Source: Hyalangium gracile
Lineage (GTDB): Bacteria > Myxococcota > Myxococcia > Myxococcales > Myxococcaceae
DNA: 64,000 bases
NCBI RefSeq assembly: GCF_020103725.1
Contig: NZ_JAHXBG010000008.1
Span: 248,001-312,000, forward strand
Direction: 5' to 3'
Shown in pieces: positions 1 to 64,000 of this stretch. The notes beneath the pieces are model-generated. The model searched no databases. It had not been told where the DNA came from and worked only from the letters and a program-made list of their open reading frames with translations. Every line of letters begins with the position of its first letter. Positions within the stretch are counted from its first letter, which is position 1. Position numbers and translations under genes: made by a program.

Positions 1-237
1 GCGGCGGTGGCGCTGGGGGCGGGCCGGCAGCGGGTGGACAGCCTCATCGATCCCGCGGTGGGCTTCACGCTGCTGCGCAAGGTGGGCGAGCCGGTGAAGG
101 CCGGCGAGCCGGTGGTGCGCGTGCACTACAACAACGAGGGTCCGCTGAGGGACGTGAAGGAGCGGCTGCTCTCGGCCTACCGCTTCGGTCCTCAGGCGCC
201 CGCGCCGCGCCCGCTCATCGTCGAACGCCTGGAGTAG
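1..237 (+). CDS. Pyrimidine-nucleoside (thymidine) phosphorylase, C-terminal end
   Basis: The reading frame is open from base 1, so only the last 78 residues are present. They contain the ALGAGR stretch followed by D-x-x-I-D-P-A-V-G and the VRVHYNN-like strand typical of the C-terminal alpha/beta domain of thymidine/pyrimidine-nucleoside phosphorylases (DeoA/Pdp family). These enzymes split pyrimidine nucleosides with phosphate into base and (deoxy)ribose 1-phosphate in the cytoplasm. The catalytic half lies outside the window, so deoA and pdp cannot be told apart. A Tsx-like nucleoside porin follows, and purine nucleoside phosphorylase and cytidine deaminase lie 7-9 kb on, which supports a nucleoside-salvage role. 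Confidence 0.8.
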   Translation, partial: AAVALGAGRQRVDSLIDPAVGFTLLRKVGEPVKAGEPVVRVHYNNEGPLRDVKERLLSAYRFGPQAPAPRPLIVERLE

Positions 238-325
238 GCCTCACGAGCACCTCGCGTGTCATGAGTCCTTGATGACGTGGGGGGTCTTGTGGGAGATCGC
301 TCGCGCCATCCGGGAGGGGTGCCAC

Positions 326-1213
326 ATGACTCGCAACCTGCTGTTCCTCGCCACACTCGTCGCCGTCTTCCTGTCTCCGGTTCAAGCTCAAGCGGGTGTG
401 TGGTTCGAGGTTCTCCACGCCCCCTGCTGGACGGGGGACGAGAACAACGTGAAGCACCCCACCGAGGGCGACCTGACGTACGGTCGCTACCGGGGCGCCG
501 TCGACTGCTTCAACGACGACTTCAACGGCCGCGGCTCGCGCACCATCCTGTCCATCAAGGCGTTCCAGGCCTGGGAGTACGGGACGATGTTCCTGTACTA
601 CGACATCACCGGCCCCTGGAATGGCGCGAACTCCAAGACGGACGGCGCGGATGATCGCGCCAACGAGCGCGGCGGCTTCTTCGGCGGCATCACCACGACG
701 GTGTCCCCCAAGAAGATCGGCGAGAAGATCGCCGGCCGCCAGTTCGACTGGGGCCCCATCGCCGACCTGGAGATCAAGTACGAGATGGAGCACGTCGCGA
801 AGTTCGGCATGCTCAACTACTACGGCCTGCAGTGGGGCCTGAAGGCGCCGTTCCTGGACTTCCTGACGGTGACCACGGTGATCCGCGACGACAGCGTGTT
901 CAAGGGCATCGACTTCCAGGTGGGCGCGGCGTGGCAGAAGTCGTTCTCCATCGCCAGCCAGGACTTCATCTTCGCCGGCTTCTTCCAGGCGGGCCTGTTC
1001 GGCGAGGGCGAGGGCGTGGGCAACTTCGAGGGCAGCAAGGGCAACCAGTTCTTCCTCTCCCAGCCGCAGCTGCTCTGGGACTTCGGCAAGCCCATCGGCT
1101 TCACGCCGGGCAAGCTGTACGCCGGCTTCGAGTACCAGCTCGCCTTCAACCGCTACCTGATCGGCGGCAAGACGGAGAACGTGCTCCAGGGCATGCTCCG
1201 CTGGAACATCTGA
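326..1213 (+). CDS. Tsx-like outer-membrane nucleoside channel
   Basis: A 295-residue protein with a clear signal peptide (basic MTRN, hydrophobic stretch, cut near AQA-G at about residue 22). The rest has the alternating aromatic/polar pattern of an outer-membrane beta-barrel. It includes a FFGGI-x(13)-G motif, an RQFDWGP segment and a C-terminal strand ending in an aromatic residue (MLRWNI). Layout and length fit the Tsx/OmpK channel family (PF03502), which passes nucleosides across the outer membrane. The ATG at 326 is preferred to the in-frame ATG at 269 because GGGAGGGG lies just upstream and the signal peptide begins here. A pyrimidine-nucleoside phosphorylase immediately upstream supports coupled uptake and breakdown. 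The family call rests on pattern recognition. Confidence 0.65.
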   Translation: MTRNLLFLATLVAVFLSPVQAQAGVWFEVLHAPCWTGDENNVKHPTEGDLTYGRYRGAVDCFNDDFNGRGSRTILSIKAFQAWEYGTMFLYYDITGPWNGANSKTDGADDRANERGGFFGGITTTVSPKKIGEKIAGRQFDWGPIADLEIKYEMEHVAKFGMLNYYGLQWGLKAPFLDFLTVTTVIRDDSVFKGIDFQVGAAWQKSFSIASQDFIFAGFFQAGLFGEGEGVGNFEGSKGNQFFLSQPQLLWDFGKPIGFTPGKLYAGFEYQLAFNRYLIGGKTENVLQGMLRWNI

Positions 1214-1228
1214 GCCGGTCGTAGGTCA

Positions 1229-1257
1229 GTCCCCGCGCGAGGTTCTCGTGCGGGGAC
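1229..1257 (+). terminator. Strong GC hairpin after the Tsx-like gene
   Basis: A 13-bp hairpin (GTCCCCGCGCGAG, 3-nt loop, CTCGTGCGGGGAC, with one G-T pair) starts 15 bp after the stop codon. There is no long T tract, as is common for high-GC terminators. It could also block read-through into the protease gene that follows. Confidence 0.65.
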
Positions 1258-1292
1258 GCAGTGAAGCAGTCGTTGACGTGCGGGGGGATGAG

Positions 1293-3128
1293 ATGAGCGA
1301 GTCGTTCGAGGCCAGGTGCCTCCGGTGCGGTGCGCCGGATCCAGGGGACAAGCCGCGGTGCATCTGTGGCGCCAGTCTCCTGGTGGATGTGTTGTTGAAG
1401 CAGCCCATGGAGGATGAGCGCCAGCGCTTCGTGATGGCGCGCGCCCTGGCCCTGCTGGGACCGCCGGCGCCGGCGTTCTCCCAGGCGCGGGTCGCGCTGG
1501 GCATTCCCGGAGAGCGCCTGGTGCGTGGCGCCTCGCGGGTGTTCGCCGAGAAGATCGTCGCGGTGCTCTCCGAGCATGGAGCCCAGGCGGTCCTCCAGCA
1601 AGCGGAGCAGTCCGTCGTGCAGCCCGCCGCCGCGCCTCCCCGGAGCTCGGCACGCTCCGCGCTGATGGCGGTGTTCCTGCTCGTGGTCGTCGCCGGGGCG
1701 GGACACCGGCTCTGGACCTCCCAGTCCGCCGAGATCCAGAAACAGGTGGCGTTCGGGCTCGGGGCTCCCTCGCTGGCTCCCGCGGAGTCCGGCAAGCCCG
1801 CCTGGCTGACGACGCAGGAGATCTCCCAGCGAGCCTCTCCCAGCACGCTGAGCCTGCGCTGTGGAGGGCAGATGGGCTCCGGCTTCTTCGTGGAGCCGGA
1901 GCTGGCGCTCACCAATGCGCATGTGGCCTGCCCGCTGGGGAAGACCATGACCGTGGTGCTGCCCGATGGCCGCCAGCTCATTGGGGAGACCCTGGCGCGG
2001 GACGAGGAGCTGGATCTCGCGACCGTGCGGGTGGTGGGCGCCAAGGCGGTGCCGCTGAAGCTGGGGGATGTCACGCGCCTTCAGCCCGGAGATCCGCTCG
2101 TCTTCATCGGCAGCCCCAAGGGGCTGGACTTCACCGTCCACGAGGGGAAGGTGGGCTTCGTGGGGCGGCACTACCTGGGGCTCGGCTACGTGCAGTTCAA
2201 CGCGTCGGTGAACCCCGGCAACAGCGGGGGACCACTCCTGGATGGGCGCGGCGAGGTGGTGGGCGTCGTCTCCCTGAAGATCGAGAACGCGGACGGCCTG
2301 GGGCTGGCGCTGCCCATTCCGTACGCCAGCAAGCTCATCCCCGTGAGTGCGTCTCCCGAGGCGACCGCTCGCTGGGAGGAGTTGCTGGCGCGTGTGGAGC
2401 GTGAAGAGGCGCGGGAGGTCGAGTCCTTCAAGGTGGAGACGTCCCGGCCGGTGCTGGCCTCGGTGAAGGAGGCCCCAAACGTCGGGCTCGTCGTACTGAT
2501 CGTCGAGCGCTTCGACGCCCCTCCGTCTCGCAAGAGGCATGGTCTGGTGCTCCAGACGAAGGATGAGACGTGCGCGATGCCCGCGGACTTCGAGTTCTGG
2601 CTGCCCATCCAGGAGGCGATGGAGCGCGAGAAGGACTCGCGCCGCATGCGCTGGATCGCCTCTCGTGGAATCACCGAGGGGCTCTACGTGGGCGCTGCCC
2701 GGCTCCCCGTCGAGGACTGCTCCCTGCCGGAGGTGGGGAAGGCCTGGCTGAAAGTGGATGGGGCGGGCGACGAGGAGTTCGACCGGTATGAGCTGCCTCT
2801 GCAGGCCGTGACGACCGCTCGCGGGGTGTGGAACCGCAACAAGCGAGGCATCAAGGCGTGGGAGCAGACGCTCTGGCAGGCGAGGGTGGAGAATGATCGC
2901 TCGCGGGAGGATGCCGAGCAGTGGCGCGCCTCCTTCCGCCGGGCGCGTGAGCGGCTCTCCCGGGCCGAGGAGGCGAAGCGACGGTTGGAGGAGGACGCGG
3001 CCGCTGGCAGGTACGTGCGCCAGAAGCTCTCCGAGGCCGAGGCGGAGCTGAAGCTCGCCAACCAGCAGCTCGCGGAGCTCGAGCGCTATGCCTCCGACAA
3101 GCGGGTGCCGGAGGAGTGGCGGCAGTAG
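1293..3128 (+). CDS. Membrane-anchored HtrA-like serine protease with N-terminal zinc ribbon
   Basis: A 611-residue protein. Residues 8-25 hold a zinc ribbon (CLRCG...CICG). A single membrane segment follows near residues 125-145. A trypsin-like S1C (DegP/HtrA-type) domain spans about 185-350 with all three catalytic residues visible: His in TNAHVACP, Asp in ELDLATVR and Ser in NPGNSGGP. The last about 90 residues are charged and predicted to form a coiled coil. No PDZ domain is apparent, unlike standard DegP. The chosen ATG has GGGGGGATGAG just upstream; an in-frame GTG at 1248 is less likely because it falls inside the terminator hairpin. The zinc ribbon lies in the cytoplasm, so the protease domain would face the periplasm. 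Substrates are unknown. Confidence 0.85.
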   Translation: MSESFEARCLRCGAPDPGDKPRCICGASLLVDVLLKQPMEDERQRFVMARALALLGPPAPAFSQARVALGIPGERLVRGASRVFAEKIVAVLSEHGAQAVLQQAEQSVVQPAAAPPRSSARSALMAVFLLVVVAGAGHRLWTSQSAEIQKQVAFGLGAPSLAPAESGKPAWLTTQEISQRASPSTLSLRCGGQMGSGFFVEPELALTNAHVACPLGKTMTVVLPDGRQLIGETLARDEELDLATVRVVGAKAVPLKLGDVTRLQPGDPLVFIGSPKGLDFTVHEGKVGFVGRHYLGLGYVQFNASVNPGNSGGPLLDGRGEVVGVVSLKIENADGLGLALPIPYASKLIPVSASPEATARWEELLARVEREEAREVESFKVETSRPVLASVKEAPNVGLVVLIVERFDAPPSRKRHGLVLQTKDETCAMPADFEFWLPIQEAMEREKDSRRMRWIASRGITEGLYVGAARLPVEDCSLPEVGKAWLKVDGAGDEEFDRYELPLQAVTTARGVWNRNKRGIKAWEQTLWQARVENDRSREDAEQWRASFRRARERLSRAEEAKRRLEEDAAAGRYVRQKLSEAEAELKLANQQLAELERYASDKRVPEEWRQ

Positions 3129-3140
3129 CGCGCGGAGCCC

Positions 3141-3164
3141 GCCGCCCGGGCGTCACCGGGCGGC
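3141..3164. terminator. Bidirectional hairpin between convergent genes
   Basis: A perfect 9-bp inverted repeat (GCCGCCCGG, 6-nt loop, CCGGGCGGC) lies between the protease gene and the convergent glycosyltransferase-like gene and overlaps the stop codon of the latter. It would fold in RNA from either strand. Confidence 0.55.
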
Positions 3165-4217
3165 CAGGGCGTCCAGCTCGGCGACCAGGGCGGGCACGTT
3201 GCCACGAGGCACCGTCCGGCAGGGCAGGAAGCCGGACGAGCGATCCGTGGCGATGACCGGGATGCCCCGAGCCACCGCTCGCGCCAGCTCGGGCGGGTGG
3301 CTCTCGCACCAGGAGGGGGCGAGCACCACGTCCACTCCGTGGAGCGTCCGCTGTACCTCCGCCGTCACCCGTCTCACCCGCGGGTGGTGGAGGTGCTTCG
3401 GGTCCGTCCCCTCGGCGGGCCGCACCCACAGGCTCCACTGGGGCCGCGCCTCGATGGCCGCCAGCGCTTCCCGCAGTCCGCCTCGCGCGAGCGCAGGGCC
3501 CGCGAGCAGCGCCACCTGGAGCGTGTGAGGCTCGAGGGAGCCCCTCGGCGGTGGCCTGGTGGTGCCGGCGTCCTCCTGGAGCGGAGGCAGCTCCCGGATC
3601 AGCTCGGGCGCGTGGCCCGCGGCCATCAGCCGCTCGCGGCAGAACTCGCCTCGCACCCAGAGCTCGTCCGCCAGCACCCGCTCCGCCTCCTGCCGCGCCA
3701 CGTCCTCCGCCGAGGCGCGGTGGTTGCGCAGGAACGCCTCCTCCGGGTGCCTCGAGGCCGCCTCGTCCAGGTCCGCGTGCAGCGCTCTCAGGGTGGGCAG
3801 GTCCTCCACCAGCACGCAGCGCGCCCCCCGGCTGCGAGCCAGGGCGAACACTTCCCGCGCGCACAGCGAGGGCGCGAGCACCGTCTCCACCGAGCGAGGC
3901 AGCAGCGTCGCCACCGCCTGCGCCACCCGCCTGCGCAGCGCGAAGCGCGCCCGGAAGGTCGCCGCCGTCGAGGGCGCCGCCAGCCGCATGCCCGCCTCCA
4001 CCGCCGCCCACCCTGGCAGCCCCCACACCCGGAAGCCCTCGGGCACCGGGAGCGTCCTGCGCTTCCAGGCCGTGCGCAGTCGCGCGGGGGCAGGCACTCG
4101 CAGGGGCAGGGACGGAAGCGCCCACGGTGCCACCACCTCGCCCCCGCGCTCGGACTTCAGCAAGGACGGGAGCTGGTGGAGCCACGGCGCGGGCTCTGGC
4201 GCGAGGACCAGGTTCAT
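3153..4217 (-). CDS. Glycosyltransferase-like protein (GT-B, group 1 type)
   Basis: A 354-residue protein with two Rossmann-like halves. The N-terminal half begins MNLVLAPEPAPW. The C-terminal half has strands such as TLQVALLAGPALARGG and a terminal block (VLAPSWCESHPPELARAVARGIPVIATD) that resembles the nucleotide-sugar binding E-x(7)-E region of group 1 glycosyltransferases. It starts inside the stop codon of the VanW gene upstream (ATGA overlap), so the two are translationally coupled. Both may act on cell-envelope polymers. The exact donor and acceptor cannot be read from the sequence. The family call is moderate because overall similarity to well-known members is weak. Confidence 0.6.
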   Translation of the reverse strand: MNLVLAPEPAPWLHQLPSLLKSERGGEVVAPWALPSLPLRVPAPARLRTAWKRRTLPVPEGFRVWGLPGWAAVEAGMRLAAPSTAATFRARFALRRRVAQAVATLLPRSVETVLAPSLCAREVFALARSRGARCVLVEDLPTLRALHADLDEAASRHPEEAFLRNHRASAEDVARQEAERVLADELWVRGEFCRERLMAAGHAPELIRELPPLQEDAGTTRPPPRGSLEPHTLQVALLAGPALARGGLREALAAIEARPQWSLWVRPAEGTDPKHLHHPRVRRVTAEVQRTLHGVDVVLAPSWCESHPPELARAVARGIPVIATDRSSGFLPCRTVPRGNVPALVAELDALAAR

Positions 4218-5113
4218 GACGCCGCGCTCCCAGGCTGGGGGACCTCCACCCGCGCGTGGCACGCCGCCTCGCCGCACGTCAGGCACGTGCGCTTGCGCGA
4301 CTCGGGGTTCAGCATCCGCCGGCGGTTCTCTCCGATCGTCCGCTCCTCCAGCACCGCGCCCGTGCCCACCTCCTCCACCCGCCGGACGATGCGGTTGGTG
4401 CGCACCGGGCCCTCGGCCGTCTCCACCACGGCGTCATCCTCGGACCACAGCCGTGCGCGCGTCCGCGGAGCCGCCTCCCCGTGGAGGGTGAGCCGCAGCT
4501 TGCCGCCCTGCACGCGGGCCCCCAGCCGCACCGGCCCCTCCCTCGGCGCCACCACCAGATCCACGTAGGGCCAGGCCACCGTCGCGTCCATGCCCCACAG
4601 CGCCCCTTCCAGCGCAGGCACCGCCTCCAGCGTGTGTCCGTGGCGCTCCAGGATGTGCCAGCCCTGGCGCGCCGCCAGCTCGAAGAGCGCATTGGCCACC
4701 AGGCAGATGCCTCCACCGACGGAGGGAGTCAGGCACCCGCCGCGCAGCGACAGGCCATACCGGTAGCCGGCCTGCTCCGTCAGCCGCCCCAGCGTGCGCC
4801 AGAAGGAGAGCGGCCGATCCGGCGCCAGCAGCAGCCCATCGAAGGCCGGCGCGGCCAGGCGGACGTTGTGCTGCTTGCCTGCCTCCAGCAGCGGATCCGC
4901 CTCCGGATCCGTGCGCGCCATATCCACGGTGTGCGAGGCCAGCAGCACGCTCATGCCCCTGGCCGGCGCCAGCAGGGGACGGGGCCAGCGCTCGGGGGTG
5001 GCGGCCCACCGCACCAGCCGGTTCGCCTGCAGCGCCAGCTGCTTGCTCCGCCGCCACAGCAGCGCGGCCGCGGAGAGATCCACCAGGCGAGGAGCCACTG
5101 TTCGCGAGGACAT
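4214..5113 (-). CDS. VanW family protein
   Basis: A 299-residue protein with the VanW domain signature: S-F-W-x(3)-G followed by GYRYGLSLRGG, then SVGGGICLVANALFELA, then an ERHGHTLE stretch and a GMDATVAWPYVDL strand. The C-terminus has a CLTCGEAACH motif that may bind a metal. VanW proteins accompany some vancomycin-resistance loci, but their biochemical role is not settled. The ATG at 5113 is preferred over the GTG at 5194 because a GGAG lies 8 bp upstream and the longer version lacks conserved sequence. The gene overlaps the downstream glycosyltransferase-like gene by 4 bp and is divergent from a hybrid histidine kinase. Confidence 0.85.
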   Translation of the reverse strand: MSSRTVAPRLVDLSAAALLWRRSKQLALQANRLVRWAATPERWPRPLLAPARGMSVLLASHTVDMARTDPEADPLLEAGKQHNVRLAAPAFDGLLLAPDRPLSFWRTLGRLTEQAGYRYGLSLRGGCLTPSVGGGICLVANALFELAARQGWHILERHGHTLEAVPALEGALWGMDATVAWPYVDLVVAPREGPVRLGARVQGGKLRLTLHGEAAPRTRARLWSEDDAVVETAEGPVRTNRIVRRVEEVGTGAVLEERTIGENRRRMLNPESRKRTCLTCGEAACHARVEVPQPGSAAS

Positions 5114-5221
5114 GTCCGTCTCCGGTGCAAGGCCACGGCCAGCCAGCGGAGCAAAGCCCGAAAGGGCAGGGAGACGTAAGGCCTTCACTGCCACACATGC
5201 AGCCCGGTGGTCCCAAGGGTA

Positions 5222-5289
5222 TTTGTTCAGAAGCGAGCTTGGGTGAAATAGTCTGGCTTCAATTATTCAATCAGGGCGGTATAGCACCG
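5222..5289 (+). promoter_or_regulatory. AT-rich promoter region of the hybrid kinase gene
   Basis: This stretch stands out as AT-rich in an otherwise GC-rich region between two divergent genes. It holds a sigma70-like TTGGGT, 16-bp spacer, AATTAT. The boundaries are tentative, but its presence argues that the kinase starts at about 5290 rather than further upstream. Confidence 0.4.
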
Positions 5290-7395
5290 GTGTTGGAGTC
5301 AACGGACGAAGCACTCGCGGAGAGGGCCTCCGCGGCGGAGCGAGGCCTCGCGGTCCAACGCGTGCTGATCGTCGCGGCCGGGTGGATCACCTACCCCCTG
5401 CTGGATCACACCGGGACGACTCCCTGGCTGGCATACCTGCTGCTGAGCCTCGCCACGCTCTACTCCCTCGGCGTCTTCCTGCTGAAGCCCTACCGCCGGG
5501 ACACGGTGCGGCCCTCGTCCCTGGTGACGTCGATCAGTGACGTGCTCATCACGCTCTTGTGGCTGTACGCCACCGGCGGCGTGCTCTCCCCCTATGTCAT
5601 CACCCTGCCGCTGGGGGTGATCACCGTCGGCATCCGCTTCACGGCGCGGGACACCGCCATCGCCACCGCGGTGGTCGCGAGCGGCTACCTCGTGCTGGTG
5701 TTCCTGATGGGGCAGCTCGTGGAGCACCTGGCCCTGGTGCTGATCCGCCTGAGCTACATCCTGGTGGCTGGCATCCTGGGGCAGCTCGTGGCCCGGCTGG
5801 TGCTCGAGCAGCTCGTGGCCCGGGTCGAGCTCCAGAAGCGGCTGCGGATGGAGGAGCGCCTGTCGAGCAGCGAGGCGGCGCTCGCCGAGGCCCAGGCCAT
5901 CGCCCACACGGGGAGCTGGAACTGGGAGTTCGCCACGGACCAGCACACCTGGTCCGCCGAGCTCTATCGCATCCTGGGCCGAGCCCCCGGCGAGCCGGTC
6001 CGGCACGACTCCTTCGTCCAGAGCATCCATGCCGAGGAGCAGGCCTCGCTCCAGCTCGCGCTGGCGCAGGCCCGCGCGGACCGGCGGCCCTTCCATGGCG
6101 AGTACCGCCTGGTGCGGCCGTCGGGCGGGGTGCGCTGGGGCCACCTCAAGGGGCAGGTGGTGACGGACGCGCGGGGCGAGCCGGTGCGCATGAGCGGCAC
6201 CCTGCAGGACATCACCGAGCGCAAGACGATGGAGAAGCGCCTCATGGTGGCCGATCGCATGGCCGCCCTGGGCACGCTGGCGGGGGGCATCGCCCACGAG
6301 ATCAACAACCCGCTCACCTTCATCACCAGCAACCTGGTCTACCTGGAGGAGAGCCTGGACTCCCAAGCCGCCAAGCAGCTGCCCATCCAAGAAGAGCTCC
6401 GAGGCGCCGTCTCCGATGCGCGCGAGGGCGCCGAGCGCGTGCGCAACATCGTGCGCGATCTCAAGACGTTCTCCCGCGTCGACGAGGCCCGGCTCCAGCC
6501 GATCGACGTCCACAAGGGCCTGGAGTTCTCCATCAACGTCGCCGCCCAGGAGTTGCGCGCGCGCGCCCAGCTGGTGAAGGACTTCCAGCCCGTCCCGTTC
6601 GTGCTCGGAGACGAGACGCGGCTGGGGCAGGTCTTCCTCAACCTCCTGGTGAACGCCGCGCAGGCCATTCCCGACGGCCGCCCCGAGGCGCACACCATCA
6701 CGGTCCGCACCCGGCTGGAGGAGTCGGGGCACGTCCTGGTGGAGATCTCCGACACGGGGATGGGCATCCCGCCGGAGATCCTCGAGCACATCTTCGAGCC
6801 GTTCTTCACCACCAAGCCCGCCGGGGTGGGCACGGGGCTGGGCCTGTCCATCTGCCACGGCATCGTGACGTCGCTCGGGGGGAAGATCACCGTCCGGAGC
6901 GAGGTCGGCCGGGGCACCACCTTCACCGTGACGCTGCCCGCCACCGAGACGTCCCCGGCCACCACCGCCGAGAGGCCCCCCGCCGCCATGAGCCCCCAAC
7001 GCGCACGCCTCCTGATCGTGGATGACGAGCCCATGGTCGCCGCCTCCCTCAGCCGACCGCTCCGCACGGAGTACGACGTGACGACCAGCTCGGGGCCCGA
7101 GGCGCTCCAGCGGCTGCTGGCCGGCGAGGACTTCGACGTCATCGTCTGCGACCTGGCCATGCCGGACATCAGCGGCATGGAGCTGCACGCGCGGCTGAAG
7201 GAGCAGCGTCCCGCCCTGGCTGACCGGATGATCTTCCTGACGGGGGGCGCGTTCACGGCCCGGGCCCAGGAGTTTCTCGACCAGGCGCGTTATTGGCTCG
7301 AGAAGCCGGTGGAGCTGGCCACGCTCCGCAACCTCCTCCAGGAGGTGATGAAGGCGCCCCCCCGGGGGGGCCCGGACGACAGCTCGGTGGCCTGA
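5290..7395 (+). CDS. Hybrid sensor histidine kinase (membrane sensor, PAS, HisKA, HATPase, REC)
   Basis: About 701 residues. An N-terminal block of about five or six hydrophobic helices (residues 25-185) is followed by a PAS domain (about 205-300, HTGSWNWE). A HisKA domain has the phospho-acceptor His in AHEINNPL (about residue 335). A HATPase domain has N-box LLVNAAQAI, DTGMGIP and GTGLGLS. A C-terminal receiver starts LLIVDDEP with acceptor Asp in VCDLAMPD (about 620) and ends in EKPVE. The receiver makes it a hybrid kinase that would pass phosphate on internally or to a phosphotransfer protein. The start is uncertain: GTG 5290 was chosen because the bases before it look like a promoter, and an ATG at 5197 is the alternative. 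Confidence 0.9.
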   Translation: MLESTDEALAERASAAERGLAVQRVLIVAAGWITYPLLDHTGTTPWLAYLLLSLATLYSLGVFLLKPYRRDTVRPSSLVTSISDVLITLLWLYATGGVLSPYVITLPLGVITVGIRFTARDTAIATAVVASGYLVLVFLMGQLVEHLALVLIRLSYILVAGILGQLVARLVLEQLVARVELQKRLRMEERLSSSEAALAEAQAIAHTGSWNWEFATDQHTWSAELYRILGRAPGEPVRHDSFVQSIHAEEQASLQLALAQARADRRPFHGEYRLVRPSGGVRWGHLKGQVVTDARGEPVRMSGTLQDITERKTMEKRLMVADRMAALGTLAGGIAHEINNPLTFITSNLVYLEESLDSQAAKQLPIQEELRGAVSDAREGAERVRNIVRDLKTFSRVDEARLQPIDVHKGLEFSINVAAQELRARAQLVKDFQPVPFVLGDETRLGQVFLNLLVNAAQAIPDGRPEAHTITVRTRLEESGHVLVEISDTGMGIPPEILEHIFEPFFTTKPAGVGTGLGLSICHGIVTSLGGKITVRSEVGRGTTFTVTLPATETSPATTAERPPAAMSPQRARLLIVDDEPMVAASLSRPLRTEYDVTTSSGPEALQRLLAGEDFDVIVCDLAMPDISGMELHARLKEQRPALADRMIFLTGGAFTARAQEFLDQARYWLEKPVELATLRNLLQEVMKAPPRGGPDDSSVA

Positions 7396-7435
7396 ACCTC
7401 GTCCATTTCGCGGCGGCGTATATGATGCCGGGAAA

Positions 7436-8266
7436 ATGGGGCTTTACGAACAGGTCCAGGAGACGGTGCAGGCCATCCGCCAGCGAGCGGGGGGACTGAC
7501 GCCACGCGTCGGCATCATCCTCGGAAGCGGGCTGGGCGCCTTCGCGGACGGCTTCGGGCGCAAGGTGGTCATCCCCTACCAGGAGCTGCCGCACTTCCCC
7601 CACTCCTCGGTGCCCGGGCATGCGGGCCGGATGGTGGTGGGCGAGGTGGGCGGTGAAGTCGTCGTGGCGATGCAGGGCCGCGTCCACTCCTACGAGGGCT
7701 ACACCTCCACGCAGGTGGCCTTCCCGGCCCGGGTGCTGTGCGCGCTCGGCATCCGGGGGCTGGTGGTGACCAACGCCGCGGGCGGCATCAACACCCAGTT
7801 CGCCCCCGGCGACTTGATGGCCATCACGGACCACATCAACCTGTCCGGGTGGAACGCGCTGACCGGACCGAATGACGAGCGGCTGGGGCCTCGCTTCCCG
7901 GACATGAGCCGGGCTTATGCGCCCTTGCTCCGGGGGCTTCTGCTGGAGGCGGCCCAGCGCACCCAGGTTCCCCTGCGCCAGGGGGTGTATGCCATGGTTG
8001 CGGGCCCCTCCTATGAGACGCCCGCGGAGATTCGCATGCTGCGGACGCTCGGGGCGGATGCGGTGGGCATGAGCACGGTGCCGGAGGCGGTGGCCGCGGG
8101 CCACATGGGCGTACCCGTGGTGGGGATCAGCTGCATCACCAACCTGGCGGCAGGGGTGGGAGACAAGCCCCTGACGCATGAAGAAGTGGCAGAGACGGCA
8201 AACCGGGTGGCGGGTATCTTCTCGCGGCTGCTGACGGACTTTCTTCCTGTGGTGGCACGCGCGTGA
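7436..8266 (+). CDS. punA: Purine nucleoside phosphorylase
   Basis: A 276-residue enzyme of the trimeric (class II) purine nucleoside phosphorylase type. Visible signatures are GIILGSGLGAFAD near the N-terminus, the HSSVPGHAGR phosphate loop, GRVHSYEGY, VTNAAGGIN and the VAGPSYETPAEIRMLR-to-GADAVGMSTVPE block that binds base and ribose. It converts purine (deoxy)nucleosides and phosphate into free base and pentose 1-phosphate. It overlaps the PilZ gene that follows by 4 bp (GTGA), and cytidine deaminase comes next, consistent with a salvage operon. Length is normal for the family. Confidence 0.95.
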   Translation: MGLYEQVQETVQAIRQRAGGLTPRVGIILGSGLGAFADGFGRKVVIPYQELPHFPHSSVPGHAGRMVVGEVGGEVVVAMQGRVHSYEGYTSTQVAFPARVLCALGIRGLVVTNAAGGINTQFAPGDLMAITDHINLSGWNALTGPNDERLGPRFPDMSRAYAPLLRGLLLEAAQRTQVPLRQGVYAMVAGPSYETPAEIRMLRTLGADAVGMSTVPEAVAAGHMGVPVVGISCITNLAAGVGDKPLTHEEVAETANRVAGIFSRLLTDFLPVVARA

Positions 8267-8640
8267 GCAAGGATTCGACAGCGATGGCGGAGAGGACTGA
8301 TTCCACGGGGCCCAAGAACGAGGAGCGGCGCGAGTCGCCTCGGGTGCCCATGAGCTTCCAGGTGCGGCGCGCCGGCAGCGAGGCGACGTTCGAGTCGCAC
8401 CCGGGCGATTTGTCGCTCGGGGGGTGTGCGTTCAAGGGGGCGGGGCTGGAGCCGGGCACGCAGCTGGAGCTGCGCTTCCGCCTGCCCGCCGCCTCGGACG
8501 AGCTGCAGGTGCGCGGCGAGGTGCTGGCCGGCTCGGACGGGAGCGCCACGCGGGTGCGTTTCCTGGACATGGCCGTCGAGGCGGAGCTGGCCATCGCCAG
8601 GCACCTGGACGACATGGAGCTGGCCGCACCGAAGAGCTGA
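8263..8640 (+). CDS. PilZ domain protein
   Basis: A 125-residue protein made almost entirely of one PilZ domain. The N-terminal RR-x-S-P-R-V-P motif and the later D-L-S-L-G-G-C motif fit the RxxxR and (D/N)xSxxG signatures that bind cyclic di-GMP. The GTG start overlaps the punA stop, so translation is coupled. An internal ATG at 8284 would still keep the whole domain. Placing a second-messenger receptor between two nucleoside-salvage genes is unusual and may only reflect co-transcription. Confidence 0.85.
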   Translation: MSKDSTAMAERTDSTGPKNEERRESPRVPMSFQVRRAGSEATFESHPGDLSLGGCAFKGAGLEPGTQLELRFRLPAASDELQVRGEVLAGSDGSATRVRFLDMAVEAELAIARHLDDMELAAPKS

Positions 8641-8662
8641 GCCACTGAGCCCTGGAGGCAGC

Positions 8663-9067
8663 ATGGCCGAGGAGATTCCCTGGGAGGCGCTGTTCCAGCA
8701 GGCGACGAAGGTGCGCGAGCGCGCCCACGTGCCCTATTCGCGCTTCCCGGTGGGCGCCGCGGTGCTCTTCTCGGACGGGGCGGTGGTGGCGGGCTGTAAC
8801 GTGGAGAACGCCACCTATGGACTGACGGTGTGTGCCGAGCGCAACGCCTTCGCCGCGGCGGTGGCCCAGGGGCACAGCCGGCCGGTGGCGGTGGCCATCG
8901 TGGTGGACACCCCGGCGCCCTGTCCCCCCTGTGGCATGTGCCGGCAGGTGATGGCCGAGTTCGGCGGGCCGGACCTGCCCGTGCGCAGCCGCAACCTCAA
9001 GGGGGAGGAGGCCCAGTACACGCTCCGGGACCTGCTCCCCCACGCCTTTACGCGCGACTTCCTCTGA
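8663..9067 (+). CDS. cdd: Cytidine deaminase
   Basis: A 134-residue protein with the full zinc-binding deaminase signature: CAERNA (catalytic Glu next to the first Cys) and PCPPCGMCRQ (two more zinc Cys). VPYSRFPVGAA near the N-terminus is typical of homotetrameric cytidine deaminases. It hydrolyses cytidine and deoxycytidine to uridine and deoxyuridine. The ATG at 8663 has CTGGAGG just upstream; the frame is open much further 5' but that part overlaps PilZ and is not conserved. It lies 22 bp after PilZ in the same operon as punA. Confidence 0.95.
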   Translation: MAEEIPWEALFQQATKVRERAHVPYSRFPVGAAVLFSDGAVVAGCNVENATYGLTVCAERNAFAAAVAQGHSRPVAVAIVVDTPAPCPPCGMCRQVMAEFGGPDLPVRSRNLKGEEAQYTLRDLLPHAFTRDFL

Positions 9068-9102
9068 CACCGGGCTGCTCTGTGTTAAGAGCAGCCCCGC
9101 GC

Positions 9103-10434
9103 GTGGATATCCTCCTTACCCATGGCACCGTCGTCACGATGAACCGCGAGCGCGAGGTGCTCGCGGACGCGGACGTGCTCATCCAGGATGGGCGCATCGC
9201 TCGGATTGGCCGTGGGCTGAAGGCTCGCGGCGCCGCGCGGCGGGTGATCGATGTCCGGGGCCAGGTGGTGCTGCCCGGCCTCATCCATGGCCACCTGCAC
9301 GCCTGCCAGACGCTGTTCCGCAACCACGCGGACGGGCTGGAGCTGCTGGACTGGCTCCGCGAGCGCATCTGGCCCTACGAGGCGGCGCATGACGCGGACT
9401 CCCTGCGGGCCTCGGCGGACCTGACGTTCGCCGAGCTCATCCAGTCCGGCGCCACGGCGGCGCTCGACATGGGGACGGTGCGTCACTACGACTCCGTCTT
9501 CGAGTCCGCCCGGGACTGCGGCTTCCGGCTCACCGGCGGCAAGGCGATGATGGACACGGGCCACGGGCTGCCCGCGGGCCTGCGGGAGACGACGGAGGCC
9601 TCGCTCGCCGAGAGCCTGGCGCTGCTGGAGCGCTGGCATGGCAAGCACGAGGACCGGCTGCGCTACGCCTTCGCGCCGCGCTTCGTCCTGTCCTGCACCG
9701 AGCCGCTGCTCAAGGCGGTGTCCCGGCTGGCCAGGGAGAAGGGCGTGCGCATCCACACGCACGCCAGCGAGAACGCCACCGAGTGCGATCTGGTGCGCCA
9801 GCGCATCGGCCAGGACAACATCGCCTACTTCCACTCGCTGGGCATCAGCGGCCCCCACGTGACGCTGGCCCACTGCGTGTGGCCCACGGCCGAGGAGCAG
9901 CGCCTGCTGCGTGAGACGGGGACGGTGGTGTGCCACTGCCCCAGCTCCAACCTGAAGCTGGCCTCCGGCATCGCCAAGGTGCCCGAGCTGATGGACGCGG
10001 GCGTGCGCGTGTGCCTGGGCGCGGATGGCGCGCCCTGCAACAACAACCTGGACATCTTCGTGGAGATGCGGCTGGCGGCCCTGCTGCACAAGCCGCGCGT
10101 GGGCCCGCTGGGCATGCCGCCGCTGCGCGTGCTGGAGATGGCCACCCTGGAGGGGGCGCGGGCGCTGGGGCTGGAGCAGGAGATCGGCTCGCTGGAGGAG
10201 GGCAAGCGCGCGGACGTCACCGTGGTGGACGTGCGCGGCCTGCACACCCTGCCCACGCCGGAGAGCGTCCTCGGGGTGCTCGTCCACTCGGCCCGCTCCA
10301 CGGACGTGTCCCACGTCATCATCGACGGCCAGCCGGTGCTCAAGGAGCGGCAGCTGCTCACGATGGATGCGCGGGAGGTGGCCGACAAGGCGCGTCTGCA
10401 CGCCGCCCGCCTCGTGGAGCGCGCCAGCGTCTGA
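9103..10434 (+). CDS. Amidohydrolase, adenosine / S-adenosylhomocysteine deaminase type
   Basis: A 443-residue metal-dependent hydrolase of the TrzN/MtaD/SsnA group. The composite beta-sandwich is seen at both ends ([11 protein letters not shown]..., ...[12 protein letters not shown]). Metal ligands are [13 protein letters not shown], the HTHASE strand, LAHCVWP and the catalytic Asp in [10 protein letters not shown]. Related enzymes deaminate S-adenosylhomocysteine, 5'-methylthioadenosine, 5'-deoxyadenosine or guanine. The precise substrate cannot be fixed, but position directly after cdd points to a nucleoside or purine. GTG 9103 is the probable start since it gives the complete first strand; ATG 9139 would remove it. 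Confidence 0.85.
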
Positions 10435-10436
10435 GC

Positions 10437-10450
10437 CGGGGCGGGCCCCG
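10437..10450. terminator. Short hairpin between convergent genes
   Basis: CGGGGC-GG-GCCCCG fills the 16-bp gap between the amidohydrolase and the convergent histidine kinase. The stem is short and the loop tight, so activity as a terminator is only plausible. Confidence 0.35.
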
Positions 10451-11842
10451 TCAAGCCACGCGGGTGGACTCGCCCGGAGTCGTGGGCAGCCGCGCGACGA
10501 ACGAGGTGCCCCAGCCCGGCGCGTCCTCCACCGCGATGCGGCCACCGTGGGCCTCCACCGCGAGCCGGGAGAAGTAGAGCCCCAGGCCGTAGCCCTTCCG
10601 GGTGGCGCGCTCCTGCTCTCCCTGCACGTGCTTGTCGAAGATGCGGCCTCGCAGCTCCTCGGAGATGGAGGGGCCGTCGTTGCGCACGGCGAGGTAGGGA
10701 GCGCCTGCCTCCAGCCCCGTCTCCAGCCGCACGCGCCCGCCAGGAGGCGTGTAGCGCAGGGCGTTGGCGACCAGGTTCTCGACCACCCGCGTGAGCAGCG
10801 CCCGGTCCCCGTGGAGCACCAGGCCCTGGGTGGCCTCGACCTCCAGGGTGAGCCGGCGGAACTGCGCCGCCCCGACGAAGGCCTGGCGCACCTCCTCGAA
10901 CAGGGAGGAGGTGTCGATGCGCTGGGGGCGCAGCTCCAGCTTGCCCTCCTCCAGCCGGGGCAGGTCGAGCAGCTCGGAGATCATCCGCTCCATGCGGCCG
11001 GTGACGGCCAGCCCCGTGCGCACCCCCTGCATGAGCGCCAGGTCGGCCTCGGCCAGCTCGGTCTCCAGCCAGGAGAACGTCATGCTCAGGGCCGACAGCG
11101 GCGAGCGCAAGTCATGCACGAGGAACTGGATGAGCTGGTCCTTGTCCCGCTGGAGCGTCAGCAGCTGCTCGTTCTGGGCGCGCACCTCGCCCAGCATGCG
11201 CTCGATGGTGCCGCGGGCCTGCTCGACTTCCTGGAAGCGCCGGGCCTCCACCTGGCGCTCCACCTCCGTGCGGGTGAAGGCCACCGCGAGCTGGCGCATG
11301 CGCTGGCCGCCGTACTGGCTCAGGAAGGCCACCAGCAGCAGCACCACGCTGGCGATGGTGACCGAGCCGTAGCTGACGTCCGCCTCGCGCATGAGGACGG
11401 CCTCGGCCACGGCGGCCAGCAGCGCCGTCGCGTAGACGACGCCCGGCATGAGGGTGAGGCTGCTGAGCACCACCACGAGGGCGAAGAGCCCGAGGCTGAA
11501 GCCGGCGATGCCCGGCGGGAAGCGGGACAGCGGCAGGGCGGTGTGCTGGACCCAGAAGATGAGCCCCACGTCCACCAGGGACTGGGCCACGTCCAGCCAG
11601 TGCACGTACGGCTTGTCGTGCAGGGCGAGCAGGCCCGCGGCTACCAGCAGGTACACCGTGAGGGGCAGCGGGTAGTGCGCCCAGTCATGGCGCCCGCTCA
11701 GCCACATCGCCAGGATGATGAGGAGGAAGAGGAAGGTGCCGGCGACCCGGACCGCCGCACCTACCCTCAGGATGCGGCGGCGCTGCTGATCGACTGCCTC
11801 GGCGAGCTGCGCATCGAAGGCTGTGGTGTCCGGCTGGGCCAT
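10451..11842 (-). CDS. Membrane-bound sensor histidine kinase
   Basis: A 463-residue kinase. About six hydrophobic helices span residues 30-180. A charged linker follows, then HisKA with phospho-acceptor His243 in [11 protein letters not shown] and a HATPase domain ([18 protein letters not shown]-like [11 protein letters not shown]). There is no periplasmic domain of note and no receiver, so it must pass phosphate to a separate response regulator, and none is adjacent. A gap of about 215 bp separates its start from pspA on the other strand. Confidence 0.9.
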
Positions 11843-12057
11843 GTGAGAGGGAACCAGACACTATCACCCCGGGAGGTCCGGAGTGGACTGCCCTCCGGCT
11901 GGAAGGGGAGGGGCCGGCCACGGTCCGATGGAACCGTTCGGGGGAAGGCAATGTCCCACCCGAGATATCCGTAGGGGAGGGAGAAGGGTAGGCTGGCGCC
12001 CCACGGGATCGTGTAAGGTCCAGTCGTCCGAGGTTTCTGGAGGAGGTAGCAGCCAAC

Positions 12058-12792
12058 ATGTGGCAACGGTTCAAGAGAGCAATGCGTAGCTTCGCGGGCT
12101 TCTTCGTCTCCTCCATCGAGGACCCGGAGCTCATTCTCGAGCAGAACGTTCGGGACCTGAACGACCAGGTGCCGAAGATGAACGAGTCCATCGCCATGGT
12201 GCGGGCGAACGTGACGCTGCTGGAGAAGGAGAACCAGAAGTACCAGCAGGACGTGCGTGAGCTCACCGCCAAGGTGAAGGCCGCCATCCAGGCGGGCCGT
12301 GACGATCTGGCCGCCCAGTACGCCTCCAAGCTCCAGATGGAGAAGCAGGCGCTCGAGCGCAACGAGCAGCAGCTGCAGACGGCTCGTGCGGCGTACGAGA
12401 AGGCGATGAACGTCAAGAAGCTCTTCATGCGCGAGAAGGAGCGCAAGACGCAGGAGGCGATGAACGCCATCCGCGACGCCCGCCGCGCGAAGTGGCAGTC
12501 GAAGGTCGCCGACGCGATGGAGAGCTTCCAGGTCGCCGGCATCGACGCCACCCACGACGAGATGCTCCGCAAGGTGCAGGAGAACGCCGCCGTCAACGAG
12601 GCGCGCATGCAGATGGCGCTCGAGTCGGTGGATCACCAGTCGCTGGCCATCGAGGAAGAGGCCGAGAAGATGCAGGCCAACGAGCTGGTCAAGCAGTTCA
12701 AGATGGAGATGGGCCTGGACAGCCCTGCGCCGGTGAGCGACGTGGGCGCGCCGGCGGAGAAGACCATCGGCAAGAAGGTGGAGGTGAAGTAG
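12058..12792 (+). CDS. PspA/IM30 family membrane-stress protein
   Basis: A 244-residue, almost fully helical protein starting [29 protein letters not shown], which is the amphipathic first helix plus the EDP motif typical of PspA/Vipp1 (IM30). Long coiled-coil helices follow, rich in Lys, Glu and Gln. These ESCRT-III-like proteins polymerise on the inner membrane and protect it from leakage. GGAGGAGGT lies upstream of the ATG. A 27-bp gap with a small hairpin separates it from the next gene, and two further genes follow closely, so it probably heads a three-gene operon. Confidence 0.9.
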
Positions 12793-12796
12793 CCCT

Positions 12797-12810
12797 CCCT
12801 TCGGGAAGGG
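12797..12810 (+). terminator. Small hairpin in the pspA intergenic gap
   Basis: CCCTTC-GG-GAAGGG begins 5 bp after the pspA stop and ends 10 bp before the next start. It could lower expression of the downstream genes relative to pspA, or stabilise the pspA message. Confidence 0.35.
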
Positions 12811-12819
12811 GCCGCACCC

Positions 12820-14007
12820 ATGAAGCTGCATCGCGGGCCAGGCCTCTTCCTGTTCCTCACCCTGTGCCTGTTCGGCGCGGGCTACACGCTCGCGTCGCGG
12901 CTGGGGTACCTGGATCGGCTCCAGGCGCGCCTGTTCCCGCCCGCCAAGGAGGCGATTCGCCTGTCCCCCGGTGACTTCCCCGCCGGGGTGGCGGCTCCGG
13001 TGGCGGATGTGGCCTCGGTGCCCTTGAGGCCCGTGCTCATCGGCTTCACCCCGCGAGGCTCGGCGTCGGCGCTGCTGCTGGCCACGGGCGGCTCCATGAC
13101 GCTGGATGCGCCCGCGGCTCCGCCCGGCGCGGCCCAGGGGCTGCTCAAGACGGCCTACGCGCTGGATGCCCGCGCGGTGCTGTTTGCCCGTGAGGAGGAG
13201 CTGCGGCAGGCGCTGGCCATCGGCGCGGAGAACGGCGGGGTGGACATGGCCGCGCTGTCGGTGGACCGGCTGGCGGCGTGGGCTCCCTCGCTGCGGGACG
13301 CGGCGCCGCGCACGGTGATGCTGCTGGGGCGCAGCCGGGGGCAGGAGGCGCTGGCGGCGGTGGGCGTGCCGGACCTGGCCTCGCTGCGGGGCAAGCGCAT
13401 GGGTGTGTATCCGATGAGCTCCGCGCACTACTTCGCGCTGTGGGTGCTGTCGCGGACGGGGCTGCGGACGACGGATGTGACGTGGGTGGAGCTGCCCTCC
13501 ACGCTGGATGCGGGCCGCGCGCTGCGCGAGGGCCGGGCGGACGCGGTGGTGGGGCTGTGGGGAGACGTGGAGCTGGCCGCGAGGGACAGGGGCGGGGCGG
13601 TGCTGGCGACGACGGCGGATGCGCCGCACCTCATCGCCACGGTGCTGGTGGCCCGCGGGGACTTCGCCGCGCGCTATCCGGACGCGGTGCGCAGGGTGCT
13701 TCGTGGCCTGCTGGATGCCGGGCAGAGTGTCCAGAAGGAGCCGGCCCCGGCTGCTCGGATGCTGGGAGACGTGGCGCCGTATCTGGGAGACCCCATCGAG
13801 GCCATCCGGTCGGCGCCTCCGGCGACGCTGGCGGACAATCGCTCCTTCTTCGGGCTTTCCGGCGAGGCGCCTGTCACCTATGACGAGCTCTTCCAGAGCG
13901 CCTCGGCGCTCTTCCAGAAGCTCAAGCGGGGGGCGTCGGCGCCTCCCGCGGAGGACACGCGGGACCTGGGGGCGTTGAAGTACGTGTCGGAGGCTCGCGG
14001 ACCCTGA
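12820..14007 (+). CDS. Membrane-anchored periplasmic substrate-binding-like protein (NMT1/TauA type)
   Basis: A 395-residue protein with one N-terminal hydrophobic helix (residues 8-27) and no clear cleavage site, then a periplasmic solute-binding fold. Segments such as [41 protein letters not shown] and [21 protein letters not shown] match NMT1/THI5/SsuA-type binding proteins. No ABC permease or ATPase is nearby, so it is unlikely to feed a classic importer. Its place between pspA and a coiled-coil protein suggests a sensing or envelope-stress role instead. That role is inference. Confidence 0.65.
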
Positions 14008-14037
14008 CGCCCCCTGGTGGGGCAGGAGAGATGCGTC

Positions 14038-14844
14038 GTGGCGGATTCGCCCAGCTTCATCAAGGCGGCCTTCCTGTTGCCCGCCAACCTGGTGGGCCTG
14101 CTCACGGCCGGCGCCTCGTCGCTGATGACGGGCGAGCCGCTGCCGGCGCTGGTGGCGTTGGGGGTGGAGGGGCTGTACCTGGGCATCGTCCCCTCGATGA
14201 AGCGCTTCCAGCGGGCGGTGCGCGCCAAGGGTGGGGACGAGGCGCCGGATGCGGAGCGCAAGCAGGTGGACGCGCTGCTGGCGGAGCTGGCGCCGTCGCA
14301 GCGGGAGCACTACCAGGCGCTGGTGGGGCTCAAGGAGAAGATCCTGGAGAACTACCGCCGGCTGCCCGCGGGCAAGGTGCTCGCCAGCGACAGCGAGCCG
14401 CGGCTGGACGCGCTGCTCACCTCGTTCCTGCGGTTGGTGTCGGCGCTCAACCACCACCGCACGTACCTGAACAGCACGGACCGGGCCCAGCTCGAGAAGG
14501 AGCTGCGCGAGCTGGAGGCCGAGGTGGCGCAGGAGCCCAATCCGCGGCTCAAGGACGTGAAGGAGAAGCGGCTCGAAATCCTCCGCAAGCGGGTGGCGCG
14601 CTTCCAGCAGGCGGGCGAGAGCCGCGAGGTGGTGAGCCATCAGCTCGCGGGCATCGAGGACCTGATGCGGCTGACCCACGAGCAGTCCATCACCATCCGC
14701 GATCCGGAGACGGTGAACCGCCAGCTGGACGTGGTGAGCGCCGAGGTGGAGGCCACGGACGAGACGGTGCGCGAGATGGAGCGCTTCATGGACTTCCAGG
14801 AAGAGGTCGGCAAGCCGCTGCCGCACGGTACACGGGTGCGGTGA
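14038..14844 (+). CDS. Membrane-associated coiled-coil protein of the pspA operon
   Basis: A 268-residue protein not recognised as a named family. Two hydrophobic segments near the N-terminus (about residues 6-55) precede a long helical region rich in Glu, Arg and Leu ([30 protein letters not shown]), so it is probably a membrane-tethered coiled coil. GTG 14038 is preferred because GGCAGGAGAG lies 8 bp upstream; the in-frame GTG at 14017 would overlap that site. It is 30 bp after the binding-protein gene, so the three genes likely form one operon around PspA. Confidence 0.65.
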
Positions 14845-14889
14845 GACGGGGACACAGTCGGGGGACGCAGGTCGCGGGTCCCTCGTCTC
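14843..14889 (+). terminator. Hairpin closing the pspA operon
   Basis: GAGACGGGGAC pairs with GTCCCTCGTCTC (11 bp with a single bulged T) across a GC-rich loop. It starts inside the last stop codon of the operon. Confidence 0.5.
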
Positions 14890-14959
14890 GGCGCGGGTCC
14901 CCCCATCAGCGGATGGGTCCTCCCGCGCCGGCCGTCCCGCTCTCCCAAGGCTCACAGTC

Positions 14960-15268
14960 CGGCTCCACGGACTCGATTTCGGCTCTCCTCTGGCGCGCTC
15001 GTGCAAGGGCCGGTACGTCTCCGAGGTGCTGGAACTGGAGTTCGAGGTCCTTGGCGAGAGGTTGCAGGTCTGGGCAGGCAACGCGCTGCTGCTGGAAACC
15101 AAGGAACTGCTCGACTGTGCGCAGGCAATGCTGGACCAGGTGCTCCGACGAGCGGATGAACCAGAAGAGGCCCGCCTTCTCCAGGAAGTGATTCGACGGC
15201 GCGAGGCCGCGGAGCAACGCGTCGCGGAGCTCCAGGCTCAACTGGAGCGCCTTCAGAACCCCAGGTAA
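14960..15268 (+). pseudogene. C-terminal remnant of a Uma2-type endonuclease
   Basis: An open frame whose product reads [20 protein letters not shown], then [10 protein letters not shown] and a terminal coiled coil ([18 protein letters not shown]). This is the usual tail of Uma2 (DUF820) proteins in myxobacteria: an exit strand, a short LL-x(2)-T-x-EL segment and an Arg/Glu/Ala-rich coiled coil. The PD-(D/E)XK catalytic core that should come first is absent, and no credible start or ribosome site is seen, although an 80-residue peptide could begin at GTG 15026. It is convergent with the esterase gene. Assignment is from recalled family features. Confidence 0.5.
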
Positions 15269-15283
15269 CCGGGGCCGTGTCGC

Positions 15284-16387
15284 TCAGTACACCGTGCTCT
15301 GCCACGGGAAGAGGTACGTGAGCGGCAGGTTCAGCCTCGCCGCCCATGACGCCTCGTTGTGACCCGCTCCCTGGGCCACGTGGTAGTACAGGTCCTTGCC
15401 CTGCACGTAGCCGTCCGCCACGAGCGCATCCTTCATCCGCGTGGTCTCCGGCTGCCCGTCGCCGTTCGTCCCCGCGTCCAGGTAGATGCTCACCGCTACC
15501 TTCGTCGTCGACGCCTCCACCTGCTGCGTCAGCGCCTGGTTGTTCCACCAGAACGAACTCGAGAGCGCCGCCAGCTTCGAGAACACCTCCGGGTGTCTCC
15601 TCCCCGTGTAGAACGAGTCCAGCCCGCCCAGCGACGAGCCCATGATCGCCGTGTTCTTGTTGCCCGGCAGCGTCCGGTAGTTCTGGTCGATGTACGGCTT
15701 CACCGTCTCCAGCAGGAACCGCTCGTAGGTGTCCGCGCCTCCACCGCCGTACTGCGGATCGCAGCACGGCGTCAGCTCGTAGATGCGGTTGGCCCCGCCG
15801 TTGTCCACGCCCACCACGATCACCTCGTCCATCTGCCCGTTGTTGATCAGGCTGGTGGCCGTCTCGTCCACCCTCCACTCCACGCCGCCGAACGCCGTCG
15901 ACGCCTCGAACAGGTTCTGCCCGTCATGCATGTAGAGCACCGGGTAGCGCTTGAGCGGGTTCTGCCCGTAGCTCGGCGGCAGGTAGATCCTCAGGCTCCG
16001 CGTGTTACCCAGCTGCGGCGAGCTGAAGTTGCTCACCTTCACCAGGCTCCCAGCCCGCGCCTGGAAGAACGGGTAGATGTCCACCGTGGTGCCCGCCTTC
16101 ACCTTGTAGTTCGCGCCCACCGACCAGGTCGCATCGTTGATCAGCGGCTTGACCTCCACGTCCCCCACCGAGTCCGCCCACGTGTACGTCCACTTGTTCC
16201 CAGACGTCCATGTGGTGTTGATGCCCGCGCTCCACGAGAACGGCGCCTTGCTGCCTCGCAGCGTGATGCGATTGCCGTAGCCCACGTCGTAGTGCACCCG
16301 GAGCGTCGTGGCCTCGGCCACCGCCGCGACCCAGAGAGCCCACAGGCACACCAGGACCCGGGCCTGGCTCGAGACGAACCTTCGCAT
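15284..16387 (-). CDS. Secreted esterase (esterase D / enterochelin-esterase-like alpha/beta hydrolase)
   Basis: A 367-residue protein with a signal peptide (MRRFVSSQARVLVCLWALWV, cut after AEA). An N-terminal beta-sandwich (about residues 27-120, WSAGINTTWTSG, VGANYKVKAG) looks like a carbohydrate-binding or starch-binding-type module. A PF00756 hydrolase domain follows: RSLRIYLPPSY, YPVLYMHDGQNLF, the nucleophile elbow GSSLGG (Ser252) and a C-terminal GAGHNEASW that supplies the His. Such enzymes cleave ester bonds on polysaccharides, glycolipids or siderophores. The start was set by GAGGAG upstream of ATG 16387. Confidence 0.8.
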   Translation of the reverse strand: MRRFVSSQARVLVCLWALWVAAVAEATTLRVHYDVGYGNRITLRGSKAPFSWSAGINTTWTSGNKWTYTWADSVGDVEVKPLINDATWSVGANYKVKAGTTVDIYPFFQARAGSLVKVSNFSSPQLGNTRSLRIYLPPSYGQNPLKRYPVLYMHDGQNLFEASTAFGGVEWRVDETATSLINNGQMDEVIVVGVDNGGANRIYELTPCCDPQYGGGGADTYERFLLETVKPYIDQNYRTLPGNKNTAIMGSSLGGLDSFYTGRRHPEVFSKLAALSSSFWWNNQALTQQVEASTTKVAVSIYLDAGTNGDGQPETTRMKDALVADGYVQGKDLYYHVAQGAGHNEASWAARLNLPLTYLFPWQSTVY

Positions 16388-16420
16388 GGCGAGACTCCTC
16401 CTCAAGGGATGGTGCCGCCC

Positions 16421-16468
16421 GGCCGGCATACAGGGGGCCCGGCGCAGGCATGCCGGCCCTGTTAACAG
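16421..16468. promoter_or_regulatory. Inverted repeats in the esterase/lipoprotein divergent promoter region
   Basis: A perfect 9-bp inverted repeat, GGCCGGCAT and ATGCCGGCC with a 20-bp spacer (16421-16458), is followed directly by the 10-bp palindrome CTGTTAACAG (16459-16468). Both lie between divergently transcribed genes and look like operator sites. No cognate regulator is identified. Confidence 0.4.
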
Positions 16469-16564
16469 CGTGTCCTGCCGTGAACAAGGCGGGTCCTACG
16501 CTTATCCAGCGGTTGTGACAGGAAGAAATTGACTCTGGACCCAGGTCCGTCTGCACTCACCTCC

Positions 16565-18232
16565 ATGCTCCGCCGTGCCTCGTCCTGGTCCCTGCTCCTG
16601 CTCGTCTTGCTCGCCGGCTGCTCCCGCTGTGGGAAGGACAGCGGCCCGACCGGCCCCGCCGGCAAGCCCGCCTCCGTCGAGCGCTTCCTGCCTCGCGACG
16701 CCCAGGCCGCCATCGTCGTCCAGGATCTCGGCGCGCTCGGCGAGAAGCTCGCGCGCTTCCAGAACCTGAAGATCGCCTCCTTCCTCGCCCAGCTGCAGAA
16801 CTTCCAGACCGCGGAGGCCTATGTCTCCGCCGTCATGCGCCAGGTGGGCGTGGATCTGCGCAGCCGCCAGGCCATGGAGAAGGCCGGCATCGACCCGGGC
16901 AAGGGCGCCGGCGCCGCGTTCCTCTCCCAGACCCAGGCCTTCTCCGTGCTCGGTGTGAAGGACGCGAAGACGCTGGAGGAGACCTTCTCCAACCTCGCCC
17001 GCAACCGCCTCGGTGCTCCCGAGCGCGCGGAGCAGAAGGCCGGCGGCGGCACCCTCATCACCTTCAGCCGGAAGGGCGCCACCACGCCCCAGCTGGGCCT
17101 GCTCTTCATCGGCGACTTCGTCCTCGTCGCCCCGGGCTCCACCGTGGAGCGGCTGGCGACGTTCGCCTCGCAGCCCTCCGAGAAGTCCCTCGCCGAGGAG
17201 CCCGTGCTGGCCGCCTCCCTCGGGCGGCTCCCGAAGGAGCGGGACTTCCACATCTATCTCCCCGGCGGCACCGACCTGGTTCGCCCCGGCACCGTGCAGG
17301 GGCTCACCCTCACCGGCGTCATCGAGGAGCGCGCCGTCACCCTGCGCGCGGATGCCCCGTGGCCCGACACCCAGCAGGCGCTCGCGCCGCTCGTTCCCAA
17401 GGAGGGGCCGGACCTGCTCGGCTACCTGCCCGCGGACAGCTTCCTCGTCGCCCGCTACCGGGGAGACCCGGCCACCCTCGGCGGCGTGTGGCCGTACATC
17501 GTCGGCCCCTACGTCACCCGCGCCGTGCAGCAGAGCAACTTCGACATCAAGGGCGAGGTGCTCGACAACCTCCAGAGCGGCATCGCGATGGGCGTGGCCC
17601 TGGCCCCCACCGCCCAGTTCGGCAGCGGCATCCCCGAGCTCGACATCCGCCGCACCAGCCCCTTCCGCTACGTGCAGCTCATGGTCGTCGCCGAGCCCAA
17701 GGACGTGGCGAAGGCGGACGCCACCCTGGCTCGCGTGCCCGACATCGCCGGCAACTTCGGCGCGCAGGTGAAGCCCGAGGACGTGGGCGGCAAGCGCGTG
17801 TACCTCACCTCGTACCGGGCAGGGGAGGGCGCCCACTTCGCCCAGGCTGGGGGAAAGCTGGTGCTCGCCGCGCCTCGCTCCCGCCTGGAGGCGGCGCTCA
17901 CGGGCCTCGCCGGCAAGCCGGGCGAGTTCCCCCTCGCGCAGGACCTTCAGGGCGCCATGAAGGATCAGGTCCTCTCCGTGGTGATGGACCTGCGCAAGCT
18001 GTCGGACGCCGTGCGCAACCTGCCCTCCGAGGCCTGGGGCATTGGCGGCTTCGCCATCAAGGCCACCGCCCTCCGGTGGCTCGAGGCCACCGATGACCTG
18101 CGCGCGGTGACCCTCAACCTCTCCCAGAAGGAGAAGGCCCTGCAGGCCGAGGTGTCGCTGAAGCTGACGCTCCCTCCGGCCCCGCAGCAGCCTTCGTCCC
18201 AGCCCGCTCCCCAGCCCACCGAGGCCAAGTGA
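16565..18232 (+). CDS. Large lipoprotein of unknown function, first gene of a LolD/MacB-like operon
   Basis: A 555-residue protein with a clear lipoprotein signal (MLRRASSWSLLLLVLLAGC; Cys19 is the lipidated residue). The mature part has repeated alpha/beta segments beginning SVERFLPRDAQAAIVVQDL and later DLLGYLPADSFLVARYRGD, reminiscent of DUF3352-like proteins. The C-terminus is Pro/Gln-rich. The stop overlaps the GTG of the ABC ATPase gene. Its coupling to a LolD-type ATPase and a MacB-like permease suggests it is a substrate or partner of that envelope complex. ATG 16565 is chosen because it gives an ideal lipoprotein signal; a TTG at 16529 has a better ribosome site. Confidence 0.75.
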   Translation: MLRRASSWSLLLLVLLAGCSRCGKDSGPTGPAGKPASVERFLPRDAQAAIVVQDLGALGEKLARFQNLKIASFLAQLQNFQTAEAYVSAVMRQVGVDLRSRQAMEKAGIDPGKGAGAAFLSQTQAFSVLGVKDAKTLEETFSNLARNRLGAPERAEQKAGGGTLITFSRKGATTPQLGLLFIGDFVLVAPGSTVERLATFASQPSEKSLAEEPVLAASLGRLPKERDFHIYLPGGTDLVRPGTVQGLTLTGVIEERAVTLRADAPWPDTQQALAPLVPKEGPDLLGYLPADSFLVARYRGDPATLGGVWPYIVGPYVTRAVQQSNFDIKGEVLDNLQSGIAMGVALAPTAQFGSGIPELDIRRTSPFRYVQLMVVAEPKDVAKADATLARVPDIAGNFGAQVKPEDVGGKRVYLTSYRAGEGAHFAQAGGKLVLAAPRSRLEAALTGLAGKPGEFPLAQDLQGAMKDQVLSVVMDLRKLSDAVRNLPSEAWGIGGFAIKATALRWLEATDDLRAVTLNLSQKEKALQAEVSLKLTLPPAPQQPSSQPAPQPTEAK

Positions 18233-18927
18233 TTCGAGCGCGAGACATCGTGAAGGAGTACCACGACGGTGACGGCACGCTGGTGCGCGTGCTGGATGGT
18301 CTGTCCCTGGAAGTCGACCAGGGTGACTTCGTCGCCGTGGTTGGCCCCTCCGGCAGCGGCAAGTCCACGCTGCTCCACCTGCTGGGCGGGCTCGACGTGC
18401 ACTACTCCGGTGAGGTGGAGGTGGGTGGCGTCAAGCTGCGCGGCCTGAACGATCGCGCGCTGGCCCGCTTCCGCAACTCGCACGTCGGCTTCGTCTTTCA
18501 GTCCTTCCACCTCATCCCCAACCTCTCGGCCGTGGAGAACGTGCTGCTGCCCTCGCACTTCGGCGCCGCCTCCCTCGAGGCTCGCAAGCGGGCCGAGGCC
18601 ATGCTCGACCGCGTGGGCCTGCTCTCCAAGAAGGACCGTGCCCCGGTGCGGCTGTCCGGCGGCGAGCGCCAGCGCGTGGCCATCGCCCGCGCCCTCTTCA
18701 CCGGCCCCAAGCTGCTGCTGTGCGACGAGCCCACCGGCAACCTCGACGCCGCCACCGGCGCTGGCGTCATCCAGCTCTTCCACGAGCTGCACCGCGAGGG
18801 GCTCACCATCCTCGCCGTCACCCACGAGGAGCGCATGAGCTCCGCCGCCCGCCGCGTGCTGCGACTCAAGGAGTGTCGGCTCGTCGAGGAGCCTGTCGCC
18901 CGCACCGCTCCCGGAGGTGCGTCATGA
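18229..18927 (+). CDS. LolD/MacB-type ABC transporter ATPase
   Basis: A 232-residue ABC ATPase. Walker A is GPSGSGKST (about residue 40), the Q-loop is FVFQSFHLIP, the signature is LSGGERQRVAIARAL, and Walker B is LLLCDEPTGNLD. The TGNLD extension is typical of the LolD/MacB/FtsE group, which works with FtsX-like permeases on periplasmic substrates rather than importing solutes. GTG start and ATGA end overlap both neighbours by 4 bp, so it is translationally coupled to the lipoprotein and the permease. Confidence 0.9.
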   Translation: MIRARDIVKEYHDGDGTLVRVLDGLSLEVDQGDFVAVVGPSGSGKSTLLHLLGGLDVHYSGEVEVGGVKLRGLNDRALARFRNSHVGFVFQSFHLIPNLSAVENVLLPSHFGAASLEARKRAEAMLDRVGLLSKKDRAPVRLSGGERQRVAIARALFTGPKLLLCDEPTGNLDAATGAGVIQLFHELHREGLTILAVTHEERMSSAARRVLRLKECRLVEEPVARTAPGGAS

Positions 18928-20204
18928 GGCTCGCCGCTCTGTCCCGCCTGGTGCGCCTGAGCATCGCCCGCGAGCGCCGGGGCGCCTTCTTCTCCGCCTT
19001 CGGCGTGGCCGTCGGTGTCGGGGCGCTCGTCTTCTTCGTCGGCCTGGGCCTGGGCGTCGGCCGAGTCATCCGCGAGCGCATCTTCCCCACCGACGCGCGG
19101 CTGGTGGATGTGGTGCCCCCGGCGGTGTCGCTCGGCTCGCTGCTCGGCGGCGGCAAGCTGGATGCCGAGACCGTGGAGCGTCTGTCCGCCCTGCCCGGCG
19201 TGGAGAAGGTGTACCGGAAGATGAACGTCCGCGTGCCCGCCGTCAGCCGCTACGAGGGCGCCTTCTTCGGCGCACGGCTGCGCATGGGCATGGAGGTGCT
19301 CGCCGTCGGCGTGGACCCGGGCCTCGTGTCCGCCGACGTGCAGCTCGGCGAGTTCAAGGACCCCGGGCCCGACAAGCCCATCCCCGCCGTCATCTCCACC
19401 CGGCTGCTGGAGATCTACAACAAGACCTTCGCTCCGGCGCGCAAGCTCCCGCAGATCTCCCCGCAGATGATCGTCGGCTTCGGCTTCCCCGTGGAGTTCA
19501 ACCGCTCCTATGTGGCGCAGACCACCGGCGGCCCGACCACTCCCACGCAGGCCCAGGTGGTGGGCGCCTCCGACCGGGGCCTGCTCGCAGGCATCACCAT
19601 CCCGCTCGAGACGGCCATCCGCCTCAACCGCGCCTCCGGCGTGGATGCCGAGACGTTCACCGGCGTGACGCTCGTGGCCCAGGACCCCTCGCAGGTGTCG
19701 GCCCTCGTCTCCGCCGTGAAGGAGATGGGTCTGGAGATCGATGATCAGGAGCGCAGGCTGGCCGAGAACGCGGGCGCCGCCGTCACGCTCACCACCTCCG
19801 CGCTCGCCCTGCTGTCCATCCTCATCTGCGTGCTGGCCGCCGTGAACATCGCCCACGCCCTCTCCGCCTCCGTGCGCGCTCGCGCCAAGGAGATCGGCGT
19901 CATGCAGGCTGTCGGCGCCTCGCGCGGAGACGTCCGCAACATCGTCCTCGCCGAGGCCGGCGTGGTGGGCCTTGCCGGCGGTGCCATCGGGACAGGGGCC
20001 GCGCTGCTGCTCGCCCTCGTCATCAACCGGCTCGCCGCCCGCTACCTGCCGGACTTCCCCTTCAAGCCCGACAGCTTCTTCTCCTTCCCCTGGCCCGTGG
20101 TGCTCGGAGGCGTGGCGCTTGGGCTGTTCGCCGCGCTCGCCGGCGCCTACTTCCCCAGCCGCCGCGCCGCCGCCATGGATCCCGCCCGGACGCTCGCCGG
20201 ATGA
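18924..20204 (+). CDS. MacB/FtsX-type ABC permease
   Basis: A 426-residue permease with the MacB/LolE layout: one N-terminal membrane helix (residues 25-45), a large periplasmic domain (MacB-PCD-like, about 50-285) and three C-terminal helices. The C-terminal FtsX domain is recognisable from ARAKEIGVMQAVGASRGDVR and the closing FPSRRAAAMDPARTLAG. Together with the upstream ATPase it would form a mechanotransmitting ABC complex that moves lipoproteins or other envelope substrates. ATG and stop overlap both neighbours by 4 bp. Confidence 0.88.
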   Translation: MRLAALSRLVRLSIARERRGAFFSAFGVAVGVGALVFFVGLGLGVGRVIRERIFPTDARLVDVVPPAVSLGSLLGGGKLDAETVERLSALPGVEKVYRKMNVRVPAVSRYEGAFFGARLRMGMEVLAVGVDPGLVSADVQLGEFKDPGPDKPIPAVISTRLLEIYNKTFAPARKLPQISPQMIVGFGFPVEFNRSYVAQTTGGPTTPTQAQVVGASDRGLLAGITIPLETAIRLNRASGVDAETFTGVTLVAQDPSQVSALVSAVKEMGLEIDDQERRLAENAGAAVTLTTSALALLSILICVLAAVNIAHALSASVRARAKEIGVMQAVGASRGDVRNIVLAEAGVVGLAGGAIGTGAALLLALVINRLAARYLPDFPFKPDSFFSFPWPVVLGGVALGLFAALAGAYFPSRRAAAMDPARTLAG

Positions 20205-20998
20205 CGCTGCCTTCCCGAAAGGTCCTCCTCGCCAACGGCGTCTGTCTGGTCCTCCTGGCCTGGCTCTATGGCGGCGACGTCTTCGACGCCGTCCAGGCCC
20301 GCTCCGCCGAGGTCTCCGCCTTCCTCGAGCCTCCGCCCCTCGTCCGCCCCATCATCGTCCTCGTCATCGGCACCCTCGCCCTGGGTGTGGTGGTGTGGGG
20401 ACTGCTGCGCCGCCAGGACGATGACTTCAAGGGCTACAGGCTGCTACCCATCGTCCTCGTGGCCGCACTCTTCGTGGATCTCGTGTTCGCGGAGAAGCGC
20501 ATGCCGCTGAGCTCCGTGGACCTGGCCTCCATGTCCCTGCGCTACTTCCAGGACCTGGCGCAGCGACAGGCCACCCGGGATGCGGTCCCCGCTGACCCTG
20601 CCTCCCTCAACCCCCTGCTCGAGCAGCTCGGGCGCCCGCCGTACCTCATCCGCGGCCAGCCGGCCTCCCAGTACACCCTCCAGGTCCGCCAGGACTGCGA
20701 GGGCCCCGTGCGCTCGGCCCCCGGCCTCCAGCCCGGCACGCTCATCTACTGCGTCGCATCAGGGCGGAAGGGGGCCTGGATCACCCTGGTGGGGCTCCCC
20801 GCCGAGCGCCGCTTCGGCTCTCCAGAGGTGCTCTCCGTCGGGGGTGAACCGCGCTTCATGTTGGTACAGCCCTTGCCCTCCGAGGAGGCTCCCGCCCCCG
20901 AGCCGGCACCCTCCGAGCCCTTCCGAGGCTCGGGCCGCACCGCGGCGCAGCCCTCCGAGCCCGGCAACGGGGGCCAGGATGCTCGCCCGGCACCCTGA
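20201..20998 (+). CDS. Membrane protein of unknown function at the end of the ABC operon
   Basis: A 265-residue protein not recognised as a named family. Three hydrophobic helices lie at about residues 8-25, 48-68 and 82-98. A soluble domain follows (LGRPPYLIRGQPASQYTLQV, two Cys in QDCEGP and IYCVAS), and the C-terminus is rich in Pro, Glu and Ser. The start overlaps the permease stop (ATGA), making it the fourth translationally coupled gene of the operon. It is probably an accessory subunit of the LolD/MacB-like complex; this is inferred from coupling only. Confidence 0.7.
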   Translation: MTLPSRKVLLANGVCLVLLAWLYGGDVFDAVQARSAEVSAFLEPPPLVRPIIVLVIGTLALGVVVWGLLRRQDDDFKGYRLLPIVLVAALFVDLVFAEKRMPLSSVDLASMSLRYFQDLAQRQATRDAVPADPASLNPLLEQLGRPPYLIRGQPASQYTLQVRQDCEGPVRSAPGLQPGTLIYCVASGRKGAWITLVGLPAERRFGSPEVLSVGGEPRFMLVQPLPSEEAPAPEPAPSEPFRGSGRTAAQPSEPGNGGQDARPAP

Positions 20999-21012
20999 GC
21001 AGGCGGCCTGCT
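20998..21012 (+). terminator. Hairpin at the end of the ABC operon
   Basis: AGCAGG-CGG-CCTGCT begins at the last base of the stop codon. No T tract. Confidence 0.4.
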
Positions 21013-21044
21013 TGCCTACACGCTCCCCTCCGCGTCCGCGATGG

Positions 21045-21074
21045 TTGACCCTGTAGAGCCGCGATCGCTAGGCT
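21045..21074 (+). promoter_or_regulatory. Sigma70-like promoter upstream of the PEGA kinase
   Basis: TTGACC, 18-bp spacer, TAGGCT, about 32 bp before the kinase start codon. It matches the consensus reasonably at -35 and moderately at -10. Confidence 0.4.
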
Positions 21075-21105
21075 CGGGTCCCAAACCCCGAGACACTCGA
21101 ATCTC

Positions 21106-23646
21106 GTGACGACCTCTCAACCGAAGCGGCAACCCATCCCATTTGGGAAGTACCTCCTTCTCGACCGCATCAACATCGGCGGCATGGCCGAGGTGTGGCG
21201 CGGGAAGATGTTCGGCGCGGGAGGTTTCGAGCGGCTCGTCGCCATCAAGCGAATCCTCCCGAACATCGCCGAGGACGAAGAGTTCATCACGATGTTCATC
21301 GATGAGGCGAAGATCAGCGTCCAGCTGAATCACGCCAACATCGCGCAGATCCACGAGCTGGGGCAGATCGCCAACAACTACTTCATCGCGATGGAGTACA
21401 TCCCCGGCAAGGACATGCGGGCGATCTTCGACCGGTGCCGCAAGAAGGGTGAGCCCGCCCCCATCCCCCTGGTGGCCTACTGCGTCTCCAAGATGTGCGA
21501 GGGCCTGGACTACGCCCACCGCAAGAAGGACGGCATGGGGCGGGACCTCAACATCGTCCACCGCGACATCTCACCTCAGAACGTCCTCATCTCCTTCGAG
21601 GGCGAAGTCAAGGTCATCGACTTCGGTATCGCCAAGGCCGCCGGCAAGGCCACCAAGACGCAGGCCGGCATCCTCAAGGGCAAGTTCGGCTACATGAGCC
21701 CGGAGCAGATCCGCGGCCTGCCGCTGGATCGCCGCTCGGACGTGTTCGCCATCGGCGTGTGTCTCTACGAGATGCTCACCGGCGAGCGCCTCTTCGTGGG
21801 CGACAGCGACTTCTCGGTGCTGGAGAAGGTGCGCAAGGCCGAGGTGGCTCCGCCGTCCACCTACAACCGGCGCATCCCCGAGCAGCTCGAGAAGATCGTC
21901 CTCAAGGCGCTCGCCCGCGACGTGGACGAGCGCTACCAGTACGCCAGCGAGCTGGGCGACGACCTGCAGCGCTTCCTCATCACCAGCGACACCATCTTCG
22001 GCCGCAAGGACCTCATGCAGTACATGAAGGCCACCTTCGCCGAGGACGTGGAGCGCGAGAAGCAGCGCCTGGCCGAGTACGCCAACATCAAGCCTCCCGA
22101 CGGGATGCTCTCCGCCATCGAGGCCGGCTTCAGCGGCTCCTCGAGCCCCAGCGCTCCGCCCCCCACTCCCGCCCCGCCCACCCAGACGCCGATGGAGACG
22201 CCCAAGGCCTCTGGCGCCACCGCGGTGATGGGGCCCGCGGGCGCCAATGGCGAGGCCATCCGCCGCACCCCCTCGCTCACCGCGCTGCCCAAGCTCACCG
22301 CCGCCGCCGCCACGCCGACGCCCAAGGACGACGAGGCCGTCGCGACGATGCTGGTGGACTCGCGCGAGTACTTCGACGACGAGGACGAGCCCACCACCCA
22401 GCCGGGCGCCAGGGCCGGCCGCACCGTGACGCCGCTGGAGTCCGAGCGGGCCGAGCTGGCCGAGGGTGAGCCCGCCAGCACCGGCAAGACGGCCGTCATC
22501 GGTCCTCCCCCGGGCGCTCAGTCGCCCCGCATGTCCTCGCCGAACATCCCCGTGGTGACGCCCACGCCCAACGTGCAGGTGCGTCCCTCCGTGTTCGGCA
22601 TGCCCTCCGTGTCGGCCGAGCCCGTGGCGCCGGCCCGTCCTCCTCCGGGCCGCCTGCCGGGTGATGGGCTGCCGCGCATCGCTCGCCAGGAAGGTCCCGG
22701 CGGCGGGCCGCCCATGCTGAGCCCCGCGGGCATGCAGGGCAATGCCGCCGGGCATGGGGCGAGGCCCGCGCCCCAGGTGCCCGCCCCGCCCATCGGCACG
22801 CCCTCGCCCACGCCCGCCGCGAAGACTCCGGGGCGCGCGGACAAGGACGAGCCTGGGCAGCGCTCCGGCCCGAACCGGATGGTCCTCTTCGGCGGCATCG
22901 GCGCCGCGGTGCTCGTGGTGCTGGCGGTGGTCATCATCCTGGCGACGCGCTCGCCCGCCTCGGGCTTCATCATGGTGGAGCTGCCGCCCCAGCTGAAGGG
23001 CAAGGCCCAGGTCACCCTCAACGCCCAGCCCGCCACGGCGAACAACGGCGTCGTCCTGCAGCCGGTGCCCGCCGGCCCCGTCGTGGTCGCCGTCAGCGCC
23101 GAGGGCTACAAGGCCTTCATGCAGACGGTCACCGTCGAGGAGGGCACGCAAGTCACCCGCGTGGTCCCCGAGATGGAGTCCCTGGTGAAGTCGGTGTCCA
23201 TGGTGCTCGCCACCGTGCCCCAGGACGCCCAGGTGACGCTCAACGGCAAGGTCATCCGCGCTCAGGGCTCCCAGGACGCCTTCATCAAGGATCTGCCCGC
23301 CACCGATGAGATGGTCATCGAGGTGCGCGCCCCGGGCTTCAAGCCCCACCAGCAGAAGTACACCCTGCCCGCGGGCTCCGAGCCGCTGCAGGTGACGGTG
23401 CGGCTGGAGGCGGCGGAGGTCGCGGTGCGCGTGGAGTCCGAGCCGTCGGGGGCCACCATCCTCGCCAGCGGCAAGGAGCTGGGCTTCACCACGCCGGCCA
23501 CCGTGCGGCTGCCGCCCGGGGTGAAGCAGGTGACGCTGCGGCTGAAGTGCTTCGAGGAGGCCGAGCTGCCGGTGAGCCTCGCCTCGTCCGGGGACGGCCC
23601 GCCCGTGGTGAAGGGTGCCTTGAAGAAGCAGCCGGGCTGCAAGTAG
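21106..23646 (+). CDS. Ser/Thr protein kinase with C-terminal PEGA repeats
   Basis: An 846-residue Hanks-type kinase. The catalytic domain (about residues 12-290) has GGMAEVWRGK, VAIKRIL (ATP-binding Lys), HRDISPQNVLI (catalytic Asp, residue 154), DFGIAK and a GYMSPEQIRG activation segment. A long Pro/Ala/Thr-rich linker (about 340-590) leads to one membrane helix (residues 591-612). The rest is extracytoplasmic with about three PEGA-like beta repeats (GFIMVELPPQLKGKAQVTL, VSMVLATVPQDAQVTLNGK, VAVRVESEPSGATI). This is a common myxobacterial receptor-kinase layout. The GTG start is preceded by a promoter-like element. An AAA+ ATPase gene follows after 62 bp and may be co-transcribed. Confidence 0.92.
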   Translation: MTTSQPKRQPIPFGKYLLLDRINIGGMAEVWRGKMFGAGGFERLVAIKRILPNIAEDEEFITMFIDEAKISVQLNHANIAQIHELGQIANNYFIAMEYIPGKDMRAIFDRCRKKGEPAPIPLVAYCVSKMCEGLDYAHRKKDGMGRDLNIVHRDISPQNVLISFEGEVKVIDFGIAKAAGKATKTQAGILKGKFGYMSPEQIRGLPLDRRSDVFAIGVCLYEMLTGERLFVGDSDFSVLEKVRKAEVAPPSTYNRRIPEQLEKIVLKALARDVDERYQYASELGDDLQRFLITSDTIFGRKDLMQYMKATFAEDVEREKQRLAEYANIKPPDGMLSAIEAGFSGSSSPSAPPPTPAPPTQTPMETPKASGATAVMGPAGANGEAIRRTPSLTALPKLTAAAATPTPKDDEAVATMLVDSREYFDDEDEPTTQPGARAGRTVTPLESERAELAEGEPASTGKTAVIGPPPGAQSPRMSSPNIPVVTPTPNVQVRPSVFGMPSVSAEPVAPARPPPGRLPGDGLPRIARQEGPGGGPPMLSPAGMQGNAAGHGARPAPQVPAPPIGTPSPTPAAKTPGRADKDEPGQRSGPNRMVLFGGIGAAVLVVLAVVIILATRSPASGFIMVELPPQLKGKAQVTLNAQPATANNGVVLQPVPAGPVVVAVSAEGYKAFMQTVTVEEGTQVTRVVPEMESLVKSVSMVLATVPQDAQVTLNGKVIRAQGSQDAFIKDLPATDEMVIEVRAPGFKPHQQKYTLPAGSEPLQVTVRLEAAEVAVRVESEPSGATILASGKELGFTTPATVRLPPGVKQVTLRLKCFEEAELPVSLASSGDGPPVVKGALKKQPGCK

Positions 23647-23677
23647 TCGCGCCTGCCTGAGACAGAGGCGGGCCGGG

Positions 23678-23692
23678 GCCCCTCAACGGGGC
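23678..23692 (+). terminator. Hairpin between the kinase and AAA+ genes
   Basis: GCCCC-TCAAC-GGGGC lies 31 bp after the kinase stop and just before GGAGGG, the ribosome site of the next gene. It may reduce read-through or affect translation of the ATPase. Confidence 0.35.
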
Positions 23693-23708
23693 GGAGGGAC
23701 ATTCGTCC

Positions 23709-25460
23709 GTGAGCAAATCGCGCAGGAGCAAGTCGGATCCGCTGGCGGATCTGCCCCGCTGGGCCCAGAAGCTGGCCCAGAAGTACTACACGAAGACCGT
23801 CTCCACGTTCCTGCTCTACGGGGCGGTGAGGGATCTGCAGCCCCTCACCCTCGAGGACGGCAACCGGGGCTACGGCATCCTCAAGACGTTCCTCGCCGAC
23901 GAGCTGTTCGGCGGGCGGGACCACGTCATCTTCTACGATCGTTCCTCCGGCATCCGCGCCGCCGCGCCCGAGACGCAGAAGGACCTGCAGCGGGCCATGG
24001 CGGGCTACGACGCCCTCTACGGCACCGACTACGCCAAGTCCCTGCCGAGAGACCCGGGCCGGGCGCTGCAGATCCTCGAGAACTTCCTGCGCCTGCGCCT
24101 GGGCGAGGGCAAGTCGATGGCGCTCATCATCGACTTCGCGGAGACGCTGGTGCCCGGCGGAGAGATGAGCCACCTGTCCGCCGAGGACCGCTTCGTGGTG
24201 GCCACGCTGGACAAGTGGGCGCACGATCCGCAGTTCCTCTCCAACGACATCTCCGTGGTGCTGCTGGCGGAGAACCTGGCGGACATCTCCCCGCGCATCT
24301 CCCGCAACCCGTACGTGGCGCCCATCGAGCTGCCGCTGCCGGGCGAGGAGGAGCGCCTGGACTACGTGCGCTACAAGCTGGAGGGCAAGCGGCTCCAGTC
24401 CATCTCGGACGTGTCGCTGGCCGCGCTGGCGAAGATGACGGCGGGCCTGTCGCGCATCAACCTGGACCGGGTGCTCACCGAGGCCATGGAGCGCGACGTG
24501 CGCATCACCCCCGAGCTCCTCAAGGAGAAGAAGAAGGAGCTCATCCAGGCCGAGTGTCATGGCCTGCTGGAGTTCATCGAGCCGGCGCACAACCTGGACG
24601 CGGTGGCCGGCCACGGCAAGGCCAAGGAGATGCTCCGCCACGCCGCCAACGCCCTCAAGAAGGGCCGCATGGAGGTGATGCCCATGGGCTACCTCATCAG
24701 CGGCCCGGTGGGCACCGGCAAGACGTTCATGGTGACCAGCTTCGCCGGCGAGATTGGCATCCCCGCGGTGAAGTTCCTCAACTTCCGCAGCCAGTGGCAG
24801 GGCGTCACCGAGGCCAACCTGGAGCGCATCTTCACCCTGCTCAAGGCCCTGTGGCCCGTGGCGGTGATGGTGGACGAGGCCGACACCTTCCTGGGCAACC
24901 GAGACTCCGGCGGGGACTCCGGCACCAGCAGCCGCGTGTTCGGCTCCATCGCCTCCTTCATGGGCAACACCCAGTACCGCGGGAAGATCGTCTGGTTCCT
25001 GATGACGGCCCGGCCGGACCTGCTGCCCATCGACCTGAAGCGGCAGGGGCGCGCCGAGGAGCACCTGGCCCTCTTCTACCCGCAGACGGACGCCGAGCGG
25101 GACGAGCTCTTCAAGGTCATGCAGAAGAAGACGGGCGTGTCCGTGGACGTGCCGTCCTTCGCGTCGCTCATCCCCGAGGGCACCCGCCAGTTCAGCGGCG
25201 CGGACATCGAGGCCGTGATGGTGCGCGCGAAGTTCCGCGCCCTGGCCGAGGGCCGTGAGCAGGTGTCCGTGGATGACCTGAAGGCCGTGCTCGCCGACTT
25301 CATCCCGCCCAGCTACCCGCTGGAGATCGAGCTGCAGAACCTGGTGGCCGTGCAGGAGTGCACCAGCCGCGAGCTGCTGCCCGAGCAGTTCCGCTCCATG
25401 GACCGGGACGACGTCACCCGGCGCGTGCGCGAGCTGAAGATGCTGCTCGAGGAGCAGTGA
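23709..25460 (+). CDS. AAA+ ATPase with an inactive-looking N-terminal AAA-like domain (Ycf46-like)
   Basis: A 583-residue protein. The N-terminal 280 residues form an AAA-like domain with no Walker A (VSTFLLYGAVRDLQPL, MALIIDFAETL). A complete AAA+ domain follows: Walker A GPVGTGKT (about residue 332), Walker B AVMVDEAD (about 386), a sensor-like MTARPDLLP and a C-terminal helical lid with FSGADIEAVM. The arrangement resembles Ycf46/classical-clade AAA proteins. The function is unknown; remodelling of a partner protein is likely. Its position after a PEGA kinase suggests it may be a downstream target or co-regulated. The GTG start has GGAGGGAC upstream. Confidence 0.8.
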   Translation: MSKSRRSKSDPLADLPRWAQKLAQKYYTKTVSTFLLYGAVRDLQPLTLEDGNRGYGILKTFLADELFGGRDHVIFYDRSSGIRAAAPETQKDLQRAMAGYDALYGTDYAKSLPRDPGRALQILENFLRLRLGEGKSMALIIDFAETLVPGGEMSHLSAEDRFVVATLDKWAHDPQFLSNDISVVLLAENLADISPRISRNPYVAPIELPLPGEEERLDYVRYKLEGKRLQSISDVSLAALAKMTAGLSRINLDRVLTEAMERDVRITPELLKEKKKELIQAECHGLLEFIEPAHNLDAVAGHGKAKEMLRHAANALKKGRMEVMPMGYLISGPVGTGKTFMVTSFAGEIGIPAVKFLNFRSQWQGVTEANLERIFTLLKALWPVAVMVDEADTFLGNRDSGGDSGTSSRVFGSIASFMGNTQYRGKIVWFLMTARPDLLPIDLKRQGRAEEHLALFYPQTDAERDELFKVMQKKTGVSVDVPSFASLIPEGTRQFSGADIEAVMVRAKFRALAEGREQVSVDDLKAVLADFIPPSYPLEIELQNLVAVQECTSRELLPEQFRSMDRDDVTRRVRELKMLLEEQ

Positions 25461-25481
25461 GCCCCGAGCCGTCCGCTCGCT

Positions 25482-27683
25482 TCATCCCCCCGGGGCCTGC
25501 TGACGCCAGGCCGAGGCCTGGGGGGATGCGCTGGTGAGGCCACGGATGGCGCCCAGCAGCTGGGCGAATTCCACCGGCTTCACCACGTGCAGATCGAAGC
25601 CGGCCTGGTGGGCCCGGAGCCGATCCGACTCCTGCCCGTAGCCCGTCAGCGCGATGAGCTTGAGGCCGTGCAGCGCCGGCTGCGCGCGCAGCCGGCCCGC
25701 CAGCTCGTAGCCGTCCATGACGGGCAGGCCGATGTCCAGCACCGCCACGTCCGGACGGAAGGCCAGCGCGGCCTCCAGCCCCGAGGGCCCGTCCGCCGCC
25801 GTGTGCGTGACGAACCCCACCATGCCGAGGGCCTCCGCCAACATCTCGGCCGCGTCCTGGTTGTCGTCGACCACCAGCACCCGCGGCGCGGACTCGCCGC
25901 GCTCCTCGGTGGCCAGGGCCGGGCCGGGCGCCGGCAGCGCGGGGAGCTCCTGGGAGCGCGCCTTCACCAGCGGCAGGCGCACCACGAACTCGCTGCCACG
26001 GCCCACCCCCTCGCTGTGGGCCGACACCGTGCCGCCGTGGAGCTCGATGAGGCTGCGGACGATGGCGAGGCCCAGCCCGAGCCCTCCTTGAGAGCGGTCG
26101 ATGGCCCGCCCATCCTGGACGAACATCTCGAAGACGCGGGGGAGGACCTCGGGGGAGATGCCCGTCCCCGTGTCCCGCACGCGCACCACGCTCTGCTCGC
26201 CCTCCGGCGCCACGCAGACGCGAACCCTGCCCCCGGGCTCGGTGTACTTCGCCGCGTTGTTGAGCAGGTTGGCCACCACCTGCGCCAGCCGGGCGCTGTC
26301 GCCGTCGACGATCTGCGGCGCCTGTGGCAGGTCCAGCTCGAGGTGGTGCGAGCGCTGCTCGAACAGCGGCGCCGTCATCTCCACCGCCCTCGTCACGATG
26401 TCCAGCACGTCCACCCGCCCACGCTTGAGCTGGATCTTCCCCCGAGTGATTCGCGACACGTCCAGCAGGTCATCCACCAGCCGGACCATGTGATCGATCT
26501 GCCGCTCGATGATCGTCCGCTCGCGCTCCACGGAGTGGGGGGCCTTCTGCCGCATGAGCTGCAGGGCCGTGAGGATGGGCGAGAGCGGGTTGCGCAGCTC
26601 GTGGCCCAGCATCGCGAGGAACTCGTCCTTGCGGCGGTCCGCCTCGCACGCCGCCTCGTAGAGCCGGACGTTCTCGAGCGCCACGCCCGCGCGGAAGCCG
26701 AGCTCCTCGATCATCCCCAGCGTCTCCGTGCCGTAGCGGCCCGGCTGCTCCGAGCTGAGGATGACCACGCCCAGGCGCCGCCCCCGCGCCGCGATGGGCG
26801 CGAGGACCGAGTTGTTCGTCATGCGGACCCGGGGCTCTCCGCTCGTGGAGAGCAGGGCCCGGGCGTACTCCCGGGCCTGGTCCGTCCTCGAGGCGTCGCG
26901 GTGGACGACCACCGTGCGCATCTCCTCGACGGCCGACGAGACGCGCACCGCCACCCGCAGCATCACCCAGTCGGCGAAGCGCGGCACCACCAGGTGGGCG
27001 ATCGCCGTGAGCGCCTCCGTGAAGTCCAGCGAGGAGCCGAGGATGGCGCTCGCCTCCGAGAGGAAGTCCGCGCGCTGCTGTCGCGCCTCGGCCTCGAGGC
27101 GGGCCCGGGTGAGCACCCGGTTCATGTGCTCCAGGCGCCCGCGCTCCTCGACGAGGCAGCGCTGCGTGCGCGCCTCCCGGCTGGACTGCATGGCGAGCGC
27201 CGCCTGGTTCGTGGCCGTCCGCAGCAGCTGGAGCTCGTGGGACGTGGGGAAGTTCTGGCGCCACGAGCCCACGATGACGATGCCCTGCTCCCCGAGCGGA
27301 ACGGTCGTGACCACCCGCACCACCGTGCGCCCCACCGTGTTCGGCCGAGGCAGCCCGAACAGGATGGAGGCGCCCTCCGAGGCTTCCTGGACGGTCGCCA
27401 GCAGCTCGGCGGCGTCCAGATCGACGGGGAAGCGCTGCTCGAGGGCTCCCTCCGCCTCGTGGATGCGGATGAAGGCCAGATCGAGCCGGAGCAGGTGGGT
27501 GATGACCTCCACGAAGCTCTGGGCAATCTCCCGCGGCTCCCGGCCTCGCCACTGCGCGGGCAGCTCGAGCAGCGCGAACAGGTCATGCACCTGTCGCCGC
27601 AGCGCGAGCGCCCCCTGCTCGGCGAGCTCCGACAGGCGGAGTGTCCTGTGTTCGTGCATCACGGGCGCTTCGCTGGACCGCAT
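25482..27683 (-). CDS. Hybrid sensor histidine kinase (GAF-type sensors, HisKA, HATPase, REC)
   Basis: A 733-residue soluble kinase without membrane helices. Two GAF-like sensor regions come first (about residues 25-170 and 195-365, ILGSSLDFTEAL...VVPRFADWV). HisKA then has LGHELRNPLSPI. The HATPase domain has NLLNNAAKYT, DTGTGISPE and GLGLGLAIVRS. The C-terminal receiver has LVVDDNQDAAEM, acceptor Asp in VLDIGLPVMDG and VKPVE. Its start overlaps the stop of the MEDS-domain gene (ATGA), so the two products are made together. The MEDS protein probably provides an input or shares a ligand. Confidence 0.92.
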   Translation of the reverse strand: MRSSEAPVMHEHRTLRLSELAEQGALALRRQVHDLFALLELPAQWRGREPREIAQSFVEVITHLLRLDLAFIRIHEAEGALEQRFPVDLDAAELLATVQEASEGASILFGLPRPNTVGRTVVRVVTTVPLGEQGIVIVGSWRQNFPTSHELQLLRTATNQAALAMQSSREARTQRCLVEERGRLEHMNRVLTRARLEAEARQQRADFLSEASAILGSSLDFTEALTAIAHLVVPRFADWVMLRVAVRVSSAVEEMRTVVVHRDASRTDQAREYARALLSTSGEPRVRMTNNSVLAPIAARGRRLGVVILSSEQPGRYGTETLGMIEELGFRAGVALENVRLYEAACEADRRKDEFLAMLGHELRNPLSPILTALQLMRQKAPHSVERERTIIERQIDHMVRLVDDLLDVSRITRGKIQLKRGRVDVLDIVTRAVEMTAPLFEQRSHHLELDLPQAPQIVDGDSARLAQVVANLLNNAAKYTEPGGRVRVCVAPEGEQSVVRVRDTGTGISPEVLPRVFEMFVQDGRAIDRSQGGLGLGLAIVRSLIELHGGTVSAHSEGVGRGSEFVVRLPLVKARSQELPALPAPGPALATEERGESAPRVLVVDDNQDAAEMLAEALGMVGFVTHTAADGPSGLEAALAFRPDVAVLDIGLPVMDGYELAGRLRAQPALHGLKLIALTGYGQESDRLRAHQAGFDLHVVKPVEFAQLLGAIRGLTSASPQASAWRQQAPGG

Positions 27684-28300
27684 CAGGACCGGTTCGTGGA
27701 CAGCGGCAGGGTGCTCAAGAGCTTCTCGGGCGGGACGTAGTACGGATTCTCCCGGAGCACGCCGTCGATGATGGCGTAGGGGTGCGTGCGCAGGATGTCC
27801 ACGATGGTCATGCCGTTGAAGTGGCTGATGTCGTAGACGCAGATCGCCGGCTGCTTCAGCCGGTTGAGGAAGTTGTTCACGAGCGCCTCGTACTCGATGA
27901 GCCGCTCCACCCCCGGCCAGCTCTCGCTCGCCCACTCCATGTGGCCCACGAGCCGCACCCGCGGGAAGCCCTCGGCCAGGCTCGTCCTGATGGCCTCCTC
28001 CACGAGCGCCATCATCGTTTCTCCGTCGAAGCGGTCGTTCTTCAGGTAGGCGTCGTGCCAGCCCAGCACCTCGAGCTGCCCCGTCCGCGTGCAGTCGGCC
28101 GTCGGGATGCCCATGTGCTCCAGGTGGTGCAGGTGCTCGTCCACCTGCTTGGGATTGCAGATGTGGATCGCCTTCTCGCCGGCGGTGATGCCTTCCTGGA
28201 TGTAGGACTGCAGCGCCTCGTACTCCTCTTCGCGCGAGCGCACGAAGGCCGCGACGTGGTAGTGGCGAAGCTTGCTGCCTGCGAGGGTGACGTCGTTCAA
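27683..28300 (-). CDS. MEDS-domain (DcmR-like) sensor protein
   Basis: A 205-residue protein formed by one MEDS domain (methanogen/methylotroph DcmR sensory domain). Visible features are the HYHVAAFVRSREEEYEALQSY start, GEKAIHICNPKQVDEH, GETMMALVEEAIRTSLAEGFPRVRLVGHMEW and the CVYDISHF strand near the end. The domain is related to RecA/KaiC folds and is often linked to histidine kinases. The start was set at TTG 28300 because GGAGG sits 5 bp upstream and the conserved domain begins at about residue 10; the frame stays open upstream but shows no conservation. It is translationally coupled to the hybrid kinase. Confidence 0.8.
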   Translation of the reverse strand: MNDVTLAGSKLRHYHVAAFVRSREEEYEALQSYIQEGITAGEKAIHICNPKQVDEHLHHLEHMGIPTADCTRTGQLEVLGWHDAYLKNDRFDGETMMALVEEAIRTSLAEGFPRVRLVGHMEWASESWPGVERLIEYEALVNNFLNRLKQPAICVYDISHFNGMTIVDILRTHPYAIIDGVLRENPYYVPPEKLLSTLPLSTNRS

Positions 28301-28512
28301 GGGATCCTCCGGGGGGACGGCCACGGGTTGCTCCCAGACTCTGCGGGCGCTCCAGCGAGGTGTTGTGCCTGGGTACAGCTCCCCAGAGGGTAGCGGGTCT
28401 GGTAGAGCTGCCCGCCAGGGGGGGAGCTGCTCGCCATTGCGGCGGACGACGATGACCCAGCCCCACGGGGCAGTTGACCCCAGAGGTTGTGAACGTTCGG
28501 CCGGCCCAACCG
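28301..28512. other. Non-coding gap upstream of the MEDS gene
   Basis: No convincing gene is seen. It should contain the promoter of the MEDS/kinase operon, but no clear -35/-10 pair was found. Confidence 0.4.
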
Positions 28513-28620
28513 TCAAGCGGGAGGCGCGAGCCGCCGCCGGTACCCGGCCGGAGGCACCCCGAGCGCCCGCTTGAACACGCGGTGCATCGTGCGCACGGCC
28601 TCGGCCCGCGGCTGTATGCG
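28513..28620 (-). pseudogene. C-terminal remnant of an AraC-family regulator
   Basis: The last about 35 residues of this minus-strand frame read EAVRTMHRVFKRALGVPP then AGYRRRLA and a stop. This matches the second helix-turn-helix of AraC/XylS regulators (R-T-h-x-R-x-F-K-x-x-x-G-x-x-P-x-x-Y-R-R-x-x). Upstream, the frame no longer resembles the family and the rest of the DNA-binding domain is missing. It therefore looks like the end of a deleted gene. Confidence 0.55.
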
Positions 28621-28679
28621 GACAAGAAGCTGGAGCAGGCGCCATGCTGGAGCATGCGCCGCGCGACTGAGCCCGCGGG

Positions 28680-29360
28680 CTACCGCCCGAGCACGGGGAA
28701 CCAGCGGAACCACTGCGCGTCGATGGGCCGCGTGATGGCGGGCACCCGGCTCCAGTCCTCCCTCCCGGAGCAGGGCTGCCACAGGCCGCGCGTCCCGTCC
28801 CTCGGCAGGTACTGCTCCTCGTAGAGGGAGCGGCTCAGGAAGCGCGAGTCCAGCAGGGCGCTGCACGCCGTCGTGGGGGTGCAGCGGAGGATGGCCTCCG
28901 GCACGGGCTCCGCGCCCACGTGCACGTGGAGCCGCCCGTTGTCGATCAGGTCGTCCTGGCCCATGGCCAGCCGGAAGCGGCCGTCGATGAAGGTCGCCGC
29001 GTGCTCCGGGTTGATGTGGCCGGCGAAGCTCTCGTCCCACAGGAACATCGCCCCGGACAGCGCGGCCAGGCTGAGCAGCGCCGCCAGGCAGTGGTCCTCC
29101 GAGTCCACGAGCATGCCGGACCTCAGCGCGGCGGGGATGCCGAGCCGGACCCGCCACTCCTCCTCGGAGGCCTCCTCGCGCCAGCCCGGCGCGTACGTCA
29201 GCTCCTCCGGGTTGAGGTGCGGGCTGGGCAGGAACCAGCCGCCCGGAAACCCCGCGGCACGCAAGGGGATGGCGGCGCGCCCTCCGCCGGGAACGACCCG
29301 ATCGTAGAGCGCGACCGCTGCCTCATGCAGCACGAGCACGCCATGGAGATGGAAGCCCAC
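28680..29360 (-). CDS. Protein of unknown function
   Basis: About 226 residues, not recognised. The composition is that of a real globular protein: mixed hydrophobic core segments (CLAALLSLAALSGAMFLWDE), acidic stretches, many Trp and Phe, and no membrane helix or signal. The C-terminus is Trp-rich (WSRVPAITRPIDAQWFRWFP). The GTG start at 29360 is weakly supported because no good ribosome site is seen; internal GTG codons are possible. It stands alone between the AraC remnant and the chitinase. Confidence 0.55.
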   Translation of the reverse strand: MGFHLHGVLVLHEAAVALYDRVVPGGGRAAIPLRAAGFPGGWFLPSPHLNPEELTYAPGWREEASEEEWRVRLGIPAALRSGMLVDSEDHCLAALLSLAALSGAMFLWDESFAGHINPEHAATFIDGRFRLAMGQDDLIDNGRLHVHVGAEPVPEAILRCTPTTACSALLDSRFLSRSLYEEQYLPRDGTRGLWQPCSGREDWSRVPAITRPIDAQWFRWFPVLGR

Positions 29361-29388
29361 GGTGTGAGGAGAATGCTCCGTTTCGGCG

Positions 29389-31389
29389 TCAGGGGTTCAG
29401 CTTGTTCTTGAGCGCCGTCACCAGCGAGCCCTGCGGATCATCCCCGCTCAGCTCCCAGATCATCGCGCCGCCCAGATTCTGGGTGTTGATGTAGTCGCCC
29501 TTCACGCCCAGCGAGACGGGATCGTCGTAGCTCACCCAGAGCCCCGTGGAGGGGTTGTACAGGTAGGGCACCAGGGCCTCCGGGTGGCGGCGCTTCACCG
29601 CCGTCGGCTCGAGCGTGTTGCGGATGTAGTAGTAGTCGAACATGCCGCTGGGGCCCGTGGTGTCCCAGTTCCCCCACGCCGGTCCCCACGTCGACTGGTA
29701 CAGGCCGTCTCCCGCCGGGCCCGCCTGCGTGCCCTGCCAGCCGCGGCCGTAGAAGGGCACTCCCACGATGAGCTTGCTGGCCGGCACGCCCGCGGCCAGG
29801 TGCCCCTGCACCGACTCGTGCGTGCTGTCCTGCAGCGAGCGCGCCGGGTTCGACGCCGGGTTGTAGAGCGCCGCGTGGAAGTTCGCCGTCGAGTCCCAGG
29901 CGCCGTGCATGTCGTACGTCATGATGTTGATGTGGTCCAGGTACGCCTGCACCTGGCCCAGCTGGATGTTCGTGTACGCCCTCGGCGCCGAGCCGGTGGC
30001 GATGGTCAGCTGCAGCCCTGGCCGCACCGCATCCAGCTGGCGGCGGAACTCGGCCAGCACCGCCGTGAAGTTCGCCGTGTCCTCCGGCCGGCCCGGCACC
30101 AGGCCGCCCGAGACGGGGAACTCCCAGTCGATGTCGATGCCGTCGAAGATGCCCGCCGCCGCGCCCGCCGGCAGCCCGGGGATGTTGCCGCGGATGTACA
30201 GGTCGATGCACGAGCTGACGAACTCCTTGCGCTTCTCCGGAGTGCTCACGGCGTCCGAGAAGCCGCCGGACCAGTCCCAGCCGCCCAGCGCGATGAGCAT
30301 CTTGAGGTTGGGGTACTTCGCCTTCAGCTTGCGCAGCTGGTTGAAGTTGCCCTTGAGCGGCTGCGTCAGCCCGTCCGCCTGGCCGTCCACGCTGTTGGTC
30401 GCGGTGAAGCCCATCTGGTAGTCCGCCCAGGGGTCGCCCAGCGGAGCGGGGAGGATGCCGCACCGGCCGGCCACCACGTTGCCGAACGCGTAGTTGAGGT
30501 GCGTCAGCTTCGCGGCCATGCCGTTGGTGTCCAGCGTCTTCGCGTAGAAGGCCTTGCCGTACACGCCCCAGCGCACGAAGTAGCCGACGATCTTCTTCGG
30601 GCTCGTCGTGGTGGCGGTGACCGCGGCGCTGGCGGCGGAGCGGTTGCCCGCGGCATCCCGCGCCTTCACCGTGAAGCTATACGTCACCCCCGAGCTCAGC
30701 CCCGTCACGCTGGCGCTCGTCCCCGTCGGCGAGGCCACCGGCGCGGCGTTGCCGTTGAGGAACACCTCGTAGCCGGTGACGCCCACGTTGTCCGTGGAGG
30801 CCTGCCACGCCAGGTCGACGTTCCTGGGCCCCTTGCCCACGACGGTGAGGCCGACCACCGTGGACGGCGGCTGCGTGTCCAGGGGCGGCGGAGGAGGAGG
30901 CACGCCGCCACCGCAGGAGCGCCCGTTGATGGTGCAGCTGATGGGCTCGCTGACGGGCACCGTCCGCGTGCCGCAGAAGCCGAAGGAGGCCTGGGCGCCC
31001 GCGCGGAGCGCTCCGTTCCAGCCCTGGTCCTTCACCGTGTGGAGCGTGCCCTGCTGCGTCCAGTTGGCGTTCCACAGCGAGCTGATGGCCATCCCGGGCA
31101 CCAGCTGGAACGTCACCGTCCAGCTCTTGATGTCCTGGCCCGTCAGGTTGGAGACGCGCATCTCCGCGCAGTAGCCGGTCGGCCACGTCGTGGTCGTCGT
31201 GAAGGTGAAGCCCGTGTTGGCCAGCTCCTGGCGGTGCGTGGTGGTGAGCGAGGGTTCTTCCCGCGAGAGCTCCTCCTCCGAGGACAGCTCGCCGGAGCAG
31301 GCCGGCGCCGTGCCTAGCACCAGCAGGAGACTGAAGAGCAGTGGGGGAGCGACGCGGGCAGAGCGTTGTTGCGTGGAGGTGAGACGCAT
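29389..31389 (-). CDS. Secreted chitinase: CBM2, fibronectin III and GH18 domains
   Basis: A 666-residue exported enzyme. The signal region ends LVLGTAPACSGE, which may be a lipoprotein site. Residues 55-160 form a CBM2 carbohydrate-binding domain (NTGFTFTTTTTWPTGYCAEM, paired Cys, conserved Trp). A Pro-rich linker leads to one fibronectin III domain (about 175-260). The GH18 catalytic domain covers about 268-666, with the DGIDIDWE catalytic motif (Glu as acid), a YFVRWG start and the MTYDMHG strand. It should hydrolyse chitin from fungal walls or other prey. A GC hairpin lies in the leader, and an ECF sigma factor gene is upstream on the same strand. Confidence 0.93.
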   Translation of the reverse strand: MRLTSTQQRSARVAPPLLFSLLLVLGTAPACSGELSSEEELSREEPSLTTTHRQELANTGFTFTTTTTWPTGYCAEMRVSNLTGQDIKSWTVTFQLVPGMAISSLWNANWTQQGTLHTVKDQGWNGALRAGAQASFGFCGTRTVPVSEPISCTINGRSCGGGVPPPPPPLDTQPPSTVVGLTVVGKGPRNVDLAWQASTDNVGVTGYEVFLNGNAAPVASPTGTSASVTGLSSGVTYSFTVKARDAAGNRSAASAAVTATTTSPKKIVGYFVRWGVYGKAFYAKTLDTNGMAAKLTHLNYAFGNVVAGRCGILPAPLGDPWADYQMGFTATNSVDGQADGLTQPLKGNFNQLRKLKAKYPNLKMLIALGGWDWSGGFSDAVSTPEKRKEFVSSCIDLYIRGNIPGLPAGAAAGIFDGIDIDWEFPVSGGLVPGRPEDTANFTAVLAEFRRQLDAVRPGLQLTIATGSAPRAYTNIQLGQVQAYLDHINIMTYDMHGAWDSTANFHAALYNPASNPARSLQDSTHESVQGHLAAGVPASKLIVGVPFYGRGWQGTQAGPAGDGLYQSTWGPAWGNWDTTGPSGMFDYYYIRNTLEPTAVKRRHPEALVPYLYNPSTGLWVSYDDPVSLGVKGDYINTQNLGGAMIWELSGDDPQGSLVTALKNKLNP

Positions 31390-31417
31390 GGGGGAGCCTC
31401 CTGAGAGGGCACGGCGG

Positions 31418-31441
31418 CACCGCCCTTCCGGCCGGGCGGTG
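31418..31441 (-). terminator. Hairpin between the ECF sigma gene and the chitinase gene
   Basis: CACCGCCC, 8-nt loop, GGGCGGTG. It lies 113 bp past the sigma-factor stop and 29 bp before the chitinase start, so it could end the first transcript or sit in the chitinase leader. Confidence 0.45.
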
Positions 31442-31554
31442 GCGCGAAGTGCGCGCTCTGTATTGGAGGCAACGGACCCCGAAATCGGGTCACCACTCTT
31501 TGAGAAAATGAGATGCGCGCGGAGCCGATATGTGCTCGCGAGAAACGTGCGTCG

Positions 31555-32142
31555 TCAGCGGACGGCGTGAGCGGGTGCTTCCTCTTCCGCGGCCAGCACG
31601 CGCAGCGCGGCGCGGCCCAGGCGGAGGCGGCTGCGCACCGTCTCGAAGGGAATGCCCAGCTCGGCGGCAATCTCCGGCACGCTCATCTCCAGCACGTGGT
31701 GGAGGACCAGGGCGTGGCGCTGCTCGCTGGGGATGAGATCCAGGAGCGTCACCAGGTGCTGCCGGTGGAGGTACTCGTCCAGCGGCGCGTCGTCGGAGGG
31801 CACCGCCACCAGCTCCTCCGGCTCGTGGGCCTGTGGCCCGCGGTTGCCTCGCGTGCGCCGGAGCCACTGGAACGTCGTGCGGACCACCACGCGGTCGGCC
31901 CAGGTGCTCAGCAGCGCCTCGCCCCGGTACGTGGGCAGTCCGTGCATCAGCGCGACGAGCGCCTCCTGGGAGATGTCCTCCACGTCGCCGTCGCCGTGCA
32001 CCAGGTAGCGCACCAGGCTGCGCACGCGCGGCAGCAGATCCAGCAGCAGGGCCTGGGTCGCCGCGGGACTCCGGTGAATGGGAGGGCGGGGCAACCGGGG
32101 CACGCGTCCGCTCTCCTCTGCCTCTTGCGCCATACGCATCAT
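31555..32142 (-). CDS. ECF-type RNA polymerase sigma factor
   Basis: About 195 residues. Region 2 (DISQEALVALMHGLPTYRGE, then LSTWADRVVVRTTFQWLRR) and region 4 (LDLIPSEQRHALVLHHVLEM, ELGIPFETVRSRLRLGRAAL) are both clear, with a helix-turn-helix at the end. There is no additional domain, and no anti-sigma factor gene is adjacent, which is unusual for simple ECF factors. Three ATG codons occur in the first six codons; the second has GAGG at the best spacing. The chitinase downstream is a possible target, but no promoter motif was matched. Confidence 0.85.
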   Translation of the reverse strand: MMRMAQEAEESGRVPRLPRPPIHRSPAATQALLLDLLPRVRSLVRYLVHGDGDVEDISQEALVALMHGLPTYRGEALLSTWADRVVVRTTFQWLRRTRGNRGPQAHEPEELVAVPSDDAPLDEYLHRQHLVTLLDLIPSEQRHALVLHHVLEMSVPEIAAELGIPFETVRSRLRLGRAALRVLAAEEEAPAHAVR

Positions 32143-32268
32143 CCCCTCGCCGAGCGTACAACCCGTGAAACCCGGGCACCGGGATTCACAGGGAAAACTC
32201 TAGCGCCGTGGCCGCTTCGCCGCTGCCTGTCCGTGCGATCACTTCGGGGCTCGAAGTTTCCACCGCGA

Positions 32269-32290
32269 GCACACGCGCGCGCGCGTGTGC
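32269..32290. repeat. Perfect 22-bp alternating purine-pyrimidine palindrome
   Basis: GCACACGCGCG followed directly by its reverse complement. Purines and pyrimidines alternate throughout, so it can extrude as a cruciform or form Z-DNA. It lies 127 bp upstream of the ECF sigma start. Confidence 0.7.
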
Positions 32291-32445
32291 GCGGCCCTCG
32301 CGAGCACAGTGAGAGCGGCAAGCTTCATGAGCGACGGAGCACGCGGGTGGGCGTGGCTCGGGCGTCCTGCTCGGATGCGCGTGCGGGTGCGTCGGGGTGA
32401 ACGCACGAGTCCGCACTCGCGCCCGGTCCGGTCGCAACCTGTCCG

Positions 32446-32481
32446 AACTGGTCTGCTTGTCATACCAGTTGGGTACCGGTT
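32446..32481. promoter_or_regulatory. Operator-like repeat, copy 1
   Basis: AACTGGT-N11-ACCAGTT, then GGGT and a third half-site ACCGGTT exactly 11 bp on. The site is nearly identical to the one at 59368. The pattern of an inverted repeat plus a direct half-site at 11-bp spacing is reminiscent of MocR/GntR-type operators. The rest of the 32143-32610 gap holds no gene that can be supported. No start codon follows closely on either strand, so this copy may be a relic. Confidence 0.5.
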
Positions 32482-32610
32482 CGAGCACGGGGTGCCTCCC
32501 GGCTCAGAGGCTGCTGCCCTGGCGCAGGTGCCTGCCTCCTGGGTGCAGGCACTTCTTCGGAACGACCTGGGAGGGTGCCGAGCTCACCCGCCAGGAGCGG
32601 GGCAGAGAGG

Positions 32611-33174
32611 TCAGCTGAGGACCCGATAGCGGACGTAGATGAGACCGTTGTCGAAGGCGCGGTGCTCGAGCCGCTCGAGCTTCAGCGTCTGCCACACCTC
32701 CTGGAACATCGCGGTGCCCCCGCCGACGACCACGGGCACGTAGTAGATGCTCACTTCGTCGATGAGGCCCTGCTTCAAGAAGGACGAGGCGAGCGTGGGC
32801 CCGGAGATGTTGATGTCCTTCTCTGTCGAGGCCTTGAGGCGCCGGAGGTCGTCCGCGGTCAGCTCGCGGACCAGCCGCGTGCGCTTGCTCGTCACCTTCT
32901 CGAGGCTCTTCGAGACGACGAGCTTGTCGGTCTGCTGCCAGAGGAGGGCGAAGTCGCGGTAGTGAGGCTCGATGTTCTCGTGCTGGTCGGCGGTCTCCCA
33001 GAAGACCATGGTCTCGTACATGCGCCGCCCGTAGATGGTCAGGCCTGCGCGCCGCTGCTCCTCCTCGGCGAAGCGGTGCACATCCTCGCTCACCTGGCCC
33101 CAGTCGAAGCTGCCTTTGCGGTCGCTGATGTAGCCGTCGAGCGACGTCATCATTCCGAAGAGCACCTTGCCCAT
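32611..33174 (-). CDS. Dihydrofolate-reductase-like protein (RibD C-terminal domain family)
   Basis: A 187-residue protein with the RibD_C/DHFR-like fold: MGKVLFGMMTSLDGYISDRK, then LTIYGRRMYETMVFW and DINISGPTLASSFLKQGLID near the C-terminus. Members are usually NADPH-dependent reductases of unknown substrate, found widely as small accessory proteins; true folate reduction is unlikely. ATG 33174 has AGGAGGAG just upstream. It is 13 bp downstream of an alpha/beta hydrolase gene and both lie behind an operator-like element. Confidence 0.85.
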   Translation of the reverse strand: MGKVLFGMMTSLDGYISDRKGSFDWGQVSEDVHRFAEEEQRRAGLTIYGRRMYETMVFWETADQHENIEPHYRDFALLWQQTDKLVVSKSLEKVTSKRTRLVRELTADDLRRLKASTEKDINISGPTLASSFLKQGLIDEVSIYYVPVVVGGGTAMFQEVWQTLKLERLEHRAFDNGLIYVRYRVLS

Positions 33175-33187
33175 TTTCGTCTCCTCC

Positions 33188-33757
33188 TCATGAAGCACCG
33201 CGGCCGAAGCCCGGTAGCGTTTCGATGGCGTCCACCACCGCGGCGATGTCGCCATGGGTGAACTCGTGATCGCCGTCGATCTCCCGCGTCGTCACGGTGG
33301 GCACCGCTCGCGCGTAACGAGAGAGATGGTCGAGCGGCACCACGTCATCGCCGCGACCATTGAGCAGCACGATGCGTGGCACGGAGGCCAGCCGCTCGCC
33401 GGCGTTCGGTGGCAGCGCGAACTCCGCCACCTCCCAGTCCGGCGCGTTCCAGAACGGGGCGGCGACACTCACGACGCCGACGAGGCCGCCGGGCACGGGG
33501 TTCTCGGCGAGGTACTTGAGGATGAGCGACCCACCCAGCGAATGCCCGACCAGGGCGAACGGTGGCCTGGCCCTGGCAACGTGCCGGGCGAGCGCCTCGA
33601 GCCATGGGCGCGCCCTGGGCGCGTCCGGGGCCGGCATCAGAGGTGCCTGAAGGGTGTAGCCAGAGGGCAGGGCGCGCTTCAGCCCCGCGACGAGCCGCCC
33701 GCTGCCTTCCAGGTCGCCCTGGGGGCCGGCGCTGTGGATGAACAGGATTTCCTTCAA
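33188..33757 (-). CDS. Alpha/beta hydrolase (RBBP9/YdeN-like)
   Basis: A 189-residue small serine hydrolase. It has an oxyanion region (FIHSAGPQGD), the nucleophile elbow LVGHSLGGS, an acid candidate in NGRGDDVVP and the His in DGDHEFTHGD near the C-terminus. This layout and size match RBBP9/YdeN family hydrolases. The substrate is unknown. It is the first gene of a two-gene operon with the DHFR-like gene, and its start lies 23 bp from a cluster of ACCAGTT half-sites. Confidence 0.85.
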   Translation of the reverse strand: MKEILFIHSAGPQGDLEGSGRLVAGLKRALPSGYTLQAPLMPAPDAPRARPWLEALARHVARARPPFALVGHSLGGSLILKYLAENPVPGGLVGVVSVAAPFWNAPDWEVAEFALPPNAGERLASVPRIVLLNGRGDDVVPLDHLSRYARAVPTVTTREIDGDHEFTHGDIAAVVDAIETLPGFGRGAS

Positions 33758-33779
33758 CGGGGGCCTCTGGTAGCGAGCT

Positions 33780-33827
33780 GCAACCAGTTGCGATGGTGGA
33801 CCAGCTGGTCCTGTGCTGCAACCAGTT
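33780..33827. promoter_or_regulatory. Operator-like repeat, copy 2, upstream of the hydrolase/DHFR-like operon
   Basis: AGCTGGT-N11-ACCAGTT (33803-33827) overlaps the 14-bp palindrome GGACCAGCTGGTCC (33798-33811), and a further ACCAGTT half-site lies at 33783-33789. It sits in the promoter position of the minus-strand operon. Confidence 0.6.
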
Positions 33828-33922
33828 TTTGGCAGACCGGCCCCATGCAGGACGAATCCCGCTCCGGTTACCCCATCAACCTGGAGTGAGGGGCCCGCGC
33901 GAGGCGAGGCCCTGTTCGAGGC

Positions 33923-36900
33923 TCAGGCCCGCTCGCGCCGAGCCCCGAGGCGCCCGAGGAGCGCCAGCAGCAACAGGCTGAAGAGCGAGGCGCCAGGCCC
34001 CGAGCCGCTGCAGCCGCACCCGCTGTCCTCCTCAGGGACAGAGGGGCCGTCGTCCACGCACACTCCATTCTCGCAAGACTGGCCGCCACCGCACTCCGGC
34101 GTCGCGGCGCAGAAGGTGTCGGCGTGGTTGGGGTCCGTCTCGCCCGAGTCGACCTTGCCGTTGTGGTTGGCGTCCTCCTCGCCGTCCTTGCGCCCGTCCT
34201 TGTCCGTGTCCGGCAGGAGCGGAGCCGTGCTCGTCGCCGGATCGGCATCCGCGATGAAGGAGCCGTTGGAGGTGTCGGTGTTGGCGTGGGACGCGAAGAC
34301 CGCCATCTCCGTGCCGTCGAACAGGCGATCGTCGTCACTGTCCGGGTCGAGAGCGTTCGCCCGGCCGTCATTGTCCGTGTCCTCGGAGGGACTCTGCTCG
34401 TTGCCGTCGAGCACGCCGTCGTCGTCCGTGTCCGCATCGCGTGGATTCGTCCCTGTCTGGAACTCGGACAGGTTGGACAACCTGTCGGCATCCGGATCGA
34501 GCGCGCCGTCGCCCGGCTGGGTCGGGTCGAGCCCGTGAGCGACCTCCCAGTCGTCGGCCAGGCCATCGCCGTCGGAGTCCGTGGCGACGGTCACGGAGGT
34601 GGTGGTGCTCGAGCCGCCCAGGGTGACCTTGACGGTGTGGGTGAAGGTCCCGCTCTTGGTGCCAGCGGTGAAGACACCCGAGGCATCGATGCTGCCTCCC
34701 CCATTCACCACCTCCCAGGTGGCGGGGAGCGCGGGGAGCTCGTTGTCGAAGGCGTCGAAGGCCTTGGCGCTGAACGTGACCTTCCCATTCACGGCAACGG
34801 TGGGGTTGAGCGGAGAGAGCGCCACGCGCTGGATGCCACCCACGGTCACGGTGACGGACGTGGTGCCGGTCACTCCGTTGGCCGTGGCCACCACGCTGTC
34901 CGGATAGGTGCCAGGCACCTGCGTCGCGGTGAAGACGCCGTCCTGGGTGATGCTGCCGGCTCCATTCACCACCGACCAGACGGGAGTGATGGGCACCACG
35001 TTGCCGTCCGCGTCCTGGCCCTGGGCGCTGAACTGGCGCACGCTCCGGGGCTCCACGGTGAGAGCGGCGGGAGACACGATGATGCGTGCCAGCGCGCTGG
35101 CGGAGATCGTCACGTCGGCCGAGCCGCTCACGCCGCTCAGCGTCGCCGTCACCGCGGACAGGTAGGAGCCCGAGGCGTTGCCGGCCGTGAAGAAGCCCGT
35201 CGCATCGATGGTGCCCGCGGTAGCAGGGAGGACCGCCCACGTCGGCGTGCCGGAGACGGTGTTGCCCCACGCGTCGGTCGCGGTGACGGTGAACTGGCGC
35301 GTGCCGCGAACCGGCAGCGTCACGGACGCGGGGGTCACCGCCACGTTCTGGACCGGGCCCGGGTTCACCGTGACGGAGGCCGTCGCGGACAGAGAGCCGC
35401 TCGTGGCCTTGACCGTCTGCGCGAAGGTTCCGGCCACGGTACTCGCGGTGAACAGGCCGGTGGCGTCGATGGAGCCTCCACCGTTGGCGACGCTCCAGGT
35501 GACAGCGGCAGGCACGACGTTGCCGGCCGAGTCCCTGCCCGTGGCCGTGAACTGCTGGGTGCCCTTGATCGCGAGCGTCGCGCTGCCGGGCGTCAGCTCG
35601 AGGCTGGCCAGGGCGCCCGGCTGGACGGTGACGCTGGCGAGGCCCGAGACGCCGCCGCTGGAGGCCTTGATGGTGTTGGTGAAGGTGCCCGGCGTGGTGC
35701 CCGCGGTGAACAGGCCGCTCGCGTCGATGGCTCCGCCGCCATTGACGACGCTCCACGTGATGGCGGCGGACACGGTGTTGCCGGCCGAGTCCCTGCCCGT
35801 GGCGGTGAACTGCTGCTCGCCGCTGATCGGCAGGGTGGCGGTGTTGGGTGTCACCGTGATGCTGGCCAGGGCGCCGGGCTGCACCGTGACGGTGGCGAAG
35901 CCGGAGATGCCATTGCTGGTGGCCTTGATGGTGCTGGCATAGGTGCCAGGCGTGGTGCCCGCGGTGAAGAGGCCCGTGGCGTTGATCGTTCCGCCGCCGT
36001 TGACGACGCTCCAGGTGACGGAGACGGACACGGTGTTGCCCGCCGAGTCCTTCCCGGTCGCGGTGAGCTGCTGCGTCCCGTGGATGGGCAGGGTGACCGA
36101 GGAGGGGGCTACCTCGACGCTGGCCAGGGCGCCGGGCTGAACGGTGACGGTGGCGAAGCCGGAGACGGTGCCACTGGTGGCCTTGATGGTGTTGGTGAAC
36201 GTGCCAGTCGTGGCGCCCGCGGTGAACAGGCCCGTCGAGCTGATGGAGCCACCGCCATTGGCGACGCTCCAGGTGACGGAGACAGGCACGGTGTTGCCCG
36301 CCGAGTCCTTACCCGTCGCCGTGAACTGCTGCGAGCCGTTGACGCCCAGCGTCGTGGTGTCGGGCGTCACCTCGATGCTGGCCAGGGCGCCGGGCTGAAC
36401 GGTGACGCTGGCGAAGCCCGAGAGCGTGCCACTGGAGGCGCGCACGGTGTTCACGAAGGTCCCCGGCGCCGTCCCCGCGGTGAACAGGCCCGTCGAGTTG
36501 ATGGAGCCGCCGCCATTGGCGACGCTCCAGGTGACGGAGACAGGCACGGTGTTGCCCGCCGAGTCCTTGCCCGTCGCCGTGAACTGCTGCGTGCCGTTGA
36601 TGGACAGGGTGGCGTCGCTGGGCGTCACCTCGATGCTGGCCAGGGCACCCGGCTGAACGGTGACGGTGACGAAGGCGGAGATGGCGCCACTGGTGGCCTT
36701 GAGGGTGTTGGTGAAGGTGCCCGGAGTGGTGCCCGCGGTGAACAGGCCGCTCGCGTCAATCGCTCCGCCGCCATTGACGACGCTCCAGGTGACGGAGACA
36801 GGCACGGTGTTGCCAGCCGAGTCCTTGCCCGTGGCGGTGAACTGCTGCGTGCCGTTGATGGACAGGGTGGCGGGGGAGGGGGTCACCTGGATGCTGGCCA

Positions 36901-39115
36901 GCGGGCTGGTGACGGTGACGGACGCGGTCCCGGACAGCGTGCCGCTGAAGGCCCGGACGGTGTTGGGGAAGGTGCCCGGAGTGGAGCCCGCGGTGAACAG
37001 ACCGCTGGCGTTGATGGTGCCACCGCCGGTGGTCACGACCCAGCTGACGGGCGCGGTGGGCAGGGGGTTGTTGCAGGCATCGGTGACGTTGGCGGTGAAC
37101 TGCTGGGTGCCATTGGTCTGCACGGTGGCGTTGGAGGGCGAGACCGTGACCGCCGAGGCCGCGCCCGGCGTGAGCGTCACATCCGCCGAGGCTGACTTTC
37201 CGTCAGAGGTCGCCGTCACCGCGGCCGTGTACGTACCGGGTGTGCAGCTCGCGGTGAACAGGCCGTTCGAGTCGATGGAGCCCGCCGCGCTGGTCGCGGA
37301 CCAGGTGATCGGGAACGGGAGCGGGTTGTTGGAGGCGTCATATGCCGTGGCGCTGAACTGCCGCGTGCCCTGGACGGCCAGGCTGGCAGGCGACGGAGTC
37401 ACGACGACGTACGCGACGCGCACCGGAGCGTAGGGGAACGCGCCCAGGTCCGTTCCGTCGGAGGCGATGTTCCGGCACGGCGAGGTCGCCTGGAGATTGA
37501 AGTTGGTACTGGAGACGAAGAGGGGGTCGGCGGAGATACTGCCCGTGCCCGCGGTGACACCGCTGTAGTTGGAGGCGGAGTGGTTCCAGACGTCGTTGTG
37601 GTGGACGGCGCGCGTGGGATTGGTGGAATTGTAGAAGGAGAGGCCGTACCGGTCGTTGGAGGTGATGATGTTGTCGTAGATGTTGACGGCGCCGCCGAAG
37701 CCGTAGACCCGGATGGCACCTTCGCTGTTGTTGGCGAAGGTGTTGTGGATGAGGTTGGTGGGCGCGAGCAGGTCCAGCGCGAAGTTGCCTTGGGTGCGGT
37801 TACCGTTGTTGCGCACCAGGCTGTAGAGGACGTTGGTGGAACCGCCCATCGTCATGAGCGCCGTGGTGCAGCCCTGGATGGTGCCGTGGGTGAAGGAGAG
37901 GGTCCCACTGGTGACGCTCAGGCACAGGGAGCCGCCATTGAGGGTGGTGTAGTTGAAGCTGGCCGAGCCGTGGATGGCGGTACCCATGCCGCCGGTGGCG
38001 GTGATGGTGACCGGGGTGGTGCTGGTGCCCTCGGCGTTCAGCGTGCCGTGGGCGATGAGCTCGACCTTGGCGGGGTCCTCTCCCGAGCGCATGCCGTCGG
38101 TGGCGGCGAAGGTGAGGCTGGCCCCCGCGGCGAGGGTGAGGGTGACGCCGGGCCGGACGGTGAGGTCTCCCGCCAGGGTATTGGCGCCGGTGAGGGTCTT
38201 GTCGGCGACGAGCGAGCCCTGCAGGGACGTGGCGGGATCTCCGGCATAGGCGAAGGCGCCCATGTCCGTCCCGTCCGAGGCCGCCAGGCGCGCCGGAGAG
38301 TACTCGGTGATGCGGAAGTTGGTGCTGGAGACGAAGAGGGGATTGGCGGAGATGCCGCCCGTGCCCTCGGCGACGTTGGTGTAGTCGGAGGCGGAGTGGT
38401 TCCAGACGTCGTTGTGGTGGACGACGCGCGTGGGAGTGGTGGGATTGTAGAAGGAGAGGCCGTACTGGCCGTTGGCGGCGATGATGTTGTCGTAGACGTT
38501 CGCGCTGCCCCCGAACTGGTAGATCCTGACGCCGCCGTAGTTGTTGCCGGTGATGGTGTTGTGGATGAGGCTGATGGGCGCCCCGATCTCCAGCGCGAAG
38601 GTGCTCTGAGCGGTGCTGCCGCTGCCGCGCACCACGTTGTTGGTGAAGGTGGTGGTGCCGCCCGCGGTCCCGAGCGCTACGAAGCAGTTCTGGATGGTGC
38701 CGTGGGTGAAGGAGAGGGTGCCGCTGTAGACGCCCAGGCACTCGAGGCCGCCAGTGAGGTGGGTGTAGTCGAAGCTGGCCGAGCCTTCGATGGAGACGCC
38801 GTAGGCGTTGGTGGCGGTGATGGAGATGGGCGCGGCGCTGGTTCCTTGTGCCTTCAGCGTGCCGACGACGATGAGCTCGACCTTGGTGGTGTCGTTGCCC
38901 GAGCCCCGTCCATCCGTCGAGGCGAAGGTGATCTGGACTCCCGGATCGATCGTCAGCGTCACCCCGGTGGGCACGGTCACGTCGCCCGTCAGGACCCACG
39001 GGTTGCCCGCGGGCGTCCACGTCGTGTTGCCCGAGAGGGGCCCACTCACGTTGGTTGCCAGTGCTGCGGTGGGAATGAGCGCGAGGAGGAGAGGGAGGAT
39101 GCGAGGCTGGATCAT
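33923..39115 (-). CDS. Giant MYXO-CTERM surface protein: two beta-helix domains, 11 Ig-like repeats, calcium-type repeats
   Basis: About 1,730 residues. A signal peptide (MIQPRILPLLLALIPTAALA) is followed by two copies of an about 250-residue right-handed beta-helix domain (SASFDYTHL..., LSFTHGTIQ..., NVYDNIIAANGQYGLSFYN). Eleven bacterial Ig-like (Big2-type) repeats of about 86 residues come next, each with (I/V)xVTP...QQFTATGKDSAGN...W. A region of thrombospondin-3/EF-hand-like Asp repeats (DSDGDGLADDWE, DTDDDGV) follows. The end is a MYXO-CTERM tail: CGCSGSG, a hydrophobic helix (SLFSLLLLALLG) and RRERA. It should be displayed on the cell surface, perhaps for adhesion or polysaccharide contact. 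ATG 39115 gives the signal peptide; the frame extends further upstream without support. Confidence 0.88.
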   Translation of the reverse strand: MIQPRILPLLLALIPTAALATNVSGPLSGNTTWTPAGNPWVLTGDVTVPTGVTLTIDPGVQITFASTDGRGSGNDTTKVELIVVGTLKAQGTSAAPISITATNAYGVSIEGSASFDYTHLTGGLECLGVYSGTLSFTHGTIQNCFVALGTAGGTTTFTNNVVRGSGSTAQSTFALEIGAPISLIHNTITGNNYGGVRIYQFGGSANVYDNIIAANGQYGLSFYNPTTPTRVVHHNDVWNHSASDYTNVAEGTGGISANPLFVSSTNFRITEYSPARLAASDGTDMGAFAYAGDPATSLQGSLVADKTLTGANTLAGDLTVRPGVTLTLAAGASLTFAATDGMRSGEDPAKVELIAHGTLNAEGTSTTPVTITATGGMGTAIHGSASFNYTTLNGGSLCLSVTSGTLSFTHGTIQGCTTALMTMGGSTNVLYSLVRNNGNRTQGNFALDLLAPTNLIHNTFANNSEGAIRVYGFGGAVNIYDNIITSNDRYGLSFYNSTNPTRAVHHNDVWNHSASNYSGVTAGTGSISADPLFVSSTNFNLQATSPCRNIASDGTDLGAFPYAPVRVAYVVVTPSPASLAVQGTRQFSATAYDASNNPLPFPITWSATSAAGSIDSNGLFTASCTPGTYTAAVTATSDGKSASADVTLTPGAASAVTVSPSNATVQTNGTQQFTANVTDACNNPLPTAPVSWVVTTGGGTINASGLFTAGSTPGTFPNTVRAFSGTLSGTASVTVTSPLASIQVTPSPATLSINGTQQFTATGKDSAGNTVPVSVTWSVVNGGGAIDASGLFTAGTTPGTFTNTLKATSGAISAFVTVTVQPGALASIEVTPSDATLSINGTQQFTATGKDSAGNTVPVSVTWSVANGGGSINSTGLFTAGTAPGTFVNTVRASSGTLSGFASVTVQPGALASIEVTPDTTTLGVNGSQQFTATGKDSAGNTVPVSVTWSVANGGGSISSTGLFTAGATTGTFTNTIKATSGTVSGFATVTVQPGALASVEVAPSSVTLPIHGTQQLTATGKDSAGNTVSVSVTWSVVNGGGTINATGLFTAGTTPGTYASTIKATSNGISGFATVTVQPGALASITVTPNTATLPISGEQQFTATGRDSAGNTVSAAITWSVVNGGGAIDASGLFTAGTTPGTFTNTIKASSGGVSGLASVTVQPGALASLELTPGSATLAIKGTQQFTATGRDSAGNVVPAAVTWSVANGGGSIDATGLFTASTVAGTFAQTVKATSGSLSATASVTVNPGPVQNVAVTPASVTLPVRGTRQFTVTATDAWGNTVSGTPTWAVLPATAGTIDATGFFTAGNASGSYLSAVTATLSGVSGSADVTISASALARIIVSPAALTVEPRSVRQFSAQGQDADGNVVPITPVWSVVNGAGSITQDGVFTATQVPGTYPDSVVATANGVTGTTSVTVTVGGIQRVALSPLNPTVAVNGKVTFSAKAFDAFDNELPALPATWEVVNGGGSIDASGVFTAGTKSGTFTHTVKVTLGGSSTTTSVTVATDSDGDGLADDWEVAHGLDPTQPGDGALDPDADRLSNLSEFQTGTNPRDADTDDDGVLDGNEQSPSEDTDNDGRANALDPDSDDDRLFDGTEMAVFASHANTDTSNGSFIADADPATSTAPLLPDTDKDGRKDGEEDANHNGKVDSGETDPNHADTFCAATPECGGGQSCENGVCVDDGPSVPEEDSGCGCSGSGPGASLFSLLLLALLGRLGARRERA
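34585..37420 (-). repeat. Eleven tandem Ig-like repeat units of about 258 bp
   Basis: The coding repeats are conserved at DNA level, especially units 3-8, where phrases such as the one encoding QPGALASIEVTP recur every 258 bp (for example at the same phase near 36140, 36400 and 36660). Such near-identical units are prone to copy-number change by recombination. Confidence 0.8.
37430..39020 (-). repeat. Duplicated beta-helix domain
   Basis: Two direct copies of about 780 bp (38240-39020 and 37430-38225) share long coding similarity, for example the segments encoding SLTFAATDG/QITFASTDG and HHNDVWNHSAS. It is an intragenic duplication within the MYXO-CTERM protein gene. Confidence 0.7.
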
Positions 39116-39289
39116 GGACGCCCCTGCTGGCGAGGAGGCGGGGCTGATAGCATCAGCAACCTGCGGGATTGAATCCGGGTAAACCACCGTGAGGTCGCTT
39201 CTCGCTCGTCTCTAGGGAAAACCCAATCGAGGGTTTGCCTCAATCACAGGAAACCCTGTCATTCCTGTACGGTGCTCCCAGGAGACGAC

Positions 39290-40789
39290 ATGAATCGCTT
39301 GGGTCCACTGTGCACGCTCGGTGCGCTGGTCAGCCTGGTGCTCGCGGGCTGTGGAATGAATCAGGAGCTGGAGTTCCCCCTGGGCCCCGACGAGGCCACC
39401 CCCTCGCTGGAGCAGGCCCAGGCGCCGCTCAACGGCGCCGCCATGGCCATCCATGATGCGTTCTTCCAGGTCCCTGCCTGTCTGACGCCGAGCAGCTCCT
39501 GCGATACGGGGACGCTGGTGAATGGCCGAGGCCCGCTGGGCCCCGAGGCGAACGCGCCCAACACGCTCTTCTCCACGTGCGCGGACGGCAGCGCGGGCCT
39601 CTATCACGTCAACCCATCGGTGGACCGGGTGCGCATCTACACCGAGAACGGTGCCGGCTTCACGACCTTCAAGTGGGTCATCGTCGAGGCCACCATCTGG
39701 GCCTCCGCCAACTACGCCAACGAGTGGTTCGCGGTCCACCTGGCCGCGGACGCCTACGCTCCGCAGTGGACGCACATCGTCTCGATGCACCCCACCCAGG
39801 CCGGGGCTCAGGTCCTCTCGAGGCGCTTCCTGCTGCACGAGGGCACGGAGCTGCGGGCCCTCCGAGTCTCCTTGCGCGGCGCCACGGCGGCGGGCACCTG
39901 CACCGCCGACAGCTCCGCGGACCGGGATGACATCGTGTTCCGGGCGGCGGACGCGCCGCCTCAGGTGACGCTGGACACGCCGAGTGGGGTGCTGTTCGGC
40001 ACGAGGGCGCTCGAGGCCACGGCCACGGATGATTTCCAGGTCTACTCGGTCGACTTCTATGCCTCGTCCTCCTCCTCCTCCAGCCCCATCTTCCTGGGCT
40101 CCGACGAGACGGCGCCCTACGAGGTCCCCTGGAACACGCAGAATCACAGCGACGGCGTCTACACCCTCACCGCCAGGGCCTTCGACAACAACAGCCAGAA
40201 GACGGTCTCCAATGCGGTGACCGTCCTGGTAGACAACACCGTGCCGTCGGTGGTGCTGACCGCTCCGTCGGAGGGGGCCGTGCTGTCCGGCAGCGTGCCC
40301 CTCCAGGCGACAGCCCAGGACGCCTACGGCATTCAGAGCGTGCACTTCTACAGGGGCTCGACCCTGCTGGGCACCGCCACCCAGGCGCCCTACCAGCTCA
40401 CCTGGAACACGGCGGACACGGCCAATGGCAGCTACACCCTCTACGCCAAGGCCTACGATACGTCGGGCCGTATCGGCTACTCCTCCAACGTGACGGTCAC
40501 GGTCGCGAACAGCCCCCTGCCGACCGGAAGCATCACCTCGCCCGCTCCCCAGGCCGTGCTGAGCGGCACGGTCGCCTTCTCCGTCGATGCCCAGGATCTC
40601 CAGGGCATCGATCGGGTGACGTTCTACGTGGGCAGCAAGTACGTCACCTGGGATGGAACGGCACCGTACGGCATCAACTTCAACACGCTCAACTTCGCCA
40701 ACGGCGACTACGTGCTCACCGCGCGCATCTTCGACACGGACGGCAACATGACCGTGACCGAGGGCGTGACCGTCACCATCCAGAACTGA
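39290..40789 (+). CDS. Lipoprotein with three Ig-like (Big_9-type) repeats
   Basis: A 499-residue lipoprotein: MNRLGPLCTLGALVSLVLAGC with lipidated Cys21. The N-terminal half has paired Cys residues (PACLTPSSSCD, FSTCADG) and a beta-rich fold that is not recognised. The C-terminal half contains three Ig-like repeats (PQVTLDTPSGVLFGTRALEA, PSVVLTAPSEGAVLSGSVPL, GSITSPAPQAVLSGTVAF), each ending in a Y-x-L-T-A-(R/K)-A-x-D-like strand, matching PF17957-type domains often seen on secreted adhesins and enzymes. CAGGAGACGAC precedes the ATG. It is divergent from the giant MYXO-CTERM gene, across a 174-bp gap containing the inverted repeat AAACCC-N6-GGGTTT. Confidence 0.8.
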   Translation: MNRLGPLCTLGALVSLVLAGCGMNQELEFPLGPDEATPSLEQAQAPLNGAAMAIHDAFFQVPACLTPSSSCDTGTLVNGRGPLGPEANAPNTLFSTCADGSAGLYHVNPSVDRVRIYTENGAGFTTFKWVIVEATIWASANYANEWFAVHLAADAYAPQWTHIVSMHPTQAGAQVLSRRFLLHEGTELRALRVSLRGATAAGTCTADSSADRDDIVFRAADAPPQVTLDTPSGVLFGTRALEATATDDFQVYSVDFYASSSSSSSPIFLGSDETAPYEVPWNTQNHSDGVYTLTARAFDNNSQKTVSNAVTVLVDNTVPSVVLTAPSEGAVLSGSVPLQATAQDAYGIQSVHFYRGSTLLGTATQAPYQLTWNTADTANGSYTLYAKAYDTSGRIGYSSNVTVTVANSPLPTGSITSPAPQAVLSGTVAFSVDAQDLQGIDRVTFYVGSKYVTWDGTAPYGINFNTLNFANGDYVLTARIFDTDGNMTVTEGVTVTIQN

Positions 40790-40818
40790 CGCGCGAGGCT
40801 GCGAGGGCGCGCTCTGGG

Positions 40819-40913
40819 CCAACTGGTATGGTTGTAGGACCAGTTGGTTCGAGGTGTCGACCCTCGGCGCCCTCGGGACGAACGGGTACGGCTGTCCTAC
40901 AGACTGGTAGGAC
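40819..40913 (+). promoter_or_regulatory. Operator-like repeat, copy 3, plus a second inverted repeat
   Basis: CCAACTGGT-N11-ACCAGTTGG (40819-40847) is a perfect 9-bp inverted repeat of the same family as those at 32446, 33803 and 59368. A second element, GTCCTAC-N6-GTAGGAC (40894-40913), follows 46 bp later. Both lie upstream of the small membrane protein gene at 40954. Confidence 0.6.
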
Positions 40914-40953
40914 CTGGATGACCCATCATGACACCGAGGGAGGTGAGGACCCG

Positions 40954-41280
40954 ATGGTGGGCCTGTGGGACATCATGACCTTGATGTCTGGCTGCTCCGT
41001 GCTCGCTGGGGCCTTGGCCGCCGCCAGGGTGGAGGGAGGCGGCGTTGCCAGGACGGGGATGGCGGTCGTCCTGGGGCTCGTGATGGGCTTCCTGTCCATT
41101 GTCGCGGTCAGGATGGCATGTGAGCGGCTCCTTCGGACGCTCCCTCCCGACGACGGTTCTCAGAAAACCCCTCCGGGGCTGCTCCTCACCTTTCTCGCGC
41201 TTGCCGTGTGGACCCTGGGGCTGGGGCCGTTTCTCAGCATGCTGGTCGCCAGAGGGCTCATCCGCTTCGCCTTCTCATAG
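40954..41280 (+). CDS. Small membrane protein of unknown function
   Basis: A 108-residue protein with three hydrophobic helices (about residues 8-25, 38-55 and 75-100) and a short hydrophilic loop with Pro and Asp. It is not recognised. ATG 40954 is preferred because GGGAGGTGAGG lies upstream; the frame stays open to 40828 but that part covers the operator-like repeats. The repeats suggest its expression is controlled by a dimeric regulator. Confidence 0.6.
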   Translation: MVGLWDIMTLMSGCSVLAGALAAARVEGGGVARTGMAVVLGLVMGFLSIVAVRMACERLLRTLPPDDGSQKTPPGLLLTFLALAVWTLGLGPFLSMLVARGLIRFAFS

Positions 41281-41295
41281 TTTCCCACGCGGAGC

Positions 41296-41682
41296 TCAGC
41301 GCGCCTGGGGCACGGAGCGCCGGTGGAGGACGAGGACGATGAGGGCCACGAGCGCTGGCAGGGCCTGAATCACCAGAATGGAGCGCTGGGCCGTGACGCC
41401 TCCATAGATTCCGGCGACGAGGACGCAGCCCAGGAAGAAGGCGCGCACGTTCAGGGCCCAGCGCACGTCGCCGATGAGCAGGCTCCAGATCAGCCCGGCG
41501 GCGAAGAAGCCGTTGTAGAGCCCCTGATTGGCGGCCAGCACCGCCGAGCTCTGGGCCACCTCCGGCGTGAGGTGGAACGTCTTCATCCCGTAGGGCGTCT
41601 GCCAGAGGAACATCTCCAGGACCAGGAAGAAGAGGTGGAGGACGGCGATGATGCCCGTCAGCACGGCGAGGAGGATTCTCAT
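41296..41682 (-). CDS. DUF1304 family membrane protein
   Basis: A 128-residue protein with four hydrophobic helices. The first (LLAVLTGIIAVLHLFFLVLE) is followed by MFLWQTPYGMKTFHL and NQGLYNGFFAAGLIWSLL, which are hallmark stretches of the DUF1304 (epimerase-annotated YbaN-like) family. The function is unknown. It is convergent with the small membrane protein gene. The upstream gap (41683-41805) has a TTTCGCGC/GCGCGAAA inverted repeat with a 29-bp spacer. Confidence 0.85.
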   Translation of the reverse strand: MRILLAVLTGIIAVLHLFFLVLEMFLWQTPYGMKTFHLTPEVAQSSAVLAANQGLYNGFFAAGLIWSLLIGDVRWALNVRAFFLGCVLVAGIYGGVTAQRSILVIQALPALVALIVLVLHRRSVPQAR

Positions 41683-41805
41683 CGCCCCATCATAGAGCCT
41701 GAGCGCGGGCTGTTACTTTCGCGCTTCGCCCTCTTTCGCGGGGCGCGCTGGTGGCGCGAAATGCGGCAATGGGAACGTCGCCGCCTCCATTTTTTCAGTA
41801 CGTCG

Positions 41806-42190
41806 TTACGGATGGTTAGCGGCTTCCTCCATCCGTGTTGCACGTATGTCGCATGCGGGCGCAAAGGGCCGGTCGAGCACCCCGACCGCCTCTCTGCGCG
41901 TGTCCGGGCTTAGTGGGCGTAGCGCTCGGTCATCTCGATCGTGACGTGGCCCATCAACTCCTGGAGCACCTTGAGCGGGACGCCCCGCATCGCGAGGTGG
42001 CTCGCGTAGGTGTGGCGTAGGTCGTGCCACCCGACCCGTCCTTCCTCGCGGCTGATGCCCGCGTGCTTGAGGGCCCGGCGCAGCGGCTGCTCCATCTTGC
42101 CCGCAGTGAGCGGCTGGCCGTCCTCCTGGCAGAACACGTAGCGGCCCCGCAGGTGACGGTGTGCCTTGAGGGGTAACCGATCGCCGTGCC
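41806..42190 (-). pseudogene. Tyrosine recombinase (phage-type integrase), truncated and frameshifted
   Basis: The C-terminal catalytic end of a tyrosine recombinase is visible: [16 protein letters not shown] (Arg and His), [18 protein letters not shown] (His, catalytic Tyr). Right after YAH the frame meets a stop, but the expected continuation [14 protein letters not shown] appears in the next frame, so one base has been lost near 41910. The N-terminal core-binding and first catalytic part are missing beyond about 42190, where the text degrades after [20 protein letters not shown]. It marks one edge of a likely decayed integrated element that runs to about 45.3 kb. Confidence 0.8.
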
Positions 42191-42237
42191 CCGTCTGAGA
42201 AGAGGAGAGGGAGCGGCCTGCCGAACTGGAGGAGGAG

Positions 42238-42275
42238 GCAGGGCGGACGCTGCGTCAGCGTCCTACTCGCCCTGC
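42238..42275. repeat. Long hairpin next to the integrase remnant
   Basis: An outer stem GCAGGGCG/CGCCCTGC and an inner stem GGACGCTG/CAGCGTCC share one base and are separated by a 4-nt bulge, giving a near-continuous 15-bp hairpin with a CGT loop. It could be a terminator of a lost gene or a recombination-linked structure. The rest of 42191-42403 holds no gene that can be supported. Confidence 0.5.
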
Positions 42276-42403
42276 CCCCACTCCGAGTGGAACCGGGCGG
42301 CCCATCTGGCGGCTCATGGGCGGTGGACACTTCATCACCACGGGGCAGGGCTAACATTTACGGAACGATTGACGTGACCCGTCGTGTTTGTGGGTAGCTC
42401 TGC

Positions 42404-43474
42404 TCAGCGCGTGCGTTCGGGCAGGCTGCTGTTCTCGGTGAATTCGGCGACAACGGCATAGCCGCTCATCCGCAGAAGAGTAAGCTGAATGCCTGTCTCT
42501 TGCTGCGGCCCGCCCCACGCTGCGCTGATGCTGCCTGCTCGCTCAACCAAGTCCCTGAAAGCCGAGGGTTCGTGGGCGCGTGCGTATACGAACTTTCCAT
42601 AGTCCTTGGTTGGATGGCCGTGCTCCGCTGTTAGCGCAGATGCCACTTCGAGAAACCGTGGCCACGCTTCGTCAAGTGTCGCGTGGCGTGTGGCCACGCT
42701 CACAGCGTGGAGTTTTCCTGATGGAGTGAGGCGAAAGCGAAGTAGCGCCGGTGCGTCAAATAGCTCCCCGTGACACCGAGCGACTTGGCCCTCCTCTTCC
42801 CAGTCTGCATCTTGAAAGAGAGAAAAGACATGGTGTGGGGCCATGCCCCAGCGTACGCCCTTCACGTCTATGGCTGCGCCCAGTTTGCTCGGCGACAGCC
42901 GCTCTCCCCCTTGCGGTAGGGGCGCAGGCGCAGCAGACACAGGCGCCACCCGGGCCCTCTCGCGCTCTCGTCGTGCAGCCTCCTTGGCAGCTGCAACGGC
43001 TCGTGTCACGCGCGTCTGGTCCCAATCGTAAATGTCGCGGTATTGGGCAAAGAATCTACGGTAGGCAACGTCAAGGTTAGGTAGAAATACAGGGCGCCAC
43101 TCCGACGACTCTAATTCGGCACGTTGCTCAGCGAGTCTTTGCGGTGTCCACAGGGAGCCAGCACCGGTAAGCCAAGCAGCCTCGCGCTTCCTCGACTCAG
43201 CTTCCTCGTAGATCTCCCACACTGGCCCATCTCGTCGACGCAGATGGTAGACGCGGGTAGAGTGATAGCCTGGTCCTCTCGTCTCATGGACGAAAAGCAT
43301 CTCTTTGAAGTCCACAAAGACCTTTGAGCTTCCAGGATCAAGGTCCTCTTCGGCGAGGGTGGGAAACCGCAGATCCCGCATTTCGTCCCTGTGGTCGCGT
43401 GCCTTCTTCTCCCTGCCTCGCGCCCAGAAGTAGGCGATACCAATGAGCACGAGGAGTGCCGTCGTCACTTCCAT
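42404..43474 (-). CDS. Orphan membrane-anchored protein in the island
   Basis: A 356-residue protein that is not recognised. One N-terminal hydrophobic helix (residues 3-18) is followed by a basic stretch (RGREKKARDHRDEMRD) and two soluble parts joined by an Ala/Arg/Pro-rich linker (residues about 165-205). The C-terminal part (IDVKGVRWGMAPHHVFSLFQ...) may be a separate domain. GC content is visibly lower than in neighbouring genes, which supports acquisition by transfer. GGAGAGG precedes the ATG. It lies between the integrase remnant and the SitA-like toxin. Confidence 0.65.
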   Translation of the reverse strand: MEVTTALLVLIGIAYFWARGREKKARDHRDEMRDLRFPTLAEEDLDPGSSKVFVDFKEMLFVHETRGPGYHSTRVYHLRRRDGPVWEIYEEAESRKREAAWLTGAGSLWTPQRLAEQRAELESSEWRPVFLPNLDVAYRRFFAQYRDIYDWDQTRVTRAVAAAKEAARRERERARVAPVSAAPAPLPQGGERLSPSKLGAAIDVKGVRWGMAPHHVFSLFQDADWEEEGQVARCHGELFDAPALLRFRLTPSGKLHAVSVATRHATLDEAWPRFLEVASALTAEHGHPTKDYGKFVYARAHEPSAFRDLVERAGSISAAWGGPQQETGIQLTLLRMSGYAVVAEFTENSSLPERTR

Positions 43475-43842
43475 GTCCTCTCCGAGTGTCAGCGCACCCT
43501 ACCCGGAGCAGCACGCTGGCTCAACGGGGCGGCATTCTCCTGTCTCCCAAAGCGAAGAGAGCATCGGCGCGGTGGAACTGCGGTTGTAGCGTGGCCCCGC
43601 AGGCGTGGCATTCTCGCCTACCCGGACGCTCGCCGGGAATCTTCCTCACGAGGGGGACGGCGAACTCTTGGTGCGCCGGGATAAACCGGCATGGAGTCGC
43701 GAATGAAAGAGTCGTACATCGAAGGGCTATCCCCTCACGATGGCCTCGAGTCATGCGCCGGTACCCGTGAGGGTGCAGGTGAAGCGTTGACAGGGGGAAG
43801 GGCAGGTAGGGGATTGAGCCGCGAAATCTGACACGGGCCGCG
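43475..43842. other. Non-coding or decayed stretch in the island
   Basis: Open frames here are short and conflict with each other, and none resembles a known family. I see no RNA gene. It ends at the first copy of the island repeat. Confidence 0.4.
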
Positions 43843-43931
43843 CGGTGAGCGCTGGGGCCTCGTGGTGAGCGTCCAAGCAAGCCGGACGTGGGCCATCGTC
43901 GGACGCGTGCCTCGCGGTGAGCGCTGGGCCT
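43843..43931 (+). repeat. Island repeat, left copies
   Basis: CGGTGAGCGCTGGGGCCT at 43843 runs into CGTGGTGAGCGTCCAAGCAAGC (43861-43882 in two parts: CGTGGTGAGC, GTCCAAGCAAGC). A partial unit CGGTGAGCGCTGGGCCT follows at 43915. The same sequence recurs at 45127-45240, so copies flank the toxin/immunity pair. Confidence 0.65.
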
Positions 43932-44026
43932 GGAGTTGTGGCGGAACGTCGTGATCTCTTGGGTCGTTCCTGTGTGCTCGGGCTAGGTGCTCTCCTTGCT
44001 GGCCGACCAAAGCAGGAGAGATCAAC

Positions 44027-44656
44027 ATGCCGACGCGCTGGACACTTGCCGGAGCGGTGCTCCTTCTCGCGAGCGGGTGCGGGACACCCGGAGGGGCCAT
44101 CCCATCACCCGGCGCCGTGCCCGCACGCAAGTTGGAGGGACCACGGATCAGCGTTGTGGCTGGCAGCTTCAAGCCCACGTTCTATTACGGTCCATGGCAG
44201 TGCAGTCAGCGGTGGATGACCTACTGCGAGCGCCAGTGCGCCGCCGAGGGCTATCCCCTGAAGGGCTGCATGTGGCTTGCTGATCTCAAACTGGACTGGG
44301 AAGGCACAACCCACAACGCGGGGGGGCGCTACGCGATCACCCACTGCTGCTGTGACTACCCTCCGCTGTCAACAGCGGCGACCAAGGCCGCACGCGACAG
44401 GTGGAAGGGCTTTCGAGAGAAGTTCCGCGAAGCCTGGGGCAAGAAGTTCGGCCAGTGGCCAGAGGAAGCGGGCGAGTCTTGGCCTGGGCATCACATCCGC
44501 GATCTGAAGCACGGCGGCGATCCAGTCGATCCCGATAACATCCTGCCCGCGCCTACCGACGTTCACGACATCTTCAACCTTGAATATCCGAGGTGCTACG
44601 ACGGACAGCCCCCGTGGAATACGGTAGGCCCGGATCTGCCCTACTTGGACAAGTGA
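44027..44656 (+). CDS. SitA-like polymorphic lipoprotein toxin (HNH-type nuclease end)
   Basis: A 209-residue lipoprotein (MPTRWTLAGAVLLLASGC, lipidated Cys18). A Cys-rich middle region (WQCSQRWMTYCERQCAAEG, GCMWLADLKLDW, THCCCDYP) is followed by a C-terminal domain with WPGHHIRDLKHGG, DPDNILP and VHDIFNLEYPRCY, which looks like an HHH/HNH-type nuclease toxin. The layout matches SitA toxins of Myxococcus, lipoproteins passed between cells by TraA/TraB outer-membrane exchange; I recall the SitA6 family as the closest. AGGAGAGATCAAC precedes the ATG. The next gene encodes an SMI1/KNR4 protein, a standard immunity fold. Function as a toxin is inferred. Confidence 0.72.
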   Translation: MPTRWTLAGAVLLLASGCGTPGGAIPSPGAVPARKLEGPRISVVAGSFKPTFYYGPWQCSQRWMTYCERQCAAEGYPLKGCMWLADLKLDWEGTTHNAGGRYAITHCCCDYPPLSTAATKAARDRWKGFREKFREAWGKKFGQWPEEAGESWPGHHIRDLKHGGDPVDPDNILPAPTDVHDIFNLEYPRCYDGQPPWNTVGPDLPYLDK

Positions 44657-44658
44657 CG

Positions 44659-45132
44659 ATGACGCGCCCCTTACCCCAACTGCTTGAGGAAGTTTCACGC
44701 GAACACTTCCCCTATCCGCCCGCTACTGCTGCCGAGATCGCGGCGTTCGAGCAGCGCGCGGGCTGGCAACTGGATCCCGATCTCCGGGCCTTCTATCTGC
44801 ACTGCAACGGCGCGGAGTTGATCAAGCGGGGGCCGGATTGCCCATATCGGATCCTTCCGTTGTCGAAGATCGTCCGGGCGCGCGTGGCAATCTTCGGGAG
44901 GGATGAGGACAAGCACGGCCCCCCATCCGTGTATGCGATCTGTAACGTTCAAGATGGCGACTACGTGGTGATCGACGTGAGCCAACAGGTGGATGGCCGC
45001 TATCCCGTTTCCGACGCATGGCACGAGGCATGGCCGGATCCGTCCTACTGCGAGAAGATCGAAGATTCGTTCGCGGCGTTTCTGGATGCGGCCTTGCTCA
45101 CCCGTCGTCCCTCCTACTGGCTTAAGCGGTGA
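44659..45132 (+). CDS. SMI1/KNR4 (SUKH) family immunity protein
   Basis: A 157-residue protein with the SUKH fold pattern: ATAAEIAAFEQRAGWQLDPD, then LRAFYLHCNGAELI, YRILPLSKI, GDYVVIDVSQQ and a final FAAFLDAAL helix. SUKH proteins are the commonest immunity partners of bacterial polymorphic toxins, usually binding the toxin's nuclease domain. It starts 2 bp after the toxin stop (an alternative GTG at 44653 overlaps that stop by 4 bp), so toxin and immunity are co-translated. Its 3' end runs into the right copy of the island repeat. Confidence 0.85.
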   Translation: MTRPLPQLLEEVSREHFPYPPATAAEIAAFEQRAGWQLDPDLRAFYLHCNGAELIKRGPDCPYRILPLSKIVRARVAIFGRDEDKHGPPSVYAICNVQDGDYVVIDVSQQVDGRYPVSDAWHEAWPDPSYCEKIEDSFAAFLDAALLTRRPSYWLKR

Positions 45133-45240
45133 GCGCTGGGGCTCGCGGTGCTGGGGCCTCATGGCAAGCGCTGGGCTTCGTGGTGAGCGTCCAGGCAAGC
45201 TGGGCGCTCACCACATCAACGCGGGCCTCGTGGTGCGCGC
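45127..45240 (+). repeat. Island repeat, right copies
   Basis: CGGTGAGCGCTGGGG at 45127 overlaps the stop codon of the immunity gene. Degenerate units follow, including CTGGGGCCTCATGGCAAGCG, CTTCGTGGTGAGCGTCCA (then GGCAAGC) and GGGCCTCGTGGTGCGCG. They match the left copies at 43843-43931. Confidence 0.65.
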
Positions 45241-45269
45241 TACGGGCCTCCTAAGAGCGTTCTTGGCCC

Positions 45270-45336
45270 CGATGACTTAGAGGTTTCGCACCGCCCGGCG
45301 CGGGTTCGATTTCCGCCGCCTCGCGCTTCAATCGTT
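45270..45336 (+). other. tRNA/tmRNA 3'-end-like fragment, possible attachment site
   Basis: GCGGG-TTCGATT-TCCGC forms a perfect T-arm (5-bp stem, 7-nt TTCGATT loop), followed by CGCCTC as in the 3' acceptor end of tRNAs and tmRNA. The upstream GGTTTCGCACC is also tmRNA-like. There is no complete cloverleaf and no encoded CCA end (CGCCTCGCG instead of CGCCTCCACCA). Together with the integrase remnant it suggests an att site at the right edge of the island. Confidence 0.4.
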
Positions 45337-45421
45337 GGGACGCGCGTGCTTGCGTCCACCCCAATAGCGCTGATTCGCAGACATGACGCTCCTGGCGTGT
45401 GCCTGTCGCTCGACGGATCTG

Positions 45422-45595
45422 TCACTTCTTGGGAGGGTTGTTTCCTCGGCCACCGCCCGATGGATTCCCCGTGGTGCTCGGGCCGTTGGGGGGCCTGGGG
45501 GCACTGCTCCCCGCGCCCTTGCTTCCTCCGCCTCCCCCGCTCTTGCCGCCGCTGCTACCACCTCCCGTGCCACCGCCACTGCTACCTTTGCTCAT
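45422..45595 (-). CDS. Small Gly/Ser/Lys-rich protein
   Basis: A 57-residue peptide (MSKGSSGGGTGGGSSGGKSG..., ending NNPPKK) with no hydrophobic core, so it should be disordered. AAGGAGG sits 5 bp before the ATG, which is stronger evidence than the composition. The frame is open further upstream, but the ribosome site fixes this start. Function is unknown. Confidence 0.55.
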   Translation of the reverse strand: MSKGSSGGGTGGGSSGGKSGGGGGSKGAGSSAPRPPNGPSTTGNPSGGGRGNNPPKK

Positions 45596-45831
45596 GGCTG
45601 CCTCCTTGAGTTGGTTGCTGCTGAGCCAGCCTGATGGAGCCGCTCCGGATAGGCAATGCACTCGAGTGCTGGCTCCACCACCGAGTGTATGGAGTCAGAC
45701 GGTGACGCCTCGGTCATTGCCTCCGGAGCCGCGTGAGCGACGGCCTTCAATCGATGGAAAGCCCTCCCTTCGCCGACTTATGGTGCGGCTCGATTGCTGC
45801 GCGGGCAGGGCGCCCCCGCCCGGAGAGCACG

Positions 45832-46485
45832 ATGACCATCACCATCACCGCTTTCAAGGAGTCTCCCGACGAGGGACAGGGACAGGCGCGCGACATGCGG
45901 GTGCGCTGGGCGCTGGAGGAAGTGGGCCAGCCCTACGACGTTCGTCTCGTCACTTTTCAGGAGATGAAGGAAGCCCCGCATCTCAGACGCCACCCCTTCG
46001 GTCAGATCCCGACCTATGAGGAGGGCGACCTCGTCCTCTCCGAATCCGGGGCGATCATCTTCCACCTCGCCCAGCGCCATGCCGGCCTGTTGCCGGACGA
46101 CGCCAACGCCCGGGCGCGCGCGATCACCTGGATGTTCGCCGCGCTCAGCACGGTGGAGCCGCCGATCGTCGAGCTCGAAGCCGCCACGCTCATCGAGCGC
46201 GACAAGCCCTGGTACGCCGACCGCCTCCCGATGCTCAAGGAGCGCATCCGCAATCGGCTGGACGCGCTCTCCGCTCGCCTGGGCGACGCCGAGTGGCTCG
46301 ACGGGGCCTTCAGCGCCGGCGACCTGCTGATGGTGACGGTGCTGCGCCGGCTGGAGGGCGAAGGGATCCTCGAGGACTATCCGAGCCTCTTCGCCTACGT
46401 CGAACGGGGCAAGGCGCGGCCCGCGTACAAGCGGGCCTTCGCCGCCCAGCTGGCCGTCTTCACCGGCGCCGCGACCACCCGGTGA
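45832..46485 (+). CDS. Glutathione S-transferase family protein
   Basis: A 217-residue GST. The N-terminal thioredoxin-like domain (MTITITAFKESPD..., RVRWALEEVGQPYDVR, HPFGQIPTYEEGDLVLSESG with the cis-Pro and Ser that bind glutathione) is followed by the all-helical C-terminal domain (SAGDLLMVTVLRRLEG contains the conserved N-capping Asp). It probably conjugates glutathione to electrophiles or acts as a thiol-linked scavenger. CGGAGAGCAC precedes the ATG. It stands alone. Confidence 0.9.
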   Translation: MTITITAFKESPDEGQGQARDMRVRWALEEVGQPYDVRLVTFQEMKEAPHLRRHPFGQIPTYEEGDLVLSESGAIIFHLAQRHAGLLPDDANARARAITWMFAALSTVEPPIVELEAATLIERDKPWYADRLPMLKERIRNRLDALSARLGDAEWLDGAFSAGDLLMVTVLRRLEGEGILEDYPSLFAYVERGKARPAYKRAFAAQLAVFTGAATTR

Positions 46486-46497
46486 AGGAGTCGGGGT

Positions 46498-46845
46498 TCA
46501 ACCGCCGCCAGTCATGGCGAAGCGCAGGGTGAGCGGCTCGCAGCCGCGTTCAGGCGCGGAGTCCGGCGGCGGTGCCCAGGCCCCCAGGGAGTGGTAGAGC
46601 ACCCCCTCCCTCCGCTCCAGGTACAGGATGATGTTCAGCGGCCAGCCCGTGTTCTGGAAGATGTGTCGATCCGGGTGACGATCGGCGGAGGTCACCACCC
46701 CTGCTATTTCGTCGAAGTGCTGGAGCTGGGCGACTGCATCGTGGAGCTCGATTGAGCCGCGCCCCTCATCGGACGCGCTCTCCAGGTCCGACGCTCGAGT
46801 CAGGGGCCCGCCCCCCCAGTCCTCGGGGAGCGGGCCGTGGCCCAC
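46498..46845 (-). CDS. Possible small protein, unknown
   Basis: About 115 residues, not recognised. The central part (DIAVAQLQHFDEI-like, HIFQNTGWPLNIILYLERRE, YHSLGAWAPPP) reads like real protein with a beta-rich core, but the ends are rich in Gly/Pro and the GTG start has no clear ribosome site. It may be a fragment of a larger gene. It lies 18 bp downstream of the DUF642 gene on the same strand. Confidence 0.35.
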   Translation of the reverse strand: MGHGPLPEDWGGGPLTRASDLESASDEGRGSIELHDAVAQLQHFDEIAGVVTSADRHPDRHIFQNTGWPLNIILYLERREGVLYHSLGAWAPPPDSAPERGCEPLTLRFAMTGGG

Positions 46846-46863
46846 GCGTGGGCCTGTCAGCGA

Positions 46864-47448
46864 TCAGGGACCCGTCACCGTGACGTCATCGATGGCGATG
46901 CCACAACCCCCGCTCGAGGTGCTCTCGAACTTGATGAGCGAGCTGGTGCTCGTGGCGTTGAACACGTAGGTCCTGTAGGTCCACCCTGGGAGGCTGTTCG
47001 AAATACTCGCCGAGGAGGGGCCGTAGGTGACCGTGCCGTAGCGCCACTGGCTCCCACAGTTCGGGCCGTTGGCGATGGCGAACCTCAACGTGTACCCAGC
47101 CCCCACCACGGTGGGGACCAGCTGCGAGACGTTGCCGGGGCCATACGAGCTATTGAGATCGACGGACTTGGTGCCCTGGGCCGCCGTCTTGTAGCTGCTG
47201 TTCATGACCTTGACGCCCCCCGCACCGCCAATGGTCCAGTTCGTCAGCGCGGTGCTGCCGGGGCTGAGGTCTTGGTAGTTATAGGAGCCAGAAGGAGCGG
47301 CCTCGAAGCTGTTGTTGGTGACGACCTGCAGGCCCTGCTCCAAGGTCTCCAGCCCGGGTCCCGTGGCCTCGCTCGCGTCCATGGGGCCGCAGCCCGTCAG
47401 GGCCATGCCCACGCCCAGTGCTGCCGCCTTGCCAATGATTCGATTCAC
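46864..47448 (-). CDS. DUF642-like lipoprotein
   Basis: A 194-residue lipoprotein (MNRIIGKAAALGVGMALTGC, with the GTG start read as Met). The mature part is one beta-sandwich with DUF642 hallmarks: VTNNSFEAAPSG, NWTIGGAGGVKVM, GTKSVDLNSSYGPGNVSQLV, YTLRFAIANGPNCG and a closing ...GIAIDDVTVTGP. Such domains resemble carbohydrate-binding modules and occur on secreted proteins of bacteria and plants. GTG 47448 is chosen because it gives a clean lipoprotein signal; the longer frame adds non-conserved sequence. Confidence 0.75.
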   Translation of the reverse strand: MNRIIGKAAALGVGMALTGCGPMDASEATGPGLETLEQGLQVVTNNSFEAAPSGSYNYQDLSPGSTALTNWTIGGAGGVKVMNSSYKTAAQGTKSVDLNSSYGPGNVSQLVPTVVGAGYTLRFAIANGPNCGSQWRYGTVTYGPSSASISNSLPGWTYRTYVFNATSTSSLIKFESTSSGGCGIAIDDVTVTGP

Positions 47449-47603
47449 CTGGTGTGTCCTTTGTTGGGGTTGACGTTCAGTCCGACCGGCTTCACGGAGC
47501 TTCATAGAGACCGAGCGGAAGACACCTTGAACCGTCGAAAGGACGGAATGCATTGGGGGGGCTGGCGAGCTCGATCGCTCAGCAAGCGAGGAGGCTCCAC
47601 GGC

Positions 47604-49067
47604 TCAGCACGCCTCGCGTGACGGTGCGCTCCAGCGCTTGCCGAGCGCCCGCACGGCGAGCCGATAGGCCGCATCATTCTCCACGCGTCGCTCTCCTACC
47701 GAGGGCTGGACGAAGCAATGCGGCATCGCGCCGTGGTGCGGCGGTTGTTCGGGCCAGACGAACTGGAAGGCGAGCAGCGGAATGCCGAGCTCCATCCCCG
47801 AGTGAGGCAGCGTCAGCTCCCATTTATAGCCGCTGGTGTTGCCGCCATGCGTGCCGCCCACTTCCTCGCCGACGAACAGCCCGCGATCCGTCGCGCGCAG
47901 CATCGAGGCGAGCTCGGCCCCGCCCGAGAAGGTTGCGCCGCCCGCGAGCACCACGAGCCGACCCTTGAACACCGGGCGCGCGCGCTCCCAGTGCGTCATC
48001 AGTCCCTCGGGCGGCGCATTGATGCGGTACAGGTCTCCCCCTGCTCCGGCGCGCACCGTCGCGAGCTCGTCAGCATCATAGATCTCATGCTCGAACACCT
48101 TGCCTGACAGGCTGGTGACGCGGAGCGCGTTCGAGCGCGAGCGGACCGACGCGTATTTCCGCAGCGGCTCCTCGACCAGGTACGAGAACAGGATGCTCTC
48201 ATTCGGCTCGGACCCGCCGCCGTTGTCGCGCAGGTCGAGGATCAGGTTCCGGGTGCCGCGCGCATCGAGCGCGTCGAAGATCGACTGGATCGTCGCGCGG
48301 AAATCGGCGCCCGCCGCGCGGTAGCGCCGGTTGCTGAAGGTCGGCACGTACAGATAGGCGGTGTCGCCATCAATCCAGTGCAGCGTGGCAACCGGCGACG
48401 GGTCGTCGGGCGGAGGCGGACGCGCGGCGACCGGCACTGGCGAGAGCCGGCGACGAACGACCTTTCCGTCGGGCAGGAGAAGGCGGACATCGAATCCAGC
48501 CTCATTGCCCCGCATCCACCAGCGGACCACCGCATAGCCGCGCCCTTCGCGGTCCCGCATCACGCCCGTCCGGTTGGCGCCGTCATGGGCGCTCACGCGG
48601 ACCATCTCGGCCAGCATCACCTCGTGTGTTTCGCCGTTGACCGAGAGCAGGCGCGCGCCCGCCGGGACATCCGCGGCATCGCCATGGCCCGTGGTGACGA
48701 ACGCGCCGTCATCGCGCCACAACAGATCGAGCGGGAAGAGCTGTGCCGTCTCGCGATAGCGACAGTTCATCCCGTCGCTGCGCGCGACCGACAAATGGCC
48801 CTCGCCAATCCCCGCCAGCAGTGGGCGCAGTGCCCGGAACAACGCTTCCTCGGATCGCACCTGAGGCAGGAGCGCGCGTGCCTCGGCCTTGCGTCGCGCC
48901 CAGTCCCGCCGGCTCTGCCGCCAATAGAGGGCCGGCATCGCGGTCTCGACGGCGGAGATGGCGAGCTCCAGCTCCTCGCGTGCCTGGGCAGGCGTCAACT
49001 GGCCGGTCGGGCATGCGAAGGCGAAGGAACTGGAGAACAGGGCCACTGCGACAAGCGAATGCAACAT
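47604..49067 (-). CDS. Secreted S41-family peptidase
   Basis: A 487-residue protein with a signal peptide (MLHSLVAVALFSSSFAFAC, cut near FA-C). The S41 (tail-specific/C-terminal processing) domain is recognised by NLILDLRDNGGGSEPNES and the nucleophile region VVLAGGATFSGGAELA (Ser), with VGEEVGGTHGG after it. No typical PDZ domain is apparent. It probably cleaves extracytoplasmic proteins. ATG 49067 is chosen over the GTG at 49085, with little to separate them. Codon choice and wording look less myxobacterial than the neighbours, which may hint at transfer. Confidence 0.8.
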   Translation of the reverse strand: MLHSLVAVALFSSSFAFACPTGQLTPAQAREELELAISAVETAMPALYWRQSRRDWARRKAEARALLPQVRSEEALFRALRPLLAGIGEGHLSVARSDGMNCRYRETAQLFPLDLLWRDDGAFVTTGHGDAADVPAGARLLSVNGETHEVMLAEMVRVSAHDGANRTGVMRDREGRGYAVVRWWMRGNEAGFDVRLLLPDGKVVRRRLSPVPVAARPPPPDDPSPVATLHWIDGDTAYLYVPTFSNRRYRAAGADFRATIQSIFDALDARGTRNLILDLRDNGGGSEPNESILFSYLVEEPLRKYASVRSRSNALRVTSLSGKVFEHEIYDADELATVRAGAGGDLYRINAPPEGLMTHWERARPVFKGRLVVLAGGATFSGGAELASMLRATDRGLFVGEEVGGTHGGNTSGYKWELTLPHSGMELGIPLLAFQFVWPEQPPHHGAMPHCFVQPSVGERRVENDAAYRLAVRALGKRWSAPSREAC

Positions 49068-49169
49068 GGCGCCGGTGATATGCACCTGTGCCTCACAGGT
49101 AGGTGGATGAGTCAGGCGGTAGGTGCCCCATCAGACCGCCGATCCGTTGTTGCCATTCCAATACGCATG

Positions 49170-51473
49170 TCAGCTAGCGCCGAGCACCGTTGCGAGTGTT
49201 CGCAGCTCCGGGCGCAGCTGCTGCTCCGCCGCGCTGCCGGCGACGACCACGGGCAGCATGGCGCCCTCGAGCGAGGCCTCCGCCGCCAGCCTCACCGCGA
49301 TGGGCGCCATCACCTTCGCCTCGATGAGGCGCTTGAGCGGGCGGGCTCCCAGCTTCGGATCGTACCCGTTGCTCGCCAGCCAGGCCCGCGCCTCCGGATC
49401 CACCACCAGCCTCAGCCGGCGCCGCAAGAGCCCCGCTCGCGAGGCCGCCTTGTCCAGCTCCAGGTCCACGATGCGCAGCACGTCCTGCTCCGATAGGCGG
49501 CGGAACGGAATCACGTGGTCGATTCGGTTGAAGAGCTCCGGCCGGAACGCTTGCCGCACCGCGCGCAGGAAGTCTCCTCCGGCTCGCTCGGCGCCGTAGC
49601 CCACGGGCTCGGACTGCTCCACGCCGAGGTTGCTCGTCATGCAGATGACCGTCATCCGGAAGTCCACCAGCCGCCCCAGGCTGTCGGTGAGCCGGCCCTC
49701 TCCCAGGATGCCCAGCAGCAGATCGAAGATCTCCGGGTGCGCCTTCTCCAGCTCGTCGAAGAGGACGAGCGACATCGGCTGCTGCCGCACGCGCTCGGCG
49801 AGGCTGGTGACGCCGGGGCCCACCTCCATCAGCCGCTGCGCCGAGCCCGGCAGCATGTACTCGGACATGTCCAGCCGGATCATCCGGTCCTCGTGGCCGA
49901 AGAGCGTGCGCGCCAGCTGCTTGGACAGCTCTGTCTTGCCCACGCCCGTGGGGCCCACGAAGAGCAGCGTGCCCACCGGCTTGTCCGGATCGTTGAGCCC
50001 CGCCTTGAACCGCGAGAGCACCCCCGCCGCCTGCGCGCATGCCTTCTCCTGCCCGATGACTCCCTGCGAGAGCTGACCGGCCAGCGTCCCTTGCTCGGCG
50101 GGGATCTCGTCGCTGATGAGCTGCAAGGGCAGCCCCGTGTAACGCGCGTAGGCCTCCGAGGCGTCGCGCGGGTAGAGCGTCGTCGCCTTGCCGCGCTCCG
50201 CCTGCTGGTCCAGCCAGTCCAGGAAGCGGAAGGCCTTGCCTGGGAACTGGGTGTCGCGCTGGAACATCTCCAGGTGCCCCACGAGCTGCCGCAGCCCCAT
50301 GGGGTGGATGCTCACTCGGCTTCTCCGCGTCTCCTGATAGCGCCGCATCAGCTCCGGCATCTGCGAGGCCGCCGGCTCCTCGACGCGGACGATTCGGAAG
50401 GGGCGCAGCGCCTCCGGGAAGCGCCGCTGGCAGCGCTCGAACTCCGCCTCCGTGCACTCGGCGATGAGGGAGATCTCCTCGCTGGCCGCCGCTGGGATGA
50501 GCAGATCTCCAATCGATGAGCCATCCGGCTGCGGCGCCAGCAGCGAGGTGAGCCGATCCACGTAGAGGTAGTGGTTCTCGAACGAGAGCGCGTCGATGAT
50601 CTTCAAGCAGCGCTCCTGCCACATGCCCAGGTACACCATGCCGGCCACGATGCGCTCGGCGCTGGTGCGCCAGATCTTCGGGAAGTCGCGACTCTTCTCC
50701 TCCCGCCGCCGCTCCGCGAGCCAGCGCGCCAGCTTCAGCACCGTGCTCGTCTTGCCCACCCCCGGGCCTCCCACCAGCAGGATGGACCGGGGCGGCTGCC
50801 GCAGCGCGTAGATGCGCCAGTCATCGAGCTGATCCCCGTCGTAGACGAGCGACGGTGCCCGGGGGCCCAGCGCTCGCGAGGTCAGCTCCTCGCCGATCTG
50901 CGTGAGCACCGCCGGAGGGGGCTCCTCGTCCGTCCCGCTGCGGAGCGCCTGCTCCAGCCCGCCCGGGTCCCAGCTCTGCACGTACTCCTCGCCCTCGTGG
51001 CGGAAGTCATAGAGGCCCTTCGGTTGCTCTCCCAGCAGCGCGGTGGCGAGCGCGTGCTGCAGCACCTCCCGCGCGATGGACAGCTCCTCCAGCACGAAGG
51101 ACCAGCCGAAGCGCGGCACCAGCACCCGGTACGCTCCGCTCTCCAGCTTGCCGTACACGTACGTCAGCTTGAGCGGGATGAGCGCCTTGCCGATGACCGG
51201 CCGCTTCTGGTGCACCGTCTGCGGGTGGACCTCCACCGTGAGCGTCCGGGCCTGCAGGGCCTCCTCCCACAGGAACCGGCCGAGCGCCGCCGAGTCCTCG
51301 AGCATCATGTGCCGCACCCGCGTCTCCAGCTGGGCGTACACCTCCGCCTCGCTGGTGCCGTAGGCGGCCGGGGCGGGCGCGTCGAAGAAGCTGCTCCAGG
51401 CCGGCAGCAGCCGCCCCGTGAGGCGGCCGTCGTGGTGCGTGGTGAAGTAGACGCGAAGGCTCTTGTCGGTCAT
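49170..51473 (-). CDS. ClpB-derived AAA+ protein, short form (third gene of operon)
   Basis: A 767-residue protein with an about 200-residue N-terminal part of its own, then two AAA+ domains. D1 has Walker A GGPGVGKT (about residue 235) and the AGMVYLGMWQERCLK segment equivalent to the ClpB D1 pore-loop region, but Walker B is altered (YLYVDRLTSLL). D2 is intact in its nucleotide site: GPTGVGKTE (about 507), FDELEKAHP (about 569), MTSNLG and FRPELFNRID. The canonical D2 pore loop GYVG is replaced (EVGPGVTS). There is no Clp N-domain, no ClpB middle coiled coil and no ClpP-docking loop that I can see. It starts 4 bp after the preceding gene. Confidence 0.85.
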   Translation of the reverse strand: MTDKSLRVYFTTHHDGRLTGRLLPAWSSFFDAPAPAAYGTSEAEVYAQLETRVRHMMLEDSAALGRFLWEEALQARTLTVEVHPQTVHQKRPVIGKALIPLKLTYVYGKLESGAYRVLVPRFGWSFVLEELSIAREVLQHALATALLGEQPKGLYDFRHEGEEYVQSWDPGGLEQALRSGTDEEPPPAVLTQIGEELTSRALGPRAPSLVYDGDQLDDWRIYALRQPPRSILLVGGPGVGKTSTVLKLARWLAERRREEKSRDFPKIWRTSAERIVAGMVYLGMWQERCLKIIDALSFENHYLYVDRLTSLLAPQPDGSSIGDLLIPAAASEEISLIAECTEAEFERCQRRFPEALRPFRIVRVEEPAASQMPELMRRYQETRRSRVSIHPMGLRQLVGHLEMFQRDTQFPGKAFRFLDWLDQQAERGKATTLYPRDASEAYARYTGLPLQLISDEIPAEQGTLAGQLSQGVIGQEKACAQAAGVLSRFKAGLNDPDKPVGTLLFVGPTGVGKTELSKQLARTLFGHEDRMIRLDMSEYMLPGSAQRLMEVGPGVTSLAERVRQQPMSLVLFDELEKAHPEIFDLLLGILGEGRLTDSLGRLVDFRMTVICMTSNLGVEQSEPVGYGAERAGGDFLRAVRQAFRPELFNRIDHVIPFRRLSEQDVLRIVDLELDKAASRAGLLRRRLRLVVDPEARAWLASNGYDPKLGARPLKRLIEAKVMAPIAVRLAAEASLEGAMLPVVVAGSAAEQQLRPELRTLATVLGAS

Positions 51474-51477
51474 GGCT

Positions 51478-54400
51478 TCAGCGGCTCCCGTCCTTCGGGT
51501 TCTGGGTCATCCGCACCCGCCAGAGCGCCGGCAGGGCCTCGCCGGGAGTGAACACGCGGTGGGTGCCGCTGTGGGTGAGCAGGTAGTCCTCCAGCTCCAG
51601 GTTCGACACCGTGTTGGGTCGGGTGGGGGGCTCGAACCGGTAGGAGCGCACCACCGGGACGGCCGCCTCGGGGTTCTCCGGCAGTGGGCTGCGCCCCTCC
51701 TGGCGCGCCTTGTGGAACGCCTGGAGCTTCGCGTCGTGCTGGGTGATGAGCTCCAGCGGCGCGGATGCCGCGGCGTCGTGCACGCGCGCCTTGACCACCT
51801 CCGGCAGGCGTCCCGAGGACTGCCAGACGTGCAGCCCGGCCTCGCCCTCGAAGAAGGGCCGCACCCCGGGGCCCACCAGCTTGAGCGCGATGTGCACCGG
51901 CTCCATCGCCGACTGCGCCCACTGCTCCAGCTCCCGAGGCCCGCCCGACATGAGCGCGCCCCCCGGAAAGCGGACGGCGAAGGACTCCACCTCGCCGCGC
52001 GCGCTGGAGTAGGCCTCGAAGAGCCATGAGGCCAGCCACGAGCCGGTGTCTGTCTGCTGCCTCCACTGGCCGAGCGGGAGCAGCTCCAGCGTGATGGAGT
52101 GCTGATCCGAGTGGGACAGAGCCCTCAGGATGCGCCGCAGGAAGTAGACCTCCGCCAGCGCGTCCAGCAGCTGCTCGCGCGAGACGACCCGCACCGGCTC
52201 GAAGGCCCGCCGATCGAAGAGGCGGATGCGCCCCATGATGCCCTTCTCCGCATCCGAGGGGTGGTCCTCGATGCCGAAGCGCTCCACCTCGATCATCTCC
52301 CGCGCCTCCTCCTCGGGCGCTCGCGCGAGCGCCTCCAGCCGCCCCTCGAACTCCTCCAGGTGCAGCCGCATCGCGTCCAGCGTGTAGAGCGACTCGGCGT
52401 GGTCCCTCTCGCCGGCCTGCAGCCTCGCGAGGTGGAAGCGGACCTGCTCGGACAGCGCGCCCAGGTTCTCGCTCCTCCGGATGCGCTGCACCTCCTCGCG
52501 CACCTCCAGCACCTTCTCGCGCAGCTTCGCCACCGGGAGCGACAGCAGGGGCTCGAGCGCGAAGCCCTCCGTCACCGGCTCGCGCGGCACCAGCGCGTCC
52601 GCCTGCACCTCGAAGCGTCCGTCCAGGGTGTAGAGCTGGAACAGCCGCATCAGCGACTGCGGCCCGCGGATGATGGCCTCCGAGAGCACCTGGCCGACCT
52701 TCTCCTCCAGGTAGCGCTTGAGCGGCCGCGCGCCCAGCGTGGCGTCGAAGGACTCCTCCACGATGCGCCGCTTCACCGCGTCATCCGCCGAGACGAAGAT
52801 GTTGCGCGACGTCAGCCCGCGCCGCGCCAGCAGCCGCGCCAGCTCCTTCTCCACCACCTTCTCCCCGGACTCCCGAGACAGCGGCGAGAAGTGGACGATC
52901 TGATCGATGCGGTTGAAGAGCTCCGGCGGGAAGAACTCGCGCACCGCCCGGTCCGAGTCGAGCGCCACCGACTTCGCGTCCTGCTGGCCGATGCCCACCG
53001 CCGCCTTCTGCCGGGCGCCCAGGTTGCTGGTCATCACGATGACCGTGTGCGTGAAGTCCGCCGTCTCTCCCGAGGCGTCGGTGAGCCGGCCCTCGTCGAA
53101 CGTCTGCAAGAGCGGGTTCAGCAGGGCGGGGTGCGCCTTCTCGATTTCGTCCAGCAGCACGAGCGAGAAGGGCTGCTCGCGGATGAGCCGCGTCAGGCGC
53201 CCCTCCGGCTGCCACGCGTCCCCGGTGAGCCGCGCGACGGCGTCCGGCGTCTGGAACTCGGCCATGTCGAGCCGCACCATGCGCGACGCGTCCCCGTACA
53301 GGTAGCTGGCCAGGGCGCGCGCCAGCTCCGTCTTGCCGGTGCCCGTGGGGCCGGTGAACAGGAAGACGCCATAGGGGCGCCGGGGATCCGTGAGCCCGGA
53401 GTGGATGCGCACGATGAGATCGCGCGCCACCCCCACCGCCTCCGGCTGGCCCATCACCTTGCGCGTGAGGGAGGCCTGGACTTCGTCCGGATCCAGCCGC
53501 TTGTTCGGGTGGAGCAGGAAGTCTGGCAGGCCCGTGCGGCGCGAGAGGTGCTCGAAGAGCATGCCGGAGTCCACCTCCCGATCGCTGCCGCCGAAGTCCA
53601 CCGCCAGCTCGCGCAGCAGGTCCAGCGCCTTGCCTGGCAGCGCCGCCCCGGCGAAGAGCGAGCTGGCCTGCTCCAGCAGCGTCGGGAAGAGCGTGGGCTC
53701 CCAGCTCACGGAGTGGCGCTGCTCCAGCTCCCGGGACTCGTGCAGCATCATCCGCAGCGTCTCGTCCGCGCTGGTGGGGCGCACGTGGAGCTGGGTGAAG
53801 AGCGCCGCGAAGGAGGGCGCGTCCGCCTCCAGCCGCTGGAGCTGATCCGGCGTCACCGCGCCCACGAGGGTAATCTCTCCTCGCGCCAGCGGCCCCTGGA
53901 AGAAGAGGGCGAGGTTGGCGTCGCTGTCCCTCGAGCGGCCGATGCGGCCGAAGGCGTGCAGGTCCTCGATGAAGAGGATGCGCCGTCCTCCGCGCGCGTC
54001 CTCCAGGAGCTTCAGGCAGCGCTGCTCCCAGTCGCCGACGTAGCTCATGCCGGCGATGATGCGCTTGCCCGCGAGCGTCCAGCTCTCCGTCACCTTGTCC
54101 AGGTTGCGGTGGCTGCGGAAGTCCTCGGCCTCGAGCTGGTCGGCCACGAAGTGCTTGAAGAGCGTCCGCTTGCCCGCGCCCGGCGGGCCCACCAGCAGCA
54201 CCGGCGTGCGGCGCTCGCCTCCGAGCAGCAGCTGGAGCTGCTCGCGGTACGGGCTGCGCGGCATCCCGATGTCGAGCGTCTCCTCCGCCGCCTGGAGGGT
54301 GAGGTTCGTCCCCAGGTTGTTCAGCACCTGGAGCCCGCCGGACTTGTTCTTCTTCTTGCCGAAGCGATCCTTCAGCTCGAGGTCCTCCCACGGGCCCTTC

Positions 54401-54939
54401 TGCTTGCCGAGCTGGTCGAGCAGCGACTTCGGCCGCGCCACGAAGGAGACGGCGTGCAGCTTGTCCTTGCGGCCGGAGCGCAGCTGCTCGAGCTCGTTCG
54501 AGCCCAGCTTCGCCCAGGCGCGCGTGAAGAAGGCCTTGGCCTGGTCCTCGAGGCCGAGCTCCGGATCGACCGGGAACCACTCGTCCTGGCGCGCCGGGTG
54601 GTAGGCGATGGTCAATGGCTCGGTGCGCGTGCGCATGCGCGGCTCGAGGATGAGCGGGAAGAGGCCGGCCAGCTTGCGCGTCTCGGTGTCGGCGTGGACG
54701 CGCTTGAAGTCCAGCTCGAGCCGCACACGCTCCAGGCGGATGCCGCGCGGCATCTGGAAGTACGTCAGCTCGCGCACCGGCAGCTCGCCGATGACGGTCC
54801 GCAGCTCATCCACGAGCTTGCGCTGCAGCTTGACGGAGTTGCGCCCCGAGCGCGTGCGCGTGTGCGGCCCGAGCGCCAGCGTGGTCCACTCGAGCCCCGA
54901 GGGCCCCTTGTTCTCGTAGACGGCGATGGCGAGGTTCAT
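51478..54939 (-). CDS. ClpB-derived AAA+ protein with release-factor-like C-terminal region (second gene)
   Basis: A 1,153-residue protein. Its D1 has Walker A GPPGAGKRT (about 250), AGMSYVGDWEQRCLK and RILFIEDLHAF. Its D2 is canonical except for the pore loop: GPTGTGKTE (about 529), LLDEIEKAHP (about 593), MTSNLG, FPPELFNRID, with GDAWQPEG where GYVG is expected. The last about 300 residues read like a peptide-chain release factor: a helical part, then ITLELLPLG...ASWLFEAY, HIALKLVGPGVRPFFEGEAGLH and LEDYLLTHSGTHRVFTPG. The GGQ motif that should follow the latter strand is absent (SGT). It overlaps the first gene by 4 bp (ATGA). Confidence 0.85.
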   Translation of the reverse strand: MNLAIAVYENKGPSGLEWTTLALGPHTRTRSGRNSVKLQRKLVDELRTVIGELPVRELTYFQMPRGIRLERVRLELDFKRVHADTETRKLAGLFPLILEPRMRTRTEPLTIAYHPARQDEWFPVDPELGLEDQAKAFFTRAWAKLGSNELEQLRSGRKDKLHAVSFVARPKSLLDQLGKQKGPWEDLELKDRFGKKKNKSGGLQVLNNLGTNLTLQAAEETLDIGMPRSPYREQLQLLLGGERRTPVLLVGPPGAGKRTLFKHFVADQLEAEDFRSHRNLDKVTESWTLAGKRIIAGMSYVGDWEQRCLKLLEDARGGRRILFIEDLHAFGRIGRSRDSDANLALFFQGPLARGEITLVGAVTPDQLQRLEADAPSFAALFTQLHVRPTSADETLRMMLHESRELEQRHSVSWEPTLFPTLLEQASSLFAGAALPGKALDLLRELAVDFGGSDREVDSGMLFEHLSRRTGLPDFLLHPNKRLDPDEVQASLTRKVMGQPEAVGVARDLIVRIHSGLTDPRRPYGVFLFTGPTGTGKTELARALASYLYGDASRMVRLDMAEFQTPDAVARLTGDAWQPEGRLTRLIREQPFSLVLLDEIEKAHPALLNPLLQTFDEGRLTDASGETADFTHTVIVMTSNLGARQKAAVGIGQQDAKSVALDSDRAVREFFPPELFNRIDQIVHFSPLSRESGEKVVEKELARLLARRGLTSRNIFVSADDAVKRRIVEESFDATLGARPLKRYLEEKVGQVLSEAIIRGPQSLMRLFQLYTLDGRFEVQADALVPREPVTEGFALEPLLSLPVAKLREKVLEVREEVQRIRRSENLGALSEQVRFHLARLQAGERDHAESLYTLDAMRLHLEEFEGRLEALARAPEEEAREMIEVERFGIEDHPSDAEKGIMGRIRLFDRRAFEPVRVVSREQLLDALAEVYFLRRILRALSHSDQHSITLELLPLGQWRQQTDTGSWLASWLFEAYSSARGEVESFAVRFPGGALMSGGPRELEQWAQSAMEPVHIALKLVGPGVRPFFEGEAGLHVWQSSGRLPEVVKARVHDAAASAPLELITQHDAKLQAFHKARQEGRSPLPENPEAAVPVVRSYRFEPPTRPNTVSNLELEDYLLTHSGTHRVFTPGEALPALWRVRMTQNPKDGSR

Positions 54940-57900
54940 CGCTTCGCCTCCCGGACCTTGTCCAGCTCGAAGGAGAAGACGCTCGAGTGGTCGAGCCCTC
55001 CGGAGCGCTCGGCCTGATCGATGTGCTCCAGCAGGATGAGCTCGAGATCCTGGAAGTAGCCTCGCGTGCCGAGGCGCAGCCGCCGCGCGCCGCTGCACAG
55101 CTCGAGCTTTCCGTCGGGGAGGTGGTCGCGGACGGCGGGCATGAGCCGGAGCTCCTTGAGGGGTGGCGGCGTCGGGGGGAGGGCGGGCGCCTGCGAGAGC
55201 TCCTTCTCGGACAGGCTGCTGCGCATGGCCACGGGCCTGACGGTGAGCAGGGCCGGCTCCTCGCTTCCTCCCGCAGGCGGCAGGCGGTGCAGCCCCGCCT
55301 CGAGCGCGAGGAACACCCCGGCGTTCGGTCCGCGCACCGACAGCAGCAGCTCGCCGAAGGTCCGCGTGGGGCTGGCCACCGCCTGCTGGAGGGGCTCGAG
55401 CGGGAGGGGATCGCCCCACTTGCGCTTGCGCTCACTGGTCTTCAGCGTCACGGACGGGCGTCCGTCCATCACCCACCCTCGTCGGGGCGCGTCCTCGAGC
55501 AGCGGCAGGAGCCAGTGCCGGAAGGCGCGGCCGTCGCCGTTCTCCTGGACCACCAGGGTGATGTCGTCGCGCCGGGGCACCAGCGCGAGCAGCACCGCGG
55601 GCAGCTGTCTGCGAAGGGCCTCGAGCTGCTGGTTGGCGTCCTCCACGAAGGGCTCGACGTCCTGTTGCTCGAACAGCGCCAGCAGCGCCAGCTCCTCGGC
55701 GGCCACGAGCGCCGCGCGCAGCTGCTGCACGCTCCGCCACAGCCCGTCCAGCCGGTGATGCTCTCCGCGCAGCTGGCCCAGGGTGACGGCGCCGGGGCCT
55801 CGCTCGTCCCGGTCGCCCTGGGAGAGCTGGGCCACCAGGAAGCCGATCTGCTCCTCGAGCTGCACCACCGCGTCGAGCCGGAAGATGGCGTCGATGGCCC
55901 CCCGCTCCGCCCGGAGCTCGCGCACCAGGTAGAGCTGGTTGCGCGTCGCCCGGGGGCTGCCCTTCTGGAGCGCCACGGACAGCGCGCCGTCGCGCAGGGT
56001 GACGTCCACGCGTCCTCCCTGGAGCTCCGGTCCCGCCGCCGAGAGGGCTCGGGCCACGGGGACGACGAGCTGCTGGTCCAGGTGCCGGCGCATGGCCCGG
56101 GCGCCGTAGGCCTCCTGGTAGCCGGAGGCGGCCAGGGCAGCGGTGGCCTCGGGCGGCAGGTCAAGGGTGATGCCGCGCTGGATGAGCCCGCGCCGCTGCC
56201 GCAGCTTCTCCACGCCGAGCCTGGCCACCTCCGCCACCTGCTCGGAGGTGAGCGCGTGGAAGGGGATGATCTGATCGATGCGGTTGACCAGCTCGGGGCG
56301 GAAGTGCCGGTGCACCTCGCGCAGGTAGTGCGTGGTGTCGTCCGCCGCCGCCGCGCCGATGCCGATGGGGCTGCGCCGGTGGGCCGCTCCCAGGTTGCTG
56401 GTCAGGATGATGAGGGCGTTGTGGAACCAGGCCGTCTGCCCTCGGGCATCCGTGAGCCTCCCTTCGCCGCAGACCTGGAGGAGCAGATCGAACACGGCCG
56501 GGTGGGCCTTCTCGATCTCGTCGAGCAGGAGCACGCAGAAGGGCTGCTGGCGGACGCGCCGCGTGAGCAGGCCCTCGCCCTGGGCGTTGCCGCGGATGAG
56601 GCGGTCGGCGGCCCAGGCGTCCATGTACTCGCTCATGTCGAAGCGGAACAGCCGGTCCGGCGAGCCGAAGAGGAACATGGCCAGCAGCCGCGCGAGCTCC
56701 GTCTTCCCCACGCCCGTGGGGCCCACGAAGAGGAAGGTCGCCAGCGGCTTGCCCTGGGGCTGCAGGCCCGCCTTGACCATGCACAGCGTCTCCACCACCC
56801 GGCGCACGGCGAGCTCCTGGCCGATGAGCTGTCGGCGGAAGTACGCCTCCACGTCTCCGGCGAGCAGGGCCCGGTCTTCTCGCAGGAGGAACTCGGGGAC
56901 TCCCGTCTTCAGGCTGAAGAGGGAGTAGACGCGCTCGCGGGTGAGCACGGGCGTCTTTCCGTCGCCGGTGCGCTCCTGCTGGACTCCGGCGCGCATCTCT
57001 TCATGGAGCCGGAGCGCCTTGCCGGGCAGGGCGCGGCTGGGCAGGTAGCGCTCGGCCAGCTCCACCAGCGGCTCCACGGCGTTGTCGGCCAGCGTCGGCC
57101 GGGTGGGCTCCGCCTGCCGCTGCCAGGTGACGCGGGCTCGGAGGGCCTCGCAGGTGGCCTTGGCTCCGAGCGGCTCCAGGCGCACGCGGCTCAGGGTGGC
57201 GAAGAGGCCCGGGTGCCGGCTCTCGAGCAGGTCGAGCGACTCGGGGACGAGCTCGCCCAGGAAGCGGACCTTTCCCTCCTCGAGGAAGGGCTTCATGGCG
57301 CCGGGCAGATCGATGGACTCGGTGGAGTGCTGGGCGAGCAGCTCGCCGAGGTTCTCGAAGTAGAGCACGGCGTCCAGGTCCTGCGCGGCGCGCATCACTC
57401 TCAGGACGCGCTCCTGCCACTGGCCGAAGCCGGACATGCCGGCGATGAGCCGCGAGCCGCTCGTGGCGTACACGCGGCGCTCGCGGCCCGCCTTGCGCTC
57501 CGCGCGCAGCCAGGCGTAGAGCAGCTCCGTCTTGCCGGAGAGCTCCGGGCCGACGACGAGCACGCCCTGTCGCTTCTCGCCGCCGAGCAGGTTGGACAGG
57601 AGCGCCAGCTCGGTGTCCCGGCCGGTGAGGGGCGGGCCGCGCCTGGACTCGGGCCGCTCGTGCATCTCGGTGGAGACGGAGAGGAGGACCTCGTGGGCCT
57701 GCTCTCGCACGAGCTTCTCCTGCAGCTTCTTCCGGGCCTGGCGGGCCTTCTCGCTGAACGCATCCGGGCGGCGGAGCCTGAGCTGCACGGTCTCCAGTGA
57801 CAGGGCCTTCGGCGGCAGCAGCCGGAGGTACTCGTGGGAGGTGGGCTGGCGGGCGGCGAGCAGGCGCTCCACGTCGGCGCGGACGAGCTCGAGGACGTCC

Positions 57901-58286
57901 TGGTTGCGGCCCACGTAGACGGTGTGGTCGAGCGCGGGGACGAAGGCCCAGGTCTCCTGGGGGAGCGGCACGACGACGGTGGCCAGCTCGAGCGTCTGGG
58001 GCTTGAAGAGGCGCTTGGGGAGGTCCGCGCGCGGCGCGAGCACCTCGAGCATCTCGATGCGGACCTCGTCCGGCAGGGCGAAGTGGGAGAGGACCTCGGG
58101 CTCGGCGCGGGAGAGGTAGTCCTCGAGGAAGAGGCGCTGCTCGGAGAGGCAGGCTTCCTGGGTGGGGGCGTGGCTCGTCAGCGCGGGCGCGGCGACGGGA
58201 AACGCCTGGTGGTTTCCGTTCCAGAGCTGCTGACAGAGGAGCGGGGTGGCGAAGTCGAGGGTCCCGGTGGCGTCGGAGGAGGCCAT
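54936..58286 (-). CDS. ClpB-derived AAA+ protein with release-factor-like C-terminal region (first gene)
   Basis: A 1,116-residue protein, first of the operon. The N-terminal about 230 residues are not Clp-like. D1 has a changed Walker A (GPELSGKTE, about 246), AGMSGFGQWQERVLR and AVLYFENLGELL, so its ATPase is doubtful. D2 is intact: GPTGVGKTE (about 518), LLLDEIEKAHP (about 588), LTSNLG, FRPELVNRID, with RGNAQGEG in place of the pore loop GYVG. The C-terminal about 340 residues again resemble a release factor (DITLVVQENGDG, LLLSVRGPNAGVFLALEAGL then HRL), without GGQ. AGGA lies upstream of the ATG. It is translationally coupled to the second gene. Confidence 0.85.
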   Translation of the reverse strand: MASSDATGTLDFATPLLCQQLWNGNHQAFPVAAPALTSHAPTQEACLSEQRLFLEDYLSRAEPEVLSHFALPDEVRIEMLEVLAPRADLPKRLFKPQTLELATVVVPLPQETWAFVPALDHTVYVGRNQDVLELVRADVERLLAARQPTSHEYLRLLPPKALSLETVQLRLRRPDAFSEKARQARKKLQEKLVREQAHEVLLSVSTEMHERPESRRGPPLTGRDTELALLSNLLGGEKRQGVLVVGPELSGKTELLYAWLRAERKAGRERRVYATSGSRLIAGMSGFGQWQERVLRVMRAAQDLDAVLYFENLGELLAQHSTESIDLPGAMKPFLEEGKVRFLGELVPESLDLLESRHPGLFATLSRVRLEPLGAKATCEALRARVTWQRQAEPTRPTLADNAVEPLVELAERYLPSRALPGKALRLHEEMRAGVQQERTGDGKTPVLTRERVYSLFSLKTGVPEFLLREDRALLAGDVEAYFRRQLIGQELAVRRVVETLCMVKAGLQPQGKPLATFLFVGPTGVGKTELARLLAMFLFGSPDRLFRFDMSEYMDAWAADRLIRGNAQGEGLLTRRVRQQPFCVLLLDEIEKAHPAVFDLLLQVCGEGRLTDARGQTAWFHNALIILTSNLGAAHRRSPIGIGAAAADDTTHYLREVHRHFRPELVNRIDQIIPFHALTSEQVAEVARLGVEKLRQRRGLIQRGITLDLPPEATAALAASGYQEAYGARAMRRHLDQQLVVPVARALSAAGPELQGGRVDVTLRDGALSVALQKGSPRATRNQLYLVRELRAERGAIDAIFRLDAVVQLEEQIGFLVAQLSQGDRDERGPGAVTLGQLRGEHHRLDGLWRSVQQLRAALVAAEELALLALFEQQDVEPFVEDANQQLEALRRQLPAVLLALVPRRDDITLVVQENGDGRAFRHWLLPLLEDAPRRGWVMDGRPSVTLKTSERKRKWGDPLPLEPLQQAVASPTRTFGELLLSVRGPNAGVFLALEAGLHRLPPAGGSEEPALLTVRPVAMRSSLSEKELSQAPALPPTPPPLKELRLMPAVRDHLPDGKLELCSGARRLRLGTRGYFQDLELILLEHIDQAERSGGLDHSSVFSFELDKVREAKR

Positions 58287-58296
58287 GTGGCTGCCA

Positions 58297-58760
58297 TCCT
58301 ATGCCGGACTCCTCCGGCCGTCCTGTCGGTGAAGGCCACGACGACGACTCGCGCCGTCACCTCCGCGCCCGTCGAGTTCAGGTAGCTCACCGGGGTGAAG
58401 CCTGTGCTCGCCGGCACGAACTTCTTGCTGCTGTTGCAGACCAGGTTCCCACCTCCGAGACGCCTCAGCGTGGTGCCCTCGCGAGCAAACCAGTCCACGT
58501 AGCCCCGATCGCTGCTGAGCAGGCAGTCGCCGTAGGTGGTATCCGCGGTGACCCGGACGTTGTTTGCCACACGCCACGCGTCACCGAAGAAGCCGTAGTC
58601 CTGGAAGTTGAGCTGGCTCAGCGTCGCTCCGGGCGAGTAGAGCATCGGCACGTTGTAATGCCATCACGTAGCTCCCCACCGCCTCGGCCACCGCGTTGCG
58701 CCGCGCCGCGTTGGTCCGGAGATCCCAGATCGAGCACTCGATGCTGGTGCTCGGCGATGG
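58297..58760 (-). pseudogene. Frameshifted 3' fragment of a secreted-type gene
   Basis: Reading on the minus strand, SIECSIWDLRTNAARRNAVA is followed by EAVGSYV in one frame and then, after one extra base near 58656, HYNVPMLYSPGATLSQLNFQ and a beta-rich stretch ending TARVVVVAFTDR in another. The two parts clearly belong together, so a frameshift has broken the gene, and its 5' part is missing. The family is not recognised. It sits directly upstream of the three-gene AAA+ operon. Confidence 0.55.
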
Positions 58761-58830
58761 CGCCTTCTGGACGTGGGGCAGCACCACGGACGGCCAGCTG
58801 GGGGTCGAGCTCCAACCCGCTGGAACGGGT
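58723..58830 (+). pseudogene. RCC1-repeat remnant
   Basis: The plus-strand text MLVLGDGAFWTWGSTTDGQL and the following G is a single RCC1 propeller blade (L-x-L-x-D-G-x-x-W-x-W-G-x-N/T-x-x-G-Q-L-G). It lies alone, overlaps the end of the minus-strand fragment and has no flanking blades, so it is a leftover of a deleted RCC1-repeat gene. Confidence 0.5.
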
Positions 58831-58866
58831 GGACGGCGACGGCCCGGTGCGCTTCACTTGCGGGGG

Positions 58867-59244
58867 ATGACTCCCGACGAAGCCGAGAAGGTGCTGGCGG
58901 ACACGGACGTGGTGCCCTGCTTCGAGGCCCCGCTGGCCGATGCCCGCGCGCTGGTGGAAGCGTGCCTGTCCGCGAACGTGCCCGCCCAGGTGCACCGCGA
59001 GGCGTGCAGCAAGCCGAACTGCTCCCCGAAGTTCCAGGTGCTCGTCCGCCGGGAGGACGCTCCCCAGGTGGCGGGGCTCCTCCAGCGGCGGTGGTTGGAC
59101 AGCGTCCGGCGCGAGGGGCTGGTCGACGTGCCGGAGACCCCGCTCGCGGTGCCCGAGGAGGGCGAGCCTCCGTGTCCGGCCTGCGGCACCGCCGCGCCCC
59201 TGGTCTCCGGCGCGTGCAGTGACTGCGGCCTGCAGCTGGAGTAG
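58867..59244 (+). CDS. DUF2007-like protein with C-terminal zinc ribbon
   Basis: A 125-residue protein. Residues 1-85 have the small alpha/beta pattern of DUF2007 (putative signal-transducing, GlnB-like fold): ADARALVEACLSANVPAQVH and FQVLVRREDAPQVAGLLQRR. The C-terminus is a zinc ribbon (CPACGTAAPLV...CSDCGLQLE). The function is unknown. The ATG at 58867 directly follows GCGGGGG; the start is moderately supported. Two hairpins follow the stop codon. Confidence 0.65.
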   Translation: MTPDEAEKVLADTDVVPCFEAPLADARALVEACLSANVPAQVHREACSKPNCSPKFQVLVRREDAPQVAGLLQRRWLDSVRREGLVDVPETPLAVPEEGEPPCPACGTAAPLVSGACSDCGLQLE

Positions 59245-59283
59245 GGCGCCCTTCCCAGCAGGCGCCCCGCTTCGCTCAGCGGG
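59244..59283 (+). terminator. Double hairpin terminator
   Basis: GGGCGCC, 10-nt loop, GGCGCCC (59244-59267) and CCCGCT, 6-nt loop, AGCGGG (59266-59283) follow the DUF2007-like gene immediately; the two share two bases, so they may be alternatives. Confidence 0.55.
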
Positions 59284-59700
59284 TGGCTACTCGAAGCTCA
59301 GGGGCGAGCCTTCCTCCGCGATGCCCTCCTCCCGCCAGACGTGCCCGAATCCCTCGGGTTCGAACTCAGCTGGTCTGCTTGTCATACCAGTTCGGTACCG
59401 GTCCGCTCAGAGGCCTCCTCCATGGCCAGGCAGCTCAGTGCTCCTCGTTCAAGAGGGCGGTACGCTCTCCGCGAGCGTCAGGAAGACGGAGGCCTTACCT
59501 GCCGCGGCTTCGTGTCCCAGCTGGACTTCACGGGCGAGGGGATCAGCATCGCGCCTGGCGGGCAGCCCAGGGGACACCCGCCCGTTACCCTCCCGTGTTC
59601 CGATGATTGACCGACGGTCCGCCGAAATAGGCATGGCCTTCCGGGGCTTTTCCGGACAAGGGGTGAGCGCGGTTGCCCCTGTCACCTTGGGAATGGATGG
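59284..59700. other. Intergenic gap with operator-like repeat, copy 4
   Basis: No gene can be supported here. The main content is AGCTGGT-N11-ACCAGTT (59368-59392) followed by CGGT and a third half-site ACCGGTC (59397-59403). The spacer is identical to that of copy 1 at 32446, and 23 consecutive bases match between the two. The hybrid kinase starts about 300 bp further on. Confidence 0.5.
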
Positions 59701-62094
59701 ATGAACCCGCCGTCTCCGGTCCCGCATGTCCCACGCGCCGAGGAAGCCGAGCGACAGCACCTGCTCGGACTCTTCCTCCAGGCGCCTGGATTCCTGTGCT
59801 TTCTGCGCGGCAGGGAGTTCGTCGTCGAGCTCGCCAATGCCGCCTGGTTCCAGTGGGCGGGCCACCGCGACATCCTGGGCAAGCCGGTGCGCCAGGCCCT
59901 GCCCGAGCTGGAGGCCCAGGGGTGGTTCGAGCTGCTCGAGCGTGTCTTCTCCACCCGGGAGCCTGTCGTCCGCCGGGGCATGAGGGTGCTCCTGCGGCGC
60001 ACGCCCGAAGCCGCGCCGAGCGAGGCCTTCGCCGATGTCATCCACCAGCCCATCGTCGACGCCGCCGGAGCGTGCACGGGAATCCTCATCCAGGGCACCG
60101 ACGTCACCCAGCGGCAGCAGGAGCAGCACGAGCAGCAGGAGGCGGCGGAGCGCTATCGCGCGCTCTTCTCATCCATCGATGACGGCTTCTGCCTCATGCA
60201 GCTCCTCTTCGACGAAGCGGGCCGCCCCATCGACTACCGCTTCCTGGAGGCGAACGCCGCGTTCGAGGAGCACACGGGGCTGAAGGGCGTCGTGGGCAGG
60301 TCGGCCCGCGAGCTCGTTCCCGACCTGGACGCGTCCTGGTTCCAGCTCTACGGCAAGGTGGCCCTCACCGGAGAAACCGTGCGCTTCGAGAACCATGCTC
60401 CCGCGATGGGCCGCTGGTTCGAGGTGTACGCCAGCCGCGTGGGCAGGCCCGAGCTGCGCCAGGTGGCGCTCGTGTTCAAGAACATCACCGAGCGCAAGGC
60501 GGCGGAGGCGAAGCTGCAGGAGAGCGAGGCCCGCTTTCGCAACATGGCGGACCACGCGCCCGTCATGCTCTGGGTGACGGACACCCGGGCCCAGTGCATC
60601 TACCTCAATCAGCAGTGGCTGTCCTTCACGGGGCAGACGGCCGAGACGGGCCTGGGCCTGGGGTGGCTCGAGGCCGTCCATCCGGACGACGCCCGGAGAG
60701 CGGGGGCCATCTTCCTGGCCGCCAACGAGAAGCAGGAGTCGTTCCGGCTCGAGTACCGCCTGCGCCGCAAGGACGGCGAGTACCGGTGGGCCATCGACGC
60801 GGCGAGCCCTCGCTTCGGGCCCGACGGGGAGTTCCTGGGCTACATCGGCAGCGTCATCGACATCACCGAGCGCAAGCAGGCCGAGGAGGAGCGCGAGCTG
60901 CTGCTGCGGCGCGAGCAGACCGCGCGCGCGCAGGCGGAGGAGGCCAACCGCCTCAAGGATGAGTTCCTCGCCACCGTCTCCCATGAGCTGCGCACGCCCC
61001 TGACGGCCATGCTCGGCTGGGTGCAGATGTTGCGCTCGGGGATGCTGACGGAGGACAAGCGCGACAGGGCGCTGGCGACGGTCGAGCGCAACGCCCGCTC
61101 CCAGGCCCAGCTCATCGAGGACCTGCTCGACGTCAGCCGCATCCTCGCGGGCAAGCTCAAGCTGGAGGTGGAGTTCGTGGACGTGGGGAGCGTGGTGGAG
61201 GCGGCGATGGAGACGGTGCGCCCCGCGGCCGAGGCCAAGGGCATCCGCCTGCAGGTCGCGCTCGACTCCACGTGCAGCATCATGGGGGATGCCGCGCGGC
61301 TGCAGCAGGTGGTGTGGAACCTGCTGTCCAACGCGGTGAAGTTCACTCCCAAGGGCGGCCGGGTGCAGGTGCTGGTGGAGCGGCGCGACTCTTCGGTGGA
61401 AGTCACCGTGGCGGACACGGGCCGAGGCATCCCCCAGGACTTCCTGCCGCACGTCTTCGAGCGCTTCCGCCAGGCGGAAGGGGGCACGACGCGCCAGGCG
61501 GGCGGGCTGGGCCTGGGCCTGTCCATCGTCAGGCACCTGGTGGAGGCGCAGGGCGGCACGGTCAGCGCCGCCAGCGACGGGGAGGGCCAGGGCGCCACCT
61601 TCGTCGTGCGCCTGCCGCTGTCGGTGGCGCGGCGGCGGGAGCCCCTCGTGCCTCCCACCTTGCGAGCGGAGGTGGAGAAGGCCGGCCTGCTCTGTCCGCC
61701 GGAGCTCGAGGGGCTGCGGGTGCTCGTCGTGGACGACGAGGCGGACACGCGCGAGCTGCTGCGCACCATGATCTCGGGCTGCAAGGCCCGGGTGCGCACG
61801 GCCGCGTCCGTGGCGGAGGGGCTGCGGGCCCTCCAGGAGGAGATGCCGGACGTGCTCGTCTCGGACATCGGCATGCCGGAGGAGGACGGGTACTCCTTCA
61901 TCCGCAAGGTCCGAGCGCTCGCCCCGGCCGGCGCGGGCCAACTGCCCGCCGTGGCCCTGACGGCCTATGCTCGGGTGGAGGACAGGACGCGCGCGTTGCT
62001 GGCCGGCTTCCAGAGCCACGTGCCCAAGCCCGTGGAGCCCCTCGAGCTGCTGGCGGTGCTGGCCTCGCTCGCCGGGAGGGTGGGGGGCACGTGA
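59701..62094 (+). CDS. Hybrid sensor histidine kinase with three PAS domains
   Basis: A 797-residue soluble kinase. Three PAS domains lie at about residues 25-140, 155-265 and 275-395 (the last two with NITERKAAE and DITERKQAEEE exit motifs). HisKA has VSHELRTPLTAM. HATPase has NLLSNAVKFTP, DTGRGIPQ and GLGLGLSIVRH. A receiver (about 675-790) has LVVDDEADTREL, acceptor Asp in VSDIGMPEEDG and PKPVE. There is no membrane helix. The kinase could sense a cytoplasmic ligand or redox state through the PAS domains. ATG 59701 is preceded by GGATGGATG, so the exact start is moderately sure. Confidence 0.93.
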   Translation: MNPPSPVPHVPRAEEAERQHLLGLFLQAPGFLCFLRGREFVVELANAAWFQWAGHRDILGKPVRQALPELEAQGWFELLERVFSTREPVVRRGMRVLLRRTPEAAPSEAFADVIHQPIVDAAGACTGILIQGTDVTQRQQEQHEQQEAAERYRALFSSIDDGFCLMQLLFDEAGRPIDYRFLEANAAFEEHTGLKGVVGRSARELVPDLDASWFQLYGKVALTGETVRFENHAPAMGRWFEVYASRVGRPELRQVALVFKNITERKAAEAKLQESEARFRNMADHAPVMLWVTDTRAQCIYLNQQWLSFTGQTAETGLGLGWLEAVHPDDARRAGAIFLAANEKQESFRLEYRLRRKDGEYRWAIDAASPRFGPDGEFLGYIGSVIDITERKQAEEERELLLRREQTARAQAEEANRLKDEFLATVSHELRTPLTAMLGWVQMLRSGMLTEDKRDRALATVERNARSQAQLIEDLLDVSRILAGKLKLEVEFVDVGSVVEAAMETVRPAAEAKGIRLQVALDSTCSIMGDAARLQQVVWNLLSNAVKFTPKGGRVQVLVERRDSSVEVTVADTGRGIPQDFLPHVFERFRQAEGGTTRQAGGLGLGLSIVRHLVEAQGGTVSAASDGEGQGATFVVRLPLSVARRREPLVPPTLRAEVEKAGLLCPPELEGLRVLVVDDEADTRELLRTMISGCKARVRTAASVAEGLRALQEEMPDVLVSDIGMPEEDGYSFIRKVRALAPAGAGQLPAVALTAYARVEDRTRALLAGFQSHVPKPVEPLELLAVLASLAGRVGGT

Positions 62095-62198
62095 GCCCAG
62101 GGTTTCGATGGCGGCCTCGAGAACGGGCTGTTAGGAAGGCGCTCATGCTCCCGCAGACCTCTCCGCCCTGAATCTCCCGCCGCCGGTGGACGGCTGCC

Positions 62199-63365
62199 TT
62201 GCTGGCGGTGGCGTTCACCGACGAGCTCGTCACCGGTGTGGTGCCCGCCGGTGCGCCGGAGCTCCTGAGCACCTTCGAGCTGACGCCTGCGCGGGCCGCG
62301 GGCTGGACGCTGGTGGCCTTCCAGGTGCTCGGCGCGGTGCTGGAGCCCCCGCTGCTGGCGCTGGCGCATGGCCGTCGCGAGCGGCGGATGCGGTCGGCGG
62401 GGCTCTGGCTCATGGCGCTCACCATGCTGGCGGCGGCGCTGGCGCCCTCGTACTGGCTGCTCCTGGTGGCGCTGATGCTCTATGGGCTGGCCAGCGGGCT
62501 GGGAGTGAACCTGGCACAGGCGGCGCTCGTCTCCGGGAACCCGGGACGGAGCGAGGTGGTGCTCGCGCGGTGGTCGCTGCTGGGGCTCATCGGCGATCTG
62601 CTCGCCCCTGCCGCGTTGGCCGTCTCGGTGGCGCTGGGCCTGGGCTGGCGGGGCGCGCTGCTGGCGGTGGGGGCGCTGGCGACGGTTCAGGCCCTGGCGG
62701 CGCTGCGAGCACCGGGAGCGGGAGGGGACACGAGCCAGGCGCCAGACGTCACCGTGCGCGAGTCCCTGCGAGCCATCGTCCGGAGCCGACCGCTCCTGGC
62801 CTGGTCGTTGGTGACGGTGCTGTGCGGGCTGATGGACGAGGTGCTCGTCGCGTTCGGAGCGCTCTCCCTGAGCGAGCGCCTGGGCACGGATGCCACCGGT
62901 CGGGCCGCCATCCTCTCGGCCTGGGTGCTGGGGGGACTGCTCGGCTCGGTGCTGCTCGAGCGCCTGGCATCGCGCTTCCGGCCCTCCACGCTGCTGGCCG
63001 TCTCGGGGCTGGGCTGCGCCGCCGCGTACTCGGCGTGGCTGGCCGCGAGCACCTGGCTCACCAGCGCGGTGACGCTCGGAGTGGCGGGGGTGTTCGCGGC
63101 GGCCCACTACCCGCTGCTGCGGGCCCGAGCCTTCGCGGCCATGCCGGAGCGGCCGAACGTGGTGCTGGCGGCGGGCTCGCTGTTCAGCGCGCTGGAGCTC
63201 ACGTTGCCCCTCCTCGTCGGAGCGGTGGCGGACGGCCCCGGCCTCTTCGCGGCGATGCTCGTCCTGCTCGCCCAGCCCCTGGGAGTGGTGCTGGCGGCGG
63301 CCGCTGCCCACCGGGGCGAGCGTGCCCGCGCGGGGGCGCCGCCACCTCCTTCCGCTGAAGGGTGA
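62199..63365 (+). CDS. MFS transporter
   Basis: About 388 residues with twelve hydrophobic helices in two six-helix halves split by a loop near residues 170-195, and a loop-2/3 motif replaced by HGRRERRMRSAG. This is the layout of the major facilitator superfamily. The substrate is not evident; drug or metabolite efflux is common. The start is a problem: TTG 62199 is the only common start codon near the helix, yet the in-frame ISRRRWTAA just upstream (preceded by a stop at 62169) looks like an original N-terminus beginning at ATC 62172. The start codon may have mutated, or a rare start is used. Confidence 0.75.
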   Translation: MLAVAFTDELVTGVVPAGAPELLSTFELTPARAAGWTLVAFQVLGAVLEPPLLALAHGRRERRMRSAGLWLMALTMLAAALAPSYWLLLVALMLYGLASGLGVNLAQAALVSGNPGRSEVVLARWSLLGLIGDLLAPAALAVSVALGLGWRGALLAVGALATVQALAALRAPGAGGDTSQAPDVTVRESLRAIVRSRPLLAWSLVTVLCGLMDEVLVAFGALSLSERLGTDATGRAAILSAWVLGGLLGSVLLERLASRFRPSTLLAVSGLGCAAAYSAWLAASTWLTSAVTLGVAGVFAAAHYPLLRARAFAAMPERPNVVLAAGSLFSALELTLPLLVGAVADGPGLFAAMLVLLAQPLGVVLAAAAAHRGERARAGAPPPPSAEG

Positions 63366-63500
63366 GGGCTCGTGGGTGTCGAAAGGCGACAGCGTGCTCC
63401 ATGCCCTGGCACAGCTTGGTTGGGGCGCAGGGCTCGTCGGGATCCGCGCCGCTCCCTCGGCTAATGTGTCGGTACGCCTCCCCGAGACCACAAGCTTGTC

Positions 63501-64000
63501 ATGGCCCCCTCCACCCTTCGTTTCCTCCCTCCCGTCGAGCGGTTGCGCACAGCCCGGCTCGTGCTGCTTCGCACCCTGGTGGCAACGAGCCTCGCGGTCG
63601 TGCTCGCGTGTGATGAAGGGGAGTGCGGTGTCTTCGACTGCGAGGACATCGAGCCGGAGGCGGTGGCGCGAGCGTCTCTGCGCGATAACGTGGAGCCGGC
63701 AAGCGGCTTCCGTCCGCTCTTTCGCGCCCCTGGCCCTCACCGCAACTGGAGACGCGCGGGTCTACGGGAGGATGCCCGGCCCCGGATGACGGTCCACTGT
63801 TTCCGCAGGAGGCTCGACTCGCGGAATGGTTCAGAGCGAATGGCATCAACATCCATGAGTGGACGATGCTCATCCCCGAGCAGGTCCACCTCCGCATTCA
63901 CAAGGGGGCCCGGGGCGGTCTGTGGAACAATGCGTGGCGGCAGTACTACGAGGCCAATTCCGCCCGTCCCATCTCGCGCGAGGAACTGCTGAGCAAGGCC
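63501..64000 (+). pseudogene. TIGR02269/DUF2380 (SitA5-like) lipoprotein toxin, internally deleted and cut by window end
   Basis: An N-terminal lipoprotein signal (LLRTLVATSLAVVLAC) is followed by ECGVFDCEDI, PHRNWRRAGLREDARPRMTV and His. Then the frame changes: the expected continuation LFPQEARLAEWFRANGINIH, then EWTMLIPEQVHLRIHKG and GLWNNAWRQYYEAN, is read in the next frame from about 63798. This matches the myxobacterial TIGR02269/DUF2380 lipoproteins (NCBI SitA5-type polymorphic toxins), with a missing piece and a frameshift between the escort region and the HNH-like toxin end. The 3' end lies outside the window, as would any immunity gene. It could be a sequencing error, but a deletion fits better. 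Confidence 0.65.

Follow-up and report, generated by a model that had tools for sequence, protein, structure and literature searches.

A myxobacterial operon of three Clp-type ATPases, two of which end in release-factor-like modules that lack the GGQ domain

What would a Clp-type motor do with the body of a release factor? The question is raised by three genes on the minus strand of the window, a 64,000-nt stretch of a Hyalangium gracile contig (NZ_JAHXBG010000008.1). These genes, which we call A, B and C, form an operon at positions 49170-58286 of the window: A overlaps B by 4 bp and a 4 bp gap separates B from C, so the spacings of -4 and +4 bp given in the first-pass annotation hold. Our answer, to which we give about even chances of being right, is that the operon encodes a translation-stress machine whose gutted RF2 modules dock on blocked ribosomes.

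54936..58286, minus strand: gene A, 1116 aa; N-domain, degenerate D1, intact D2 and RF2-derived C-terminus
51478..54939, minus strand: gene B, 1153 aa; N-domain, degenerate D1, intact D2 and release-factor-fold C-terminus
49170..51473, minus strand: gene C, 767 aa; N-domain, degenerate D1 and intact D2, without a release-factor module

An S41 peptidase gene lies 84 bp downstream. It was considered as a fourth member of the operon, but is present in only one of seven genomes of the genus, that of the window itself, and is absent beside the other trios examined; hence, it falls outside the gene set.

The motor parts of the three proteins are as follows.

56952..57635, minus strand: D1 AAA+ module of A, about residues 218-445 (boundaries approximate); Walker B YFEN, pore loop MSGFG
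56031..56750, minus strand: D2 (AAA_2 and ClpB_D2-small) of A, residues 513-752; nucleotide site intact, without GYVG pore loop
53575..54255, minus strand: D1 AAA+ module of B, about residues 229-455 (boundaries approximate); Walker B FIED, pore loop MSYVG
52663..53379, minus strand: D2 (AAA_2 and ClpB_D2-small) of B, residues 521-759; nucleotide site intact, pore loop GDAWQPEG
50154..50834, minus strand: D1 AAA+ module of C, about residues 214-440 (boundaries approximate); Walker B YVDR, pore loop MVYLG
49275..49982, minus strand: D2 (AAA_2 and ClpB_D2-small) of C, residues 498-733; nucleotide site intact, without GYVG pore loop

Each protein has the D1/D2 order of ClpA and ClpB, as first proposed. 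The HSP100 proteins ClpA, ClpC and ClpB resemble them in this arrangement of two AAA+ modules and in a D2 with nucleotide site, arginine finger and sensor 2. Motif inspection bore out the earlier claim that the D2 nucleotide sites are intact: Walker A, Walker B, arginine finger and sensor 2 are all in place in A, B and C, and a pattern search found the D2 Walker A in 155/155 family proteins and the D2 Walker B in 154/155. It was also right that the D1 sites are altered to different degrees. All three proteins have a degenerate Walker B in D1; the D1 Walker A, intact in A and C, is changed to GKR in B. Across the family, the D1 Walker B Asp-Glu is found in none of the 155 proteins, and in all five Clp controls. 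The same is true of the D2 GYVG pore loop (0/155 and 5/5), the standard substrate-gripping loop of Clp proteins, and its loss makes ordinary threading unlikely.

The description of the proteins as “ClpB-derived” proved too specific. The two Walker A motifs are 276, 279 and 272 residues apart in A, B and C, respectively, and 268–300 residues apart in 132 trio proteins; the values for the ClpA and ClpB of the same genome are 281 and 402. Judged by this ClpA-like spacing, the middle (M) domain that ClpB has inserted between its two AAA+ modules is absent. NCBIfam scores for ClpA and ClpB are alike (290–320 bits) and far below the respective cut-offs of 993 and 1232. A possible further likeness to ClpA is a motif, [ILVAT]G[FYILW], at the position of the ClpA IGF; this loose pattern occurs in 139/155 family proteins and 2/5 controls, and is present in the genome's own ClpA and absent from its own ClpB and ClpV. 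A ClpA-like label is at least as good for A, B and C. A Pfam search at E-values up to 10 did not find Clp_N in seven N-domains of A, B and C, taken from the window and two other loci, and returned one weak, unrelated match. Among PDB sequences, the N-domains gave a single weak match, to TTHA1013 (E 0.093), and that of C had no relative. Pfam recognized no effector domain in A, B or C. In addition to lacking Clp_N (by Pfam), the D1 catalytic Asp-Glu and the D2 GYVG loop, and falling below every Clp cut-off, the trio differs from HSP100 proteins in having three distinct, co-encoded subunits, two of them with a release-factor module.

54993..55934, minus strand: release-factor-like module of A, residues 785-1098 (model residues 28-341); domain 1 and 2/4 superdomain, without the GGQ domain
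51481..52539, minus strand: release-factor-like module of B, residues 801-1153 (model residues 36-388); without the GGQ domain

How good is the evidence that these modules are related to release factors? For A, a profile of the C-terminus searched against all PDB sequences with hmmsearch matched RF2 in 21/21 cases (best E 8e-6), and a wider profile matched RF2 or RF1 in 23/23 (best E 1.9e-6). By sequence profile, the likeness of A to release factors is far beyond chance. The trio comes in two types, T1 and T2, whose A, B and C proteins make up six groups. With hhalign, T2A gave 92% against RF2 and 92% against D, a related protein described below, and T1A against T2A gave 75%; the window's own type of A gave 21.6% against RF2. 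One hhalign row, L078, was sorted as RF1 for want of the string SPF and may be RF2. A contains E-x-G-x-H-R, T2A and D have P-x-x-W in domain 1, and RF2-like domain 4 signatures are seen in T2A (DLRTG) and D (DPRTG). MAFFT aligned the DLRTG stretch of T2A to release-factor domain 3, so that alignment was not used to count T2A residues in domains 3 and 4. The C-terminal sequence profile of B found no release factor in the PDB, and hhalign values were low for T1B and T2B against RF2 (0.3% and 0.2%) and for T2B against D (2.4%). The tie of B to release factors rests mainly on predicted structure.

A structure search of both C-terminal regions, fixed beforehand as a test of the original reading, returned the release-factor fold for each. 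AlphaFold (AF2) models of the two ends have pLDDT values of 88 (A) and 84 (B), and RF1/RF2 is their best match. Among the best 50 Foldseek matches listed, 48 for A and 50 for B are release-factor chains, some of them recognized through the entry title alone. Release-factor chains also head the VIA lists of structural matches for both models, with Z of about 12 over roughly 140–150 residues at about 3 Å; in the A model, only the 2/4 part is diagnostic of the release-factor fold. The fold alignments keep domains 1, 2 and 4 and skip about 100 release-factor residues, corresponding to the GGQ domain. In RF2, the helical domain 1 and the 2/4 superdomain form the part that is inserted into the A site and reaches the base of the stalk. 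A and B thus end in release-factor-like regions without GGQ, as had been claimed from the sequence, and no GGQ occurs in 44 A or 48 B proteins. GGQ strings elsewhere in the family lie outside any release-factor module: in the linker of 1/23 D proteins and in the D2 pore region of 21/26 T2C proteins. The means of reading stop codons has also gone. The tripeptide P[AV]T after HR is found in 0/155 family proteins, and both SPF strings detected (one T2A, one T1B) sit in the AAA part rather than the release-factor module. The net charge of the release-factor-like parts does not discriminate. A and B have the RF2 (prfB) fold of domains 1, 2 and 4, with RF2 signatures seen in A, T2A and the related protein D; the differences from RF2 are that the GGQ domain is removed, the SPF/codon loop and helix-5 tip are lost, and what is left sits behind a Clp motor.

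The Clp-type and release-factor families are tied together by D, a fourth protein encoded elsewhere in the genome, in which a Clp ATPase and an RF2 body without GGQ and stop-codon loop are joined in one gene. D matches prfB with E 5e-26 and Pfam PCRF with E 1.3e-16, and hhalign gave 99.2% against RF2. Core fold residues are retained more than codon-reading parts; at the helix-5 tip, 1/7 invariant release-factor residues is kept. D occurs in 86/96 family genomes. An RNase J gene comes next after D in the genome of the window and in four other loci, and is three genes away in three more; since the remaining 15 of 23 loci have no RNase J near D, we have not built on this link.

The trio is carried by many myxobacteria. 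The three genes are conserved together, as the first reading required: A and B occur in an identical set of 53/96 family genomes, C in 52 of those 53, and C is separated from A and B in 2/35 named loci. Tree building with the AAA modules recovered each of the six trio groups, D and the Clp controls as a coherent group, but gave long branches and low support for any pairing among them; in BLAST pairing, the C genes of one type were not matched to those of the other. N-domain profiles compared across types gave the same-position partner as the best in 6/6 cases (A-A 96%, B-B 96%, C-C 93%), with T2A-T1B close behind at 94.5%; within type T2, T2A-T2C is higher, at 97%. This pattern in the profiles favours, and does not prove, one ancestral trio. 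An origin in mobile elements was considered and set aside: B D1 had no relative in viral contigs and the C-terminus of A had no plasmid match. Plasmid matches to D were likewise rejected as a sign of mobile origin, with all 43 records below 60% identity; the eight matches listed have 22–26% identity, and two of them are annotated prfB.

Gene order matches between the trio and a locus in Myxococcus xanthus, making MXAN_4823-4825 very probably the trio of that species. In a published RNA-seq study, these three genes are reported to be induced about 6–12-fold by chloramphenicol (log2FC 3.57/2.67/2.61). Induction by a translation inhibitor favours a link to translation. We propose that A, B and C are double-ring ATPase subunits of ClpA-like type and that the three probably form a single mixed ring. 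When translation is blocked, the operon would be induced. The gutted RF2 modules would then dock on the ribosome that is blocked, or on a release or rescue factor present there, and would neither read a codon nor hydrolyse peptidyl-tRNA. D1 would serve as a nucleotide-holding ring, its pore aromatics being mostly kept, and ATP hydrolysis by D2 would remodel or free the bound complex, with the substrate possibly passed on to ClpP. We infer all four of these activities: docking, mixed-ring assembly, remodelling and hand-over to ClpP. Docking of the A and B modules is plausible but unproven, since the parts of a release factor that read stop codons are also lost; these parts and GGQ are the ribosome contacts known best, and without them the fold may serve another use. 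Of the original suggestion of a ribosome-associated quality-control machine that pulls on a stuck product, the link to translation is strengthened by the induction data, but the pulling is doubtful, given that no family protein keeps the D2 GYVG loop.

That other use could be in a proteostasis ATPase, with the RF2 fold recycled only as a scaffold, or as an adaptor to partners other than the ribosome, and with induction reflecting general protein stress. We consider this unlikely overall, although it finds support in the loss of the codon loop and GGQ, in the better retention of core fold than of reading parts in D, and in the ClpP-loop-like motif of most family proteins (139/155 by the loose pattern). 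It also matches the interpretation in the RNA-seq study, whose authors read the chloramphenicol response as general proteostasis and saw another Clp gene go up; the induction could be such a response. However, retention of RF2 domains 1, 2 and 4 in A, B and D would be surprising if any scaffold sufficed, and the loop normally used to grip substrates for unfolding is missing.

A conflict system directed against phages or competitors, acting on ribosomes or guarding them, seems improbable. The trio is patchy within genera (3/7 genomes in the window's genus), flanking genes vary between genomes, and PADLOC reports matches to DolB and PDC-M37B. Yet three ordinary Clp proteins of this genome (ClpA, ClpV and ClpB) score about equally or higher with the same PADLOC models, so we regard these matches as generic and discount them as support for a defence role; the likeness to Dodola DolB is a ClpB-like D2 match of this kind, and none of six window neighbours scanned has a DolA-like Pfam match. 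The lack of a recognized effector domain, the lack of a relative in the viral contigs searched and of plasmid matches to the end of A, and the presence of the trio in 27/27 genomes of the genus group that includes Myxococcus and Pyxidicoccus records all argue against such a system. Far less probable still is a secretion-related ATPase like ClpV (TssH). The M. xanthus trio shares a contig with a large Clp-type ATPase gene, a 910-aa frame about 16 kb away in strain AM003 that may be the T6SS ClpV, but the ClpV of the window's genome is a separate, ordinary gene on a different contig, and no gene family is found beside the trio at more than 4 of 21 loci. By the same token, genomic context offers no link to the ribosome.

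Is there a precedent for a translation-stress machine of this kind? In archaea and eukaryotes, Dom34/Pelota is paired with the ATPase ABCE1. Dom34 is described as related to release factors, yet devoid of catalysis and of stop-codon reading (PMC6514570). As a working analogy, the trio may be likened to this catalysis-less A-site binder coupled to an ATPase, and we tentatively entertain, as a possible reading that we would not yet favour, that a mixed-subunit Clp ring with a built-in gutted release factor as A-site ligand is a bacterial counterpart of Dom34/Pelota-plus-ATPase rescue. Binding would be codon-independent, and ATP would be used to split ribosomes, to strip a trapped factor or tRNA, or to feed the product to ClpP; D would be the core relative and the trio the stress-induced form. 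The analogy has limits: Dom34/Pelota has an unrelated, eRF1-lineage fold and works through separate partners. Bacterial release-factor-type folds are also used on stalled ribosomes by PrfH, ArfB and ArfA-RF2, and PrfH is a weaker fold match of the B model (VIA Z 6.6–7.7). These systems keep or recruit GGQ hydrolysis, whereas A and B lack GGQ. No system like the trio is described in the literature searched, which includes PMC6514570, PMC7159879, PMC11423568 and PMC6617876 and does not extend to most subscription journals.

If our preferred reading of a translation-stress machine is true, bacteria have coupled a motor for protein remodelling directly to the body of a release factor. This would be a new kind of translation quality control and what looks like a mixed-subunit Clp machine with two rings. 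The family would also be a natural experiment on the function left to a release-factor body that neither catalyses nor reads codons. The very probable M. xanthus locus, MXAN_4823-4825, is reported to respond to a ribosome inhibitor and lies in a tractable host, which makes these ideas testable now.

The three Clp-type AAA+ genes of the window, A, B and C, are arranged head to tail:

54936-58286, minus strand: gene A, Clp-type AAA+ gene, head to tail with B
51478-54939, minus strand: gene B, with a 4-bp overlap with A
49170-51473, minus strand: gene C, after a 4-bp gap from B

The first-pass annotation had given these consecutive genes spacings of -4 and +4 bp, and the overlap and gap bear this out. 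In all three proteins the second AAA+ module (D2) is recognized by Pfam as AAA_2 (E about 1e-40) followed by a D2-small domain, and signals for the first module (D1) are weak only. NCBIfam scores for ClpA and ClpB, 290–320 bits, fall far under the cut-offs of 993 and 1232 bits, respectively. The distance from Walker A to Walker A is 276 residues in A, 279 in B and 272 in C (268–300 across 132 trio proteins); this resembles the genome's own ClpA (281) and not its own ClpB (402), indicating that there is no ClpB middle domain. The N-domains of A, B and C (57660-58286, 54298-54939 and 50880-51473; ~200 residues each) are mutually related and have no meaningful relative in Pfam or PDB; their first part weakly matches Thermus TTHA1013 (E 0.093), which we take to be HicB-like. 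An S41 peptidase gene (47604-49085, longest reading frame) lies 84 bp downstream of C on the same strand; a search of the other 6 genomes of the genus at E up to 1e-50 found no relative.

The C-termini of A and B are release factors. Among the Pfam matches listed (for B, the best 25 of 41 families), no family covers their C-terminal 360–390 residues. Both ends were modelled with AlphaFold (A, pLDDT 88 and pTM 0.84; B, 84 and 0.81), and Foldseek searches of PDB with these models returned RF1, RF2, mitochondrial RF1 or PrfH chains at ranks 1–48 of the best 50 for A (best E 1.8e-8) and in all of the best 50 for B (best E 5e-7), where we infer the chain for rows whose title names only the complex. 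Thus, the structure search upholds the earlier suggestion of release-factor-like C-termini that lack GGQ. Whole-chain TM-scores are low (about 0.2–0.4 by query length), which probably reflects a different angle of the helical domain. With VIA, the 2/4 superdomain aligns over ~140–150 residues at about 3 Å (Z about 12), skipping ~100 release-factor residues that we take to be the GGQ domain. The long helical part of A's end also matches unrelated helical proteins (Z 10–12); hence, only the 2/4 part is diagnostic for A. For B, the VIA list descends from RF2 (Z 10.8) through an RF2 fragment (8.1) and PrfH (7.7–6.6) to the first unrelated chain (6.3).

A separate protein links these ends to RF2. 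A search of 20 relatives with PF03462 (PCRF) found prfA, prfB and a third protein, D, which in the window's genome is:

L081:7432-10245, contig C3 about 147431-150244: gene D, 937 aa

D consists of two Clp-type AAA modules followed by a nearly full RF2 body (PCRF E 1.3e-16; NCBIfam prfB E 5e-26) without GGQ or SPF, the catalytic and stop-codon motifs. Its end aligns with RF2 in hhalign at 99.2% over 284 columns, nearly all of RF2 including domain 4. D is present in 87 of 195 genomes of the phylum (86 of 96 in the window's family, and one of another family). This count is what remains of 96 matched genomes after removal of nine with ~50-bit scores, as in true RF2; both GGQ and SPF were seen in the proteins inspected from two of the nine, G156 and G139. 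One gene family, HNH endonuclease by the one scanned member, is represented upstream of or near D in 10 of 23 loci.

Trio loci split into two diverged types: T1, to which the window belongs, and T2, found in Myxococcus and others. N-domain profiles pair best across types at the same position (A 96%, B 96%, C 93%), with the pair T2A–T1B close behind (94.5%). This same-position pairing favours descent from one ancestral trio; trees of the AAA modules did not resolve how T1 and T2 genes pair. By hhalign, whose E-values refer to a single comparison, A's end connects to RF2 through a chain of intermediates, from T1A to T2A (75%), T2A to D (92%) and D to RF2, with T2A also matching RF2 directly (92%); T1A scores 62% with D and 21.6% with RF2. 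An hmmsearch of all PDB sequences with 21 A C-termini gave 21 matches at E up to 10, every one RF2 (best 8e-6), and 27 more diverse rows gave 23 matches, 21 to RF2 and two to RF1 (best 1.9e-6). For B the sequence tie to RF2 is weak: T1B matches D at 69%, T2B–D, T1B–RF2 and T2B–RF2 give 2.4%, 0.3% and 0.2%, and a profile of B's end found no release factor among PDB sequences.

Motifs were counted in 155 distinct A, B, C and D proteins, the named A, B and C set excluding pieces <700 aa and identical rows. The D1 Walker B Asp-Glu and the D2 GYVG are each absent from all 155 and present in 5/5 control Clp proteins. D2 Walker A (155/155), D2 Walker B (154/155) and the arginine-finger pattern NR-x-D (152/155) are kept. 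Counting H, D1 pore aromatics occur in B (48/48), C (40/40), A (34/44), D (0/23) and controls (3/5). At least one aromatic residue lies in the D2 loop of D (23/23), T1B (17/18) and T2A (14/26), against T1A (0/18), T2B (1/30), T1C (0/14) and T2C (3/26). The loose pattern [ILVAT]G[FYILW], at the position of the ClpP-binding loop of ClpA, was found in 139/155 proteins and 2/5 controls. GGQ is absent from every A and B protein. One D protein and 21 T2C proteins do have a GGQ string, and SPF occurs once in T2A and once in T1B, all of them outside any release-factor module; in T2C the string (21/26 proteins) invariably stands 46 residues beyond D2 Walker A, and so is not a release-factor motif. The D2 pore region of T2C reads GGGQQGG or similar (for example, L042:11403-13709). 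Of residues invariant in RF2, D keeps 14/45 in domain 1, 12/35 in domain 2 and 14/30 in domain 4, against 1/7 at the helix-5 tip, 4/16 in the codon loop and 4/56 in the GGQ domain. Hence, the release-factor body is retained and its functional heads are lost.

The trio is a stand-alone cassette. The window and 20 related loci all have the order A-B-C (the L048 contig stops inside C), with A-B gaps of -10 to +4 bp in 20/21, the remaining gap of 566 being a locus with B in two pieces, and B-C gaps of -8 to +4 bp in 20/20. No neighbouring gene family is common to more than four of the 21 loci. B is split into two called pieces at L046/L143 (same contig) and L160, by mutation or sequencing error, and in a MAG (L144:4863-9269) the called A is 1468 aa, with an extra N-terminal stretch of ~330 residues. 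Two degenerate peptide patterns, scanned across 84,980 species, each represented by one genome (contigs ≥3 kb), found 35 relatives, among them Archangium, Hyalangium, Myxococcus xanthus, Corallococcus, Pyxidicoccus, Polyangiaceae and Sorangium. We read A-B-C in 27 of the 35 (some with a cut or broken gene), contig ends cut six loci, and two, L137 (Sorangium) and L138, have A and B without an adjoining C, which tblastn confirms for both. All titles are myxobacteria, Myxococcota or Deltaproteobacteria except one, Comamonas sp. KCTC 72670 (BNCN01000006.1); its trio is Myxococcus-type (64–75% identity to the T2 reference), surrounding gene sizes resemble M. xanthus loci, and the record is probably a mislabelled or contaminated genome.

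Profile searches of the 195 phylum genomes found A's end in 56, B's end in 54 and C's N-domain in 53. The phyletic survey proposed in the first-pass annotation shows the genes conserved together: in the window's family, A and B occur in the same 53 of 96 genomes, 52 of which also have C, and in the remaining one (G050) the missing C falls at a contig end. The distribution is patchy, with the trio in 3/7 genomes of the window's genus and 7/16 of a second genus group, but a third group has it in 27/27.

In M. xanthus DK1622, PMC6617876 describes MXAN_4823-4825 as an operon annotated as Clp ATPase subunits and induced by chloramphenicol (log2FC 3.57, 2.67 and 2.61 at 8 h; 1.47, 2.17 and 1.92 in Cm5_36h). 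Another Clp gene, MXAN_4832, has log2FC 1.19 at 8 h, and the authors suggest that Clp induction serves degradation of unfolded proteins. DK1622 has eight clpA/B/C copies, MXAN_4832 being named clpC, according to PMC11423568. In Myxococcus-type loci L043, L050 and L145, five genes lie after the trio, and another Clp gene comes next. Among strong AAA_2 matches in M. xanthus AM003, three neighbouring Clp-type frames occur in a row only at the trio, and a 907-aa Clp frame lies about 6 kb beyond. Because gene order agrees in the related loci and AM003, we infer, strongly, that MXAN_4823-4825 are A, B and C.

What is the trio for? The trio departs from both parent families in defining features, from Clp in D1 catalysis and D2 grip and from release factors in GGQ and codon reading; hence, we file it under neither. 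Our literature search found no such Clp-release-factor fusion or system, and the main text of a 2019 release-factor survey has no word starting "Clp" or "PCRF". If MXAN_4823-4825 are the trio, the genes themselves are already in print, listed as Clp subunits in PMC6617876. The nearest published idea, by analogy and not kinship, is Dom34, described in PMC6514570 as an eRF1 relative without the catalytic glutamine, in which a different domain replaces the stop-codon reader. The main rival explanation is that the release-factor fold has been reused as a plain scaffold. Two of the three altered Clp subunits carry a gutted RF2 body, and this, together with induction by a ribosome inhibitor, leads us to propose that the trio is best read as a machine for blocked ribosomes: A, B and C would assemble in a mixed ring that docks on them, D2 ATP hydrolysis would drive their remodelling, and hand-over to ClpP may follow.
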